This document shows, piece by piece, positions 1 to 49,470 of a stretch of 49,470 nt of DNA (position 1 is the first letter of the stretch; every line of letters begins with the position of its first letter). This DNA is from a virus: positions 1 to 49,470 of IMG/VR virus record IMGVR_UViG_3300048015_000021, one strand, 5' to 3'. The position numbers and the translations under genes were made by a program. The notes under the pieces were generated by a model. It saw nothing but the letters and a program-made list of their open reading frames with translations, was not told the origin of the DNA and did not search any database.

Positions 1-815
1 TTGAGCGTGGGCATCGAAACGTCATAAAAATACTTCTCGACGCGGGGCATCTTATGCAGTTCGTCCTCACACCAGTCCGCGAATAGTTCGTGATACTCGG
101 CGTCTTTGAGGGCGTAATAAGAGGCCACCAGGGGGTCGATTGCAATCCAGGCCTTACCCTCGAATTGCGCTCCATAACCGCCTTGAGTAGGTATCTTTAG
201 CTTGCTGTCTACGAGGGCCTTGAGCCCCTTAGACGGCGCGTTTTCGTCAATGTGCCAGATGGCCTCAGCCCCATCGAAATGAAGCTTGCCGACCTTAATG
301 CCCATGTTCTGTATAAGATGGGCATCGTACTTGATGTTGAAGCCGCGCTTCTCGATTGTGTCGTCGGAGAAGAATTGACCAAGCTGTTCTTTGAACAGTT
401 CCATGTCAATAATCGGGAGCATTGGATGGGAGAAGTTAATAAGATAACTCTGCCCATCCACATATATCGAGATACAGTAGATATCTTTAGCCGTGCTATA
501 TTTCCACCAGGACAGACCGCTTGCTTCCATATCAAAGCTAAAGCTCTGGGTCTGCGATATGGCGCGCGCAATACGGCCAAGGTCAAGGCGGTCCTTGACG
601 AGGTGGTAGTTCTGGGGCAGTCCGCCAGCGGCGACAATGGCTGCCCGAGCTTCAACTATCTTCTTATGTAGGGCCGGGCTCGCTTTCTGGGTCGTGTCCA
701 GCGGCTTGCGCTGCCCTGGCAGCAGCGGCGCGGCTTTTACTTGGCCGTTTCGCAGTACCACGGGGCGTCCGCCTTCGAGTCCGGGGAGCGATATCAGGTT
801 CTCTTGGTCCGCCAT
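1..815 (-). CDS. Family A DNA polymerase, N-terminal part with 3'-5' exonuclease domain (partial)
   Basis: The gene runs off the left edge, so only the first 271 residues are visible. They form a proofreading exonuclease of the DnaQ fold as in T7 and PolI-type polymerases. Exo I is FDMEASGL (Asp95, Glu97), Exo II is FNIKYDAHLI (Asn160, Asp164) and Exo III is YYALKD (Tyr234, Asp238), so the acidic catalytic residues are all present. The polymerase domain should lie to the left. The start is the ATG at 815-813, with AGGA about ten bases upstream, and it lies inside the 3' end of the preceding nuclease gene. The role is replicative synthesis of phage DNA, working with the primase-helicase at 6052. 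The exonuclease assignment is firm; the polymerase domain is inferred. Confidence 0.85.
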   Translation of the reverse strand, partial: MADQENLISLPGLEGGRPVVLRNGQVKAAPLLPGQRKPLDTTQKASPALHKKIVEARAAIVAAGGLPQNYHLVKDRLDLGRIARAISQTQSFSFDMEASGLSWWKYSTAKDIYCISIYVDGQSYLINFSHPMLPIIDMELFKEQLGQFFSDDTIEKRGFNIKYDAHLIQNMGIKVGKLHFDGAEAIWHIDENAPSKGLKALVDSKLKIPTQGGYGAQFEGKAWIAIDPLVASYYALKDAEYHELFADWCEDELHKMPRVEKYFYDVSMPTL

Positions 816-1188
816 TTTGTAGAATTTCCTGTACGGCTGGAATTGCCAGCAATTGGTGGAATAAGTCGGTGGAGATGGTGACGAGGCCACCTGTCTCATG
901 CTTTCGGAACGTATAAAGGATGCTGTGGGCCTTATTGACCTTCATCGCGTCCTTCTGGACGTTCTTAAACTCGGTATGGTGAGCGAACGCCGCGCGAAGC
1001 TTGGACTCAATGACGACGGAGTAGCCCTTTGGGAGGATAACGTCCCCCACGCGGGGCTCTCCGTCGTCCGTCTTATTGTTCGCCCCGGAGAGAGGGTTAC
1101 GAAGGGCCTTGCCTTCGATAGCAGCGGACCATGCCGCCGCTATCCACCTCTCCCTCCCTGTCCAAGCAGACTTGGAAGTCTTAGCCAT
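664..1188 (-). CDS. PD-(D/E)XK nuclease-like protein (resolvase-type candidate)
   Basis: The 174-residue basic protein has a GDV...VIESK arrangement (Asp, then Glu-x-Lys on the next strand), followed by a segment ending in LVTISTDLF that resembles phage Holliday-junction-resolvase-like PD-(D/E)XK proteins. This family reading comes from motif spacing only. The chosen ATG at 1188 overlaps the upstream stop as ATGGCTAA, which suggests coupled translation; an in-frame start nine codons earlier is possible. The last 50 residues are Arg/Ala/Pro-rich and overlap the polymerase start by about 150 bp, which is unusually long. Its place between a recombination-like protein and the DNA polymerase suggests a role in replication or recombination. 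Confidence 0.6.
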   Translation of the reverse strand: MAKTSKSAWTGRERWIAAAWSAAIEGKALRNPLSGANNKTDDGEPRVGDVILPKGYSVVIESKLRAAFAHHTEFKNVQKDAMKVNKAHSILYTFRKHETGGLVTISTDLFHQLLAIPAVQEILQNGGPREPDIAPRTRRRTPRGTAKRPSKSRAAAARAAQAAGHDPESEPGPT

Positions 1189-1873
1189 GTGCTTCAGCGT
1201 AAGGGCTGGAATCAACCCCGCGCCGAGCTAGCTCTTTCGCTGCAACTTCCATGCCGCGTTCCGCCCATTGCTGGACGACTTCCATCGGCAGGTCCTTATA
1301 CATCGTACCCATCCACTTGCCAGACTTTACTTTAGTCTCACCCGTCCAAGGGCCATATCCGTTTCCGTTCGTAGAACGTCCACCAGAACTTCCATTGGAA
1401 CCGTTCGGTCCAGGGGCACGGAAGGAACCGCGCGCTGGAAAGCGGGTGTAGCCGCCGCCATCTCCTCCCGAGGCTTGCGCCGGGGCTGGAGCCGTCTGCT
1501 GCGGGACGGGCTGGGTATACCGCTCGTCGGCGGTGCGTTCGTCCTTATAGAGGAATTCGGCCATTCCGAGGTTCCGTAGGACAGCGTTCGTGAGGGCCAA
1601 CGTGGCAAGGCCGCTCACGCCCAGGTTTGCACTAGGCGGCTGGTCCGCCGCGCCGGGGACCGTAATGGTATCTTCACCGTCGCGAAGGGTCAGCTTGATT
1701 ACGACATAAGACGTATCGGGCCCGACCTCAGTAATCTCCCACTCATAGCCAAGAGGCGAGATTTCGCGCAGCTTGGAGAAGATGAGAGTCTTGTCTTTGA
1801 GGACAGACAGGCCACTAGAGTCCTTGATGAAGTCCTCTTCTGTGAAGAGGTTTACGAAGTTTTCTAAGTTCAA
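1181..1873 (-). CDS. Putative single-strand annealing or recombination protein
   Basis: This 230-residue protein has a structured N-terminal domain (about residues 1-110), a Pro/Gln/Gly/Ser/Asn-rich linker (about 120-175) and a short C-terminal domain with SGKWMGTMYKDLP, similar to the small GKYxG...LP domain found at the end of several phage recombination proteins. The architecture fits an annealing or ssDNA-handling protein, but I see no diagnostic catalytic motif, so function is inferred from layout and neighbours (nuclease and DNA polymerase downstream in the same operon). The start is TTG at 1873-1871, preceded by AGGAG at a spacing of eight to nine bases. The gene is divergent from the HTH regulator at 2009. 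Confidence 0.5.
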   Translation of the reverse strand: MNLENFVNLFTEEDFIKDSSGLSVLKDKTLIFSKLREISPLGYEWEITEVGPDTSYVVIKLTLRDGEDTITVPGAADQPPSANLGVSGLATLALTNAVLRNLGMAEFLYKDERTADERYTQPVPQQTAPAPAQASGGDGGGYTRFPARGSFRAPGPNGSNGSSGGRSTNGNGYGPWTGETKVKSGKWMGTMYKDLPMEVVQQWAERGMEVAAKELARRGVDSSPYAEAHG

Positions 1874-1919
1874 AGGGGTAATCTCCTATCGAAAGTAGGT
1901 GTTTTATTGGGGAAAATGC

Positions 1920-1948
1920 TTGACACGGGAATAGATTCGGGGTATAGT
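1920..1948 (+). promoter_or_regulatory. Sigma70-type promoter for the HTH regulator
   Basis: TTGACA at 1920-1925 and TATAGT at 1943-1948 are separated by exactly 17 bp, a near-consensus promoter. It reads into the regulator gene that starts at 2009. It does not carry the 14-bp element shared by the promoters at 3.4-3.8 kb. Confidence 0.75.
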
Positions 1949-1956
1949 TCCTGTCG

Positions 1957-1993
1957 GTGGAGGTAACTTGAGCCTGACACTTATACCCTCCAC
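1957..1993. promoter_or_regulatory. Inverted repeat in the leader of the HTH gene
   Basis: GTGGAGG (1957-1963) and CCTCCAC (1987-1993) are perfect inverted 7-bp arms 23 bp apart, between the promoter at 1920 and the ATG at 2009. They could form an operator pair for autoregulation or a leader hairpin that ends just before the AGGGGAA ribosome binding site. The role is inferred. Confidence 0.4.
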
Positions 1994-2008
1994 AGGGGAA
2001 ACACACTA

Positions 2009-2404
2009 ATGTATGAAGAGACGAAGTTTAACACCGAACTTATCGAGGCTATCGACGCCTACAATCGCAAGAACCGAAACTTCCCGGTCACCCTGACTGA
2101 CGTTATCCGTGAGATGGGCCTAAAGGACCCATTCGTCACCAAAATCAAGAAGGGCGAGTATGTTCCGACGAAGGAACGGATTGAGAAAGCGGCTGTGTTT
2201 TTGGGGGTCTCCCCCTCGTTCTTCACGCTCTACGCGAAGCGTTGGGTTGAGGCCGAGATTCTGGTCAACGAGGACCTGCTTAAGTTCGTGCGGCTGGTTA
2301 CCAGCGTAAGCACCGACTCTGCCCGTTCTCTGCTCATTCGTGGAGCAACGCGGCATATCGCAGGGGCTCTCGACAATAGTCGCCAGCTTACGGCCACGGC
2401 CTAA
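2009..2404 (+). CDS. XRE-like helix-turn-helix transcriptional regulator
   Basis: A 131-residue protein. Residues about 25-75 read as a Cro/CI-type HTH: TLTDVIREMGLKDPFVTKIK followed by 'RIEKAAVFLGVSPSFF', where the last helix and the LGV turn are typical of XRE repressors. It has its own near-consensus promoter (1920-1948) and an AGGGGAA ribosome binding site. It is divergent from the recombination/polymerase operon and convergent with the dNMP kinase, sharing stop codons (TAA at 2402-2404, TAG of the kinase at 2403-2401). It is the only clear repressor-like gene in the window and is the natural candidate to bind the shared TACCC...GGTA elements at 3.4-3.8 kb, but this link is inference. Confidence 0.7.
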   Translation: MYEETKFNTELIEAIDAYNRKNRNFPVTLTDVIREMGLKDPFVTKIKKGEYVPTKERIEKAAVFLGVSPSFFTLYAKRWVEAEILVNEDLLKFVRLVTSVSTDSARSLLIRGATRHIAGALDNSRQLTATA

Positions 2405-3069
2405 AACAGAATAGACTCTACGAGGTTGCAGGCCTTGGCCCTAAGGTCGTCCATATTACTGTCGTTCTGGATGATATAATCCGGGACGAATTCACTTGGA
2501 GGCAGACTTGTTTCTGACGCATGCCCATCTCCATCAAATCCTGGCCGTTGAACTAGTATATCGTAGAACTCTGCATGAGTTTTTAGCACCGCGTATTCGT
2601 TTGGGAACCGACAGTCGTCTATCATATTCACTAGACTGTCGTCAACTTGCGCGTCTAGCTGTTTCACCCAATAATTCTCGTCCTGCGAGCGACGGTAATC
2701 CGTCCCCCACCATTGGAGTATGGGCCGCAGGCTGTCTTTGTTCTGATTAACCCAATCAACTTTTTCCTGAGGCAGGATATCGCCCCAAACGGGAATCAGG
2801 AGATTGGGTGACTTTAGCCCACGCATCTCTTCGCCTCGGGCCTTAACGAAGGCCGCGAGGATATCGTGGTCGGCGTCCCAGGCTTCCTGAGAATCGTAGT
2901 AATACTCGGTATTGGCAATGCGGTGCCACCAATCGTAGACCTCAACCTTAAGCGGTTCGGCAAACGAAAGATATTGGACCCTCATCCCCTTGGCCTGGAG
3001 CAGTTCTGCTACCAGGCCTTTTAACGTAGACTTGCCCGCCTTTAGCTTGCCCCGGAAGGACAGAATCAA
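2401..3069 (-). CDS. Deoxynucleoside monophosphate kinase-like protein
   Basis: The 222-residue protein opens with a P-loop (GKLKAGKST, residues 7-15) followed by a lid-and-core layout seen in phage dNMP kinases, including RPILQWWGTDYRR and DDCRFPNEY segments that are typical of that family. It phosphorylates dNMPs to dNDPs for phage DNA synthesis, in the cytoplasm. The start is TTG at 3069-3067 with GGAGG seven bases upstream, and it overlaps the preceding TGA as TTGA. It is the last gene of a leftward operon driven by the promoter at 3447-3476. Confidence 0.8.
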   Translation of the reverse strand: MILSFRGKLKAGKSTLKGLVAELLQAKGMRVQYLSFAEPLKVEVYDWWHRIANTEYYYDSQEAWDADHDILAAFVKARGEEMRGLKSPNLLIPVWGDILPQEKVDWVNQNKDSLRPILQWWGTDYRRSQDENYWVKQLDAQVDDSLVNMIDDCRFPNEYAVLKTHAEFYDILVQRPGFDGDGHASETSLPPSEFVPDYIIQNDSNMDDLRAKACNLVESILF

Positions 3070-3242
3070 ACTGAGGCCTCCGGTTTAGCGCGAAACGGGG
3101 TGCAAATCGTACAAAGGATACGCTTCTTCGGTCGGCCACGATACGAAGGTTGCCGCGTGGAATGCCCTGCGGCATCCTTGTAAAAGGCTTCCTTGTTCTT
3201 GGTCTCGACGTACTCTAAATAGACGTTTTTTGGGCGTGCCAT
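3066..3242 (-). CDS. Small basic protein with AT-hook-like motif
   Basis: A 58-residue protein between the pilin and the dNMP kinase genes. It starts at the ATG at 3242-3240 (TAATG junction with the pilin stop) and ends in a TTGA junction with the kinase start. It contains YRGRPKKRILCTIC: a GRPKK core as in AT-hooks followed by CxxC. A DNA- or RNA-binding role is possible. I do not recognise the family. The tight coupling on both sides argues that it is translated. Confidence 0.6.
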   Translation of the reverse strand: MARPKNVYLEYVETKNKEAFYKDAAGHSTRQPSYRGRPKKRILCTICTPFRAKPEASV

Positions 3243-3394
3243 TAGCTGAGTTTGGTCGATGCGTCCGACAGAGTGTTCGCGACATGCTTGCCGAGCGTGG
3301 TAAGCACCGCGAGGGCGGCGAGCGAGATGAGTGCCACAATAAGGGCGTACTCAACGAGACCCTGGCCGGATTCGTCTTGGAGCAAGTTCTTCAT
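3242..3394 (-). CDS. Flp/Fap-type (type IVb) pilin subunit
   Basis: A 50-residue protein whose sequence DESGQGLVEYALIVALIS matches the Flp pilin pattern: a short charged leader ending in Gly10, then Glu at +5 and Tyr at +6, followed by a single hydrophobic helix (about residues 17-34) and a short hydrophilic tail. Known Flp prepilins are cleaved after that Gly by a TadV-type peptidase and assembled by Tad machinery in the inner membrane. No Tad machinery is visible here, so it would have to rely on the host system or act otherwise. The ATG at 3394-3392 has AAAAGG upstream, and the gene is first behind the promoter at 3447-3476. Confidence 0.8.
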   Translation of the reverse strand: MKNLLQDESGQGLVEYALIVALISLAALAVLTTLGKHVANTLSDASTKLS

Positions 3395-3446
3395 ATGTAT
3401 ATACCTTTTCTAGTAAATGGTGCGGGGAATTACCCCTGACCTATTA

Positions 3447-3476
3447 ATCTTACCACAAAGGGTATATCCCTGTCAA
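3447..3476 (-). promoter_or_regulatory. Leftward promoter with shared 14-bp spacer element
   Basis: On the minus strand TTGACA (3476-3471), an 18-bp spacer and TAAGAT (3452-3447) form a promoter for the pilin-kinase operon. The spacer and -10 overlap TACCCTTTGTGGTA (3464-3451), an imperfect dyad with TACC/GGTA arms that recurs at two other promoters nearby, suggesting a repressor operator. Confidence 0.65.
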
Positions 3477-3507
3477 TAATCCCTGGCTTGATTTTTCGCT
3501 GCGACTA

Positions 3508-3537
3508 TTGACATTGACTTACCCTATATGGTAACAT
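3508..3537 (+). promoter_or_regulatory. Rightward promoter A with shared 14-bp spacer element
   Basis: TTGACA (3508-3513), an 18-bp spacer and TAACAT (3532-3537). The element TACCCTATATGGTA at 3520-3533 occupies the spacer and touches the -10. It reads into the structured, apparently non-coding stretch at 3561-3693. Confidence 0.6.
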
Positions 3538-3560
3538 GTAAGTTGGGGTACCCTAAGAAT

Positions 3561-3693
3561 AGCCCCGTGTCCCCGAACCTTCTAGGGTTCGGGGATGGAA
3601 TAGTAGTTCGGGCCTCTTGCGAGGAAACACAGACTAGGCACATCGACAAAAGTCGCTCGCCGTGCGAGACACGGGCGAAGCCTGGGTTTTCGC
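3561..3693 (+). ncRNA. Putative structured RNA 1 (multibranched)
   Basis: Downstream of promoter A there is no credible gene but dense pairing. An 8-bp closing stem CCCGTGTC (3564-3571) with GACACGGG (3668-3675) encloses a 9-bp hairpin (CCCCGAACC 3571-3579 with GGTTCGGGG 3586-3594), CCTC/GAGG (3613-3616, 3621-3624), CGAC-AAAA-GTCG (3644-3655) and CTCGC/GCGAG (3656-3660, 3664-3668), followed by GCGAA/TTCGC (3675-3679, 3689-3693). Adjacent helices compete for single bases at their edges. I do not recognise the fold as tRNA, RNase P, tmRNA or a known riboswitch. It could be a regulatory RNA or a long structured leader of the 4145 operon. Confidence 0.5.
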
Positions 3694-3749
3694 GGCATTC
3701 TTCATTGCCTACGGATATATTATACCACCCTTGTCAAGTAGCTGCGGCG

Positions 3750-3778
3750 TTGACAACGCTTACCCGTTATGGTATAAT
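3750..3778 (+). promoter_or_regulatory. Perfect-consensus rightward promoter B with shared 14-bp element
   Basis: TTGACA (3750-3755), a 17-bp spacer and TATAAT (3773-3778) match the sigma70 consensus at all twelve positions. The spacer holds TACCCGTTATGGTA (3761-3774), the same element as at promoter A and at the leftward promoter. An intrinsically very strong promoter with an operator-like dyad in the spacer is typical of tight repression. Confidence 0.85.
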
Positions 3779-3784
3779 TAATAG

Positions 3785-4140
3785 GCAGAGTGAACGAAGC
3801 CCCTCCTCGCTATTATGGGGAGGACAAACCTCTCGATTCTAGGCTGCTCTAGCAAATGCCCTGGGTGTCCTGGGAGGGCATGAAAAAAAGCTCTCAGGAA
3901 GCATATGGTTTAGCGGGCGTTTAAGTGCCCTCCGGAGCTAAATACATATTTGAGATGGAAGCCTTACCAGAGACAGATGAAACGCTGCCGTAAAACGCCA
4001 TGAGTAGTCTGTGCGACGAGAATGTCCGTCTGACGTTTGATGAAGTAGGGAGGCCCTAGCCCCGCCTAGGCAACTAGAGAACGGGGGCACAGACGATGTC
4101 AATCGAGGGCCTCAGTCAAACGGTTACTTATTAAAGGCAG
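3785..4140 (+). ncRNA. Putative structured RNA 2 / long leader
   Basis: About 355 nt between promoter B and the ATG at 4145 lack a plausible gene and contain several perfect stems: CCTCC/GGAGG (3802-3806, 3819-3823), ATGCCCT/AGGGCAT (3856-3862, 3875-3881), GGGC/GCCC (3915-3918, 3927-3930), and an 8-bp long-range stem GTCTGTGC/GCACAGAC (4007-4014, 4087-4094). GGCGTTT (3916-3922) can pair alternatively with AAACGCC (3993-3999), so two mutually exclusive folds are possible. No intrinsic terminator is obvious before 4145. It is either a discrete ncRNA or a structured 5' leader controlling the early operon. Confidence 0.5.
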
Positions 4141-4144
4141 TATT

Positions 4145-4480
4145 ATGGAAGATTACAAGAAAATCAAAACGTTGAAGTTCGCTCCTGGTGCGCTCGATAA
4201 TATCCCCGAGGACCAACAAGAAGAGGTAATCCAGCATCTCCAGGATATCTTCCTAAACGAAGATAGCCCGCTCTTTAAGCAAGCTTTGGGCGACCTGGAT
4301 GATGACTTCGAGCCTGAGGACGATATCAGCGTCTCCGTTCGGTCTGTAGTATTTGTCGAGGACTTATTCTGTCCCGCGTGTCTGAGCCCTCTCGTCTTCG
4401 ATGAAGAGTGGGGCGACTCATATTCTTGCGACGATAAAGAATGCGAAGCATTCGAGACCGTCTCGTTTATATGGATATAA
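4145..4480 (+). CDS. Acidic protein with C-terminal zinc ribbon, unknown function
   Basis: A 111-residue protein, first gene after the structured leader. Residues about 38-62 are very acidic, and the C-terminus carries a CPAC...CDDKEC pair that should bind zinc. AAAGG lies ahead of the ATG. The family is not recognised; an early regulatory or host-interacting role would fit the position, but nothing in the sequence shows it. Confidence 0.65.
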   Translation: MEDYKKIKTLKFAPGALDNIPEDQQEEVIQHLQDIFLNEDSPLFKQALGDLDDDFEPEDDISVSVRSVVFVEDLFCPACLSPLVFDEEWGDSYSCDDKECEAFETVSFIWI

Positions 4481-4513
4481 ATCTGCATAACGGTCTGGAA
4501 TCCCTCAAAAAAG

Positions 4514-4987
4514 ATGATATACAAGATAACTGAGACTACGGAATATCGGGCGGCACGGATGGAGGATACTGACCTCAAGTGGTGTCCGAAATGCGCTGAA
4601 CAAAAGCCGCTAGACGCATACCGACGCGATAAGAGTCGTGCTGATGGGGTTGACGGTGTATGTAAAAGATGCCGTCGGATGTGGGCCAAGGCTAACCGTA
4701 AGACTGAGAATGCCCGTACTAGCGCCTACCGCCGTAAACAATGGGCAGAGGGCGTCCGTGACCCCCTAGATGCCCAACGGGCCAAGGCTCGGGTATATGC
4801 TCGTCGTGCCCACCCTGAGCAAAAGAAATGCGTTATTCGCGGATGCCAAGAGAAAGGCGAGCGTCACCACCACGAAGGCTATGATAACGCCCACATGACC
4901 GACATTATGTTTCTGTGCCGCAAGCACCACCAAGAAGCACATATTATGGAAAGAGCGAGGCGCAGACTCGCGCCCGCCTGGTATTAA
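4514..4987 (+). CDS. Zinc-finger HNH-like protein
   Basis: A 157-residue basic protein. The N-terminal half has CPKC (about residues 24-27) and CKRC (about 50-53), the zinc-ribbon module often found ahead of endonuclease VII/HNH nucleases. The C-terminal half has CVIRGCQ, then RHHHEGYDN and LCRKHHQEAH, which fits an HNH-type beta-beta-alpha metal fold with His catalytic candidates. It could be a free-standing homing or recombination endonuclease. The first ATG has a weak ribosome binding site; a second in-frame ATG is at 4559. TAA at 4985-4987 abuts the next ATG. Confidence 0.55.
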   Translation: MIYKITETTEYRAARMEDTDLKWCPKCAEQKPLDAYRRDKSRADGVDGVCKRCRRMWAKANRKTENARTSAYRRKQWAEGVRDPLDAQRAKARVYARRAHPEQKKCVIRGCQEKGERHHHEGYDNAHMTDIMFLCRKHHQEAHIMERARRRLAPAWY

Positions 4988-5095
4988 ATGAACTATCTAC
5001 GCTTTACTATCGCCTTTGCGGCAGCCTTATTCCTGACGGTCCTGGCTTTAAGCATATCATATGTGTTGGGCATCGGATGCCCAACCTGTCCGTAA
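4988..5095 (+). CDS. 35-residue single-pass membrane microprotein
   Basis: The reading frame starts directly after the HNH-like gene stop (TAAATG) and ends in a TAATG junction with the next gene. The peptide begins MNYLRFTIAFAAALFLTV, a basic residue followed by a hydrophobic helix, and ends GCPTCP. It could be a membrane peptide or lipoprotein-like signal remnant. Coupling on both sides supports it; the function is unknown. Confidence 0.45.
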   Translation: MNYLRFTIAFAAALFLTVLALSISYVLGIGCPTCP

Positions 5096-5262
5096 TGCTT
5101 ATCATGGTCCGCGCCCATATTGCCGCTCTTATGTATTTCTGGGGTCATTGGCTCTGGTGTAAAGCTGGCGAAGTCAGCCCAGAATTATATGAAGTAGTCA
5201 GAGAAGAATTGCTCAGAAAAGAGAAATTATATGCCTTATATCAAGCTCAAAGACCGGATTGA
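5095..5262 (+). CDS. Small hypothetical protein (55 aa)
   Basis: A 55-residue protein starting at the ATG in the TAATG junction at 5093-5097. The N-terminal third is hydrophobic and aromatic (ALMYFWGHWLWC), and the remainder is an amphipathic charged helix. The 3' end overlaps the next gene by 32 bp. The family is unknown; a membrane-associated small early protein is possible. A longer in-frame version begins at 4915 but would overlap the HNH-like gene. Confidence 0.45.
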   Translation: MLIMVRAHIAALMYFWGHWLWCKAGEVSPELYEVVREELLRKEKLYALYQAQRPD

Positions 5263-5482
5263 ACTCGACAAGATTGTCGAAAAATTCCCGGCTACCATGT
5301 CCTGGGGTGAGATTAACTACGTCATCACGAAGATTCTACTGTCCCAGGATTTCGGAAAGCGGTCATATTCGTCCCTGAATTCTATTATCGGTGTGCTAGA
5401 ATGTGTCAAGCAAGAGTTCTACCGCCGTGCGGCGGCACCGTATGAGGACGAGAAAATCGAGGAAAATGGCGATGTATATTGA
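5231..5482 (+). CDS. Conserved phage protein of the DUF6899 type
   Basis: An 83-residue protein beginning MPYIKLKDR and ending APYEDEKIEENGDVY, with NYVIT and SLNSIIGVLECVKQEFYRR in between. This framework is shared by a widespread small phage and bacterial family of unknown function (recalled as DUF6899). It is encoded in the early cluster of small genes and overlaps its neighbours at both ends. Confidence 0.7.
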   Translation: MPYIKLKDRIELDKIVEKFPATMSWGEINYVITKILLSQDFGKRSYSSLNSIIGVLECVKQEFYRRAAAPYEDEKIEENGDVY

Positions 5483-5648
5483 GCCTTGTCCTGCTGGATT
5501 TAATAATATTGCCTGCGAAGAGGGATTTTGTATCTATTGCCAAGGCGACGACGGTCCAGCTATTTACCATTGCGGGGATTGTGACTTGCCAAACTGTGGT
5601 TTCTGTGATACAATACCTATAGAGGCAGGTAATATTGAGGTCGCCTAA
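5472..5648 (+). CDS. Cys-rich small zinc-binding protein
   Basis: A 58-residue protein with eight cysteines in pairs (CEEGFCIYC, CGDC, CGFC), which should coordinate two zinc ions. The ATG at 5472 has GAGGA at a good distance; an ATG two codons earlier is also in frame. It overlaps the previous gene by 11 bp and the next by 14 bp. The family is not recognised. Confidence 0.55.
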   Translation: MYIEPCPAGFNNIACEEGFCIYCQGDDGPAIYHCGDCDLPNCGFCDTIPIEAGNIEVA

Positions 5649-5853
5649 AGTAGGGCAGCGCGTCCGAGTCAAGAAATTGGCCCCGATTGACGAAGTGAAT
5701 GACCAGATGACTCCCTACATTGGTAGGGAAGGCACGGTCGTCATGGTGCTTCCTCCCGAATGGGATTTTCCCAAAATGTACCGCGTTGAATTTAGTGAGG
5801 AGTGTGAGCCTCTGGCCTTTATGGCTTCTGAGCTTGAACCTGCAAATGTCTGA
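5635..5853 (+). CDS. Small SH3/KOW-like protein
   Basis: A 72-residue protein with the pattern VGQRVRVKKL...YIGREGTVVMVLPP...YRVEFSEE, which resembles a small SH3- or KOW-like beta barrel used in protein or nucleic acid contact. The start is TTG at 5635-5637 behind GGCAGG. It overlaps the next gene start as ATGTCTGA. The fold is inferred from the pattern only. Confidence 0.55.
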   Translation: MRSPKVGQRVRVKKLAPIDEVNDQMTPYIGREGTVVMVLPPEWDFPKMYRVEFSEECEPLAFMASELEPANV

Positions 5854-6055
5854 CCGAATTACCAACGATTTAATCGCAACATTTCTCTTCTTCTTATTCC
5901 TCCTTGCAGGCGGAATCAATCTTTTAGCCATTGGATGGACAGCAAATTGGGTTTTGAGACAGATATGGACGGGGTATTCGTCTTTTTCGCACTATTTGTT
6001 GGCGCGGTGGGCTTTTATCGCGTCTATACTCTACCTAAAAAAGGGCAGTAAGTGA
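5846..6055 (+). CDS. Two-helix small membrane protein
   Basis: A 69-residue protein with a strongly hydrophobic segment (ATFLFFLFLLAGGINLLAIGW region) and a second hydrophobic stretch near the C-terminus (ARWAFIASILYL) ending in KKGSK. It starts inside the previous gene (ATGTCTGA) and overlaps the helicase start (GTGA). Unknown function, located in the inner membrane by prediction. Confidence 0.55.
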   Translation: MSDRITNDLIATFLFFLFLLAGGINLLAIGWTANWVLRQIWTGYSSFSHYLLARWAFIASILYLKKGSK

Positions 6056-8703
6056 CTAACGTCCGCACCTTTCTGATTGACCAGGGCCTCATTCAGCCCC
6101 ACGATGTTCCATCGGGGTCAGAATTCCGCATTACTTGTCCGTCCTGCCAGAACCCAAAGCAGAAGTGCTTTGTAAATGTGCAAGGCAAGGGCGCTCACTG
6201 TAAACATTGCGGGTTTGCCAAGGGCTGGCGTGGATTTATGCGCCTGTACGAACCTCCGTCTAAACAAGAACAGACGTTTGAGGATTTCGTTGCTGAAGCA
6301 CAAAACTTGCTAGCTCTGGACCCTACGATGATGCAATATCTTCTCGACCGTGGCTTCACCCATGCGACGATTACAGGCGCGCGGCTTGGACTTTGCCCAA
6401 GGCACTTACCGACGCCGGAAGATATCGAGTTTGGACTCGCATATCCTGGCGGCAAGTGGGTCTTGCACGACCGTCTTATTATTCCGTATATCCAGGACGG
6501 TATCGTCGTCACGGTACGCGGGCGACAGCTTCCCGGAGAAGAGACTGAGAAAAAATATCTGTCTCTGCCGAATTCCACCACACCGCCATATGTGGTCGGT
6601 ACTATCGACATGGATAAACCTGTTCTGCTTTGCGAAGGCGAATTCGATGCGCTGTTGGCGCACCAGCACGGATTCCAAGCCATCGGCATTCCGGGCGCAC
6701 AGCATTTCGAAAAAGACAAAGAGCATATCAGCCACCTGCCCAATCTCTACATCGCCTTTGACGGAGATGATGCAGGACGCAAGGGCATGGATAAAGTCAT
6801 CAAGAGCCTCACCGAGGCGCGTCGTGTTGACTTGCCCGAAGGCTTCGATGTTGGCGAATATCTCAATCAGTTTGGTCCGGCGTCGTTTCAGAATCTTATC
6901 GACAAAGCAGAACTATATCTGCATGGCAAGCACCAGAAAGAGGACCGTTTCGCCATCGTCGTTGAGAACTACGCCGATTGGGCGTGGTCAAATGGCAAGC
7001 TGCTTGGCCCCACGATATCCTGGGCCCCGCGCATGGAAAAAGCACTCTCAGGCTGGAGTCCTGGCCTTATCCTAATCGGTGCTGAGGCACATTGCTTTGC
7101 ATTGGGAACTGAAGTTCTTATGTACGATGGTACAACCAAAAAGGTTGAGGACGTTCAAATCGGGGACCAGGTAATGGGACCGGATTCGACACCCCGAAAT
7201 GTAACCTCTCTGTCTCGGGGTACTGCCCCTCTTCATAAGGTCAAAACCCGGACAATGGATTATACGGTCACAGGCAACCATATTTTGGCATTGCGTCGAT
7301 ATAGTCATAAGCAAATTGATTTTGAGATGACTGTCGATGAATTTTATAAACAAACCGATTGGTTCAAGTCCAAGTCGATGATGTATCGAACTCCCGGCGT
7401 AGATTTTCAGGAACAGCCTACGGAAATTTCTCCCTACTACTTAGGGTTATGGCTTGGTGACGGACAGCATATTCCTAGAGAATTTCTCGTTAATTCCCGT
7501 GAAGCGCGACTCTCGCTGCTGGCCGGACTGATTGATTCAGATGGGCACTTGTCGGGAGAAACCTATGAAATAGTCCAAAAGAACCAAACCCTCGCAAACG
7601 ACATTGTTTGGCTCGCTAGGTCATTGGGATTCTATGCGTCGGTCACACCTTGTCAAAAAACCTGCACCAATAACGGTAAAACAGGGACCTACTACCGGGT
7701 ATATTTACTCGGCGATTTCTCCGATGTTCCAACACTTCTTACCCGCAAATCTTTTATTCGTAAGACCATACCTCGTTATGGGCTGAATGAAGAAGTAACG
7801 GTTACTCCAGCGGGGATTGGTGAATTTGCCGGATTCACGGTAGACGGAGACCATTTATTTCTGGGAGCCGACTTTACGGTTCTTCATAATTCGGGAAAAT
7901 CATGCTTTCTCGTCAAGAGCTTGTACGAAGTCGCTATCGAAAACCCAACCGACACCGTGGCGGTATATCTGTCGCTGGATGACACCATCGAAGAAGCAAT
8001 GACGCGAATGCTGTCGCTGCATTCAGACGTAGAGTTTGGCCTGGTGCGCCAGCCGCGCAATGCCCCTGTCGAAGCACAGAAGAAAGTGGAGGCAGCCGTT
8101 AAGACACTCAAGCGCCTGGATAACCTTATCTTGCGCGATGCAACATATGGCCGTAGCCTCAACTATCTCTCGACGCTGTTCGAGAAGCTGCGCCAGAAAT
8201 ATCCGGAGAAGCGTATCGTCGTATTCATCGACTCCCTTGCCAAGATTGTCCCGGACCTACATACCGAAACCGAGAGCGGTCCCAAAGCCAATTGGAAAGC
8301 GTATCTGGCATCAGAACTTAAATATCTATCCACCAAGCATGGCCTGTGTATTGTCACACCGACTGACTTGCGGAAGATAAATGGCTTCCGTCGTCCGGTG
8401 CGCGACGACCTCAAAGACGCGGCGGAACTTGCCTATGAGGCAAACGTGATTCTGCTTGGGTATAACGACCTCAAGAAGAACCGCGAGGACGCGGCAATAA
8501 CCTGGGTTGGCCCAGAAGGCGACCCAGAGCCTATCCTGGAGTTTAATATCGACAAGAACAAAATTACAGGCATCACAGGAAATATCCGCTACCGTATGCT
8601 CGGCGCAACGTCCAACTTCCAAGAAGTCTCGTTCACCGAGGACCAGCAATACGATATCGTCATGCGTAATCAAATTGCCCAATCACGAAAGGTAGGGCCG
8701 TAA
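6052..8703 (+). CDS. T7 gp4-like primase-helicase interrupted by an intein
   Basis: An 883-residue precursor. Residues 29-53 are a CPSC...CKHC zinc-binding domain, about 188-245 a TOPRIM domain (CEGEFDALL with Glu195; AFDGDDAG with Asp237, Asp239, Asp240), and the C-terminal part a RecA-like DnaB/SF4 helicase with Walker B VVFIDS at about 723-728. The Walker A is split: G343AEAH347 precedes and S614GKS617 follows a 266-residue intein (348-613). After splicing the extein is about 617 residues, a normal length for a fused primase-helicase. It unwinds and primes at the phage fork with the polymerase at 1-815. The start is GTG at 6052, overlapping the previous stop as GTGA. Confidence 0.9.
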   Translation: MTNVRTFLIDQGLIQPHDVPSGSEFRITCPSCQNPKQKCFVNVQGKGAHCKHCGFAKGWRGFMRLYEPPSKQEQTFEDFVAEAQNLLALDPTMMQYLLDRGFTHATITGARLGLCPRHLPTPEDIEFGLAYPGGKWVLHDRLIIPYIQDGIVVTVRGRQLPGEETEKKYLSLPNSTTPPYVVGTIDMDKPVLLCEGEFDALLAHQHGFQAIGIPGAQHFEKDKEHISHLPNLYIAFDGDDAGRKGMDKVIKSLTEARRVDLPEGFDVGEYLNQFGPASFQNLIDKAELYLHGKHQKEDRFAIVVENYADWAWSNGKLLGPTISWAPRMEKALSGWSPGLILIGAEAHCFALGTEVLMYDGTTKKVEDVQIGDQVMGPDSTPRNVTSLSRGTAPLHKVKTRTMDYTVTGNHILALRRYSHKQIDFEMTVDEFYKQTDWFKSKSMMYRTPGVDFQEQPTEISPYYLGLWLGDGQHIPREFLVNSREARLSLLAGLIDSDGHLSGETYEIVQKNQTLANDIVWLARSLGFYASVTPCQKTCTNNGKTGTYYRVYLLGDFSDVPTLLTRKSFIRKTIPRYGLNEEVTVTPAGIGEFAGFTVDGDHLFLGADFTVLHNSGKSCFLVKSLYEVAIENPTDTVAVYLSLDDTIEEAMTRMLSLHSDVEFGLVRQPRNAPVEAQKKVEAAVKTLKRLDNLILRDATYGRSLNYLSTLFEKLRQKYPEKRIVVFIDSLAKIVPDLHTETESGPKANWKAYLASELKYLSTKHGLCIVTPTDLRKINGFRRPVRDDLKDAAELAYEANVILLGYNDLKKNREDAAITWVGPEGDPEPILEFNIDKNKITGITGNIRYRMLGATSNFQEVSFTEDQQYDIVMRNQIAQSRKVGP
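7093..7890 (+). mobile_element. Intein with LAGLIDADG homing endonuclease, inserted in Walker A
   Basis: Residues 348-613 of the helicase precursor. Block A starts with Cys1 (CFALGTEVL), block B has TGNHILAL with the conserved His, the DOD endonuclease motifs are YLGLWLGDG and LAGLIDSDG, and the C-terminal blocks end with GADFTVLHN, that is His-Asn, followed by Ser+1 of the extein. All splicing residues are present, so it should be active. Base composition is visibly different from the flanks, with fewer ATAT words and more TCT/CTC, which fits later acquisition. Insertion between the P-loop residues means that helicase activity needs splicing. Confidence 0.9.
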
Positions 8704-8708
8704 TACCA

Positions 8709-9656
8709 ATGGAGATGATTCAGCTTGGCGACGGCAAGATGTATTTCCGCAAAGAAGTCCTCGTCCCGTTCGATAAGCCCCCGCATATGCGCGACGAGGA
8801 TATCCCGCAGCCGCTCAGAGAGACTCCGGATATCCGCCGTCCCCAGGACCCTATCTATATTCAGCCTCATGCTGGTGGCCTGGGTGACCAACTGCTTTAT
8901 TCCACCCTACCCGAGGGATTCTACAGGCAGTTCGGCTCGCGAGAGATTTATATCCTCGCGCCGCAACTCAAGCCAGAATATCCGTTCTTCCGTAACCAGG
9001 AGGTTCCGGACCTCGTATGGGGCCGCAATCCCTTCGTCAAAGAAATTCTCTATGTGACGCCCAAGGAGGCAGCAGAGCTTCTGAACACGACCAGCATGGG
9101 CAACGCGAATGACACATATCATCGCAAAGTCATCCGTCGCTACTACAAGAACAATATCCGGGCAGCCGAGGCCTTAAACGGCCTGGCTCCGGTGAGCGAC
9201 TTCCCCAGAGTATATGTGACGCCTACTTTTCGGCAGCAGTTCGCTGATAAGATATATGCCGACCCGCGTAGCTTCTCGACCATCATCCCGTCCACAGTCT
9301 TTAATCAGTTCATCGACTTCTGCGCTGAATTCTATGGATTCAACGCCAAAGAAGTCATCATCCTGTCCTCCAAGTATTCGGGCCCTGGCGGCACGATGGT
9401 TGGTCTGGGCAACCCAACATATGAGATGACCAGCCTCCAAGAATATGTGGACCTGATATATTCTTGCCGTATGTATCTGCCGATTCAGTCAGGTAACTCA
9501 GCCCTGGCGTCGGCCATCAAGGGCGGCAACCCGTATCCCCATGTCGTCGCTCTTATCTCGACCGCAAATGAAAACGCCAAACATTGGCAATGGAGTAACC
9601 TTGACTACTGCCCCACGGCAACCGCAACCAAAAGTGATTTCGCGAGGGATATTTAA
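8709..9656 (+). CDS. GT-B-like putative glycosyltransferase
   Basis: A 315-residue protein. GGLGDQLLYSTLP (about residues 55-67) resembles the N-terminal loop of GT9-like GT-B enzymes, and LQEYVDLIYSCRMYLPIQSGNSALASAIKGG near residue 250-280 resembles the C-terminal nucleotide-sugar binding region, where a Ser-Gly pair precedes a small-residue helix. The substrate is unknown: it could glycosylate phage DNA bases or virion/host glycans. It lies between the primase-helicase and a Cas4-like nuclease, and it follows the helicase after five bases and joins the next gene by TAATG. The family call is by motif only. Confidence 0.45.
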   Translation: MEMIQLGDGKMYFRKEVLVPFDKPPHMRDEDIPQPLRETPDIRRPQDPIYIQPHAGGLGDQLLYSTLPEGFYRQFGSREIYILAPQLKPEYPFFRNQEVPDLVWGRNPFVKEILYVTPKEAAELLNTTSMGNANDTYHRKVIRRYYKNNIRAAEALNGLAPVSDFPRVYVTPTFRQQFADKIYADPRSFSTIIPSTVFNQFIDFCAEFYGFNAKEVIILSSKYSGPGGTMVGLGNPTYEMTSLQEYVDLIYSCRMYLPIQSGNSALASAIKGGNPYPHVVALISTANENAKHWQWSNLDYCPTATATKSDFARDI

Positions 9657-10522
9657 TGTCTGACGACGGACTGAAATATTCCATCTCAACCTTGAAGCAA
9701 ATGAGCCAATGCTCTGCTCGGGTATATTTCCGGCGCGAAGTTCGCGCAGGTCGTATCCCCGAATCAGAAGTGCTGCCTGTCACATATCTCGTCACGGGTT
9801 CTGCTGCCCACAAGGGAATCGAAATGGCCCTCAAAGAGGACCGCGACCCCAAGCGAGAGGCAGCCCTATATGTCCAGGAGAACTTGCTCGACAAGTTTGA
9901 CAACCTGGACAAGAAAGAAATCACCGACCGCCTTGAGTCGATGAATCGGGCCTTGGACACATATATCAACGTGTTCCATGATAGCTTGCGTAAGACGATT
10001 ACCGACCCTTTGAACCAAGTCGAAGTTCCGTTGTCAATGCCGTACCGCCAAGGTACGTTCGTTGGCGTGGTTGACCTAATCCCTCCCAACGGTGTCTTTG
10101 TCGATTGGAAAACCGGGCAAGCCCCTAATCCTAAGAAACTCGAATATCTCTACCGAGATAGCCAATCTGTGGTCTACTTCCGGATGGCCGAATATAACAA
10201 AATGCCCACTCCAAAGCAGTTTAACTACGTCTACCTGCAAGGAGCCCCGACCAACTTTGAAACCAAGACATATAAGACCGGAGAGAAGGCCGGGCAAACC
10301 TATACGGCTGTCGTCAAGGACGACCCGAAGCCTATATATACGTTTCCCGTTCTTCAGGACGAGGACAAGGTTCAGCGAATTTTCAACGATTTCGTAGACC
10401 CGCTAGCGCGGCAATACGAACAAGAGATTTTCTACAAAGTAGAAACCGAATACAACTGCAAGTCGTGCGCCTACCGAAATATCTGCAAGGCCACAAGTAT
10501 ACCAGCAAAGGACAGTATATGA
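9656..10522 (+). CDS. Cas4/RecB-like PD-(D/E)XK exonuclease with Fe-S cysteines
   Basis: A 288-residue protein. The nuclease core has GSAAHKGIE (His), GVVDLIPPNGVFVDWKTG (Asp ... Asp-x-Lys), as in RecB-type nucleases. Cys19 near the N-terminus and Cys268, Cys271 and Cys277 at the C-terminus match the 4Fe-4S staple of Cas4 and AddB. It probably acts as a 5'-3' or 3'-5' DNA exonuclease in phage recombination together with the RecA-like and Mre11-like proteins downstream. It starts in a TAATG junction and ends in an ATGA junction. Confidence 0.8.
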   Translation: MSDDGLKYSISTLKQMSQCSARVYFRREVRAGRIPESEVLPVTYLVTGSAAHKGIEMALKEDRDPKREAALYVQENLLDKFDNLDKKEITDRLESMNRALDTYINVFHDSLRKTITDPLNQVEVPLSMPYRQGTFVGVVDLIPPNGVFVDWKTGQAPNPKKLEYLYRDSQSVVYFRMAEYNKMPTPKQFNYVYLQGAPTNFETKTYKTGEKAGQTYTAVVKDDPKPIYTFPVLQDEDKVQRIFNDFVDPLARQYEQEIFYKVETEYNCKSCAYRNICKATSIPAKDSI

Positions 10523-10911
10523 AAATTTACATCGCTGGACCCATGAGGGGCTATCCCCGATATAACTTCGACGCCTTCGAGAAGGCTTGCGCTTACCTGC
10601 GCGGCACGGGGCACACCATTGTCAGCCCGCACGAACACGACCTAGAAATGGGGTTTAACCCTGACGGTAAGGACCATACGGTCCATCCCGACCAAGTACG
10701 AGAGATGATTATGTGGGACCTCAATGCGGTCGCTTATATGGTTGATGCTCTCTATGTCTTGCCGGGCTGGGAGAAATCCAAAGGTTGTGCGGTAGAAATG
10801 GCACTAGCCAAATTTCTGGGCAAGTCGATTTACTACGCGGGCATTGACGACGACACCATCGAGCGTATTGCCTGCGAAGAGCAGGATTTTCTTGCTGAGG
10901 TCTATGGCTAA
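10519..10911 (+). CDS. DUF4406 / nucleoside 2-deoxyribosyltransferase-like protein
   Basis: A 130-residue protein starting MKIYIAGPMRGYPRYNFDAF, the typical opening of DUF4406 proteins in the deoxyribosyltransferase superfamily, followed by LYVLPGWEKSKGCAVEMALA, in which the Glu of the E-M-A-L-A helix is the usual catalytic nucleophile. It may hydrolyse or exchange nucleoside glycosidic bonds in nucleotide metabolism. The chosen ATG at 10519 overlaps the previous stop as ATGA. Confidence 0.75.
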   Translation: MKIYIAGPMRGYPRYNFDAFEKACAYLRGTGHTIVSPHEHDLEMGFNPDGKDHTVHPDQVREMIMWDLNAVAYMVDALYVLPGWEKSKGCAVEMALAKFLGKSIYYAGIDDDTIERIACEEQDFLAEVYG

Positions 10912-11245
10912 AGATGAGTATGCACTCGGGGATATATTGGCTGAAGAATTTCCTCATCTCGTTATACTTCCTCAGCACCATATCCGTTATCGCTCTACCT
11001 CTCTTTATCTTGACTATTATATTCCTGCCCTTCATCTGGCTTTTGAATATGATGGAAAACAACATTTTACATTCATTCGTCACTTTCACGGCTCAAAAGA
11101 CGGGTTCAAGCGTAGTTTGGGACGAGACCGACTAAAAGAACAATGGTGCGAAGAAAATGGAATTAAGATTATTCGCATCCGCTATAACGAAAAACTTAAT
11201 AAACAATTAATACGAAGGAAAATAAAAAACCTAATCAATGATTAA
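10904..11245 (+). CDS. Vsr/DUF559-like PD-(D/E)XK endonuclease
   Basis: A 113-residue protein. SLYLDYYIPALHLAFEYDGKQHF gives the pattern Asp ... Glu-x-Asp-Gly-x-Gln-His that characterises DUF559 and Vsr-related nucleases, and the tail WCEENGIKIIRIRYNE is the usual last strand. It could nick or cut DNA in repair or act as a resolvase. It starts at ATGGCTAA, overlapping the previous stop by eight bases. The downstream half is more AT-rich than its neighbours. Confidence 0.7.
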   Translation: MAKDEYALGDILAEEFPHLVILPQHHIRYRSTSLYLDYYIPALHLAFEYDGKQHFTFIRHFHGSKDGFKRSLGRDRLKEQWCEENGIKIIRIRYNEKLNKQLIRRKIKNLIND

Positions 11246-11711
11246 TCTGATTGCCATGGCAATTACCCTCGCGGCACTACCCCCCGCAGTAGACAATAAA
11301 GCGGCCTCTGCGGCCATGCAGATTTGTCTCCAAGATGTTCGTATCGACGATACACCCGCCGATGAAATCGGCCAGGATTGCTACCGGGCTATGAATCTGT
11401 ATGCGCTTCTCGCGGCAGCAGACAAGAAATCCGGCCATATCAAAGCTGAATACCAAGACGTTGAGGCGGGAATTCTTGCCGAACTGCTCGTCGGGGCAGC
11501 GGCCAATGACCTAGGGCATCCCGATGTTGCGTCTGACCTGTTTGATGACGTTATCGGTGCCTCAGCAAATATGCTCAAGAATCCCCAATATCTGAGCCCA
11601 GAGGACCAACAAGAAGTCGCTAAGATTCACGCTACGGCCCTCGCCGCCAAGGCGAAGCTGACCGCAACACCTAGCCCTGTGGTGAATAATGGCTCCAAAG
11701 AAACAAACTAA
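11238..11711 (+). CDS. Hypothetical protein with N-terminal hydrophobic segment
   Basis: A 157-residue Ala-rich, mainly helical protein. The N-terminus MINLIAMAITLAALPPAVDN could be a signal sequence or a membrane anchor with weak positive charge. The remainder is acidic and helical without recognised motif. It overlaps both neighbours (8 bp and 23 bp). Position directly before the RecA-like gene may be incidental. Confidence 0.6.
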   Translation: MINLIAMAITLAALPPAVDNKAASAAMQICLQDVRIDDTPADEIGQDCYRAMNLYALLAAADKKSGHIKAEYQDVEAGILAELLVGAAANDLGHPDVASDLFDDVIGASANMLKNPQYLSPEDQQEVAKIHATALAAKAKLTATPSPVVNNGSKETN

Positions 11712-12786
11712 GTCCGAAGGCGAAATCACCGACCGTCAGGCAGCGTTTAACGCCCTGCATACGGAGTATGGTGATATTGCCCGCAAGCTCCCGATTAAGC
11801 GGGTAAGTCCGGACGAAGTTCTCCCCACGCCCAGCACTCTGCTCAATATAGCCACCCGTGAGGGCGGCATCCGACCTGGTTCCGTTGTGGAATGGTACGG
11901 CGTTGAGCAGACCTTAAAAACCTGGGTCGCGATGGAGATGGTACGCCAAGCACAACAGAAATGGCCGGATAAGATTGCGGCATATATCGACCCGGAGCAA
12001 GCTCTGGACCTGTGGACCGCTCAGACTAAAGTCAGCATCGACATGAGCGTTTCTCCAGACGGTATTCCCAAGTTCGTATATTATCCGTCACCCGAAGATG
12101 ACGATATGCCAGACCTCGAAGCAATGCTCAACCGCATGTATAAGTACGCCGCCAGCGGCTTATTTAGCATCATTATCCTGGACTCAGTAGCTGCCTCGTC
12201 CACCCTTTATGAGCTAAAGGCAGACGACGTTACTGATAATCAGATGATGGGCGCGGCCAGAGTCCTTTCCAAGTCGCTCAAGCAAATCAAGGCGGCGGCG
12301 GCCCGCACAGGCACGATTATATGGTGCATCAACCAAGTCCGCACCAAGATTGTCACCGGACCCTTCGGCCAGATATCCAAGCTCGAACCCGGTGGCGGAT
12401 ATGCCCTGCGATATGTTGCCAGCTACCGCTTCAGCACCAGCTGGGCAGGCAAGGATAAAGACAGCGAGGACCAGACTCTCAAGATATTCTGTGAGAAAAT
12501 CAAGTACGGCCAGCCCTGGGAAACCGTCGAGGTTCCGATTCAATTCGGACGAGGCATCGACCAGGAGGTTGACCTTGCCAAAGCGGCAACCGACGCGGGT
12601 ATTCTCAAGAAAGCTGGTCCCTGGTATACGCTACCAGATGGCAGCAAACTCAGCGGGGATGCCAAGATGGGCGAATATCTCAAGACTTATCCCGAGAAGG
12701 CAGAGGAACTGCGGAAACTGACCTATCAGGCCACCATTCTTAACGGTCCAGATACTTACCTTCCAGAGGAAGTAGACGAGGCATAA
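11689..12786 (+). CDS. RecA/UvsX-like recombinase with altered P-loop
   Basis: A 365-residue protein with the RecA ATPase core: Walker B IIILDS (161-166), an INQVRTKI strand, and a PGGGYALRYVASYRF segment as at the C-terminal end of the RecA core. The Walker A position reads GVEQTLKT (71-78), in which the second glycine of GxxxxGKT is leucine. It is followed by a conserved C-terminal domain with YTLPDGSKLSG, so the gene is not decaying. The role is likely strand exchange or strand annealing in phage recombination; ATP hydrolysis may be impaired or changed. It follows nuclease genes and precedes the Mre11-like phosphoesterase. Confidence 0.8.
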   Translation: MAPKKQTKSEGEITDRQAAFNALHTEYGDIARKLPIKRVSPDEVLPTPSTLLNIATREGGIRPGSVVEWYGVEQTLKTWVAMEMVRQAQQKWPDKIAAYIDPEQALDLWTAQTKVSIDMSVSPDGIPKFVYYPSPEDDDMPDLEAMLNRMYKYAASGLFSIIILDSVAASSTLYELKADDVTDNQMMGAARVLSKSLKQIKAAAARTGTIIWCINQVRTKIVTGPFGQISKLEPGGGYALRYVASYRFSTSWAGKDKDSEDQTLKIFCEKIKYGQPWETVEVPIQFGRGIDQEVDLAKAATDAGILKKAGPWYTLPDGSKLSGDAKMGEYLKTYPEKAEELRKLTYQATILNGPDTYLPEEVDEA

Positions 12787-12789
12787 CGA

Positions 12790-13167
12790 ATGGACTATCC
12801 TATCCACGTTTTACGCGCTATTTTAACCCATTGGGAGGAAATCGAATCCATCAAATACCGGATTACGCCCTCCCTGGTGCCTGATTCTACCGTCGCTCCG
12901 CCTCCGGTCCCCATGACCGAGGGCGAAACCCTGAACAATTACGGACCTCGCACAACCCGTATTCCCTCGAATAACAACGCCAAGATTGAGCGGCTATGCG
13001 ATATGACCTGTGATATTGAGCGCGGTCGTAAGCTTGCTCTCACCCAAGCCGAGGACATAGCTCTTATCGCCATCTTCAATCTCGACAAAGAGCACATCAC
13101 TCCAGAACTTTCAGAGAAAGGGAACAACGCTCTGCTCAAGCTCTGTGCGTTCCTGAACAATGAATAG
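12790..13167 (+). CDS. Hypothetical protein, helical C-terminal domain
   Basis: A 125-residue protein with a Pro-rich middle (VAPPPVPM) and a helical second half (IERLCDMTCDIERGRKLALTQAED...) whose register recalls a DNA-binding regulator, but I cannot assign a family. It lies three bases after the RecA-like gene and overlaps the next gene by eight bases. Confidence 0.6.
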   Translation: MDYPIHVLRAILTHWEEIESIKYRITPSLVPDSTVAPPPVPMTEGETLNNYGPRTTRIPSNNNAKIERLCDMTCDIERGRKLALTQAEDIALIAIFNLDKEHITPELSEKGNNALLKLCAFLNNE

Positions 13168-13501
13168 ACAAGAAATCACACAGTACCTCACCTATACCGA
13201 AAAGGGAGCGACCCTTACCACAGAATTCTATAACCTGTCTTTGTACCGCAAATATGGCGTTATTGAATATCTGGAGTCTACAGGTCAGCTAGACGACCAC
13301 AAACTGTATGACCGCCTTGTATTAGCCTGTCTACAGCACTCGTCCGCTGACCTTAAACGAGACTATCCCGTCATGCGTGAGCGCAAGCAACGGCCTAAAT
13401 CCAAGGCCGCCGACCAAATAGAAGCCCTGCAAGCCCTCTGGCTTCACATTGATAGACTCATGGAAATAATTTTTAAGGAATCATATGAATCTGACGGCTG
13501 A
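13160..13501 (+). CDS. Hypothetical protein (113 aa)
   Basis: A basic helical protein without recognised motif; the central part has several Tyr and charged residues (RKYGVIEYLES, RERKQRPKSKAADQIEAL). It overlaps the upstream gene by eight bases and the phosphoesterase gene by 17 bases, so it is probably translated as part of the recombination operon. Confidence 0.6.
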   Translation: MNRQEITQYLTYTEKGATLTTEFYNLSLYRKYGVIEYLESTGQLDDHKLYDRLVLACLQHSSADLKRDYPVMRERKQRPKSKAADQIEALQALWLHIDRLMEIIFKESYESDG

Positions 13502-14495
13502 CGATATCATGGAAGAAATGGACAAGCGTGACGCTCTCAAAGAACGCCGTCTTGTCAAGCGAGAAGTCTCGCGTGAATATATCGCAGGCAAGGTCATCCG
13601 GGAACTAAACGGCTTCCAGCCTTCGGCTCAAACCGAAGCCAATGTCAAAGCCGCCAAACGCCTTCTCTCTTCTCGCTCTAAAAAGCAAGAGGAAGAAGCC
13701 TGGATGGTTGTCTCAGACCTGCACCATTGTCGCGAAGTTAAGGGCGTTATCAACGAGAAAACGACCGCTGCCGCACTCGAAAAATATGTCACCAAGTCCA
13801 TCGAGCTAGTCGAGCGGCAACGGCGCGACGTTAAAATCGAGACCCTTAACCTGGCTGTCCTCGGAGATATCCTCCACGGGGTCGCCAACTTTGGAAGCCA
13901 AGCGCGAGAGACTTCGGGCAACGCCTCCCATCAAATAGCTTCGACTGCCAAGCTTCTTATCTCACAAATTCTACGCTTGCGGTCGAACTTCAAACGAATA
14001 AACGTCTACATGGTTCCCGGCAACCACGGACGCCGTACCCGTGAGGACGATGTAATGACCGATAATCTTGAACTCGATATGTACCGCATCGTGGAGGCGT
14101 ATTTCTCCATGTGCCCGGACGTTACGTTTGAGATTGCCTCGGATAACTTTTATATCGTAGCTGACAGTCTCGGTCGCAAGATTCTGCTGATGCACGGCGA
14201 CCAGATTAAAGGCACGACGCCGCAGACACTTATCGCCGCGTTCGCCCGCTACACGGTCAACCTGCCTGAGAAGTTTGACGAAGCTGTCATGGGCCACGTT
14301 CACCGCCTCATGTTGCTTCCAATGCCTCGCAATCACGATAACTCCATCGGACGTAACCTCATGGTCAACGGCACGGCATCCATTGGTGACGTATTCTTGG
14401 TCAGTTTTGGAGGCAGTCCTAGCCTTAGCTATTGGACCTTCTTCTGTAACGGCAAGCGCATAACTGCGCGTTACGATGTGGATTTGTACGCATGA
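13485..14495 (+). CDS. Calcineurin-like phosphoesterase, Mre11/SbcD-type
   Basis: A 336-residue protein with every metal-binding motif of the superfamily in order: SDLH (Asp78, His80), GDILH (Gly127-His131), GNH (Asn180, His181), LMHGD and GHVH. An N-terminal helical extension of about 70 residues precedes the catalytic domain. Such phage proteins act as DNA end-processing nucleases, usually with an SbcC/Rad50 partner; no Rad50 homologue is visible in the window. The context with RecA-like and Cas4-like proteins supports a recombination or repair role. Confidence 0.85.
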   Translation: MNLTADDIMEEMDKRDALKERRLVKREVSREYIAGKVIRELNGFQPSAQTEANVKAAKRLLSSRSKKQEEEAWMVVSDLHHCREVKGVINEKTTAAALEKYVTKSIELVERQRRDVKIETLNLAVLGDILHGVANFGSQARETSGNASHQIASTAKLLISQILRLRSNFKRINVYMVPGNHGRRTREDDVMTDNLELDMYRIVEAYFSMCPDVTFEIASDNFYIVADSLGRKILLMHGDQIKGTTPQTLIAAFARYTVNLPEKFDEAVMGHVHRLMLLPMPRNHDNSIGRNLMVNGTASIGDVFLVSFGGSPSLSYWTFFCNGKRITARYDVDLYA

Positions 14496-14572
14496 CGACT
14501 GACATAGCAACCTTTTTCTTTTGCGTCATTATCGGGTTTATGTTAGCCGCGCGGACCCGAAGGCGCGATTAA
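14492..14572 (+). CDS. 26-residue membrane microprotein
   Basis: The ATG overlaps the phosphoesterase stop (ATGA). The peptide MTTDIATFFFCVIIGFMLAA followed by RTRRRD is one hydrophobic helix with a basic C-terminal tail. Coupled start and clear membrane character support it; function unknown. Confidence 0.4.
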   Translation: MTTDIATFFFCVIIGFMLAARTRRRD

Positions 14573-14573
14573 A

Positions 14574-14675
14574 ATGTTTGACCTCGTATTTATCGTTCTA
14601 CTTATTTTAACAGCACTATTTGTCTGGTGGGTTTGTGAGCTATTCACGGGCCCTCTGGACCCGAAAGGAAAATAA
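14574..14675 (+). CDS. 33-residue membrane microprotein
   Basis: The ATG follows the previous stop after one base. The peptide has one hydrophobic helix (LVFIVLLILTALFVWWVCEL) and a short Pro/Lys tail. Together with the 26-residue peptide before it, it forms a tandem pair of membrane microproteins. Function unknown. Confidence 0.4.
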   Translation: MFDLVFIVLLILTALFVWWVCELFTGPLDPKGK

Positions 14676-14686
14676 ATGCAAAAACG

Positions 14687-15046
14687 ATGACTAATGAGAA
14701 AAATCAATTTTTCACCCACCAGAACGAAGAAAGAGCTATTATCTTCTGTGACGCTCATTGTCACGATGAGTATTTTCGCATAGAACGGGATGCCGATTGG
14801 GATTCAGACGAGATGTATTATGTCTACGTCCAGCTTGGATATAGCGGCAGCTTTTGGAATCGGCTCCAGAACGCCTGGAAAATTCTTCGTCGGGGATATA
14901 CCCACAACGATATCGTGCTTGGCCCTGGGTCTATTAAGGCCATGGTTGCCTGGCTGACCCCCAAGCTGGCGCATATCCCGGAGCCCAGATACGATGGTGA
15001 GGAACGGGAATATCCCCGCTCGGACAGCTTCATTGGGGTCGTTTAG
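14687..15046 (+). CDS. Conserved phage hypothetical protein
   Basis: A 119-residue protein with FCDAHCHDEYFRIERD and a WNRLQNAWKILRRGY...DIVLG segment. The second pattern resembles a small family in many phages where a 'R-x-A-x-K-x-I' helix precedes a conserved D-x-V/I-L strand; no function is known. Acidic N-terminal half, basic middle. Confidence 0.6.
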   Translation: MTNEKNQFFTHQNEERAIIFCDAHCHDEYFRIERDADWDSDEMYYVYVQLGYSGSFWNRLQNAWKILRRGYTHNDIVLGPGSIKAMVAWLTPKLAHIPEPRYDGEEREYPRSDSFIGVV

Positions 15047-15056
15047 GGAGGATTTG

Positions 15057-15458
15057 ATGGAAGGGCAGCGGGCCGAAGCAATGGTCCGCCGCCTCCTGGC
15101 TCAGAAACACTCGCACCTCTGGCAATATGCCGTGGTGCCAGCCGGAGAATATAAATTCTCCGACCTTGTACTCAATTTAGGAATCGAGATTAAATTTGAC
15201 AGACTTGCCGCAAAGACCGGAAATGTCGCCATCGAAATCGGATATAAACACGGACCTTCCGGGCTCACTAGCACAACTGCAAACTTCTGGGTCTTTGACC
15301 TCGACGGAGATATCTGGCTCACCCCAACCCAGGACCTCCGATATCTCTGCCAGGGACGCCCGATTATTCCCGGTGGAGACGGCCTCCTGGCTGAACTCAT
15401 CTTACTCCCCGTCAAAGAATTAATCCAATACTCTGAATATATAGGACAGACTGAATAA
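15057..15458 (+). CDS. PD-(D/E)XK nuclease-like protein
   Basis: A 133-residue protein. KFSDLVLNLGIEIKFDRLA gives Asp followed by Glu-x-Lys, and NVAIEIGYK...TTANFWVFDLDG resembles the later strands of small phage PD-(D/E)XK nucleases. GAGG lies six bases before the ATG at 15057. It joins MazG by a TAATG junction. A Holliday-junction or damage nuclease role is possible but not shown. Confidence 0.6.
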   Translation: MEGQRAEAMVRRLLAQKHSHLWQYAVVPAGEYKFSDLVLNLGIEIKFDRLAAKTGNVAIEIGYKHGPSGLTSTTANFWVFDLDGDIWLTPTQDLRYLCQGRPIIPGGDGLLAELILLPVKELIQYSEYIGQTE

Positions 15459-15784
15459 TGCAAGCTAACGAATATCAAGAACTAGCCCTCCGTACCGCCG
15501 CCCAGCGCGGCGAGAATGCTCTCGTCGTCGCAGGCCTCGGCCTGTGCGGAGAGGCTGGAGAATTTGCTGAAATCGTCAAGAAGAATGTATTCCACGGCCA
15601 TACCCTGGACACGGAGAAGGCATTAAAAGAACTCGGTGACGTAGCCTGGTATCTGGCGCTGGCCGCCGATTCCATCGGATATTCCCTCAATGCCGTGTTC
15701 GAGCGCAATATTACCAAGCTTAAAGAACGCTACCCGGATGGATTTACCACCGAGCGCAGCATCAATCGCGCTCCCAATACCTAA
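15458..15784 (+). CDS. MazG-like nucleoside triphosphate pyrophosphohydrolase
   Basis: A 108-residue protein with the MazG signature: CGEAGEFAEIVKK (EAGE helix) and, 30 residues later, KELGDVAWYL (ELGD). These acidic helices bind magnesium and hydrolyse (d)NTPs or (p)ppGpp to monophosphates. Phage copies are thought to adjust nucleotide or alarmone pools. Length and motif order are normal. TAATG junctions on both sides. Confidence 0.9.
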   Translation: MQANEYQELALRTAAQRGENALVVAGLGLCGEAGEFAEIVKKNVFHGHTLDTEKALKELGDVAWYLALAADSIGYSLNAVFERNITKLKERYPDGFTTERSINRAPNT

Positions 15785-16392
15785 TGCCAATGAACCTATA
15801 TGACCGATTTGATAAAGAAGAGGCGGCTAAAGAACTTCTCTCTCCAACGACAGGGTATAACGAGCGACCCGTCTGGTGGTTCAGGCAGCATATTTTGTCT
15901 GATTTTACGGACAAGATAGTCGGATGCCAGAGTCTTATTGATATAGGCTGCGGATACGGCTATTTTACCAGAGAGTATGCAAATATTGTTCCTGTGGTAC
16001 TTGGCGTGGATTGGTCTCAGACACGCATTGAAGAAGCCAAGATAATTCATTCCGTCCCCGGCATTACCTATCTTAGACAGGACATAACCCAGGATATTCT
16101 GCCGCAAAAGTTTGAGGCGGGTATTTCTTCTGCCGTATTTCAGCACATTCCCCCGGATAAACGGGAAGCTGCCTTTCGTTACGCCCACGATGCCCTTGAG
16201 CAAGGCGCAACGCTTTATATGTATGACGAATTGGGGTATCACAACCCCAAGAACGCCGTGTGGGACGGATTCTTTGCGCCGCTGACGCTTAACGAAATAC
16301 CTTCGTTCTTTATCTTGCACAGCGTAGAATATATTGCTGACGGGCTTCATGACGAACGAATTTACCGTATTATGCTCAGAAAGCGACTTTAG
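15784..16392 (+). CDS. Class I SAM-dependent methyltransferase
   Basis: A 202-residue protein with motif I LIDIGCGYGYF, motif II acidic turn LGVDWSQTRIEEA and motif III/IV region ITQDILPQKFEAGISSAVFQHI, as in small-molecule or protein methyltransferases. No DNA-methyltransferase NPPY/DPPY motif is present, so DNA methylation is not supported. The substrate is unknown. It starts in the MazG stop (TAATG) and belongs to the same operon. Confidence 0.75.
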   Translation: MPMNLYDRFDKEEAAKELLSPTTGYNERPVWWFRQHILSDFTDKIVGCQSLIDIGCGYGYFTREYANIVPVVLGVDWSQTRIEEAKIIHSVPGITYLRQDITQDILPQKFEAGISSAVFQHIPPDKREAAFRYAHDALEQGATLYMYDELGYHNPKNAVWDGFFAPLTLNEIPSFFILHSVEYIADGLHDERIYRIMLRKRL

Positions 16393-16395
16393 ACG

Positions 16396-16560
16396 ATGGA
16401 TTTTCCTAGTATTGACATTCCCTCCTTTAGGCAGTATATTCAAAAAGAAAGCCTTGAGGAGCTTCATGTCCGGCTGACCAAGCTGGACAAGGACCTAGCC
16501 AAAGAGCAATTCGATAAAATAATGGATGGGGTGGATATCAATGATAGTCACCTGCCCTAA
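16396..16560 (+). CDS. Small helical protein (54 aa)
   Basis: A 54-residue protein starting at the ATG at 16396, four bases after the methyltransferase stop. It is predicted to be one long amphipathic helix (ESLEELHVRLTKLDKDLAKE). It overlaps the next gene by 20 bases. Function unknown. Confidence 0.45.
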   Translation: MDFPSIDIPSFRQYIQKESLEELHVRLTKLDKDLAKEQFDKIMDGVDINDSHLP

Positions 16561-16807
16561 GTGTAAATACCCTAACCACACCGGAGCATTCAAGCAATGC
16601 CCCACCTCAGAATGTATGAAGGAGAAAGAAATGGCTGAGAAAGTACCGCCTGAGTCAAGTATGTATAAGCCGCCCATGGATAAACCATCCTCATTCACGG
16701 TTGAAGTTGGTCCTAAGGACCCGGTTCTGCTGCAACTTACCCGTATTGCCGACGCCCTCGAAGCCTTGGTGAAGTTGGATTCTATTAGAAAACAACGTGG
16801 AATCTAA
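16541..16807 (+). CDS. Small zinc-finger protein
   Basis: An 88-residue protein beginning MIVTCPKCKYPNHTGAFKQC with a later C, giving a CxxC...C...C zinc site, then a Pro/Lys linker and a C-terminal helix (LLQLTRIADALEALVKL). It is the last gene of the rightward operon; its stop is two bases from the convergent integrase stop. Confidence 0.55.
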   Translation: MIVTCPKCKYPNHTGAFKQCPTSECMKEKEMAEKVPPESSMYKPPMDKPSSFTVEVGPKDPVLLQLTRIADALEALVKLDSIRKQRGI

Positions 16808-16809
16808 GA

Positions 16810-17862
16810 CTACAACCATCCTAGTTTTGCGGCATCCGATGGTGCCCAATGAACGTAGATACGAAGCGTGGTCTGTGGACTCTTATGCCCTAGCTTATTC
16901 GATATTGCAGCAAGCAGAGATGGATGGGCTTGTAGCTCCATCGACGCCATCGTATGCCGAGACGAATGAGGAGGTAGATATCGGACCTTGGCTTGCTTTA
17001 GGAACGGTTCCCACCACCTCCGGCGAAAGTTTGTAGCCGTCCAATACTTCCCCCTCGGGGAAGGAAACACAATATGCCCGCAATGGGCCTTAGAATGGCG
17101 TTTGAGCGCGGCTAGGGCCTTAGGGCCTATAAGGACCGTCCGGGCACTAGAGCGCGTCTTAGGGGCCTTAATTCCCCCTACTCCCTTGGCCCTGCGAACC
17201 CGCACCGTCGCGGCAACAAGGTCGATATCCTGCCACTCTAAGGCAAACATCTCTTGATGCCGAAGTCCTGTATCCAAACACAAGGATATATAGGCCTCAT
17301 GGTAGACGGACAGCTTCCTGGCCGTCGCCAATAGGGCAGTCACTTCCTGCCGAGTAAACACCATATCTTGGTCTACCGCGTCATTCTCAGAGTCTGGCTG
17401 ATATATCCCCAGGTTTGTGCATGGGTTATGGGTCGCGTATCCCTTGACTATAGCGGCGTTGCAAGCGACAGATAAGACGCGAAGAGCCTCGCGCTTATTG
17501 CCTTGGGTCGTGTTCAGTCCTTCGAGCCACCGCACGATATCTGCGCGCTTAAGGTCACCTACTTGTCGGTTAAGCGGAGCGTGGCATATATATAGCTTTC
17601 GCATCGAATATATCCTGGCCCGAGTCGCGGCCTCCCACTTAGCCGTGGTGTACCACTCCTCGATAAAGTCCCCCAGGGATATCGAGGGCCCGCTTGGCTT
17701 GGGCTCATAAGCGTTGAGCTTGGCCTGCACTTCCGCCCTTGTCGAACCCGTGCATAGGCCCTCGTAGATGCGTTTGCCGTCTACAACCTTCTGGAAATAT
17801 CCTTTATAACGACCAGGCCCCACTTCGATGACCGTTCCGCTACCCTTACGCGCTCTCTTCAT
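16810..17862 (-). CDS. int: Tyrosine-family site-specific integrase
   Basis: A 350-residue integrase with an AP2-like arm-binding N-terminus (GRYKGYFQKVVDGKRIYEG), a SAM-like core-binding domain (about 60-150) and a catalytic domain with TGLRHQE (Arg), HSSRH (His, Arg), LGHKS (His) and RIYVHW (nucleophile Tyr). All catalytic residues are present and the length is standard. The adjacent tRNA-Thr segment at 17922-17971 and three GGTAGTTTAT repeats form the likely attP, so this should be the lysogeny integrase. It reads leftward and is convergent with the early operon. Confidence 0.92.
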   Translation of the reverse strand: MKRARKGSGTVIEVGPGRYKGYFQKVVDGKRIYEGLCTGSTRAEVQAKLNAYEPKPSGPSISLGDFIEEWYTTAKWEAATRARIYSMRKLYICHAPLNRQVGDLKRADIVRWLEGLNTTQGNKREALRVLSVACNAAIVKGYATHNPCTNLGIYQPDSENDAVDQDMVFTRQEVTALLATARKLSVYHEAYISLCLDTGLRHQEMFALEWQDIDLVAATVRVRRAKGVGGIKAPKTRSSARTVLIGPKALAALKRHSKAHCGHIVFPSPRGKYWTATNFRRRWWEPFLKQAKVRYLPPHSSRHTMASMELQAHPSLLAAISNKLGHKSPQTTLRIYVHWAPSDAAKLGWL

Positions 17863-17877
17863 GAGAGTAGTCTATCC

Positions 17878-18042
17878 GGTAGTTTATGGTCTGTCAAAGT
17901 GGAGCCCGAGACGCTTATTTATGGAGCCCTCGACGCGGATTGAACGCGTGACCTCATCCTTACCAAGGATGAAAGATGAGGGGTGGAAGGACCATATTTA
18001 TATGGTTCTTTTTCATTTCAGGTAGTTTATCAGGTAGTTTAT
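17878..18042. repeat. GGTAGTTTAT direct repeats, putative integrase arm sites
   Basis: GGTAGTTTAT occurs three times in the same orientation at 17878-17887, 18021-18030 and 18033-18042; a related AGTAGTCTAT lies at 17866-17875. The copies flank the tRNA-derived core, with two of them in tandem at 12-bp spacing, which is the arrangement of arm-type integrase sites. Confidence 0.65.
17922..17971 (-). other. attP: attP core: 3' half of a tRNA-Thr(GGT) gene
   Basis: Read on the minus strand this is an anticodon stem-loop CATCC-TTGGTAA-GGATG with anticodon GGT, variable AGGTC, T arm ACGCG-TTCAATC-CGCGT, acceptor strand CGAGGGC, discriminator T and CCA. The 5' half of a tRNA is missing, so it is not a functional gene but the identity segment that restores a host tRNA-Thr on integration. 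It lies 60 bp upstream of the integrase start. Confidence 0.85.
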
Positions 18043-18120
18043 ATGACATGAATCGAGGCTGTCTGTGCTGTACCATACACGCGACGGCATTTTCGCCTAC
18101 AAAGTTCCCTAGGAGAAGGA

Positions 18121-18158
18121 ACCTGGGGTTAGTCCCAGGTAAACACCTGGAGTCCAGG
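18121..18158. other. Pair of adjacent hairpins in the attP region
   Basis: ACCTGGG (18121-18127) pairs with CCCAGGT (18134-18140), and CCTGG (18146-18150) with CCAGG (18154-18158). No T-run follows on either strand. The hairpins lie between attP and the 3D-domain gene and could slow read-through into attP or be accessory recombination sites. The rest of 17972-18216 shows no gene. Confidence 0.4.
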
Positions 18159-18216
18159 CGAGATAACTTGGAGGCACAAACCGGAAGGGCTTGCCTGGGC
18201 ACCTTTCAGTAGAATA

Positions 18217-18708
18217 TCAGCCATGGCCGGATTTCGAAGGCCTTGAGGCGGGGTGCCCCCCGAAGAGCCAGCCCACCCTCCCCAATACCGACTCTGCCCA
18301 ATTTAAGCAAGAGCCGATAATAGGGAACCGATTTTGTGGGACGGTGGAATTCGAATTTATGATACCAGATGTTCTCACCCCATGGGATGCCATGGTCTTT
18401 GGCATGCCGGGGTGGCGTCCAATCCGAGGTATGTTTCTTCTTGTCATTGCCCATGGTGGTGTGATATATACCTTTATTCTTTGTACGCCATTGTCGATGG
18501 CGTCTTTGCATGATTCGGTCCAGATATCAATTCGGGCCCCTTTAATAAGGCCACCCGTATCCTCTGCAACGAAGATAGATTTACCGATGCGTACCTTCGA
18601 ATGCAGAGGAATATAGGTGGGGTCAACCGCGATGATTCCAGGACGAACCTTTAAGCCTGTAGAGGTAATGCCTCTGTCGCAATACCAAGTGGCTGTAACA
18701 TATGTTAT
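18217..18708 (-). CDS. 3D-domain protein (putative lytic transglycosylase), AUA start
   Basis: The 163-residue frame holds a complete 3D domain: VTATWYCDRG, STGLKVRPGIIAVDP, SKVRIG, VAEDTGGLIKGARIDIW and VQRIKVYI, with the three conserved aspartates (VDP, EDTGG, RIDIW). These enzymes are related to MltA and cut peptidoglycan. About 60 basic residues of unknown fold follow. No ATG, GTG or TTG lies between the upstream in-frame stop and the domain. The only well-placed site is ATA at 18708-18706, which overlaps the previous stop as ATAA and has AGGAGG ten bases upstream. There is no signal peptide. Confidence 0.7.
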   Translation of the reverse strand: MTYVTATWYCDRGITSTGLKVRPGIIAVDPTYIPLHSKVRIGKSIFVAEDTGGLIKGARIDIWTESCKDAIDNGVQRIKVYITPPWAMTRRNIPRIGRHPGMPKTMASHGVRTSGIINSNSTVPQNRFPIIGSCLNWAESVLGRVGWLFGGHPASRPSKSGHG

Positions 18709-19196
18709 GCTTGCTGCGCCTCCTGTGCCTCATTCTGTCTCCTTAAGCGGGGGGTTTTACCGTCCGCTTCGTAATAATAGCGGGTGATAATATTCTTGCG
18801 GGGTCGCTTATTAATATAGTCTCGCTCGACTTCAATGATATCCCCGATTAGTTCTCCCCGTAGGAAATGAGCCTCATAACATACCATGCCGTCCGCGTAA
18901 TAGTCGTAGAATTGCAGGGTCGTGGTAACGGGCACAAACTCACGGGTCGGGGCCATCTCAATAAACTCATTCCGCATGGCATGTAAATGCCTATCAAGAG
19001 CGCCAGCCTCATCAGGCAAAGGCACATAGTCCTGGTTCAGCATGAAATGACGGACCTTGATATAAAGCTTGCGGTCGAGTCCGATGATATATTCATCCAT
19101 GTAGCGGTCCTCAAAGCTTTTGCTTTGAAATACCGTGTCCTGGAATTTAGGGTCGGGAAGCGGAGCTTCGCAGACCACATAATCAAACATTCCCAT
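18705..19196 (-). CDS. Conserved phage protein starting MGMFDY
   Basis: A 163-residue protein with MGMFDYVVCEAPLPD, then FQDTVFQSKSFED. Many phages carry proteins with this opening, where an MGMFD(Y/T)...LP...FQTK pattern is conserved and no function is known. Charged, no membrane segment. It carries the AGGAGG ribosome binding site of the following 3D-domain gene within its last codons. Confidence 0.7.
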   Translation of the reverse strand: MGMFDYVVCEAPLPDPKFQDTVFQSKSFEDRYMDEYIIGLDRKLYIKVRHFMLNQDYVPLPDEAGALDRHLHAMRNEFIEMAPTREFVPVTTTLQFYDYYADGMVCYEAHFLRGELIGDIIEVERDYINKRPRKNIITRYYYEADGKTPRLRRQNEAQEAQQA

Positions 19197-19217
19197 TTTC
19201 TAAAAATCCGTCCATAT

Positions 19218-19688
19218 CTATCCTCTCATACATATCTTAAAGCGGTCATCAAATATCGGGCAGAGTATTTCTCTGACCTCTGCCCACTCATGCCCATCCC
19301 CGATAGGGGGTAGGTATATATTCTTTAGCCGGGCGTTATCGGCTAGCTTGATTAGCTCGTAGGCCGACCGCTCAATAAGTTGCAGGTCTGCGTTCTCGAA
19401 GAACACCCACTTGAACGGAAAGGTAGCAATCCATGGCTTGGGGCCATACACTATTGTAACATGATTACCCACCCCTAAGTCAATACCTGCATTGCCAGGT
19501 ATACGCCCTTGATTGATAAGTTTTTTACCTAGCCGCTTGGCTAGCCCAGGAAAACGCCTCCGTGCCTCTAGGCCGATGCCCCGGCCAAGGACGGCCTCGC
19601 CATTCTTCTTGACGTACCCGTCCGTCAGGATGGCGAAGGCCGAATTATATGGCTTCGGAGACCAGAACGTCTCCTGGATTTCACGCAT
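19218..19688 (-). CDS. Macro-domain-like protein (ADP-ribose binding candidate)
   Basis: A 156-residue protein with AFAILTDGYVKKNGEAVLGRGIGLEARRRFPGLA and, near the C-terminus, IYLPPIGDGHEWAEVREIL. The first part matches the ligand loop of phage macro-like domains (N-G-x-A-V-x-G-x-G-x-A), the second their GxG...W region. Such domains bind or hydrolyse ADP-ribose derivatives and could counter NAD-based host defences. Assignment is by pattern. It starts in a TAATG junction. Confidence 0.6.
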   Translation of the reverse strand: MREIQETFWSPKPYNSAFAILTDGYVKKNGEAVLGRGIGLEARRRFPGLAKRLGKKLINQGRIPGNAGIDLGVGNHVTIVYGPKPWIATFPFKWVFFENADLQLIERSAYELIKLADNARLKNIYLPPIGDGHEWAEVREILCPIFDDRFKICMRG

Positions 19689-20083
19689 TAGGTGATTGGC
19701 TTTCCTTTATTCGCGATGAACCCGTCCTCGGAAATAAGAAGGTTCTGAGGAGCTTCAGGCAGTTCGCGGTCGATAACCTCGGACGGGATAAGGTCAATAG
19801 CCTCAAACATATCCATTGGGATATCGAGCAACATATTCTCCGCCTTGTCTGAATCCTCGAAGCGCATAAGAACATCGCAGCGCCAATGCATATCGACAGG
19901 CTTGCCTGCTGCGTGTTCGTGCAACAGGACCGGGCTAACGATACCCACATAAATCCCATCGGCTTTCTTCGCTTCACTCACCGGGATGCGGCGATTGTAA
20001 TTCAGCTTCTCGGCCTTCATGGCGATAGCAATAAAGTCTGCCCGAGTAATCTTACGCAGGTTATACTTGTCTAGAATTATCAT
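19688..20083 (-). CDS. Hypothetical protein (131 aa)
   Basis: An acidic 131-residue protein with no recognised motif. AAAGG lies four bases before the ATG. It overlaps the upstream gene by 23 bases and the macro-like gene by one. Predicted soluble. Confidence 0.6.
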   Translation of the reverse strand: MIILDKYNLRKITRADFIAIAMKAEKLNYNRRIPVSEAKKADGIYVGIVSPVLLHEHAAGKPVDMHWRCDVLMRFEDSDKAENMLLDIPMDMFEAIDLIPSEVIDRELPEAPQNLLISEDGFIANKGKPIT

Positions 20084-20360
20084 ATTGCCTTTCTTTCATG
20101 CGCCACTCGGCACTTACAGCGTCGAGCTTATGCGCGGCGCGGGTTTGGGATACGTCCATGATTACTTGGGGATTGGTGGCTAGGAAGTCCAGAGCTTTCT
20201 GGTGTGAGGCCATGGCGGATTGGATGGTGCCGTCCTCAGCAAAGACAATCCAATCCCCGTCGTTAAATGATTCGTGAGAGATAGCCGTGGAATAGGCGCA
20301 CTCGACTATGGCAGTCGATACGCTATAAGATTCGGTGTCCGTTCTTTGGATTATATTCAT
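20061..20360 (-). CDS. Hypothetical protein (99 aa)
   Basis: A 99-residue soluble protein without recognised motif; AAGGAGAG precedes the ATG. It is separated from the second recombinase by eight bases, so the two are probably cotranscribed. Confidence 0.6.
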   Translation of the reverse strand: MNIIQRTDTESYSVSTAIVECAYSTAISHESFNDGDWIVFAEDGTIQSAMASHQKALDFLATNPQVIMDVSQTRAAHKLDAVSAEWRMKERQYDNSRQV

Positions 20361-20368
20361 ATCTCTCC

Positions 20369-21178
20369 TTAGGTGAGCCGGGCCATGATTGACCCAAGCT
20401 TGGTCGTATTGGTTTTGGCGTAGCGGCTGCGTACAACCTCTACGGTATTCCCGAGGATATCCGCGATATCATCGTAGCTGGTGCCCAGGTTCAAGAGCTT
20501 GGTTGCGACCGTGTGGCGAAACCAATGCGGCTTAATGCGAACACCTGCTGCTTTCTCTGCCTTGTGGTAGTAGTAGCGAAGGGTGTTCTCATGGGGGACG
20601 CCCTCTTTGTGGACGGTGTTGGACCATATACGGTAGGCCGCAAGCGCCTCCGTATTGAGCGGAACGATGCGCTCCTGGCGGCCCTTGCCGCGAAACTTCA
20701 CGGCGGGGATGCCTTGGTCATCGAAGTAGTGAGAGCGCCGGAGCGCCCGCACCTCATTGAACCGCAACCCTGTGTGAATCATCAGAGTTGCGTGAGCCCA
20801 GGCTAGCTGGCTCATCGTGCCTAGCGCGGCCATGAAGGAGTCACGGTCCATATCATTCACAGTTATCGGCAGGTCGAGGTTAATCTTCTTATTGGCTAGG
20901 TCGAGATGACCGAGGAACTTGCCAACCTTGGGGAGCGTATCGTGCTTTGCCCAAGCCCGGATGTGAGCCAGCATTTTATTATAAGTCTCGGGATTTGTAT
21001 ACTGCCCAAGGAAGGATTCTACCGAGGTATTATCAACGGCTGCCCCGCTATAATTTTCTGCCTTCAGATGTTCTATGAATTTTTTATAAGTGTTGCGGTA
21101 GCTCTTGATGCTCTGGGGACTCGCTCCGTCTCTAATAAGCTTCTGGATATATTCTTCGAAGCTATCAGCTAGACTCAT
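20369..21178 (-). CDS. Second tyrosine recombinase (XerC/D-like)
   Basis: A 269-residue protein with an N-terminal SAM-like domain (SFEEYIQKLIRDGASPQSIKSY) and a catalytic domain with TGLRFNEVR (Arg), HWFRHTVATKLL (His, Arg) and VVRSRYAKT (Tyr). The usual second His in LGH is Asn (DILGNT), a position where His or Trp is normal. It lacks an arm-binding domain and lies inside an operon away from attP, so it is more likely a dimer resolvase, invertase or accessory recombinase than the integrase. The ATG at 21178 forms a TGATG junction with GGAG eight bases upstream. Confidence 0.8.
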   Translation of the reverse strand: MSLADSFEEYIQKLIRDGASPQSIKSYRNTYKKFIEHLKAENYSGAAVDNTSVESFLGQYTNPETYNKMLAHIRAWAKHDTLPKVGKFLGHLDLANKKINLDLPITVNDMDRDSFMAALGTMSQLAWAHATLMIHTGLRFNEVRALRRSHYFDDQGIPAVKFRGKGRQERIVPLNTEALAAYRIWSNTVHKEGVPHENTLRYYYHKAEKAAGVRIKPHWFRHTVATKLLNLGTSYDDIADILGNTVEVVRSRYAKTNTTKLGSIMARLT

Positions 21179-21441
21179 CAGTAATTCTCCTCCCAAACAT
21201 ATCCTAGCACAGGCTTTGACCACGGCCAGCGCCCCCGTTTGGCGTATACCGTCAGGCGGAATTGCCGCTTTGGGTTCCCGGTGAGGTAGTCGTTGAACAG
21301 GAACAGGATGCAGTCGTCATCCATGACTTCGCCCACGACGTTTACGTCATGGGCACAAATCTGGTCAAACTCTCCGAGGGGCTGCTCTAGGATATCTAGC
21401 CTGCCCCATATTGTCTTATTTTGTCGCAATGTCGTTTCCAT
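21178..21441 (-). CDS. Hypothetical protein (87 aa)
   Basis: An 87-residue protein with a DDDCILFLFND strand and a basic RGRWPWSKP turn near the C-terminus. It overlaps the DUF3846-like gene by 26 bases and the recombinase by one. No family recognised. Confidence 0.55.
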   Translation of the reverse strand: METTLRQNKTIWGRLDILEQPLGEFDQICAHDVNVVGEVMDDDCILFLFNDYLTGNPKRQFRLTVYAKRGRWPWSKPVLGYVWEENY

Positions 21442-21826
21442 CTACTAAATCCTCCTTATCAATAAACATTACCAGCGGCCCATTTGAGACGGCATATCCG
21501 ATGATACTGTCCATGCAGAATTGAATATCTTCATCGGTCAGCGAGACCCAATCCCCTTCGTCGTTATGGCGCACAAAGAAGCACGGACCTGCAATGGGCT
21601 GAGGTTCTTCTTGCCACGGTGAGCGCAGCAAAATGGTGAAAGGCATCTCTCTAAGAAGGCCCTCGTCGTTTATAACGAGGTCAACCCCCGGCGTGAACGC
21701 ATCTCCTGAAAGAACAATGCGGTCAATATATCCCTCACCCACAAGCGTCTGGTAAGTGAGCAGATTGCCTTCGACTTCATGGTCGATAACCTGCTTGTCT
21801 GCGGTGACTTCGAGTATACGAACCAT
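21416..21826 (-). CDS. DUF3846-like protein
   Basis: A 136-residue protein resembling DUF3846: a short N-terminal strand (VRILEVTADK), LLTYQTLVGEGYIDRIVL, then VDLVINDEGLLREMPF and later SLTDEDIQFCMD. This layout is common in plasmid and phage proteins that pair with antirestriction or single-strand DNA genes, but the function is unknown. AGGAA precedes the ATG. Confidence 0.6.
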   Translation of the reverse strand: MVRILEVTADKQVIDHEVEGNLLTYQTLVGEGYIDRIVLSGDAFTPGVDLVINDEGLLREMPFTILLRSPWQEEPQPIAGPCFFVRHNDEGDWVSLTDEDIQFCMDSIIGYAVSNGPLVMFIDKEDLVDGNDIATK

Positions 21827-21891
21827 ACTAGATTCCTACCTATCTCCTTAAAAGTAGTGAGGGGAGCGAACCCGCTCCCCTGCTTGGTGAT

Positions 21892-22245
21892 TTACGCTGG
21901 TGCGTTTAGCAAGGCGTCGAGGCGATTCTCGTCCACCTCGTCCCTGCGGTTCTCATTGTAAATTGGTTGTTCAGTTGTTAACGGGGTGACCATCAGGTTT
22001 TGCTCTTTTGGTTTATTCTTGGAGCCGAAGGGGCGACCGCGCCGCCCTGCTTTTCCTGTGGCTGTCACAGCTTTAACGGCTGGGGTTCGCTTTACTCGCT
22101 GGACGGGCATCGGTAGACCGCTCATAGAGAGCAACTGTGTGAGGCGTTCAGCCTCAGCGAGTGTGGTCACGGTGGCAATATGCTCGGTCTTGATTACCTG
22201 AACAATATCGAACCCACGTTCGCCTTTTTGGATAAGGGTCTGCAT
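21892..22245 (-). CDS. AT-hook-containing small protein
   Basis: A 117-residue protein with GRRGRPFGSKNKP at about residues 67-79, an AT-hook-like Gly-Arg-Pro core flanked by basic residues. The N-terminal half is a possible small alpha-beta domain; the C-terminal tail is acidic. It probably binds AT-rich DNA through the minor groove. GGAGG lies six bases before the ATG. Confidence 0.65.
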   Translation of the reverse strand: MQTLIQKGERGFDIVQVIKTEHIATVTTLAEAERLTQLLSMSGLPMPVQRVKRTPAVKAVTATGKAGRRGRPFGSKNKPKEQNLMVTPLTTEQPIYNENRRDEVDENRLDALLNAPA

Positions 22246-22274
22246 GAATGGCCTCCTGTCGGAGATAGGTGAGT

Positions 22275-22640
22275 TTATTCTACCTCTTTTTTATCGGCAG
22301 CGTCAAGCGTTTCAATAGGCTGGGACTCCACGAATTTTTGCCAATCGGCCTGCATCTCGTCCAGCAAGCTTTTCATACCCTCCTCGGCACCCTCACCGGG
22401 GGCCGTGGTATAGATATTATTTGCTATCTCCCACAGCTTGCTCTCTTCCATGCTTCCGAAGCCGGATATCCCCATGAGGAATAGTTTGGCTAGCTCATCA
22501 GAGCGTTCGGTGTCTACGGCTGGGTCGTCGCACGGCATCGTGAACTGCCGGGCGTAACAGATGGCGGCAAAATTTGCAAGAACGTCCTTGGAATATATCT
22601 CCATATCTAGCGGTTGCCGCAGCTTTTCTTGTGTGTCCAT
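22275..22640 (-). CDS. Hypothetical acidic protein (121 aa)
   Basis: A 121-residue acidic protein starting MDTQEKLRQPLDM at the TAATG junction at 22642-22638. It is predicted all-helical and has no recognised motif. A longer in-frame form starting at 22679 would overlap the upstream gene. Confidence 0.6.
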   Translation of the reverse strand: MDTQEKLRQPLDMEIYSKDVLANFAAICYARQFTMPCDDPAVDTERSDELAKLFLMGISGFGSMEESKLWEIANNIYTTAPGEGAEEGMKSLLDEMQADWQKFVESQPIETLDAADKKEVE

Positions 22641-22918
22641 TACTCTCTCCCTAGGTGGTATTTCTCGCAGTACGGGCACTTATATGCGTGGACAAAATGC
22701 CTCGGGCTGCTCAGATTCAGGTTCATCGCCGCGTGAACTGCTTCTAGCTCACGCTCGAATGGTTTTTTGCGCTGGCACATCCAGCCTCGGCTGCTTGCCT
22801 TAGCGCGTGAGTTGAGAGGGAGCCCACACTTGCAGGTCCCTGGTCCGGCCGTAATAGGCCGCAGGGGGCGGACGCGCTTGCACATAGAGCAGCGTCGTCC
22901 ACCCTGCCGTGTAATCAT
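22640..22918 (-). CDS. Multi-CxxC zinc-binding protein
   Basis: A 92-residue basic protein with CSMCKRVRPL, CKCGLP, a single MC, and CPYCEKYHLGR, probably two zinc ribbons. The ATG at 22918 overlaps the previous stop as ATGA; an in-frame ATG at 22939 would give 99 residues. The C-terminal CPYC-x-x-x-H pattern is frequent in small phage zinc proteins of unknown function. Confidence 0.6.
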   Translation of the reverse strand: MITRQGGRRCSMCKRVRPLRPITAGPGTCKCGLPLNSRAKASSRGWMCQRKKPFERELEAVHAAMNLNLSSPRHFVHAYKCPYCEKYHLGRE

Positions 22919-23355
22919 GCCGCCGCTCGTTTCAGCCATGCACTATACAGGCGATAGGCCAGGCGTTCAACGCCTTCCCCACTATGCAGGCGCAGGACCA
23001 CAACGTCCGCCACACCGATGCTGCTATCTCCAAGATACCAGCTATATTCGTCAGTAACGTGGATATACTGTACCGGGTTGGTTGCTAGGGCTGCTTGGCC
23101 CGCTGCATAGGATTCCTGTGCGAGGCGGTCAGCCGTACCTTTTTCGAGGCTGCTAATGTGTGACGGTTTGGGCAATGGTCCGGTTTGTGGCGTGTCGGGT
23201 AACTTTGTGAGGACCGTCTGCTTACGCTCGGGGAGACGCTCCGGTTCATATCGGAGGGTCGAGGGTCGGTCGATTAGTTCACGGACTTCTTTGGCGGCCT
23301 CGTTCGTAAGAGGTGCGCCATCGAAAGTCTTTTGGATAAATTGGTTGTCTGACAT
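22915..23355 (-). CDS. NQFIQKTFDGAP-family protein, copy B
   Basis: A 146-residue protein whose N-terminus MSDNQFIQKTFDGAP is almost identical to that of the protein at 24127-24774. The rest differs: a basic, Pro-rich linker followed by a compact domain (YIHVTDEYSWYLGDSSIGVADVVVL). The shared N-terminal peptide may be a docking or targeting tag. Function unknown. Confidence 0.6.
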   Translation of the reverse strand: MSDNQFIQKTFDGAPLTNEAAKEVRELIDRPSTLRYEPERLPERKQTVLTKLPDTPQTGPLPKPSHISSLEKGTADRLAQESYAAGQAALATNPVQYIHVTDEYSWYLGDSSIGVADVVVLRLHSGEGVERLAYRLYSAWLKRAAA

Positions 23356-23369
23356 ATGCTAGTCCTTTC

Positions 23370-23630
23370 TTATGCTTTATTGATGAGGTGTTGGTAAAAG
23401 GCATTCCAGAAGGCCATGCCCTGGCGGGTCTTATCCCAGACCAGCATCCGCTTGAGAACGTATGCTAAGTCTCCGGTGGTATGCGCGGCCTTAATTGTTT
23501 CTAGGAAATGTTCTTGATTTGTTTTATATGCTTCAGTTGGCTGCGCGAGGAGGTTGGCAATGACTGCCTGCTCCTCTGGGGTAAGGCGTTGGATATTAAA
23601 AGTAGGTTCTGCTGTTTCTTTAGTAGGCAT
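23370..23630 (-). CDS. W-x-x-TR-x-G-x-x-FW protein, copy B
   Basis: An 86-residue helical protein with VWDKTRQGMAFWNAFYQHL near the C-terminus. The same pattern (CWSETREGFIFW) occurs in the protein at 24774-25013, so the two are paralogues. Each copy lies directly before a copy of the NQFIQKTFDGAP gene. Function unknown. Confidence 0.6.
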   Translation of the reverse strand: MPTKETAEPTFNIQRLTPEEQAVIANLLAQPTEAYKTNQEHFLETIKAAHTTGDLAYVLKRMLVWDKTRQGMAFWNAFYQHLINKA

Positions 23631-23654
23631 ATTTATTTCTCACTTGTCTTATTA

Positions 23655-23795
23655 TCATAACCAATGTCCCTTGTGGTGATATTTCTTTTGCTGTTGGTAA
23701 CTCTTCTCTTGTCCTGAAAGCCAGATAAATACTCGTCCAGCTTGCCAAAACAGGCACATGAATATTGTGCCTAGCAGCATCTCCGCGAAGAACAT
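23655..23795 (-). CDS. 46-residue membrane microprotein
   Basis: Starts at the ATG in a TAATG junction with the upstream stop (23797-23793). The peptide has a hydrophobic helix (MLLGTIFMCLFWQAGRVFIWL) and a Gln/Lys/His-rich tail. The coupling and the membrane profile make it more credible than the 63-residue reading in the other minus-strand frame. Confidence 0.5.
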   Translation of the reverse strand: MFFAEMLLGTIFMCLFWQAGRVFIWLSGQEKSYQQQKKYHHKGHWL

Positions 23796-24127
23796 TAGAA
23801 GGCATCCACAATTTCTTCGATATCGCAGATGACTTGTGCGTCTAGGGCTGCCTCACAAGAGCTACAATGCTTGCCGACACGATGCTCGCAAGGCGAAAAA
23901 ATCGCCTTGTAATAGGTATTAACTAGCTCGGCTAGCTTTCCCTTGAGGGCACCTAGACGGTTCGCTTGGTCGTCAATGAGACAGGCCATCTTTTGCAGGG
24001 AGTTAACAAGCTCCAGGATATATCCAGCCGCCTCGGCCAGGTCGTGGTCAATCTCGCTTGAGGAGGTTGTGCATTGTCTTTGTTCTGCCCATTCTTTGAG
24101 GGCTTTTAAGTCGTCTAGTGTCATCAT
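23795..24127 (-). CDS. Helical protein with C-terminal CxxC
   Basis: A 110-residue helical protein with a leucine-rich middle (YILELVNSLQKMACLIDDQANRLGALKGKLAELV), possibly a coiled coil, followed by CEHRVGKHCSSCEA, a probable zinc site. It starts one base into the previous stop. Function unknown. Confidence 0.6.
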   Translation of the reverse strand: MMTLDDLKALKEWAEQRQCTTSSSEIDHDLAEAAGYILELVNSLQKMACLIDDQANRLGALKGKLAELVNTYYKAIFSPCEHRVGKHCSSCEAALDAQVICDIEEIVDAF

Positions 24128-24774
24128 TATTTCACCATGGTACTAGCAAACTGCATGAGCTTGAGGCCAGCCATAGGTTCGGGGCTGGCTACCTCGACCA
24201 GATACATGCGGGATTTATCCTTGCCAACTGTGATGCAGTCGTCCAGGATACGGGCCGTCATGCTACCCTGCTTGATATTCGGGCTAGTATTATTACCTTC
24301 GATAGTACCAGCCGTATTAATATATTCCTGAGCCCGCTTGATAGTCTCGTCGCTATTGAGCGTCTGTATAATAGACGGCTCCTCGCGATAGACCATGCCT
24401 TGCACCAAGGTGCTTGCCATCAGGCCGTTCGTGAGGGTCACAACCTCACCGCGCTTGAAGCCCTCGTCCTGGGCATTAGCAACCATCCAGGCCTCAGTAT
24501 GCTGCTCGACCTTGCGGCCCCAGGGGTCGCGACCTAGGATAAGTGCCAGGCTATCCACGGGTTCGGCATCATACCAAAGTGTGAGGATATCCGAGTACGC
24601 TCCACGGATATAATCCCCATCCTGCTGTGCCACATATTCCCTGCGACGGACGGGCTTGCTGGGGGTAAATTCCTTACGTTCGCGTGGCTTTGGCGCGGTT
24701 GTGGCGTCGCGGGTAACTTTCGGAGCCCCATCGAAAGTCTTTTGAATGAATTGATTGTCAGTATTGTCAGACAT
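24127..24774 (-). CDS. NQFIQKTFDGAP-family protein, copy A
   Basis: A 215-residue protein starting MSDNTDNQFIQKTFDGAP at a TAATG junction. After a basic linker (PRERKEFTPSKPVRRREYV) comes a folded domain without a motif I can name. The N-terminal peptide is shared with copy B at 22915. Function unknown. Confidence 0.6.
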   Translation of the reverse strand: MSDNTDNQFIQKTFDGAPKVTRDATTAPKPRERKEFTPSKPVRRREYVAQQDGDYIRGAYSDILTLWYDAEPVDSLALILGRDPWGRKVEQHTEAWMVANAQDEGFKRGEVVTLTNGLMASTLVQGMVYREEPSIIQTLNSDETIKRAQEYINTAGTIEGNNTSPNIKQGSMTARILDDCITVGKDKSRMYLVEVASPEPMAGLKLMQFASTMVK

Positions 24775-25013
24775 TATTTGTCCCTTCCATGTAGTGTGAG
24801 TAAGGCAACGCTTTGCCAGAAAATAAAACCCTCGCGGGTTTCTGACCAACACAGGTCATCAAGCAATGTGTGATAAACCTGATGATTATCCTCACAGGAG
24901 AATAATCTCTCGGCAAAGGCAACCTGTGATGTATAGTAGGCGGAGCCAGGCTCCTGCTCCAAGATATGGAGGAGCAAGAGCCGGGCACTTTTCATCATAT
25001 GGTGATTGGTCAT
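24774..25013 (-). CDS. W-x-x-TR-x-G-x-x-FW protein, copy A
   Basis: A 79-residue helical protein with LCWSETREGFIFWQSVALLTL at the C-terminus, paralogous to the protein at 23370. The ATG overlaps the VWA gene stop as ATGA and the stop forms TAATG with the next gene, so it is translated in one tight operon with the VWA and ATPase genes. Confidence 0.6.
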   Translation of the reverse strand: MTNHHMMKSARLLLLHILEQEPGSAYYTSQVAFAERLFSCEDNHQVYHTLLDDLCWSETREGFIFWQSVALLTLHGRDK

Positions 25014-26719
25014 CGAATAATATCCCGGAGGAACTTACCGAGTACCGTGCCCATATTCTCTGGGGTAGCACGGGCAACATACTTGCCGCACTTCTTGATT
25101 TCATCGTTGGGGTCGAAGCCCATCGTGAGAACGATAACCTCGATACCCTTTTTATTCAGGGCCTTGACCGCGAGAGCATCTCTGTCAGAGACTGCTCCAT
25201 CGGTAATGATGACCGCAATCTTACCCTGTGACCTGACCTTATCGAAAGAGTCGGCCATCATATTAGCCGCGCCTTCGAGGTCCGTGCCACCGGAACAGTT
25301 AAGCATTCTCTGTGCCGCTTTGTTCCGCTGCTCGGTGGTCCACTTGTCTGCAAAGCCTTTGAGTTCTTCGGCGTCATTGTGGAATACACCGAATGCCGTT
25401 CGGACTTCTTTGAATCTATCTACTGTCTCGGTCAGGGCAACGATAGTCCGAATCTCTAGCTCACGGATACTCATCAGGTCTGAGGAATAATACCGTGACT
25501 TATATACATTCGGATTAGTGGACGGGATTTTTACGTCCTGGCCTCGGTCATCTGTTTCATAGCACGGAGACTCAGTTGACCTGCTGCAATCAATCATCAT
25601 ATAGATTGCATAGTCGCGGGTCCCGGCGAGGTTCCGCTTGGCGAATACTCGGTTATGTCCTTGCATCTGAGCCTTGATATACGAACGCCCATGGAACCGA
25701 CCCCGCTTGAGCATTACGTCACGGTCGGCGTCCTCGTTCTCTTTGAGGAGCTTATCAATCTTGGCACGGAGCGGATTGATAACATTACCTACCGTCTGCT
25801 TGAGGTCAGCCCAAGTAACAGGGACGGGTTTGATTTTCTTGATTTCAAACTCACCCTTACCTACGCCACCTCCAACGAAGTCGTTCTTCTCTTCGAGGCC
25901 CTCGAACTTGGTAAGGTCCATACCGCCGCCGCCTTCGCCTGGCTCATCCTCTTCTTGCTCGGGCGTTTCCATCGTCTGCATTACACGACGCAGAACCTGA
26001 GGGATATTAGCTAGAAGCTCATCGACCGTGGCAGAGTTACCCATCTCGGCAACGTCGTCAAGCAGTTGCTGGTCCCAATTATATCCTGCCGGAATATCCG
26101 ACAGCTTATCAATGGCCCCAGAGGCAACCGCTTTGATAAGTGACTGCGCTGCACCAAGCTTCTGCTTGGTAGGGACGTTCGCACCAGCCGCAATCTCCTT
26201 ACCCGTCTGGGATACGACTGCCATCTCTTGCTCGTAGTGAGCCCGCCGCCAGCCCTTATCGCACCGGGGAAGGTGAGCAATATCCTCTTGCATACCCGGA
26301 TAGATATTCTCTCGGGCATATTTATGGACTCGCTCGGCCTCCGCCGCCATGATAACATCCTTGACGATATCCGCTGCCTCATATGTCTTGGGGTCCAGCC
26401 AGCCAGCATCGCTGGCGATGGCTTCGGACAGCTTAGATATATTTACCTTGGTATTTGAATGAACGGCGTGAAGCATATTCTGGAGTACGAACGCAGGTCC
26501 AGCCTGCGGTTCCATGCCTAGCAATTGTGCCTCGTTATAAGTGAGGACACCCTGCCCGCCTTCTTTCTTGAACGACCAGGCATCGCCGGGGATAACCTTG
26601 ATATTGTTATCCCCAGCGGCAAGGTTCGCGAACTGTTCGAGTTCGACACGACCAAGACGTTTCTTTTGTAGAAAGTTTTTCTCTTCTCTATATAGTTTAT
26701 CATCATATGATTGGGCCAT
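25010..26719 (-). CDS. VWA-domain protein, CobT/NorD-like
   Basis: A 569-residue protein. The C-terminal 190 residues are a von Willebrand A domain with a complete MIDAS: MIDCSRS (Asp377, Ser379, Ser381), GGTDLEG (Thr) and ITDGAVSD (Asp). A Glu/Gly-rich acidic linker lies around 251-266 and a long helical N-terminal part precedes it, as in CobT and NorD, the partners of CobS/NorQ-type AAA+ ATPases. The ATPase is encoded directly upstream. Phage versions of this pair are often annotated as cobalt chelatase, but the substrate is not known and cobalamin synthesis genes are absent here. Confidence 0.8.
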   Translation of the reverse strand: MAQSYDDKLYREEKNFLQKKRLGRVELEQFANLAAGDNNIKVIPGDAWSFKKEGGQGVLTYNEAQLLGMEPQAGPAFVLQNMLHAVHSNTKVNISKLSEAIASDAGWLDPKTYEAADIVKDVIMAAEAERVHKYARENIYPGMQEDIAHLPRCDKGWRRAHYEQEMAVVSQTGKEIAAGANVPTKQKLGAAQSLIKAVASGAIDKLSDIPAGYNWDQQLLDDVAEMGNSATVDELLANIPQVLRRVMQTMETPEQEEDEPGEGGGGMDLTKFEGLEEKNDFVGGGVGKGEFEIKKIKPVPVTWADLKQTVGNVINPLRAKIDKLLKENEDADRDVMLKRGRFHGRSYIKAQMQGHNRVFAKRNLAGTRDYAIYMMIDCSRSTESPCYETDDRGQDVKIPSTNPNVYKSRYYSSDLMSIRELEIRTIVALTETVDRFKEVRTAFGVFHNDAEELKGFADKWTTEQRNKAAQRMLNCSGGTDLEGAANMMADSFDKVRSQGKIAVIITDGAVSDRDALAVKALNKKGIEVIVLTMGFDPNDEIKKCGKYVARATPENMGTVLGKFLRDIIR

Positions 26720-26750
26720 TTATATTTTCTCCTGTCTTGGGAGGTAAGCT

Positions 26751-28259
26751 TTAGCGACTACCGAAGCGGGTGTTTACCATGGTACGCATCGAATCAATTT
26801 GGTGTTTCGCTTCGAACTTCACCGCATTAAGTACCACGATTTCGACCGCACGGCGGGGTGTTGCTGAGTAATTCGTGATTGATTCGCAAATCATTTCGAG
26901 TTCACGAAGGCTCACGATATACGACCAGGCCTCGGGGTTCTTTTGTTTGTTGGTTCGCGTCTCACGGGCGAAGTCCACAAGGGAGGTTATAATCTTTTCG
27001 TCAATCTGACCAAACTTGGTCTTGAGAATCTTGACCTCGATAGCCTTCTCGGGATATTCGATATCAAACTTCCAAGGCCGTGAGTTCTGGGCTGCATTCT
27101 GTTCGTACAGTCCGGGATATTCATCCGGAGGATTCGTCGCAAGAATCATGCGGAAATTTTCGTGGCGCGGTATAACTTCGTACCCGTAAGCCGTATTAAT
27201 CGCCAGGTCCGTGTCCTTAAGCATAACATCCTGGAACATCATAAACAAGCCGGGTTTAGCAACGAGGTATTCATCCACGAAGCAGAGGTATCCCTTACGA
27301 AACGCCTCGGCAAACGGCCCGTCAACCCACTTAACACCACCCACTCCATCGGGCAGCATCTGTCCGATAACATCTTCTTTTTCGGCTTGGTTATTAAGCA
27401 GGATATAAACGAATCCATTGCCCCACTCCTTGGCGAAGTAACGACCGCGCTCGGTCTTGCCGCTGCCCTTCTCGCCCCAGAGAACGACCGGATGTTCGCC
27501 ACCCGCAATGTATTGGAAGATTTCTTCGTCTTGTTGGGTCGGGAGATATTGGCCGTTCGTCTTGGGAATAAACCGCTTCTCAAGTTCCAGGGTCAGACGA
27601 GGCAACCCAAAGAAATAGTTATTATCCGTCACCCATTTACGTTTCGCTGCCTCGATTGTCGGTTCAATTGTCGGTGCCGCAGGCCTGGCCGGGGACGTAA
27701 CGGCCTCGCCCTCACCGAAGGCATCTTCGGTATAGGTTCCAATGGCTTTAGCCATAAGTTCCGCAACCGTTTGCGGCGTGATATTCGTGCCGGGCACGGT
27801 TTGGGGTGCCACTTGTGCAGTTGCTCCTTGGTTGGTTGGGGGATTGATAACTACTGGTAGGGGGAAGAAGTTCCCGGAGCGGGCCGGGATTGCCGCCGTC
27901 GCGATAGGCTGCTTATCCGTTCGCGGCAGACCAGCCGTGATATAATACTCGGCCCGGTCCAAGATTTTCTCCTTATCCGGTTCAGTATTCAGGGCTGCGA
28001 TAAACGCGATACGAGAATCGGGGTGTTCCGCAACCGTGTTACGGTGCTGGAACATATCCTCACGGGTCCATTTCGTAGAAATGCCGGTGCCTTGCTGCAT
28101 TCGATTGGCGTAATCGTTGCAGATGGTCATGACGTTATTCGGGCTGACGTTCTCATGCTCCATCGCATAGACATATGCATTCGGCACGAAGAACTTATGG
28201 CCGTTAGGCTGAAGGCCTGCCTCACGCAGGCGATTAGGACTTCCAGGTGCTTTGGGCAT
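26751..28259 (-). CDS. MoxR/CobS-type AAA+ ATPase
   Basis: A 502-residue protein with an N-terminal unknown region, a Pro/Ala/Thr linker (about 120-205) and an AAA+ domain: Walker A GEKGSGKT (262-269), Walker B YLCFVDE (324-330), sensor 1 ILATNP (372-377). It is the likely motor that works with the VWA partner at 25010-26719, remodelling a protein substrate or inserting a metal. In phages such pairs are known, but their role is unclear. It is separated from the VWA gene by 31 bases. Confidence 0.8.
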   Translation of the reverse strand: MPKAPGSPNRLREAGLQPNGHKFFVPNAYVYAMEHENVSPNNVMTICNDYANRMQQGTGISTKWTREDMFQHRNTVAEHPDSRIAFIAALNTEPDKEKILDRAEYYITAGLPRTDKQPIATAAIPARSGNFFPLPVVINPPTNQGATAQVAPQTVPGTNITPQTVAELMAKAIGTYTEDAFGEGEAVTSPARPAAPTIEPTIEAAKRKWVTDNNYFFGLPRLTLELEKRFIPKTNGQYLPTQQDEEIFQYIAGGEHPVVLWGEKGSGKTERGRYFAKEWGNGFVYILLNNQAEKEDVIGQMLPDGVGGVKWVDGPFAEAFRKGYLCFVDEYLVAKPGLFMMFQDVMLKDTDLAINTAYGYEVIPRHENFRMILATNPPDEYPGLYEQNAAQNSRPWKFDIEYPEKAIEVKILKTKFGQIDEKIITSLVDFARETRTNKQKNPEAWSYIVSLRELEMICESITNYSATPRRAVEIVVLNAVKFEAKHQIDSMRTMVNTRFGSR

Positions 28260-28262
28260 TAA

Positions 28263-28493
28263 TTACGCTCCTTCGTTGATGATAAATAGTGGTTGAATAT
28301 ATTCGGGTTCAGAGGCGTTATTTAATTGTGCGGCAGCGAAGATAAGTTCGGGTTCGTTGCCGTCGCGGATAAAGCCGAGGTGGATTCTCGGCATCCGGAG
28401 AAGTTCGCCCAGGCCACGGATTGCGTTGCGCTGCTCCTGAGCATATAGGATTTTGGTATTCCTGCGATTCAGGATTTCAGTTATCTCGTCCAT
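28263..28493 (-). CDS. Hypothetical protein (76 aa)
   Basis: A 76-residue protein starting at the ATG in a TGATG junction; an in-frame TTG one codon earlier is possible. No recognised motif. It lies just before the AAA+ gene in the same operon. Confidence 0.55.
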   Translation of the reverse strand: MDEITEILNRRNTKILYAQEQRNAIRGLGELLRMPRIHLGFIRDGNEPELIFAAAQLNNASEPEYIQPLFIINEGA

Positions 28494-29038
28494 CAAAACT
28501 CCTTACCTAGCTGGTCTTTAAGTGATTTGCGCGCCTTGCGCTTGATGAAATTGCCGTCGCGCCCTAGTCGCTTACCTTCCTCGATAACGCGCTGCGCTTT
28601 CGCGTCATCTAGGCCATAAGCTTCGACCAGGGTCATCAAGATATTAACCAAGGCGAGGAATAAGATTCCATCGTCCAAAGTCTCCTCACGACCGAATTTA
28701 ATAACCTCGGTCACGTTCTCGATAAGCGCGGGCGTCAATTGCGCCAAGCGCGACGGGTCGGGATTGCCGTCGTCGCTGGCAGCGAAGAGCATTGAAACCT
28801 CACCCAAGCCTTCGATAAGCGGTTGCAACAGTTGACTAAATGCTGCTTTGGGAACGCGCATCGAACCCATTTCGACCAGATAATGACCTGGGCAATCGGG
28901 GTCGCCGCATTGTTCGGTGTCTGTTTGTGTGTTGTTTGTTGGTTGTGTGTTGGTCGTTTGTGCGGCGCTGAAGGTAACTTCTTGCCCGCCGTCAGCTTCT
29001 AGCGCGGCCTGGATAGATGCTGGATTAAAACCGTTCAT
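28493..29038 (-). CDS. Hypothetical protein with small zinc motif
   Basis: A 181-residue protein. An N-terminal Thr/Asn/Gln-rich stretch (about 25-42) leads into CGDPDCPGHYLVE, a short CxxxxCxxH metal site, followed by a helical domain with a basic tail (KRKARKSLKDQL). AAGGA precedes the ATG. The family is unknown. Confidence 0.6.
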   Translation of the reverse strand: MNGFNPASIQAALEADGGQEVTFSAAQTTNTQPTNNTQTDTEQCGDPDCPGHYLVEMGSMRVPKAAFSQLLQPLIEGLGEVSMLFAASDDGNPDPSRLAQLTPALIENVTEVIKFGREETLDDGILFLALVNILMTLVEAYGLDDAKAQRVIEEGKRLGRDGNFIKRKARKSLKDQLGKEF

Positions 29039-29062
29039 ATATATTCCTTCCTGTGATGGTAA

Positions 29063-29338
29063 CTATCGGGTGAAATGTTGGATTGCGATTGTGAAGATGG
29101 CGGCGACTAGCGAGAACGTAAGCACCGCGTTCTCTGTCTCTAGTTCCCCCATTCGTCCCTCGACTTCGAGACTCCTTCTTTGGGCGGTAACTTTGCGAAA
29201 GCCTAACACTTCCCTCCCGAAGCGAGCGAGGTACGACCTTTGTCGCTGCGTCGTTTGTCGCATCACGCTTTGTCCTTGGTGCATCGTGAACATATATCGA
29301 CGCTGTGGATAATATATACCCTGCGGCATATCGTACAT
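29063..29338 (-). CDS. Basic protein with C-terminal membrane helix
   Basis: A 91-residue protein: Tyr/Gln/Arg-rich N-terminus, a charged helical middle (EVEGRMGELETENAV) and one C-terminal hydrophobic helix (LTFSLVAAIFTIAI). It resembles a tail-anchored membrane protein. Function unknown. Confidence 0.5.
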   Translation of the reverse strand: MYDMPQGIYYPQRRYMFTMHQGQSVMRQTTQRQRSYLARFGREVLGFRKVTAQRRSLEVEGRMGELETENAVLTFSLVAAIFTIAIQHFTR

Positions 29339-29342
29339 TTAA

Positions 29343-29492
29343 TCATTTAACGCGCACCGTGGCTTGGACACGAATCGTGGCTACCCATGTCCAGAATAAC
29401 GCCCATCCGTTATGGGTTAGGTGCCATACCATCCCCATGCCTAGCATGTAAAGGGTGAAACTGAGCCAGGGAAATGTGTATGCCTTAGTCAT
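29343..29492 (-). CDS. 49-residue Trp-rich membrane microprotein
   Basis: Starts at ATGACTAA, overlapping the previous stop by eight bases. It has a hydrophobic, Trp/Met-rich helix (FTLYMLGMGMVWHL) and a second one (WALFWTWVATI) with a basic tail. Probably a small inner-membrane protein. Confidence 0.5.
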   Translation of the reverse strand: MTKAYTFPWLSFTLYMLGMGMVWHLTHNGWALFWTWVATIRVQATVRVK

Positions 29493-29712
29493 CTAAATCC
29501 TCTGTAGTTATTTTGTTTGCTTGGCCCAGCACATGAAGCTGGCCCATACGTTCGAGGTCTGTGATTGTTTCTGTGGTACCATCGCGCCATTCGACGATGA
29601 TGGATTCATCGGAATTATATTTAAGAACTCCTTGGCGAGGCTTCTTGTCGATAACTCGTAGCCAGAGGCCGCGCTTTATATTCTCAATTACCCTCAGTAT
29701 ATACTTACTCAT
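29485..29712 (-). CDS. Hypothetical protein (75 aa), beta-rich
   Basis: A 75-residue protein with KKPRQGVLKYNSDESIIVEWRDGTTETITDLER, which reads like a small SH3-like beta barrel. AAAGGA precedes the ATG. Function unknown. Confidence 0.6.
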   Translation of the reverse strand: MSKYILRVIENIKRGLWLRVIDKKPRQGVLKYNSDESIIVEWRDGTTETITDLERMGQLHVLGQANKITTEDLDD

Positions 29713-29734
29713 GTGTTTTTCCTTTCTGGGTTTA

Positions 29735-30469
29735 TCAGCCTACCTCGCCAAACAGGCGAATCGGTAGGCCTTTGCTATTTACTGCCTCAATAAATATGAA
29801 TTGAAAGCCTTTGTTTTTCTTCAGTTGGCTTCGATTAGCCTTAAGATAAGCCTCGGCTTCTGCTTCTGTGTCGAACGTGGCGACCTCTTCCTGGATGCAA
29901 CCGCCGCCGCCCACGACCTGATATCGTGTCACCTTGGCATGTGCCCCACAGGCACAGGAATCGCCATCTACATACTGTGGGCAGTAGTGAATATGTGAAC
30001 CTAGCTCACGGCATCGAGACGTAATACACCGCGAGGCAGGTTCATGGGCAACCCATTCGCTAAAGGCTTGGGCTGCCATAGCTTCATGCTTCGACGGCGC
30101 ATTAGCCAATGCCTCTGGAAGTCTGCCTTCCAGGTCAGGTTCGGGTGCCTCTTCCCACGCCGTCAGTCCTTCTTCATCCAGCCATGCCTCGGCGGCATCC
30201 TGGATTATACATTCCAGGTTCTCTTCGTCCTGGCGCGCTAGATAAGTGAACTTATCCAGAGCCTCGTCTGCGCTAGATGCATATATGTCCGTCGTGCCAT
30301 ATATGCACCACTCGACTTTGAACCGCCGTAGTTTGACGGGCTGGGCGGCGCTGATTCTAACCCTCTGCTGCTCTTCATTACATTTGAGATTGGGAACGGT
30401 TTTGCCGTCCCTAAGGGGATTACTCGTTATGAATTGATTCTCCAATTTCCACTTCCTTTCTTGTGTCAT
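29735..30469 (-). CDS. Hypothetical protein with Cys/His cluster
   Basis: A 244-residue acidic protein. The middle part has several Cys and His residues (RCITSRCRELGSHIHYCPQY...CACG), probably a zinc site, and the C-terminal part is an alpha-beta segment (ATFDTEAEAEAYLKANR). The ATG at 30469 overlaps the upstream gene by 50 bases; a TTG at 30445 with AAGGAAG upstream is an alternative start. Family unknown. Confidence 0.55.
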   Translation of the reverse strand: MTQERKWKLENQFITSNPLRDGKTVPNLKCNEEQQRVRISAAQPVKLRRFKVEWCIYGTTDIYASSADEALDKFTYLARQDEENLECIIQDAAEAWLDEEGLTAWEEAPEPDLEGRLPEALANAPSKHEAMAAQAFSEWVAHEPASRCITSRCRELGSHIHYCPQYVDGDSCACGAHAKVTRYQVVGGGGCIQEEVATFDTEAEAEAYLKANRSQLKKNKGFQFIFIEAVNSKGLPIRLFGEVG

Positions 30470-30701
30470 AGTCCAGGACAGGATTGTCCAGGGCTTCGAG
30501 CATTCTATTAAGCGTCCAACGCAGGGATTCGATGGGATTCTTTTCCCAGCTTTCGAATGCCGTAACCGTTTCGGCCTCTCTCGTTAATCCGAACGGCACG
30601 TTATTCTCGTCATAGAATACTTCATGGATTGAATATTCCGTTTCTTCTTGGTCTGTGCCGGGATTATGCACCCGGCGCACGACCCTATGATTCCAGGTCA
30701 T
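30420..30701 (-). CDS. Conserved phage/bacterial hypothetical protein
   Basis: A 93-residue protein opening MTWNHRVVRRVHNPG with YSIHEVFYDENNVPFGLT and LRWTLNRMLEALDNPVLD. This frame, 'W-x-HR-V...E-x-Y...HEV-Y-x-D', is shared by a widespread small protein family without known function. It starts in an ATGA-type overlap with the preceding membrane protein gene. Confidence 0.65.
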   Translation of the reverse strand: MTWNHRVVRRVHNPGTDQEETEYSIHEVFYDENNVPFGLTREAETVTAFESWEKNPIESLRWTLNRMLEALDNPVLDYDTRKEVEIGESIHNE

Positions 30702-30928
30702 AGATGCAAAGCTACCTTTCCATAGGCCAGCAAGGCTAAAATGCTGCCGCCTATTAGTATGTGATTAAAGTATTGCTCGAATATATATTCGTGCAAGGGC
30801 TGCTTATATTCGACGGGCTTAAATACGTCGCGGTTTCGCTCTAGCCAATTGGCTAATTCGCTACGCTCTTGGCTTGGGATATAATCCTCTGGCACGAAAA
30901 AATCCGTGTCTATACGCTTGCCATCCAT
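30698..30928 (-). CDS. Small protein with C-terminal membrane helix
   Basis: A 76-residue protein starting at the ATG at 30928, with GGAGG seven bases upstream. The soluble N-terminal part (DFFVPEDYIPSQERSELANW) is followed by a hydrophobic C-terminal segment (HILIGGSILALLAYG). A longer in-frame start at 30988 overlaps the upstream gene. Function unknown. Confidence 0.55.
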   Translation of the reverse strand: MDGKRIDTDFFVPEDYIPSQERSELANWLERNRDVFKPVEYKQPLHEYIFEQYFNHILIGGSILALLAYGKVALHL

Positions 30929-30944
30929 GGCAAAGCCTCCTAAT

Positions 30945-31112
30945 TTAACCGATACGCAGGCCTTTGAGGCCTCGGCGGATGCGGTCATATGTGATTTTCT
31001 GATTTTCCGGCTGGTAGTATGCGTCTGTATATGTGTCGGTATCGTGTTTTTTGTTGTGCGTGCGTTGTGCGGCGTCGTAGGTAACTTTGCTGGTCTTATT
31101 TGCCGCGTCCAA
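30945..31112 (-). CDS. Small polar protein (55 aa)
   Basis: The frame ends KITYDRIRRGLKGLRIG. The preferred start is TTG at 31112, about eleven bases after GGAGG; in-frame ATGs at 31151, 31172 and 31187 exist but lack a good ribosome binding site. It contains a very polar repeat-like stretch (HDTDTYTDAYY). It overlaps the His-rich peptide gene by 17 bases. Function unknown. Confidence 0.4.
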   Translation of the reverse strand: MDAANKTSKVTYDAAQRTHNKKHDTDTYTDAYYQPENQKITYDRIRRGLKGLRIG

Positions 31113-31242
31113 AATGGTGGGCTCCTCCGTGAGAATGTGTGCTATGTCCATGCGAACCGTGCGGCCTACCATGGCCGCCTCGGGCATCGCAGGGTTGCAT
31201 TAGAATTGCCGTGGCTATAATAAATGCTAGCAGGGATTTAAT
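31096..31242 (-). CDS. Secreted His/Gly-rich microprotein, AUU start
   Basis: A 48-residue frame with a textbook signal peptide (KSLLAFIIATAILMQPCDA) followed by a Gly/His tail of about 26 residues with nine His (HGRPHGSHGHSTHSHGG region), suggesting metal binding outside the cytoplasm. The Cys in QPC could also be a lipobox-like site. No ATG, GTG or TTG precedes the signal peptide in frame; ATT at 31242-31240 has AGGAG seven bases upstream, while an in-frame ATA two codons earlier is too close to it. The signal peptide argues strongly for translation. Confidence 0.55.
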   Translation of the reverse strand: MKSLLAFIIATAILMQPCDARGGHGRPHGSHGHSTHSHGGAHHFGRGK

Positions 31243-31252
31243 TGTTATTCTC

Positions 31253-31354
31253 CTATCGGGTGATGATTTGAATTGTGATGACCATAAGCGCGGCGAATAA
31301 TATCACCGCGATTATCATGCTGCATAAACTAGTACGCAGAGTATTGTCATCCAT
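31253..31354 (-). CDS. 33-residue membrane microprotein
   Basis: Starts at ATGGATGA, overlapping the L7/L12-like gene stop by eight bases. The peptide is a single hydrophobic helix (MIIAVILFAALMVITIQII) with a charged N-terminus. The AGGAG used by the next gene overlaps its stop codon. Confidence 0.45.
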   Translation of the reverse strand: MDDNTLRTSLCSMIIAVILFAALMVITIQIITR

Positions 31355-31682
31355 TGGTGGTTGACACTCCACCCGTCTGTGCTACTTGACCAAGTTCAGG
31401 AAACCAAGTGTCCACATATATTTTCGCGTCGGTCAGGCTAAGGCCCAGCAATTCACGAATAGCCTTAATGGCTTTGACATAGGGATAGGTGTCACGACCG
31501 GCGTAATGGTTGGCAAAGATAAGCGTGAACTTCCGGAATGCCTGCGGGTCGATGGAATTGGGATTATCAAATCCCGGAGTTACTGTCTCCAACCCTAGCA
31601 TTTTACCCGCAAGCGTAACCTCTTTCTGTGCGGCCTCCACGGACTCGGGGATATCCCCTTGAAAGTCGATTGTTATTTGCAT
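31347..31682 (-). CDS. Protein with ribosomal L7/L12 C-terminal-like domain
   Basis: A 111-residue protein. Residues about 68-92 (VKAIKAIRELLGLSLTDAKIYVD) match the signature helix-turn-helix of the L7/L12 C-terminal domain (VIKxVRxxTGLGLKEAKxxV), which in ribosomes contacts translation factors. The N-terminal part has no recognised motif. The ATG at 31682 has AAGGAGG upstream. It could engage host translation factors or use the fold for other contacts. Confidence 0.65.
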   Translation of the reverse strand: MQITIDFQGDIPESVEAAQKEVTLAGKMLGLETVTPGFDNPNSIDPQAFRKFTLIFANHYAGRDTYPYVKAIKAIRELLGLSLTDAKIYVDTWFPELGQVAQTGGVSTTNG

Positions 31683-31828
31683 AGGGCCTCCTTCTGCCGT
31701 GCGGCACAATGATTGCAAACGGTTATACGTTGCGGTAAATTGCATCCGCCTTTATAGCAGTAATAAGCATGACTGCCCCGGCAGAAAATACTAGTGCAAC
31801 GGTGGGAATGTTTCTTGCGTTTTTCCAT
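31673..31828 (-). CDS. Small Cys/His-rich protein (51 aa)
   Basis: A 51-residue basic protein with seven cysteines and several His (HRCTSIFC, YYCYKGGC, CNHCA), most likely a zinc finger. AAAAGGA precedes the ATG at 31828. It overlaps the next gene by ten bases. Confidence 0.5.
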   Translation of the reverse strand: MEKRKKHSHRCTSIFCRGSHAYYCYKGGCNLPQRITVCNHCAARQKEALCK

Positions 31829-31857
31829 GGATTATTTTTCCTTTTGTTCGTCAGAGA

Positions 31858-32709
31858 TTAGTTTACGGTGAGGGGCAGGTCTAACTGTTCGGGGATTTCC
31901 TTCCATACCCAAACCACAGGTTGCGGCTTGATACAGGTCACAGGCCAAGGCCTGTCTTTGTTCGCCTCGATATCACAGGGGCGGCAGCAATCATACTCGC
32001 CATCCTCGCGGCAATAGCGGCAAATATTTTTCTGCTCCTTGTAATCCCATTTATATGAATGCTCGCAAACATATTCGGGGCATCTCGTATCATGGTCGAA
32101 ATTAGTGTCGATAATTTTGTCGCATTCCATGCAACGGTTCACGGTCGGCTCCGGACGGCAATCCTCGCAGTTACAAACCTGCATAACTTCCGGGTCGCCT
32201 TGTCCCCCTCTAGGGGCGAACGGGTCGGTCACGACCAGGGTATCGCCCCGGAACATGATATTGCCTTGGTGAAGGTCTGCACGAGGAGTATAATCCGGAT
32301 AATGCGCGGCCATATATTCCTCGGACCACTTGAAGGCCGCGCTAATGAGTTCGTACTGCTCACAGTTCGGATTCCGTCTGGAATAGACTTCCATACCGTA
32401 ATCATCGCAGTTAATGACCGCATCCAGGTAATTTAATACCCCATATGTGTCGATTGTGGTATTCGAATTCCCTACGGTCGTTAGGCGCTCCATATGGACC
32501 TGGACATATTCTTCTAGGCGCTCGACGGAATAGATTTTCGGCACCCATTCCGGGGCATCGGCACCGAGGCCGCTTACCCATGACACATAGGCATCGTATG
32601 CCGGGTCATATTCAGGGCGAAAGCGTTTAATAACACGGTCTGGATTAAACGGGTCTGAGTAGACCTCGCCATAAGCGCCAGCACCAAGTAATTCGCCTAA
32701 TTGCAGCAA
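31858..32709 (-). CDS. Protein-kinase-fold protein with C-terminal zinc ribbons
   Basis: A 283-residue protein. The kinase motifs are a glycine loop LLGAGAYGEVY, a VIKRF lysine strand, a catalytic loop RADLHQGNIMF (Asp, Asn) and a metal-binding VTDPFA in place of DFG. These fit the reduced kinases found in phages such as the T7 gp0.7 group, which phosphorylate host proteins. After the kinase core come four CxxC-type pairs (CNCEDC, CMEC, CRYC, CCRPC) forming zinc ribbons. The start is a TTG at 32709 behind AAAGGA, or possibly the in-frame TTG at 32724. It is the promoter-proximal gene of the long leftward operon. Confidence 0.75.
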   Translation of the reverse strand: MLQLGELLGAGAYGEVYSDPFNPDRVIKRFRPEYDPAYDAYVSWVSGLGADAPEWVPKIYSVERLEEYVQVHMERLTTVGNSNTTIDTYGVLNYLDAVINCDDYGMEVYSRRNPNCEQYELISAAFKWSEEYMAAHYPDYTPRADLHQGNIMFRGDTLVVTDPFAPRGGQGDPEVMQVCNCEDCRPEPTVNRCMECDKIIDTNFDHDTRCPEYVCEHSYKWDYKEQKNICRYCREDGEYDCCRPCDIEANKDRPWPVTCIKPQPVVWVWKEIPEQLDLPLTVN

Positions 32710-32724
32710 GTATATCCTTTCCAA

Positions 32725-33695
32725 GGCCGGGGCACCATTTGCCCCTACACCTATTATTGGCTTAGTTGACTGACCTACGCTAGGGGGTAATTGTAAAGAT
32801 TACGTTACGCCCTAGACTAGGTGGCAGGGTTTGTTTTAAGACCCCCCTGCCGCAGGTCTTGCCTAGATTGTTTTGGGGCTAGACTCCCAGAGGATATAGT
32901 CGGATTTATACAGGCCTATATCATCCTGTTCGCCTAAAGGTTTGTATTATTCATAGCCGCCCCTTAAGGCGAAGCTGGCTATATATTAAGGCATTTAAAG
33001 CGCGGGCTGCCCTAAGGTCCCGTGATATATCCGTGGTAGGTTCATTAGGTGCAGATTCTCTTCAAGCCCTGCCGATAAGTCTCCCTAATATAAGCTAGTG
33101 CATTATATAATAGGTGCCTTAAATTACCGTAAAAGGCCCCTATAGTCGGGCATTTTCCACAGGAGAAGGCGCTTATATATAGTCGCCTATATATAGTGAT
33201 TTCCGTCTAGCCTGCCTCCGGATATATTTGATTATAAGGTTTAGCGCCGGGTCTTGCCATAAAGAGGCCCCTTAAGACTGCCTCGTCATTAAGCTAAAGC
33301 GCTCCCTTATAATATGCCATTCCATCCGCCCTATCGTGTCCGTGCTTAATATACCCAAGGCGCTACAAATACGTCCCTCGGTTTTATTAAGGCGAGCAAT
33401 ATCGCGTCCACCGGAACCCTGTCGCGCCCTCGATTATAGGCACTAGCGTCCGATAGGCGGCCCTTTTCGGAAATGCCCTTTACAGGACACCCCTAAGGAA
33501 TGCCACCCCTAACCCATGCGGGCAATATTTAGCCGAACCCAATAATAGCGGCTAACAAATACCCCCAGAGGCATAGAGAATTTATGATATATAATTCCAA
33601 AGTAGCGAACTATATATATTTGTCTGAATTTAGAATAAGCTTCGCTAGAGGACGGGCCTAGGAGGGGATACTAGGGGCGGACTAAAGGCTAGGAA
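32725..33695. other. Non-coding region of about 970 bp
   Basis: I see no gene with a supportable start and coding pattern. The sequence is rich in TTAAG, CCTAAG and ATATA words, with many short inverted repeats (for example CCCCTTAAG at about 32962 and again at about 33268). No tRNA and no intrinsic terminator was found. It must hold the promoter of the leftward kinase operon, but no clear -35/-10 pair was identified. It may be part of the origin region or encode unrecognised RNAs. Confidence 0.4.
33174..33197. repeat. Two TATATATAGT direct repeats
   Basis: TATATATAGT at 33174-33183 and 33188-33197, start-to-start 14 bp, inside the non-coding region. Possible protein binding site or unwinding element. 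Confidence 0.4.
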
Positions 33696-34067
33696 TTAGC
33701 CTTTGAGGGCCGCGAGAACCGCCGCTACGATGCGCGCCGTTTCATCTGCCTGCGTAACCTGCGCGGGCACGTTTTGGGGAGCTGCGGCACCCTTGCGGGG
33801 ACGACCGGGACGGCGTTTCGCAGGGGCCGGACCCTGTGCAGCGGCATTTTGCGCGGCATATTCTGCCTGCAATGCGGCCGTGAGGGCCTTTTGTTGGTCC
33901 TGCGAGGGGCGACCAACCCAGGCCGCTACGTTCGGGTTCCAAGTCATGCCGTTTTCCTTCATGGTCGAACGGAGCCCCGCAGAGGGCATCCCGTTAAATT
34001 CGACCGCAAAGATTGAACCGACGAGGGAGAACGAAGTAGCGTCAGGGAGTTTGTTAAGTTGAGCCAT
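33696..34067 (-). CDS. AT-hook DNA-binding protein
   Basis: A 123-residue protein. The N-terminal domain (FAVEFNGMPSAGLRSTMKENGMTWNP...WVG) resembles small phage domains of the type 'F-x-G-x-P-x-x-x-R-x-x-L/M-K-x-x-G-x-x-W'. Then comes an Ala/Gln linker and KRRPGRPRKGAA, a classical AT-hook, and a C-terminal helix. It lies alone between two long non-coding regions next to the candidate origin, so an origin-binding or nucleoid-like role is plausible. AAGG precedes the ATG. Confidence 0.7.
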   Translation of the reverse strand: MAQLNKLPDATSFSLVGSIFAVEFNGMPSAGLRSTMKENGMTWNPNVAAWVGRPSQDQQKALTAALQAEYAAQNAAAQGPAPAKRRPGRPRKGAAAPQNVPAQVTQADETARIVAAVLAALKG

Positions 34068-34379
34068 AGGCGAACCTTCTTTCTTGCCAGTGCAAAGTAA
34101 AGTGAAATGGTTGAGCCCTAGGCGCGACCCCTAGCGAAGCTTATTCTATTTTCAAGGTCCGGAGGGTAGGCCATCGGCCGCAACCCTCTCAGTCGAGTAT
34201 ACGGCAAAAACCTAGGGAAGTATAGTGTTCTTAGGGCAGTAACTGTAAAGATATAGTAAAGAACCTAAAGAGGTCCAAGGATACCCCTGCCTATCCTCCC
34301 CTGTACCGATAAGGAAGAAGGCCTCCCGAAGGGAAGGCGTTAAGAAATTAACAAACAGTAAAGCCTGCCTTTGCAGGCA
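34068..34379. other. Non-coding leader and hairpins upstream of the AT-hook gene
   Basis: No gene is seen. There is a strong hairpin at about 34162-34188 (GAGGGT...ACCCTC arms with an inner GGCC pair), a GCC-T-CCC/GGG-A-AGGC hairpin near 34325-34343 and a GCCTGC/GCAGGC hairpin near 34364-34379. The leftward promoter of the AT-hook gene should be here; TATACT-like -10 sequences occur but no convincing -35. Confidence 0.35.
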
Positions 34380-34466
34380 AGAAAGTTTCCTGTTATATCG
34401 ACTTATTGAGCCAGTATTCTTATCGACTTATTGACTTATTGCGGAAGGATTCCTGCGACATTTATC

Positions 34467-34490
34467 GGAGCATATATGAATATATGCTCC
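34467..34490. repeat. 24-bp near-perfect palindrome
   Basis: GGAGCATATAT and ATATATGCTCC are perfect 11-bp arms around GA. The element can form a cruciform or bind a dimeric protein. A second hairpin GGATATAT/ATATATCC (34493-34500, 34510-34517) follows after two bases. Confidence 0.7.
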
Positions 34491-34688
34491 AAGGATATAT
34501 CCCCGGAAAATATATCCGGAACATATAAAATTATATAAAATTATATGAATAAAGTTACATGCCCGCGGTTATGAGTACCCGTTGGTAGGGTATCCCCATA
34601 CCCCCCAAACCAGGGGCCTAGGATAAGCCGGGGGCACCCTGCCGACGCAGGGGCCCCAAGGCCCCAGCGCCCGGCGGTCACCGGGAAC

Positions 34689-34707
34689 TTATCCACACTT
34701 ATCCACA
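34689..34707 (+). promoter_or_regulatory. Two tandem DnaA boxes
   Basis: TTATCCACA occurs at 34689-34697 and 34699-34707, exactly the bacterial DnaA box consensus, with a degenerate third (TTATCCCTC) at 34709-34717. The 10-bp phasing puts them on the same helix face. The host DnaA probably binds here. Confidence 0.75.
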
Positions 34708-34945
34708 CTTATCCCTCGTAAATGGAACTTATACGCCTACTTTAGTCGCAGTCTGGGACATATCCAGGGATATAACCGGGGCACCTTGATATAACGGGTC
34801 CCATAGTTGAGGATTTGGGTCCCATCTACTCCACAAGAAATAGGAAAAATGGGGGCAAGATATGTGCATTGTTGTGTATGATTGAGGCAGTATAAGTTAG
34901 CATTATAGTAAGATATATGCATAAGTGTGAATATAAGTCTTTCAC

Positions 34946-34991
34946 TAAGCTTCTCTTGACATGGACGGTAAGCTTCTCTTGACATGGACGG
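34946..34991. repeat. Exact 23-bp tandem duplication containing TTGACA
   Basis: The unit starts TAAGCTTCTCTTGACATGGA and is repeated without mismatch at 34946-34968 and 34969-34991. Each copy contains CTTGACA, so the duplication doubles a -35 element. Only the second copy has a -10 at the right distance. Confidence 0.8.
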
Positions 34992-35007
34992 TATTTTCTG
35001 TTACACT
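34979..35007 (+). promoter_or_regulatory. Promoter for the 31-residue peptide
   Basis: TTGACA (34979-34984), a 17-bp spacer and TACACT (35002-35007). Transcription would start at about 35014, which is the ATG of the next small gene, so the message may be leaderless. Confidence 0.6.
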
Positions 35008-35013
35008 TAGTAT

Positions 35014-35109
35014 ATGATAGGATTAGGAATGCTTTTCTTCTTAGCGATGCTAGTGGTCGTATGTCTGCGTATCGCCTACCTGTGTAGGGACCGCAACCTG
35101 TACCCGTAG
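35014..35109 (+). CDS. 31-residue membrane microprotein, possibly leaderless
   Basis: The frame encodes a peptide with one hydrophobic helix (MLFFLAMLVVVCLRIAYL) and a basic tail ending NLYP. It has its own promoter just upstream and an intrinsic terminator directly after the stop, so it is a self-contained transcription unit. A second in-frame ATG at 35029 is an alternative start. Function unknown; a small toxin-like or membrane regulator peptide is conceivable. Confidence 0.5.
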   Translation: MIGLGMLFFLAMLVVVCLRIAYLCRDRNLYP

Positions 35110-35111
35110 TC

Positions 35112-35138
35112 AAAAGGACCCCATGTGGGGCTCCTTTT
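35112..35138. terminator. Intrinsic terminator, usable on both strands
   Basis: AAAAGGACCCCA pairs with TGGGG-C-TCCTTTT around TG, giving a long stem ending in TTTT on one side and starting with AAAA on the other. It ends the 31-residue peptide unit and insulates the origin region from the late operon. Confidence 0.85.
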
Positions 35139-35158
35139 GCCTGCTAACCTACCTATTC

Positions 35159-35187
35159 GTGACAGTAATACTAAGTGTGACAGTAAT
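35159..35187 (+). promoter_or_regulatory. GTGACAGTAAT direct repeats before the late operon
   Basis: GTGACAGTAAT occurs at 35159-35169 and 35177-35187, start-to-start 18 bp, just upstream of the first gene of the rightward block. Each contains a -35-like GTGACA, but the possible -10 sequences (AGTATA, TATAGG) are weak, so an activator-dependent late promoter is possible. Confidence 0.4.
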
Positions 35188-35212
35188 TGGGGCATAGTAA
35201 GTATAGGGAGTC

Positions 35213-35776
35213 GTGACCTGGGTATCCGGGGGCACAGGGCAGCCGCCCATGGGCACCCTTGGGACGGCGATGGTCGCGCATCAGCAGACTCCGGTCGTCT
35301 TTGACGGCCAAAAGTGGCGCTATCTAGGCCCTCTCGTTAGCGAGCCTGAAAATATTAAACCTATTGATTGGACAGAACAAGATATGAGTGCCGAGGTCGA
35401 GGACCCCGTAACCCAGGACCGTATTAGGCGGGCCCAGGCCGTATTAAACCAATATGCCCGAGATAATAATATCTCAGAGACTAAGCACATTCACGAACTA
35501 GCCGTCCTTTTCGCTGCCATGATGCAGGCGGAGGACCAGCGGCCCCGCGCTGCCTACGACGGCACGGGGCTGTCCTTCACGGCTAACCAGATAGCCGAGA
35601 CGACGGCTAAGGTGTCGATGATGGTGGATGCGTATATACGCTCAGGAAACACCGATGCTTTTGCCGCCGTTATGCTCATCGTGGTCGCCGCCATCGACGC
35701 CCTTCTACCGGGGGCGGGAGCTACCGGACGAGCGGGCCATGGACGCTATACAGAAGGCGGAGGAGGCAGCACATGA
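35213..35776 (+). CDS. Hypothetical protein (187 aa), first gene of the rightward late block
   Basis: A 187-residue protein starting with GTG at 35213. The N-terminal 40 residues are Gly/Pro-rich; then come IDWTEQDMSAEVEDPVTQDRIRRAQAVL and a helical region ending in a hydrophobic stretch (FAAVMLIVVAAIDALLPGAG) and a Gly-rich tail. No family recognised. An internal start is possible because AGGGAG lies only two bases from the GTG. Confidence 0.55.
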   Translation: MTWVSGGTGQPPMGTLGTAMVAHQQTPVVFDGQKWRYLGPLVSEPENIKPIDWTEQDMSAEVEDPVTQDRIRRAQAVLNQYARDNNISETKHIHELAVLFAAMMQAEDQRPRAAYDGTGLSFTANQIAETTAKVSMMVDAYIRSGNTDAFAAVMLIVVAAIDALLPGAGATGRAGHGRYTEGGGGST

Positions 35777-36020
35777 CCCGGGTTTTACCATGAGCGCTTA
35801 CCGGGCAAGCGTCGCCTTGAGAGCCAATCCCAGCCCCCCGTATTCGGGGTCTCTGCCCAAAGTGACCGGGACGACGGTACGGTATACCCAAGGCGACGAG
35901 ATGCCCGACGAGTACGCCATTATCTCTTCGGGACCTACAGAGTCCGATGACTATGGCCCCGACCCCCTCGCTAAAGTACCTGTCAGGAAAGGTCGAATCC
36001 GGAAATCTTCCGGCGTTTGA
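35739..36020 (+). CDS. Hypothetical protein (93 aa)
   Basis: A 93-residue protein with a helical N-terminus (MDAIQKAEEAAHDPGF) and an acidic, Pro/Ser-rich C-terminal half ending in a basic RKGRIRKSSGV. It overlaps the previous gene by 38 bases; a later in-frame ATG at 35790 is also possible. A six-codon frame with a strong GGAGG start at 35773 ends in the ATGA at 35790 and might serve as a coupling leader. Confidence 0.5.
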   Translation: MDAIQKAEEAAHDPGFTMSAYRASVALRANPSPPYSGSLPKVTGTTVRYTQGDEMPDEYAIISSGPTESDDYGPDPLAKVPVRKGRIRKSSGV

Positions 36021-36075
36021 CGAATAATAATCATAATTTTTACGGACACGGGGCGGAGCCCCAGAAGGACCTAAC

Positions 36076-36504
36076 GTGAACATAAAAATCTTATCCCGCC
36101 GAGAGGCAGAATTAAATATCCCGACCGTGAGGCCTGTGGCGATTATCTCGATTACTGACCCCGAGAGCCCCAGCCCCCGTTTTATCGGCAAGTACGACAA
36201 GATGCTGTCCTTGAAGTTCTGGGACGTAACCGAGAAGCACTTCGGCTGGGAGCCGATGAGCCCTGAACAAGCCGAGGCCGTCGTGGCCTTCCTGGACGAG
36301 GTTGTGGCCGCAGGCATCAACGACATGGTTGTCCATTGTGAAGCGGGCATCTCTCGCTCTGCCGGGACTGCCTCAGCCATCTGGCGCATCCTGGGTGAGT
36401 CTGACGCCCAGGCCTACACAGGCCGTCATTTCCCGAACACCCTGGTCCAGCGTATGATTGCCCGCGCGGCGGACAGGAGCTTGAGCGATGGAACATCTGG
36501 TTAA
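36076..36504 (+). CDS. Dual-specificity / tyrosine protein phosphatase
   Basis: A 142-residue protein with the P-loop VVHCEAGISRSAG (nucleophile Cys88, Arg94) of Cys-based phosphatases. LKFWDV about 38 residues earlier probably supplies the general acid Asp50. The size fits minimal DSP-like enzymes. It would dephosphorylate proteins or RNA 5' ends. The window also encodes a kinase-like protein (31858-32709), so the phage carries both halves of a reversible phosphorylation system. The start is GTG with AAGGA seven bases upstream. Confidence 0.8.
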   Translation: MNIKILSRREAELNIPTVRPVAIISITDPESPSPRFIGKYDKMLSLKFWDVTEKHFGWEPMSPEQAEAVVAFLDEVVAAGINDMVVHCEAGISRSAGTASAIWRILGESDAQAYTGRHFPNTLVQRMIARAADRSLSDGTSG

Positions 36505-36802
36505 GAAAATGGGCTATATTACTCGCGGCGTCTCTGCCGCGATGCAGGCCCGGAATAATAAAACTGCCCTGGATTCAGACTACGAGGCAGACTTCGGCTT
36601 TATGACCGTACTCCCTGAGTCTGAGCTATTAAGTTTCGCCAAAGAGTGCCAGGTTGTCCAGGCCGAAATGAATTCTCTTTTCCGGCTGCCCTTCCAGGAC
36701 CCAGAAGATATCCTCGAAGTAACGGTCAAGAAAATGGAGCAAAAGATGGCGATATTCCGCCTGACGGCAGATATATATAAGCTCCGTGCGCCAGGAAAAT
36801 AA
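36488..36802 (+). CDS. Hypothetical helical protein (104 aa)
   Basis: A 104-residue helical protein without recognised motif (ADFGFMTVLPESELLSFAKECQVVQAEM). AGGAG lies eight bases before the ATG, inside the phosphatase gene. Function unknown. Confidence 0.6.
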   Translation: MEHLVKKMGYITRGVSAAMQARNNKTALDSDYEADFGFMTVLPESELLSFAKECQVVQAEMNSLFRLPFQDPEDILEVTVKKMEQKMAIFRLTADIYKLRAPGK

Positions 36803-37031
36803 GTTCACCTCCGCCTCGTTTGGGGCCCATGTCAGATATCTTCTTCTGGCCGGGGACCTCAATGGCGAGGACTATTTAACGCCCTTTTTGGAGGGCAAAG
36901 ACAAATCGGATATTATCCGTGACAAGAAAGAGAAAGCCGTAAAATGTTCAGCAGAATCAAAGCCGCCTGGCAAATCCTCACAGGCACCAGCTACGAAGTC
37001 GAAGAGGAGCAAACCCGCTTCGACGCGGTGA
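36786..37031 (+). CDS. Hypothetical protein with basic tail (81 aa)
   Basis: An 81-residue protein starting with GTG at 36786, overlapping the previous gene by 17 bases and the next by 88 bases. Residues 1-50 look folded (GAHVRYLLLAGDLNGEDYLTPFL), and the rest is a Lys/Ser-rich tail that may reflect the overlap. The start has no strong ribosome binding site. Confidence 0.45.
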   Translation: MRQENKFTSASFGAHVRYLLLAGDLNGEDYLTPFLEGKDKSDIIRDKKEKAVKCSAESKPPGKSSQAPATKSKRSKPASTR

Positions 37032-37408
37032 TGGTGGACCTGGCACATATCCAGGAACACCTGGACGAGTTTCGCCGGGAAGATATGGCGATGGGCGAGG
37101 CGATGCTAGTCGCTGCCCTGATGAATACCGACATGGACACCAAGGCCGAGGCCTTTATGGCCCTGATGGCTGTCCTTTTCGTGAAAAATCAATTTCACCA
37201 GGCCTTGGATAATAATTTAATCACCGACCTTCGTGGCCGCTTCGAGAAGCTAGCCGAAGATATTCCGGTGGTCAAAGAAATTTATGACGCCTTTGATGCC
37301 GAGTTTTTGGAGCGACATAAGTCGCTCGATAATGCCTTCCTGGAAGCGGAACACCGCATACTGACTCTGGTCAAAGAGGCCTGCCGCCAGCGGGCTATCG
37401 CTGAGTAA
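36944..37408 (+). CDS. Hypothetical helical protein (154 aa)
   Basis: A 154-residue, almost entirely helical acidic protein (HIQEHLDEFRREDMAMGEAMLVAALM, KEIYDAFDAEFLERHKSL). It could be an oligomeric coiled-coil protein. It ends just before the GC/AT element at 37409. Function unknown. Confidence 0.6.
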   Translation: MFSRIKAAWQILTGTSYEVEEEQTRFDAVMVDLAHIQEHLDEFRREDMAMGEAMLVAALMNTDMDTKAEAFMALMAVLFVKNQFHQALDNNLITDLRGRFEKLAEDIPVVKEIYDAFDAEFLERHKSLDNAFLEAEHRILTLVKEACRQRAIAE

Positions 37409-37536
37409 TCTCTCGCGTGCGCGTGCGCGCGTGCGTTAACGCGCGCGATTAAATTAAATTATATATATATAAATTAAGCAATACGAAGTATTGCTAATTA
37501 AATTAAATTAAATTACATGCGCGCGCAGGCGCGCTA
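37409..37536. repeat. Mirrored GC / AT / hairpin / AT / GC element
   Basis: A 22-bp alternating purine-pyrimidine run (37414-37435, Z-DNA type) and ACGCGCGCG (37439-37447) are followed by ATTAA repeats and TATATATATA, then a perfect 8-bp hairpin AGCAATAC-GAA-GTATTGCT (37477-37495), then again ATTAA repeats and a second GC run (about 37518-37534). The symmetry is too regular for a chance gap between genes. No coding frame is supported. It could be a recombination, packaging or termination site. Confidence 0.6.
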
Positions 37537-37544
37537 GGAAAGAT

Positions 37545-37694
37545 ATGGATTTTAACTTTGACGGGGATATCTGGAGGCAGCAATCCCTTCCAGGGATTCC
37601 TGAGAAAATAGACGGCTTCTTGAAGCCGTCCAACGACATTGACCTCTCCCCCATTCCGGAGCCCCCCTCTCCTACCGGGGGTGAAAATGCCTAA
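37545..37694 (+). CDS. Small acidic Pro-rich protein (49 aa)
   Basis: A 49-residue protein starting MDFNFDGDIWRQQ with AGGA six bases upstream and a Pro-rich C-terminus. It overlaps the next gene as ATGCCTAA. Function unknown. Confidence 0.5.
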   Translation: MDFNFDGDIWRQQSLPGIPEKIDGFLKPSNDIDLSPIPEPPSPTGGENA

Positions 37695-37866
37695 ACCGAT
37701 TCTGGTCATTTGCTCGATTTGCTTCAGCGAGTTTGAAGCCGAGCGGGCAGATGCCGTCACTTGCAGTCCAAGGTGCCGCCAAATCCGGCACCGGGAGCGC
37801 AAACTGTGGGAAAACCTCACACAAGACCGCATTCCGGAGCTAAGTGTGACAAGACCCCGCACTTAA
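37687..37866 (+). CDS. Zinc-ribbon protein (59 aa)
   Basis: A 59-residue protein with CSICFSEFEAERADAVTCSPRC, a CxxC...CxxxC zinc ribbon, followed by a basic helix RQIRHRERKLW. This layout is common in small phage and plasmid proteins that may bind nucleic acid. It starts at ATGCCTAA, overlapping the previous stop. Confidence 0.6.
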   Translation: MPKPILVICSICFSEFEAERADAVTCSPRCRQIRHRERKLWENLTQDRIPELSVTRPRT

Positions 37867-37909
37867 TTACTATGGACGGGGTTTCCAAGAATAAAAATAC
37901 GGAGCAGGT

Positions 37910-38167
37910 ATGACGAGCGATAAATTCCTAGAGATGACTAAAGTCACTAACCAGCGCAAGACCATGACGGGCAAAGGAGAAATCCAGACCGTCGATGGGC
38001 AATGTCCCTGGTGCCATCTCTGGTTCGAGGCGGATTGCTCGCCTCCGCTGGTTACCTGCAAGCATAAATGCCAAGCCCGCAACGAGCGGGTAACGCATTA
38101 TATATTCCCCGGATTTGTGCTGGTCGGGGTCGCGGAATATCTCAAGCACGAAAGCAGCCAAAAATGA
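37910..38167 (+). CDS. Small zinc-binding protein (85 aa)
   Basis: An 85-residue protein with CPWCHLWFEADC and CKHKC, a four-Cys zinc site, then a hydrophobic segment (YIFPGFVLVGVAEYL). GGAGCAGG precedes the ATG. It ends in an ATGA junction with the ClpP-like gene. Confidence 0.6.
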   Translation: MTSDKFLEMTKVTNQRKTMTGKGEIQTVDGQCPWCHLWFEADCSPPLVTCKHKCQARNERVTHYIFPGFVLVGVAEYLKHESSQK

Positions 38168-38874
38168 CAAGACTAGATTTATACCACCAATTCGTTCTTC
38201 GGGCCCCCGATACGAATCCGGACCTGCTCCGGATGCTAGCGGGGCTGGTTCCCGTGGACGCCTTCCCCACGGAGCCTCAGGACGCCGTTTATATCCTGGG
38301 CATGATTACCGAGGAGGACGGGGCGGACACCTACATCGGGGATATCGACGCCTTGCATAAGATTCTTCCGGACGGGGCCGTGCTGCAAATTAATATTTCC
38401 AGCCCTGGCGGAGATGTATATCTCGGCGGGGCGATTGCCTCGAAGATTCAAGAGGTGCGCCGGTCGGGCCGCAAGGTTCACGCCCATGTGACGGGCTACG
38501 CCTGGTCGGCGGCATTTGATATTCTCCAGGCCTGCGACATTCGCACCATGGAACCCACCGCCAGCTTGATGACCCACGAAGAGCAAATTCTTCCCGAGGA
38601 GCGCCTGTCAAGTTCCAAGCTCAAGGACGAGGCAGTCATCTCCAAGGCGCTAGAGGCAGCCCAATTTCAACTCTGGTCCGCTCGCACCGGACGCCCCATA
38701 AGTTATTACCAAAAAATGACCCGGTACAAAGAGTGGTATCTGACTGCCGAGGAAGCCCTGGGTGAAGGGTTCGTGGACGAAATAACAGCCATTGTTCCCT
38801 ACGAGCCGACCCCGGCCACCGCTCCTATGAAGCGGACCAAAAAAGTTATCACCGAGGACGAGGACGATGAATAA
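38164..38874 (+). CDS. ClpP-like serine protease
   Basis: A 236-residue protein with the ClpP fold: INISSPGGDVYLGGAIASKIQ (oxyanion region), GYAWSAAFDIL with Ser115, PTASLMTHEE with His138, and the closing LTAEEALGEGFVDE. The third catalytic residue is less clear because the usual Asp lies in a YKEWYL segment with Glu. Phage ClpP-like proteases commonly mature proheads. Here a separate maturation protease is encoded at 43356, so the role may be different. A C-terminal acidic tail follows. The start is in an ATGA junction. Confidence 0.7.
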   Translation: MTRLDLYHQFVLRAPDTNPDLLRMLAGLVPVDAFPTEPQDAVYILGMITEEDGADTYIGDIDALHKILPDGAVLQINISSPGGDVYLGGAIASKIQEVRRSGRKVHAHVTGYAWSAAFDILQACDIRTMEPTASLMTHEEQILPEERLSSSKLKDEAVISKALEAAQFQLWSARTGRPISYYQKMTRYKEWYLTAEEALGEGFVDEITAIVPYEPTPATAPMKRTKKVITEDEDDE

Positions 38875-39052
38875 CATATTATGCTACACCTGTAATAGGT
38901 TCGTGGATAAAGACCACGAATGCGAGCAAGCGAAAAAGCTAATAGAAAACCCGGTAGACCTGGGAACCGCATATATCCACTCCGACGCTGTGCCCACCCG
39001 ATGGGGAAAAGGCAAAGGAGGCATGGGAGGCAAGAAAAATCCCTATTTCTAA
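38867..39052 (+). CDS. Small Cys/Gly-rich protein (61 aa)
   Basis: A 61-residue protein with LCYTCNRFVDKDHEC (zinc motif) and a basic Gly/Lys C-terminus (KGKGGMGGKKNP). It overlaps the ClpP-like gene by eight bases. Function unknown. Confidence 0.55.
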   Translation: MNNILCYTCNRFVDKDHECEQAKKLIENPVDLGTAYIHSDAVPTRWGKGKGGMGGKKNPYF

Positions 39053-39055
39053 ACA

Positions 39056-39808
39056 ATGTCTAAGCTAGTCGCGAATATTCGTTGTCTTGAATGTCCTCCC
39101 GAAACGAGGCTGTTTCGCAGTCTCGCAGGCCACATATCCCACCACAAAATGTCGCTCTCGGATTATATCGAGAAGCACAAGGACCCCGTTACCGGGGAGC
39201 CTCCTCCCACCGGATGGACCCTAGCTGACCACTACAGACGCAAGGCTGGTCAAACAGAGGAGGCGTCTGAAGTGCAATACGCCTCCGCTGAACAAGAACA
39301 GCGTAAAGACCACCTGACCGATGAGGAGCGCCAGCAGTTCGAAGAACGCTACAAGCTTCTGTATCGCCAGGCGGACGAGGACCCTGCACTAGGACCGATG
39401 ATTCGGGAAATCGTTATGGGCGAGATAAACTTATCCCGCTACCAGGCGCAGCTTGCGCGGCTGTCGGCTAACATGACGACCAAGAAGATATCGGTCGATG
39501 ACGTTGACCAAATTAAAAAGCTCAACGATATCGTGAAGATTCTTCAGGAGTCGAACCTGAAACTTTTGAATTCTCTGAGCCTGACTCGCGAAAAGAAACA
39601 GGCGAATCGCAAAGGCCATGAATCGACTCCTGTGAAGCTCGCTACACAGTATGAATATCTTCTCCGCACATTGCCTGCGGACGAAATAAGAAAACTCAAC
39701 GAGGAGATGCGTGAAGCGTCGGCACGGCTTCGAGATAACGTGCAACGTCTAACCGAAGTGATAAGTGATTCAGCCAACCCCGACCCCTTCAATTCATCTT
39801 CCATATGA
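39056..39808 (+). CDS. Putative small terminase subunit with MucR-like zinc finger
   Basis: A 250-residue protein directly before TerL and overlapping it by 44 bases. The N-terminus IRCLECPPETRLFRSLAGHISHH matches a MucR-type zinc finger (C-x-x-C...H-x-x-x-H), used for DNA recognition. The rest is helical with a coiled-coil-like stretch (ISVDDVDQIKKLNDIVKILQESNLKLLNSL), as expected for an oligomeric TerS. The TerS role is inferred from position and architecture. Confidence 0.55.
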   Translation: MSKLVANIRCLECPPETRLFRSLAGHISHHKMSLSDYIEKHKDPVTGEPPPTGWTLADHYRRKAGQTEEASEVQYASAEQEQRKDHLTDEERQQFEERYKLLYRQADEDPALGPMIREIVMGEINLSRYQAQLARLSANMTTKKISVDDVDQIKKLNDIVKILQESNLKLLNSLSLTREKKQANRKGHESTPVKLATQYEYLLRTLPADEIRKLNEEMREASARLRDNVQRLTEVISDSANPDPFNSSSI

Positions 39809-41576
39809 CCTAACGAACTACGACGAGTTTACGATTCCCGGATTGCTCTCAGCAATCAAGTCGGATATCGTGCTGACCGATAGGTTCTTCTTCCCTCGGG
39901 CCCCACGGCTCTTTGGCTTTCAGAACGCTGCGCTGGTGGACCTCGAACACTACGATTTCACGGTATTTGAGGCCATCCGTGGTGCTTCCAAAACATATGT
40001 CACGGCGCGCTACGTCGCCGCCGAAGGCGTTCGAAATACAATCAAAGTCGTCCACGTTGCTCCCACCTATCGACAGGCGCAACTCGGCTTCGATTATGTC
40101 TACGACCACTTCCAGAAGAACGTCCGCTCCGGACTTCCCTGTGACCTTGGCGTGGAAATTGTCGGTTACCAGAGAGGCAGCAAAAGCTCAACACTTGAGT
40201 TATCAAACGGCACGATATTCAAAGCTCTGCCGATGGGTGTCTCAGGTGAAAAGATTCGAGGCGAACGTGCCAATATTCTTTGGTACGATGAAGCCTATCA
40301 ACTTGAGAGGTCCATGTTCACGGACCACTTGCTTCCGTTCTTGCAGGGCCACGTTCCTGAAGGCACCGTTGGTCCCAAGATGATATTCACCACTTCGGCT
40401 GAGTATCAAGACAGCTACTGTTACCACGTTATCACCAACACGATTATCCCCAAAATCATTGCGGAGCGTGAGCTTCCGTATGACCAACGTAAGTATTGGA
40501 TAATCGACGTAAACGTCGATGATATCCGCGCTTCGGGATACCGCTTTGACGAGGACGTTTCGGCGCTGCAACTCGAAGGCGCAAGCCAAGAAGAAAAGGC
40601 CCGTCTGCTCTACAATAAGTGGGTCGGAGTGTCCGGACAGTTCTTGCCCGGCGATATCTTCGAGCGCATCAAGTCCAACGAGATTTCGATTGAGCGCCAG
40701 GCTGAACCGGGCTTCACTTATGGGCTGACGGTCGATATTGCCACACAGCAAAAAGGCGACCTGTTTGTTATCCACGTTTTCAAATTTATGAATGACCGTC
40801 CCAAGATGGCGTTTGTTAATTCGTTCTGGACGACAGGCTTAACAGCCGACGAGATGGCCTGGAAGATTCACGAATATAACGCCATGTTCAATCCTGCGTA
40901 TATCCTCATGGATAAGGGCGGCGGCGGACTGTTCGTGGCCGACAGCCTTACGAAACGCAAGCTAGTCCTGTCTGACGGAAGTGAAAAGTCCGTTGAGGTT
41001 CCGATTCTCCTACACAACGAGACACGGATGCTCTCTGGACAGCGTATTCTTATTCTCAACCGCCCATCAGACGAGATGATTCGTTCAGCGTTTGCTGACG
41101 ACCGTTCTCGCGGCGGTGAGGCGATTAACCAGGAAGATATCCTGGTTCACATGATAAACGACGGTCTGCGCCAGGCGCTTATGAATCAAGAAGTGCCATT
41201 TATGATGCCAGCAACATATGACCCTGAAGCTGGCGTCGGTGACGACTCGGACACAGAGATATGGGAGCGCATGAAAGAGTCGATTCTCCAACTGCGCCTG
41301 CTCACGGTCAAAATTATCGAGCATCCAGACGGCACCAAGGAAATCGTCAAGACGAAAGCTTCCAAGGTTCCACAATATGTCTGGAAACACGCGGTCAAAG
41401 ACGGCGGCGTGGCTTTCACATACGCCTATATTCTGTACCGGATTCACTACCGCTCCTTCCGAGCGGAGCTAAACCAGATGGCTACTCCGCGTGGTGTGGC
41501 AACGACCGAACTCGTTCGTGCAAAGCTCTCAGGGCTAGAACACGATGCGGGCCAATTATTCATTCCAAAAATATAA
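39765..41576 (+). CDS. terL: Terminase large subunit
   Basis: A 603-residue protein with the two terminase domains. ATPase: FEAIRGASKTYVTA (Walker A variant, residues 68-81) and ILWYDEAYQ (Walker B, Asp175-Glu176). Nuclease: LTVDIATQQKGD (Asp324) and YILMDKGGGG (Asp383), as in RNase H-like terminase nucleases. It translocates DNA into proheads and cuts it. The start is GTG at 39765 inside the previous gene. The portal gene follows after nine bases with AAGGAG. Confidence 0.92.
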   Translation: MIQPTPTPSIHLPYDLTNYDEFTIPGLLSAIKSDIVLTDRFFFPRAPRLFGFQNAALVDLEHYDFTVFEAIRGASKTYVTARYVAAEGVRNTIKVVHVAPTYRQAQLGFDYVYDHFQKNVRSGLPCDLGVEIVGYQRGSKSSTLELSNGTIFKALPMGVSGEKIRGERANILWYDEAYQLERSMFTDHLLPFLQGHVPEGTVGPKMIFTTSAEYQDSYCYHVITNTIIPKIIAERELPYDQRKYWIIDVNVDDIRASGYRFDEDVSALQLEGASQEEKARLLYNKWVGVSGQFLPGDIFERIKSNEISIERQAEPGFTYGLTVDIATQQKGDLFVIHVFKFMNDRPKMAFVNSFWTTGLTADEMAWKIHEYNAMFNPAYILMDKGGGGLFVADSLTKRKLVLSDGSEKSVEVPILLHNETRMLSGQRILILNRPSDEMIRSAFADDRSRGGEAINQEDILVHMINDGLRQALMNQEVPFMMPATYDPEAGVGDDSDTEIWERMKESILQLRLLTVKIIEHPDGTKEIVKTKASKVPQYVWKHAVKDGGVAFTYAYILYRIHYRSFRAELNQMATPRGVATTELVRAKLSGLEHDAGQLFIPKI

Positions 41577-41585
41577 GGAGCTACC

Positions 41586-43241
41586 ATGGCAGAAGGCAGA
41601 GGACGAGGCCGCCCGCGCAAGAGCGTAGCGGCTACACCGCCGCCTGTGCAAGAGACGGTTATGCCGTCTATCGGCGTGACGCCGCTGGTACGCCTTGACG
41701 ACCCGATAATGAATTCGTCTTTGGCGAACCTCGCCAAGGCGATTGCGTTCCAGACGGGCACTATGCCCGCTGGCAACGCGAATATCAACGACCGCTTCTC
41801 AAAGCGTCATACCGTTGCTGACCTCAATATACCACGCAACCCGGAAGCCGTACTGCAACTCGCGCTGCGATATTCCAATGAGAACCCCTTCGTGTCGAAG
41901 GCAGCCCGAGTCAAGACTGACTTCACCTGCAAAGACGCGCAGCACAAGACTCATAACTCGCGGGCTCAAGAGTTTTATGATGAGAAGTGGTTTGAACTTC
42001 TCATGCCCATCCATGTCCGCAACATGGTGTGGAACCTCTTCACTATCGGCGTCTGTCCGGTGTATTGGGGTGGCGAGGACGGCGGGGATATCACATTCCT
42101 CCAAGTCCTGAACCCCATCCAGACCAAGTTTATCGAAGTCCTGGGCCGCTATAAGCTGTTTATCAAAATCGACACTTCGATGATGAAGGCCGTCCAAGAC
42201 CCAACGGGTCAAAAGGATAAGGTTAATAAAGTCGTCTATGAGTCGATGCCTCAGTATTGGATTGACCAAATCCGTGCGGTTATGAAGAGCGGCAAGGCTG
42301 ATGGCCTTATCGAGCTTATGGATGGCAGCTACACTGTCATTATGAATAAGTACGCTGCTTTCAATCGTTCAACGCAGCAGCTTGACGGCGTTCCCCTTCA
42401 GGGAGCGTTCGATGCGCTGCAACGCTATCGCTTACTCGCCGCTGGCGACTTCGCGATTGCGTGGGGCGTCAAGAATATGATTACGCTTATCTCCGAGGGT
42501 GACCCTGAGAAGGTAAACGATAAAGACTATACTCCCCTGGATGATATCCGTCTCCAGAAGCTCCAGGCCGTTTTCCAAAACCCGGACTACGCCCTGACCA
42601 TCTTCTGCGACCCGACCACCAAGGTCGAATATGTCGTCCCGCCTCTTGAGGCTTTCGACCCGAAGAAATACTCCCAGGTCGAGAAAGAAATCAAAGAGGT
42701 GCTGAACCTACCGTCGTTTATGTGGAGTAACGACGGTTCTTCGACCTTCGGAGCGGCTGCTGCGGAAGTCGAACTGCTTCGTCAGGAAGTGGAGGCTGTT
42801 CGCCTCCTGCTCCGGGAGCAGTTCTTCCGTCCGTTTTATTCTCGTCTCCGCGCGGGGGCCCGTCGTCCGGGCTTTGCTGAGAAAGATATCGTGCTGCCGA
42901 CGTTCGACCAGAACTCGCTGCGCGACCAAGTGACTTGGCTGTCCAATGTTGGCGAATTATATTCCAAAGGCGCGTTGTCGTTGAAATCCTATATGGAAGT
43001 CAACGGCTTCGACTTTGAATATGAGATGGCCCAGAAACAAGAAGAGCATGATAAATATGGTAACACCTCGTCCGGCGGACCCGGCGAGCCGTTGAATAAT
43101 TCCCCGGCCCGTCCGCTGTTCGAGCCGAGCCAGGGTAACATGAACCCGATAAGAGACAAGGGCGGCAACGAGGGCGACGGCAAGGGAAACCCGGCTGATA
43201 CCAGCCGTACACCCCGCAACCCTCGACCCAAAGGAAAATAA
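41586..43241 (+). CDS. Portal protein with N-terminal AT-hook
   Basis: A 551-residue protein in the canonical place between terminase and prohead protease. It has portal-like features: NPEAVLQLALRYSNENPFVSKAARVKTDF, a wing region, LPSFMWSNDGSSTFGAAAAEVELLRQEVEAVRLLLREQFF near the channel helix, and a disordered Gly/Asn/Pro tail. Unusually the N-terminus MAEGRGRGRPRKSVA is an AT-hook-like motif, which could contact packaged DNA. AAGGAG precedes the ATG. Confidence 0.85.
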   Translation: MAEGRGRGRPRKSVAATPPPVQETVMPSIGVTPLVRLDDPIMNSSLANLAKAIAFQTGTMPAGNANINDRFSKRHTVADLNIPRNPEAVLQLALRYSNENPFVSKAARVKTDFTCKDAQHKTHNSRAQEFYDEKWFELLMPIHVRNMVWNLFTIGVCPVYWGGEDGGDITFLQVLNPIQTKFIEVLGRYKLFIKIDTSMMKAVQDPTGQKDKVNKVVYESMPQYWIDQIRAVMKSGKADGLIELMDGSYTVIMNKYAAFNRSTQQLDGVPLQGAFDALQRYRLLAAGDFAIAWGVKNMITLISEGDPEKVNDKDYTPLDDIRLQKLQAVFQNPDYALTIFCDPTTKVEYVVPPLEAFDPKKYSQVEKEIKEVLNLPSFMWSNDGSSTFGAAAAEVELLRQEVEAVRLLLREQFFRPFYSRLRAGARRPGFAEKDIVLPTFDQNSLRDQVTWLSNVGELYSKGALSLKSYMEVNGFDFEYEMAQKQEEHDKYGNTSSGGPGEPLNNSPARPLFEPSQGNMNPIRDKGGNEGDGKGNPADTSRTPRNPRPKGK

Positions 43242-43257
43242 ATAAAGGAGCCTATAA

Positions 43258-43350
43258 ATGGCAGACCTCATTTTTAACGCCCCACCGCACCGAGTCCTGG
43301 AAAAACTCTCGTCAGCCAGAAATTGTCGTTCACGACTTCATAAGGAATAA
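43258..43350 (+). CDS. 30-residue peptide between portal and protease
   Basis: A 30-residue frame (MADLIFNAPPHRVLEKLSSA...) with a strong AAGGAG ribosome binding site at the correct distance, ending six bases before the next ATG. It could be a small head component or a coupling leader. The strong ribosome binding site is the main support. Confidence 0.5.
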   Translation: MADLIFNAPPHRVLEKLSSARNCRSRLHKE

Positions 43351-43355
43351 GCACC

Positions 43356-45011
43356 ATGGAAAAAGGACTATCACATATCCGGCTGGTCTCGGAAGCCGCT
43401 CGCGGCGTCATCGAGCCCCCAAAGCCGACGGCCACCCACTTCTTTACCGCTGGTAAAGTCCTGAGCTTCTTCCCGACTGTCAACGAGAACGGCATGACCT
43501 TCTTCAAGGAAGATATCTCGGATGAGATGGTACAAACCTTAGTAGGTAGTACCGTCGATATCCAGCACGTTAAGCCGGGATATAATATATCTGACGCTTC
43601 AGTTAAAGGCAGCAATGCCACGATTGGGGCGATTACCGTCGCGTCCAAAACCGAGGATGGCATCGAAATCCTCACTAAGCTGGAGCGCACCGTCGTTTCG
43701 GCCCTGGGCTTCAGCCCGGAGGATTTTGAGCCCGGCGTTGGCCGTTTCGCGAAGTATTCACAAGAATGCGACTACCTCCAATCGGACGCCAAGTTCATCG
43801 CGGTTGATAAGTCCGACCCGACTAAAGTCGTCGCCACCCTGGACTACGCGGACGGCGTAGAGCGCGGCTTGCGCCCCTCGGTGGTTGGTAAGGACGGGAA
43901 ATGGGAAATGTGCCTCTTCGAGGGCAACCCGGTTTATCTTCGGGTCAAGCCCGTCTCGTTCTCCGGAGCGGGGCACGTTCATAACCCGGCTGACCCCTCG
44001 GCCCAGACCTTCAAGATGGCAGCCTCTAAGGGTGTCTCCTTCATGCCTGGCATGGACCAAGTGAGCGACTTTCCGGCTGATATGGTCTGGAACGGTTCGT
44101 CCCTGACCCCTGAAGCGGAAGGTAATATTTGGGCGACGGATATCACAAGCCACCCGGATATCCTGACCGCTGACGTTGATAAATTCCATGATGAGATGGC
44201 AAAAGGCAAAGAGGACGACCCCAAACTGCCTGATAGCCACTATGCCGCATGTTTTTCTGAAGCGGACCCATCAAATGTGACAAATGGTAGTCCTAAGATA
44301 AATAGGACCCGTTTATTCCGTATAAAAGATAATAAGGGAAACCTTGACCGCAGCCGTTTAATCGCCTGCTATCAATGCCTAATGGGTAGCCGGGGGCATT
44401 CCCAAATGCCCTGGATGCCTTCTATGGTTAAAGCCCACGCCTTGGCGGTCGTTCGCCGGGGCCTCAAAATGACCAAACCAGACAATAATACTACTAAGGA
44501 GATTTCCTCAAAAATGGAAACCAATCCCGAGATTGAGGCTCTGAACGCCCAGATTGCCAAGCTCCGCGAAGAGTCGGAGAAGGCTGTTTCGGCGGCTGTC
44601 CACCAGAGCGTTGTGTCCGAGCGCGATGCGCTCAAGGCTGAAGTTGAGAAACTTACTGCCTCCCTCAAGGAAGTTACCGAAGAGAAGGCGACCCTCGTGG
44701 CCTCCCTGGGTGAATTCAAAGAGAAAGAGCTTTCGAGCGCCCGCTTTGCGGAACTCGAAGCTGTCCTCCCGTTCAGCGATGAAGAAAAGAATGCGGAGAC
44801 CTTTGCCGAGTACGTCAAGGGCCTCGCCCGTCTGTCCGACGATGGTATCGCAATTGAGAAGTTGCGCCGCGAGAATGCGAAGCTCAATAAGGAAGTTGCT
44901 GCTCAGAAGGCAGTCTCGTCCCGCAATCCCGGCTTCCGTCCTGTAGCCAATCCGGTTCCGACCCCTGAGGGTGTTGAGGAAGTCGCGATTGGTCTCGGAG
45001 ACATTTATTAA
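43356..45011 (+). CDS. Capsid maturation protease fused to scaffold
   Basis: A 551-residue protein. The N-terminal part has VGSTVDIQHVKPGY...ATIGAITV and GAGHVHNPADPSA, typical of phage prohead proteases of the DUF2213/U35-like group. The middle (about 280-370) contains an HYAACF...RGHSQMPW insertion of unknown role. The C-terminal 170 residues are a coiled coil (IEALNAQIAKLREESEKAV...) with an acidic patch, as in scaffold domains, and end just before the decoration-like and capsid genes. It would direct prohead assembly and then digest the scaffold. Confidence 0.8.
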   Translation: MEKGLSHIRLVSEAARGVIEPPKPTATHFFTAGKVLSFFPTVNENGMTFFKEDISDEMVQTLVGSTVDIQHVKPGYNISDASVKGSNATIGAITVASKTEDGIEILTKLERTVVSALGFSPEDFEPGVGRFAKYSQECDYLQSDAKFIAVDKSDPTKVVATLDYADGVERGLRPSVVGKDGKWEMCLFEGNPVYLRVKPVSFSGAGHVHNPADPSAQTFKMAASKGVSFMPGMDQVSDFPADMVWNGSSLTPEAEGNIWATDITSHPDILTADVDKFHDEMAKGKEDDPKLPDSHYAACFSEADPSNVTNGSPKINRTRLFRIKDNKGNLDRSRLIACYQCLMGSRGHSQMPWMPSMVKAHALAVVRRGLKMTKPDNNTTKEISSKMETNPEIEALNAQIAKLREESEKAVSAAVHQSVVSERDALKAEVEKLTASLKEVTEEKATLVASLGEFKEKELSSARFAELEAVLPFSDEEKNAETFAEYVKGLARLSDDGIAIEKLRRENAKLNKEVAAQKAVSSRNPGFRPVANPVPTPEGVEEVAIGLGDIY

Positions 45012-45032
45012 ACAAGGAGAATTTGAAATAAA

Positions 45033-45542
45033 ATGTTGAGCCCCCTTCTTGGATTTACCGAGCGGGATATCGTCGGTGTGTTCAAAGTAGCTTCGGCTTC
45101 TGCGAGTGGCCTCGCGATGATTCAAGACAGTTTGACGGATACGTCGCCGCTGTCGCCGTCGCCCTACGCCAACTCTTTTGGTTCGCTGGTTGCAGCGTCC
45201 ATCACCACAGCCCTGCCGGAAGATGGATATCTTCTTCAGCCTGTGACAACGACGGGTCCGAGCGTGTTCTCAATCCTTGCCAGCATCTACGACGAATCGG
45301 TCGCCGCTGGCACAACTGCTGCCCTCTTGCTCCGCAAGTCGGGCGGCTTCATCGCAACTGACCAATACGTCTCCGGTTCCGGAACAGGCGCTATCACGGT
45401 CGGTTCGACCTCGCTCAATACCATCTGCGGTATTGCTTCGGGTCAATTCCGTATTAAACAGAGCGGCGATACAGCCCGCGCCATCTTCAAGGGACAGGTT
45501 ACGCAACGTGCTACCGCCTTGGCGATGTTCGCGATTATTTAA
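45033..45542 (+). CDS. Small structural protein, decoration or head-associated candidate
   Basis: A 169-residue Ser/Thr/Gly/Ala-rich protein with beta-rich repeats (SGSGTGAITVGSTSLN) and no Cys-rich site. It lies between the scaffold and the capsid genes, a usual place for decoration proteins. AAGGAG precedes the ATG. The role is inferred from position and composition. Confidence 0.55.
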   Translation: MLSPLLGFTERDIVGVFKVASASASGLAMIQDSLTDTSPLSPSPYANSFGSLVAASITTALPEDGYLLQPVTTTGPSVFSILASIYDESVAAGTTAALLLRKSGGFIATDQYVSGSGTGAITVGSTSLNTICGIASGQFRIKQSGDTARAIFKGQVTQRATALAMFAII

Positions 45543-45554
45543 GGAGCGCCTAAT

Positions 45555-46775
45555 ATGAAACTGAACGAATTCCTCACCCGCAACAGCGACGGTGAGCAAG
45601 TTCTGGACAAGGCCAAATTCCGCAAGTTCGCGTCCGAGGTTTCGGCCAAGGTTGCTAACCGCACGGAAGAGGACCTGACGAAGGCCGTGGCCAACGTCCA
45701 GAAACTCGTCTCCAGCGGACTCGACGGCGTAAGCCAACTTTCGGCCATTGAAGCGGACTACGAAGTCCTCAATATCTTCCGCGATTCTATCGCGTTGGAT
45801 ATGGTCGAAATGCGTCCGCTCCCCCTCGGTACGATTCCGGTGTACCGCACGAAGGTTCTTGATAAGGTGTCTGTGCAGGTCGGTTCGACGGCAGGCATGG
45901 GGTCCATGAATTATTGGGCCACCACGCAGGCTGGCGTTCAAGTCTATCCGTTCGTTATCGGCACGGAAAAGATTATGATTCCGAACCTGAACAACATCTA
46001 TGATATCGAGAAGCTGCAACTCCGTCGCGACGGCCTCGCCCGTCTTGACCACTTCCTGGAAATGGCGATTAATAACGCTGTTATCAACACCATTTTCGCG
46101 AATAGCTCCTCGGTTTCGGTTATCACCGACGACCCGGCCACAACCATCGTCAACTATGCTACGGCAGGCGGTTCGTTCTCGGGCAAGACTGTTTACAGCC
46201 TTGACCCCGGTGTGCAGACAGCAGCGGTGCCGACTGTCAACTACTACGACCTCCATGGCGAGGGCGGGTTGACGAAAACGGTATTCCAGACTGTTCAAAA
46301 CCACGCTATCACAATCGACCGTCAGTTCATGAAGATGTATATCCCGACTGCTGCTGTCTCCGGACACCAGCCCGTGTGGGCCTCGCTTCAGAACATGGCG
46401 ACTCCGGTTGCGCTTATTACCGCAGGCCTGACGCAAGCTAATGCGTTCGACCCGGCGAAAGCTATCCCCGAAGAGATGTGGAGCAAGTTCCAGAATGACG
46501 ATTGGCGCGGTGCCGTGGTCATTGATTGGTTCGGGCTCAAAGTCTCGGTCGAGCGCCAGAATTGGCTCCCGGCTGGCTACGCGGTTCTGTTCTCAACGAT
46601 TCCCTCTGCAATCATGTGGGACCGTCTGAGCATGGAAGCTGGTGCCCCCATGGACGGCACCCTCGAAGTTCCGGTCGATGGTTTTTATAACTATCGTTCC
46701 AAGGCCCGTCAGATTGCGCTCGCGCGTCCTGACTTCTGCCTCCGCAACTTCCTGTTGCTCAAAATCGACCAATAA
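45555..46775 (+). CDS. Major capsid protein
   Basis: A 406-residue protein in the expected place, with AAGGAG and a codon usage typical of a highly expressed gene. The sequence fits an HK97-like fold: an N-terminal helical part (FLTRNSDGEQVLDKAKFRKF) and a long beta-rich body (TEKIMIPNLNNIYDIEKLQL, IPSAIMWDRLSMEAGAP). A terminator follows directly, as is common after capsid genes. The assignment rests on position, size and general pattern. Confidence 0.8.
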   Translation: MKLNEFLTRNSDGEQVLDKAKFRKFASEVSAKVANRTEEDLTKAVANVQKLVSSGLDGVSQLSAIEADYEVLNIFRDSIALDMVEMRPLPLGTIPVYRTKVLDKVSVQVGSTAGMGSMNYWATTQAGVQVYPFVIGTEKIMIPNLNNIYDIEKLQLRRDGLARLDHFLEMAINNAVINTIFANSSSVSVITDDPATTIVNYATAGGSFSGKTVYSLDPGVQTAAVPTVNYYDLHGEGGLTKTVFQTVQNHAITIDRQFMKMYIPTAAVSGHQPVWASLQNMATPVALITAGLTQANAFDPAKAIPEEMWSKFQNDDWRGAVVIDWFGLKVSVERQNWLPAGYAVLFSTIPSAIMWDRLSMEAGAPMDGTLEVPVDGFYNYRSKARQIALARPDFCLRNFLLLKIDQ

Positions 46776-46800
46776 TTACCTTCTAAGATAGGATATAATT

Positions 46801-46836
46801 GGGGAGGTTGTTTTTACAGCAGCCTCCCCGTTATTT
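46801..46836 (+). terminator. Intrinsic terminator after the capsid gene
   Basis: GGGGAGG (46801-46807) pairs with CCTCCCC (46823-46829) with a 15-base loop, followed by GTTATTTTGG. The T-run is interrupted, so partial termination is likely, reducing downstream expression relative to the capsid gene. Confidence 0.7.
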
Positions 46837-46844
46837 TGGATTAT

Positions 46845-47288
46845 ATGGAAACAGTTATTAAGTTTAAGTTTAAGCAGCCTTTCGGCCTCGTCCTCGGAAA
46901 GGGCGAACGCACCTTTACCTTTACCCCCAAGCTGGCCCGTCGTCCGACGACAGCCCCCGGCATTGTCGGGACGGTATGGGTCGAAGATATCGACTTTGAT
47001 TATGTTTATGAAATTAAGCTCGCCAGCGAAATGCCTCGCGACCTTGCTCCGCATATCGCTTCACGCATGGACCCAGGCGCTGCGGCTGCGTTTCGCGCTG
47101 CCCAAGCTGAGGAAGCCGCGAATAACCACGCTCACGCAAACGTCGTTCGCGACGGCCTGAATTTTCATGCCGAACGCGGTGCCATTGAAATTATTTCTGA
47201 CTCGTTCCAGGACTCTTTGGCCGATGTTGTGGCCGATGTTCCTGCCCCGCGCAAGCCTGGACGGCCAAAGAAGGCAGTAGAAGCCTAA
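46845..47288 (+). CDS. Virion-associated protein with C-terminal AT-hook-like tail
   Basis: A 147-residue protein with a beta-rich N-terminus (ETVIKFKFKQPFGLVLGKGERTFTF), an Ala-rich helix and a C-terminus APRKPGRPKKAVEA, an AT-hook-like basic tail. An in-frame TTG three codons earlier is an alternative start. It lies between the capsid and amidase genes, so it is probably a head or head-tail component that touches DNA. Function is inferred. Confidence 0.55.
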   Translation: METVIKFKFKQPFGLVLGKGERTFTFTPKLARRPTTAPGIVGTVWVEDIDFDYVYEIKLASEMPRDLAPHIASRMDPGAAAAFRAAQAEEAANNHAHANVVRDGLNFHAERGAIEIISDSFQDSLADVVADVPAPRKPGRPKKAVEA

Positions 47289-47818
47289 TGCTCATTCCGC
47301 AAGACGTTCTTGCCAAGCTTGACAAACGCGACCCCGCCGACGTATCTGAGATTTTTATTCACCACTCGGCCTGGCCTCCCACCCTTGATATTACCAAGAT
47401 GTGGCGACCCGATACCGACGAGATATGCGTTCCCTACAACGCATATGTGAAGAAGGTATCCACGGGTATATGGGTTGTCCAGATTGGCCGTCCTGCGGCA
47501 TATGTTCCCGCCGCACAGTTTGGGATGAACCCAGCCGGGTACTCCATCTGTGTTGGCGGTGATTACCAAGACACTCCCGGAGATGAGGTTGAGTCCGCCG
47601 CGCTTTTAGCGGTATACGCACATATCATGGCCGTTATCACGGGTCCGTGTCCCAATGTTCAATATCTTCTTGGACACCGTGACGTTGCCCCTATCCTGCA
47701 ACAGGTGGGCAAAAATCCGAGTGATTATTCTACTCTGTGTCCAGGCGATAGGTTGTACGCGCATCTCCCGACCCTGCGGGACCAAACCGGACTGCTCAAC
47801 TACCCCACACTACAATAA
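47288..47818 (+). CDS. N-acetylmuramoyl-L-alanine amidase (Amidase_2/PGRP-like)
   Basis: A 176-residue protein with IFIHHSAWPP (His25/His26), YNAYVKKVSTGIWVVQIGRP, and LLGHRDVAP...LCPGDRLY (His130, Cys151). These are the zinc ligands and core of T7-lysozyme-like amidases. It cleaves the amide between MurNAc and the stem peptide. No signal peptide or binding domain is present. Its place among virion genes suggests a virion-associated lysin or an endolysin that needs a holin. Confidence 0.85.
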   Translation: MLIPQDVLAKLDKRDPADVSEIFIHHSAWPPTLDITKMWRPDTDEICVPYNAYVKKVSTGIWVVQIGRPAAYVPAAQFGMNPAGYSICVGGDYQDTPGDEVESAALLAVYAHIMAVITGPCPNVQYLLGHRDVAPILQQVGKNPSDYSTLCPGDRLYAHLPTLRDQTGLLNYPTLQ

Positions 47819-47829
47819 GGAGAATATAA

Positions 47830-48927
47830 ATGGCTGGAGCTATTTTCAGTCACCCGGCGTTTACGCCTGGCGGCAATTATGAGTTGCTTGGTTATACTCT
47901 CCAGACGAGCCCCGCAATCGCAGGTGCGCCCAACCCTTTCGCTTTCGTCAATGTTCCCGGCTACGAGAACTATCAGGTCAATACCGATATTGTAGTCCCT
48001 ACGGCGACCTATTGGGACCTGTTCCGTGTAGCCCCGACAGTTGGAGGCGTTGACCAAAATGGCAACACCTTCACCATTACGCTTCCGTGGTCGCGGCCCT
48101 TCACCTCGTGGCAGCCGCTCTACGACATGCGTATTTCAAGTTTAATCGACAACTTCCGCCGCAACCATATCCATGACCCCGGTATTCCCAAGATTGAATC
48201 GACGGTAGCCGCTGAGTCTGTAGGCAGCAACATCATGCCGTTTATGACGGATGACCAGACCCAGCGGTTCTACCTGTCGTTCCTCCCGAACGAGGACCCG
48301 ATTAAAATCATCGGTGACCAGACGCTGGTCTACCTTGGCACGAACCGTGCCTCCGCTGCTATCTTGCAGCCCCAGGTAGACTATAACCTCAGCGAGGATG
48401 GTGGATATGTTGACTTCGCCGTCAACCCTCCCGCTACGGATTATATGAGGGTCGAATACGTCCAGGTTAAATATACCAACGACGAAGTTCGCAACATGTT
48501 GCTCAATGCCATATCTCAGTTGAGCCTGTACGGCATCAACGGATATGAAGTCCTCGTCAGCAATAACCTGCTCTATATGACAGGTCCGCTGCCAAGCCGG
48601 GACCTGGGAGAAATCCTGTGTATGATTGCCTATCGCAACGTGCTCTCAAGTGATATCGAAAGTCAGCTTGAGGTTTCAGAAGCCTGGAAAGACGGCAAGG
48701 TCGAATATACGTCTGACCCGTCGCGGTCGCTTCAAGCTGGAGCGGTCCATCTCAATAACATTGACGACTCTCTGCGTCGTCGGTGTAATAATTATATTCT
48801 CGCGACTCGGAACTATCTGTATCGCGGTGAATTCGAATCGTTCTTCGATGTGTCTGGTGTTCTTCCGGTCTATTCACTCATCGTCGCTGGGTATAATACG
48901 GGCGGCGCTTTAGGATGGTGGCTCTGA
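47830..48927 (+). CDS. Virion structural protein (365 aa)
   Basis: A 365-residue protein with a beta-rich N-terminal half (FVNVPGYENYQVNTDIVVP, TFTITLPWSRPFTSWQPL) and a helical C-terminal part (DDSLRRRCNNYILATRNYLY). AAGGAG precedes the ATG. Its place after capsid-related genes suggests head-tail connection or tail structure. No specific family recognised. Confidence 0.65.
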   Translation: MAGAIFSHPAFTPGGNYELLGYTLQTSPAIAGAPNPFAFVNVPGYENYQVNTDIVVPTATYWDLFRVAPTVGGVDQNGNTFTITLPWSRPFTSWQPLYDMRISSLIDNFRRNHIHDPGIPKIESTVAAESVGSNIMPFMTDDQTQRFYLSFLPNEDPIKIIGDQTLVYLGTNRASAAILQPQVDYNLSEDGGYVDFAVNPPATDYMRVEYVQVKYTNDEVRNMLLNAISQLSLYGINGYEVLVSNNLLYMTGPLPSRDLGEILCMIAYRNVLSSDIESQLEVSEAWKDGKVEYTSDPSRSLQAGAVHLNNIDDSLRRRCNNYILATRNYLYRGEFESFFDVSGVLPVYSLIVAGYNTGGALGWWL

Positions 48928-48930
48928 CCC

Positions 48931-49308
48931 ATGTCCGGAATTAAAGGGATGGATAAATTAACTGGTACTCCGCTAAGTGCGAAGTGTGTGGCGAAAGTCA
49001 CCCGAGGGGATACAGGTAAAGTAGAAATTCGGACCATGGCTTATTGGGATATTTCTCTGAATGGAGCAACCTGCACACTTACCGTTGTGGGTCCAACGGG
49101 AACAAGAACCCAATTAACCACGACTGTCGGCACGACCGCAGCGACGGTAAACGGTAGAACGTATCAGCCATATTTTTATGCTAGTCGCACGGTGACGCCC
49201 ACAGATTTTCCGGTGGCTGGTCAATATAAAGTCCAGCTAGTAGCGGCGTTTAGTAGCTATACCCGAGTAGCAAATTATACAATTCTGAATATAGGCAACA
49301 CACTCTAA
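48931..49308 (+). CDS. Virion structural protein (125 aa)
   Basis: A 125-residue Thr/Val-rich beta protein (ATCTLTVVGPTGTRTQLTTT, YKVQLVAAFSSY) that reads like an immunoglobulin-like or BppU-like fold with one repeat. It is directly before another structural gene with an AAGGAG site. Assignment by position and composition. Confidence 0.55.
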   Translation: MSGIKGMDKLTGTPLSAKCVAKVTRGDTGKVEIRTMAYWDISLNGATCTLTVVGPTGTRTQLTTTVGTTAATVNGRTYQPYFYASRTVTPTDFPVAGQYKVQLVAAFSSYTRVANYTILNIGNTL

Positions 49309-49320
49309 GGAGATATAAAA

Positions 49321-49470
49321 ATGGCTCACGAAAGCTATCCCATTCCCACCGTTTTCAACGGTATCACACATACTGCCTTCGAAAATACGCCACTGACTGT
49401 TCGTATGGACACCGACGCTGCCCATCCCAGCGGCTCTGCCGATGGCAATAACGGCAAAAAAGCAAGTCTG
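49321..49470 (+). CDS. Structural protein, N-terminal part (cut by window edge)
   Basis: The gene starts at the ATG at 49321 with AAGGAGAT upstream and runs off the right edge after 50 codons. The visible part (MAHESYPIPTVFNGITHTAF) is polar and Thr/Asn-rich, as in tail or fibre proteins. Too short to classify. Confidence 0.55.
   Translation, partial: MAHESYPIPTVFNGITHTAFENTPLTVRMDTDAAHPSGSADGNNGKKASL

Follow-up and report, generated by a model that had tools for sequence, protein, structure and literature searches.

Tad pili are widespread surface fibres of bacteria and also serve as phage receptors; the Tad pilus of Caulobacter, for example, binds phage phiCb5, and its pilin subunits have their N-termini in the core of the pilus and turn their C-termini outward (PMC11067988). 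Interference of phages with host pili has been described in other systems. A Pf phage protein blocks type IV pili, leading to superinfection exclusion (PMC8764522), and PilB-inactivating proteins of Pseudomonas phages exclude rivals (reviewed in PMC11436027). In the literature searched, no paper was found on a phage-encoded pilin that is used against host pili for exclusion. Phage Flp genes as such are already known and are thus not unprecedented: in the portions available of two reports, a Flp gene is listed as a virulence-factor hit or COG hit in the Vibrio harveyi prophages phi345/phiGANI1709 (PMC12482185) and in the phiLM21-like prophages of S. meliloti (PMC12429752).

The locus described here is a flp gene in a viral IMG/VR contig of 49,470 bases, the whole of which is called the window. 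Like Caulobacter PilA (PDB 8u1k) and the Flp pilin of an Eremiobacterota tad locus (L087), its product has a prepilin leader, Gly(-1), Glu(+5), Tyr(+6), and a single helix. It differs from cellular Flp/Tad pilins in that the phage copy stands alone, as the first gene of an apparently early operon with a deoxynucleoside monophosphate (dNMP) kinase and under an operator-like site. With the V. harveyi and S. meliloti genes it shares the occurrence of a Flp pilin in a tailed (pro)phage, whereas those prophages are Proteobacterial and the portions available describe no operon or operator logic. With the Pf and PilB-inactivating proteins it would share pilus-directed exclusion, which is only proposed for flp; those proteins act on assembly proteins or expression, whereas flp encodes a pilin, which would act as a subunit. 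The interest of the gene lies in its recurrence, its likely early-lytic control, and the possible tampering with pili by a subunit.

The flp gene and its tailed-phage carrier

The features of the region are the following (coordinates in the window, strand, description, basis).

2009..2404, (+), candidate repressor with a Cro/C1-type HTH, converging on the flp operon (Pfam HTH_3 E 4.2e-4, 20.7 bits, below the 23-bit cut-off)
2401..3069, (-), dNMP kinase, start overlapping the stop of the 58-aa ORF (phrog_139 E 1.6e-29; Pfam DNMK 41.3 bits)
3066..3242, (-), 58-aa ORF, start overlapping the flp stop (TAATG; sequence)
3242..3394, (-), flp, a 50-aa Flp/Tad-type (type IVc) prepilin with a 10-aa leader and a 40-aa mature helix (Pfam, AlphaFold2, PDB profile match)
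3447..3476, (-), putative sigma-70-like flp promoter TTGACA-18-TAAGAT (consensus match 10/12, TG before the -10)
3451..3464, (-), operator-like site TACCC-N5-GGTA inside the flp promoter (motif search)
3508..3537, (+), divergent putative promoter with an operator-like site at 3520-3533 (promoter and motif search)
3750..3778, (+), consensus sigma-70 promoter (12/12) of the rightward operon with an operator-like site at 3761-3774 (promoter and motif search)

The full translation of flp is MKNLLQDESGQGLVEYALIVALISLAALAVLTTLGKHVANTLSDASTKLS, in which the predicted cut separates the leader MKNLLQDESG from QGLVEYALIVALISLAALAVLTTLGKHVANTLSDASTKLS. An earlier note on this DNA had claimed a Flp prepilin signature consisting of a Gly cleavage site, Glu+5, Tyr+6, and a hydrophobic helix, and had named a Flp_Fap profile search as the test beforehand. 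The protein matches PF04964 Flp_Fap with 37.6 bits (E 1.9e-9, 44/46 positions covered), above the curated Pfam cut-off of 32.2 bits, and the match was recovered from the DNA as well (36.2 bits). The signature is borne out by Gly10, Glu15, and Tyr16, which correspond to Gly(-1), Glu(+5), and Tyr(+6) of type IV prepilins and are invariant in 21 aligned sequences (flp and 20 relatives). A profile of the flp relatives matches the Caulobacter Tad pilin solved by cryo-EM (PDB 8u1k, E 1.6e-10) and a second solved Tad pilin sequence (PDB 8u2b). In the AlphaFold2 model, residues 4-49 form one helix (mean pLDDT 87.7), the protein being short and devoid of a globular domain; a Foldseek search of the PDB with this helix gave no match, as expected for one helix this short. 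NCBIfam gave no match for the pilin. The combined evidence is well beyond chance, and judged from its sequence the product is near certain to be a Flp (Tad, type IVc) pilin. It carries a site for the prepilin peptidase (TadV/CpaA), at which cleavage is predicted, and it looks assembly-competent, with assembly into a Tad pilus likewise predicted.

The encoded 40-residue hydrophobic helix could also belong to a short membrane peptide whose job is unrelated to pili (lysis, membrane exclusion, or a change of the inner membrane), the pilin helix being incidental. In another phage contig (L092), a tail-fibre gene has flp and then a small hydrophobic ORF downstream of it, which would suit this idea. 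We hold it to be quite unlikely, as the protein found no lysis family in PHROGs (only weak matches of unknown function, E 0.016 and 0.27), keeps Gly(-1), Glu(+5), and Tyr(+6) together with a C-terminal motif common to Eremiobacterota pilins, and is 56-57% identical to a pilin of a Tad locus. The earlier note had offered three roles: modifying the host's Tad pili, blocking superinfection through pili, or acting as a membrane peptide. That all features for processing and assembly have been kept favours a role in pili over an unrelated membrane role.

The carrier of flp is a tailed phage. The record is a linear fragment with no terminal repeats and possibly incomplete; it encodes a terminase large subunit (phrog_2 E 9.8e-21), a Clp-type protease within the head-gene region, and a RecA-like protein. 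Two different tyrosine recombinases (integrases) are found on this one contig (16810-17862 and 20369-21223). Furthermore, the DnaB part of a DnaB-type primase-helicase (6052-8703) is interrupted at its ATP-binding loop by an intein with Hint and homing endonuclease domains, and at 25010-28259 a GvpN/MoxR-type-like AAA ATPase adjoins a larger protein that reads like its VWA-domain partner. Searches of the window for the T2SSE/TadA ATPase (PF00437) and the A24 prepilin peptidase (PF01478) found neither, and the same searches were positive in control genomes; the linear fragment thus lacks the TadA ATPase and prepilin peptidase beside the pilin that mark a complete Tad secretion/pilus system.

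The best two flp matches among those listed in a whole-collection scan of species genomes are from Eremiobacterota. Matches were found in 69 of 149 Eremiobacterota genomes, the best with 51.8 bits and others with up to 62% identity, nearly full length; elsewhere, the best match reached 43.8 bits in 400 Chloroflexota and 41.8 bits in 249 Gemmatimonadota. The top-scoring Eremiobacterota relative (L052/L087, the 56-57% identical pilin) belongs to a real tad locus, which also encodes a T2SSE ATPase, T2SSF, an A24 peptidase, and a TadE/G-like protein, and other relatives (L003 and L004) are solo flp genes. Phage flp and the Eremiobacterota pilins have the C-terminal pattern LG..A.N.LS.A...LS in common. 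In a tree of 34 Flp proteins, the window pilin takes no fixed place, its nearest rows all being Eremiobacterota. The GC3 of flp (0.745, calculated from 51 codons only) is the highest of 40 window genes (mean 0.597), which is suggestive of a higher-GC donor; the donor loci have 64-67% GC. Taken together, the matches, the tad locus, the shared C-terminal pattern, and the GC3 make an Eremiobacterota-like host likely, as far as one 50-aa protein can indicate. No relatives of the terminase were found among phage records, IMG/VR, or the 149 Eremiobacterota genomes, so the phage lineage appears isolated and its host stays inferred; the dNMP kinase likewise had no relatives in IMG/VR.

As an outlier in GC3 within a lineage of which one copy is known, flp might be a recently acquired passenger that has no selected function in the phage. 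This is very unlikely given its intact frame, its consensus-like promoter, which contains the operator-like site of this phage, the downstream genes coupled to it, its recurrence in unrelated phages, and the constraint seen in the rhizobial prophages (see below).

Operon structure and operator-like sites

As the earlier note had proposed, flp is the promoter-proximal gene of an operon with a dNMP kinase: the putative promoter at 3476-3447 (-) is followed by flp, the 58-aa ORF, which has no match in Pfam, PHROGs, or NCBIfam, and the kinase, making up a three-gene operon. The tight coupling of flp to a nucleotide kinase gives no hint of pili and counts against a pilus-related explanation.

A shared operator element had also been claimed, and this too was upheld. 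The exact motif TACCC-N5-GGTA occurs only three times in the whole window, within a span of 324 bases, and in none of 100 shuffles were three sites reached. Each site sits between the -35 and -10 of a promoter-like sequence and partly overlaps the -10. This layout fits a single, presumed repressor acting on both early operons through TACCC-N5-GGTA, by analogy with a lambda-type switch. Since the motif is present in both the flp and the rightward promoters, flp looks like an early gene that is co-controlled with the rightward operon. If one repressor holds both early operons, flp would be expressed early in the lytic cycle and be off in the lysogen; the operator-like site in its promoter argues for such early-lytic rather than lysogenic expression. 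Downstream of the perfect-consensus rightward promoter lies a 366-base untranslated leader (3779-4144), whose folding is not unusually structured (z -1.15); no Rfam families were found in the window, including this leader.

The position of the operator-like site bears on lysogenic conversion, in which the pilin would be a moron that supplements or alters the host's pili to the advantage of the lysogen (adhesion, biofilm) instead of excluding rivals. The integrases encoded in the window would suit such a role, as would the many flp copies in predicted prophages, some of them opposite in strand to the terminase gene, and the report on V. harveyi counts its prophage Flp among adhesion factors (PMC12482185). 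With the operator-like site of the rightward early promoters inside the flp promoter, the gene would be silent in the lysogen if a repressor binds there, and we regard lysogenic conversion as unlikely.

Lone flp genes in other viral records

According to the earlier note, genes of this kind are normally part of bacterial tad loci, and a check of other phages was suggested there. The statement holds for the family and fails as an exclusive rule: IMG/VR scans with single and aligned Flp proteins yielded Flp-like ORFs in 33 further viral records, which stand beside the two published prophage reports. Lone phage flp genes are not unique to the window. The search for relatives relied on short motifs, favouring the canonical pilin core, and the 33 records include predicted prophages with unverified borders as well as a few weak cases (L096-L100) that may be host flanks. 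When three Flp proteins were run by tblastn against a set of 50,697 phage records, no match came up; this does not speak for absence, as short hydrophobic queries of this kind are probably masked by the low-complexity filter.

None of the 33 records has a pilus ATPase. A terminase match was obtained in 15 of 22 further records tested, some of them weak, and several flp records without one have head or tail genes close by. The gene is found near the terminase in L026, L035-L037, L041, L090, and L094, and among tail genes in L002 and L093. The Pfam Flp_Fap cut-off was passed by 7 of 10 scanned Flp ORFs, with no match for L026 and scores below it for L092 and L095; L002 passes the cut-off, whereas L025 fails to reach it. 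Three observations concern individual records. L044 has an overlapping tandem pair of Flp pilin genes on a phage contig (7989-8144 and 8141-8311), both above the Pfam cut-off. L090, L091, L092, L093, and L094 encode closely similar phage Flp proteins (KGQGLVEYAIILAL...) in differing settings (terminase, tail, near a tail fibre). The Flp-like ORF at L099:7974-8129 (MAQSLVEYALILALV...) apparently has neither leader nor Gly(-1), as if already mature.

The 34-protein Flp tree places L002 and L025 together with a pilin from Chloroflexota (support 93/86), and the rhizobial prophage Flp is of the alphaproteobacterial GATAIEY type. As the window pilin is Eremiobacterota-like, several separate captures of flp by phages are likely on these sequence affinities.

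The phiLM21-like rhizobial prophages have flp between a NusG-like gene and the terminase; phiLM21 itself has no annotated flp before the terminase, so the slot is variable. Among seven distinct pilins of this set, pairwise identity is 0.89 in the leader and 0.91 in the helix core, and the remainder varies toward the C-terminus (0.61, then 0.42). Nonsynonymous changes per site are fewer than synonymous ones. A kept core and a varying surface are expected of a phage-made, assembly-competent subunit, and cellular pilins may show the same.

A possible role in the infected cell

We infer a course of events that leads from repressor control through cleavage by the host, pilus entry, and pilus change or block to exclusion. 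An Eremiobacterota-like host would have been the source of a genuine Tad (Flp) prepilin gene, which the phage retained while lacking the machinery for pili. Expression would begin early in lytic growth, driven by a promoter that is probably under the phage repressor, and the host prepilin peptidase (TadV/CpaA) would cut the protein after Gly10, whereupon the 40-aa helix would enter the inner-membrane pilin pool. The phage pilin would then be incorporated into, or poison, the host Tad pilus, so that the surface is changed or extension is stopped; fewer pilus-tropic phages would adsorb, and the infecting phage would keep the cell to itself. To this explanation as a whole we assign a probability of roughly 0.45. 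For its parts, the odds that the phage pilin interferes with host pili at all appear about even, and superinfection exclusion as its purpose is a tentative, somewhat doubtful proposal.

An assembly-competent pilin might instead raise or repair piliation and thereby aid the adsorption or spread of the phage's own progeny. Nothing indicates that the window's phage uses pili, and early expression in an infected cell is no help for adsorption to other cells, which makes this highly improbable.

A broader form of pilus tampering, which we put forward as speculative and rather unlikely, is that tailed phages have repeatedly captured the host's Tad major pilin, without the machinery and across several phyla, as a subunit-level weapon. 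The core would be kept and the exposed end altered, and pili would be converted or capped against competitors, in this phage by an early gene under the lytic switch.

If true, a pilin supplied by the phage would be a form of host-surface control unlike the assembly-protein inhibitors of Pseudomonas phages. Lone flp genes recur in phages that are not related to one another, which suggests that phages may tamper with host pili and makes that idea testable.
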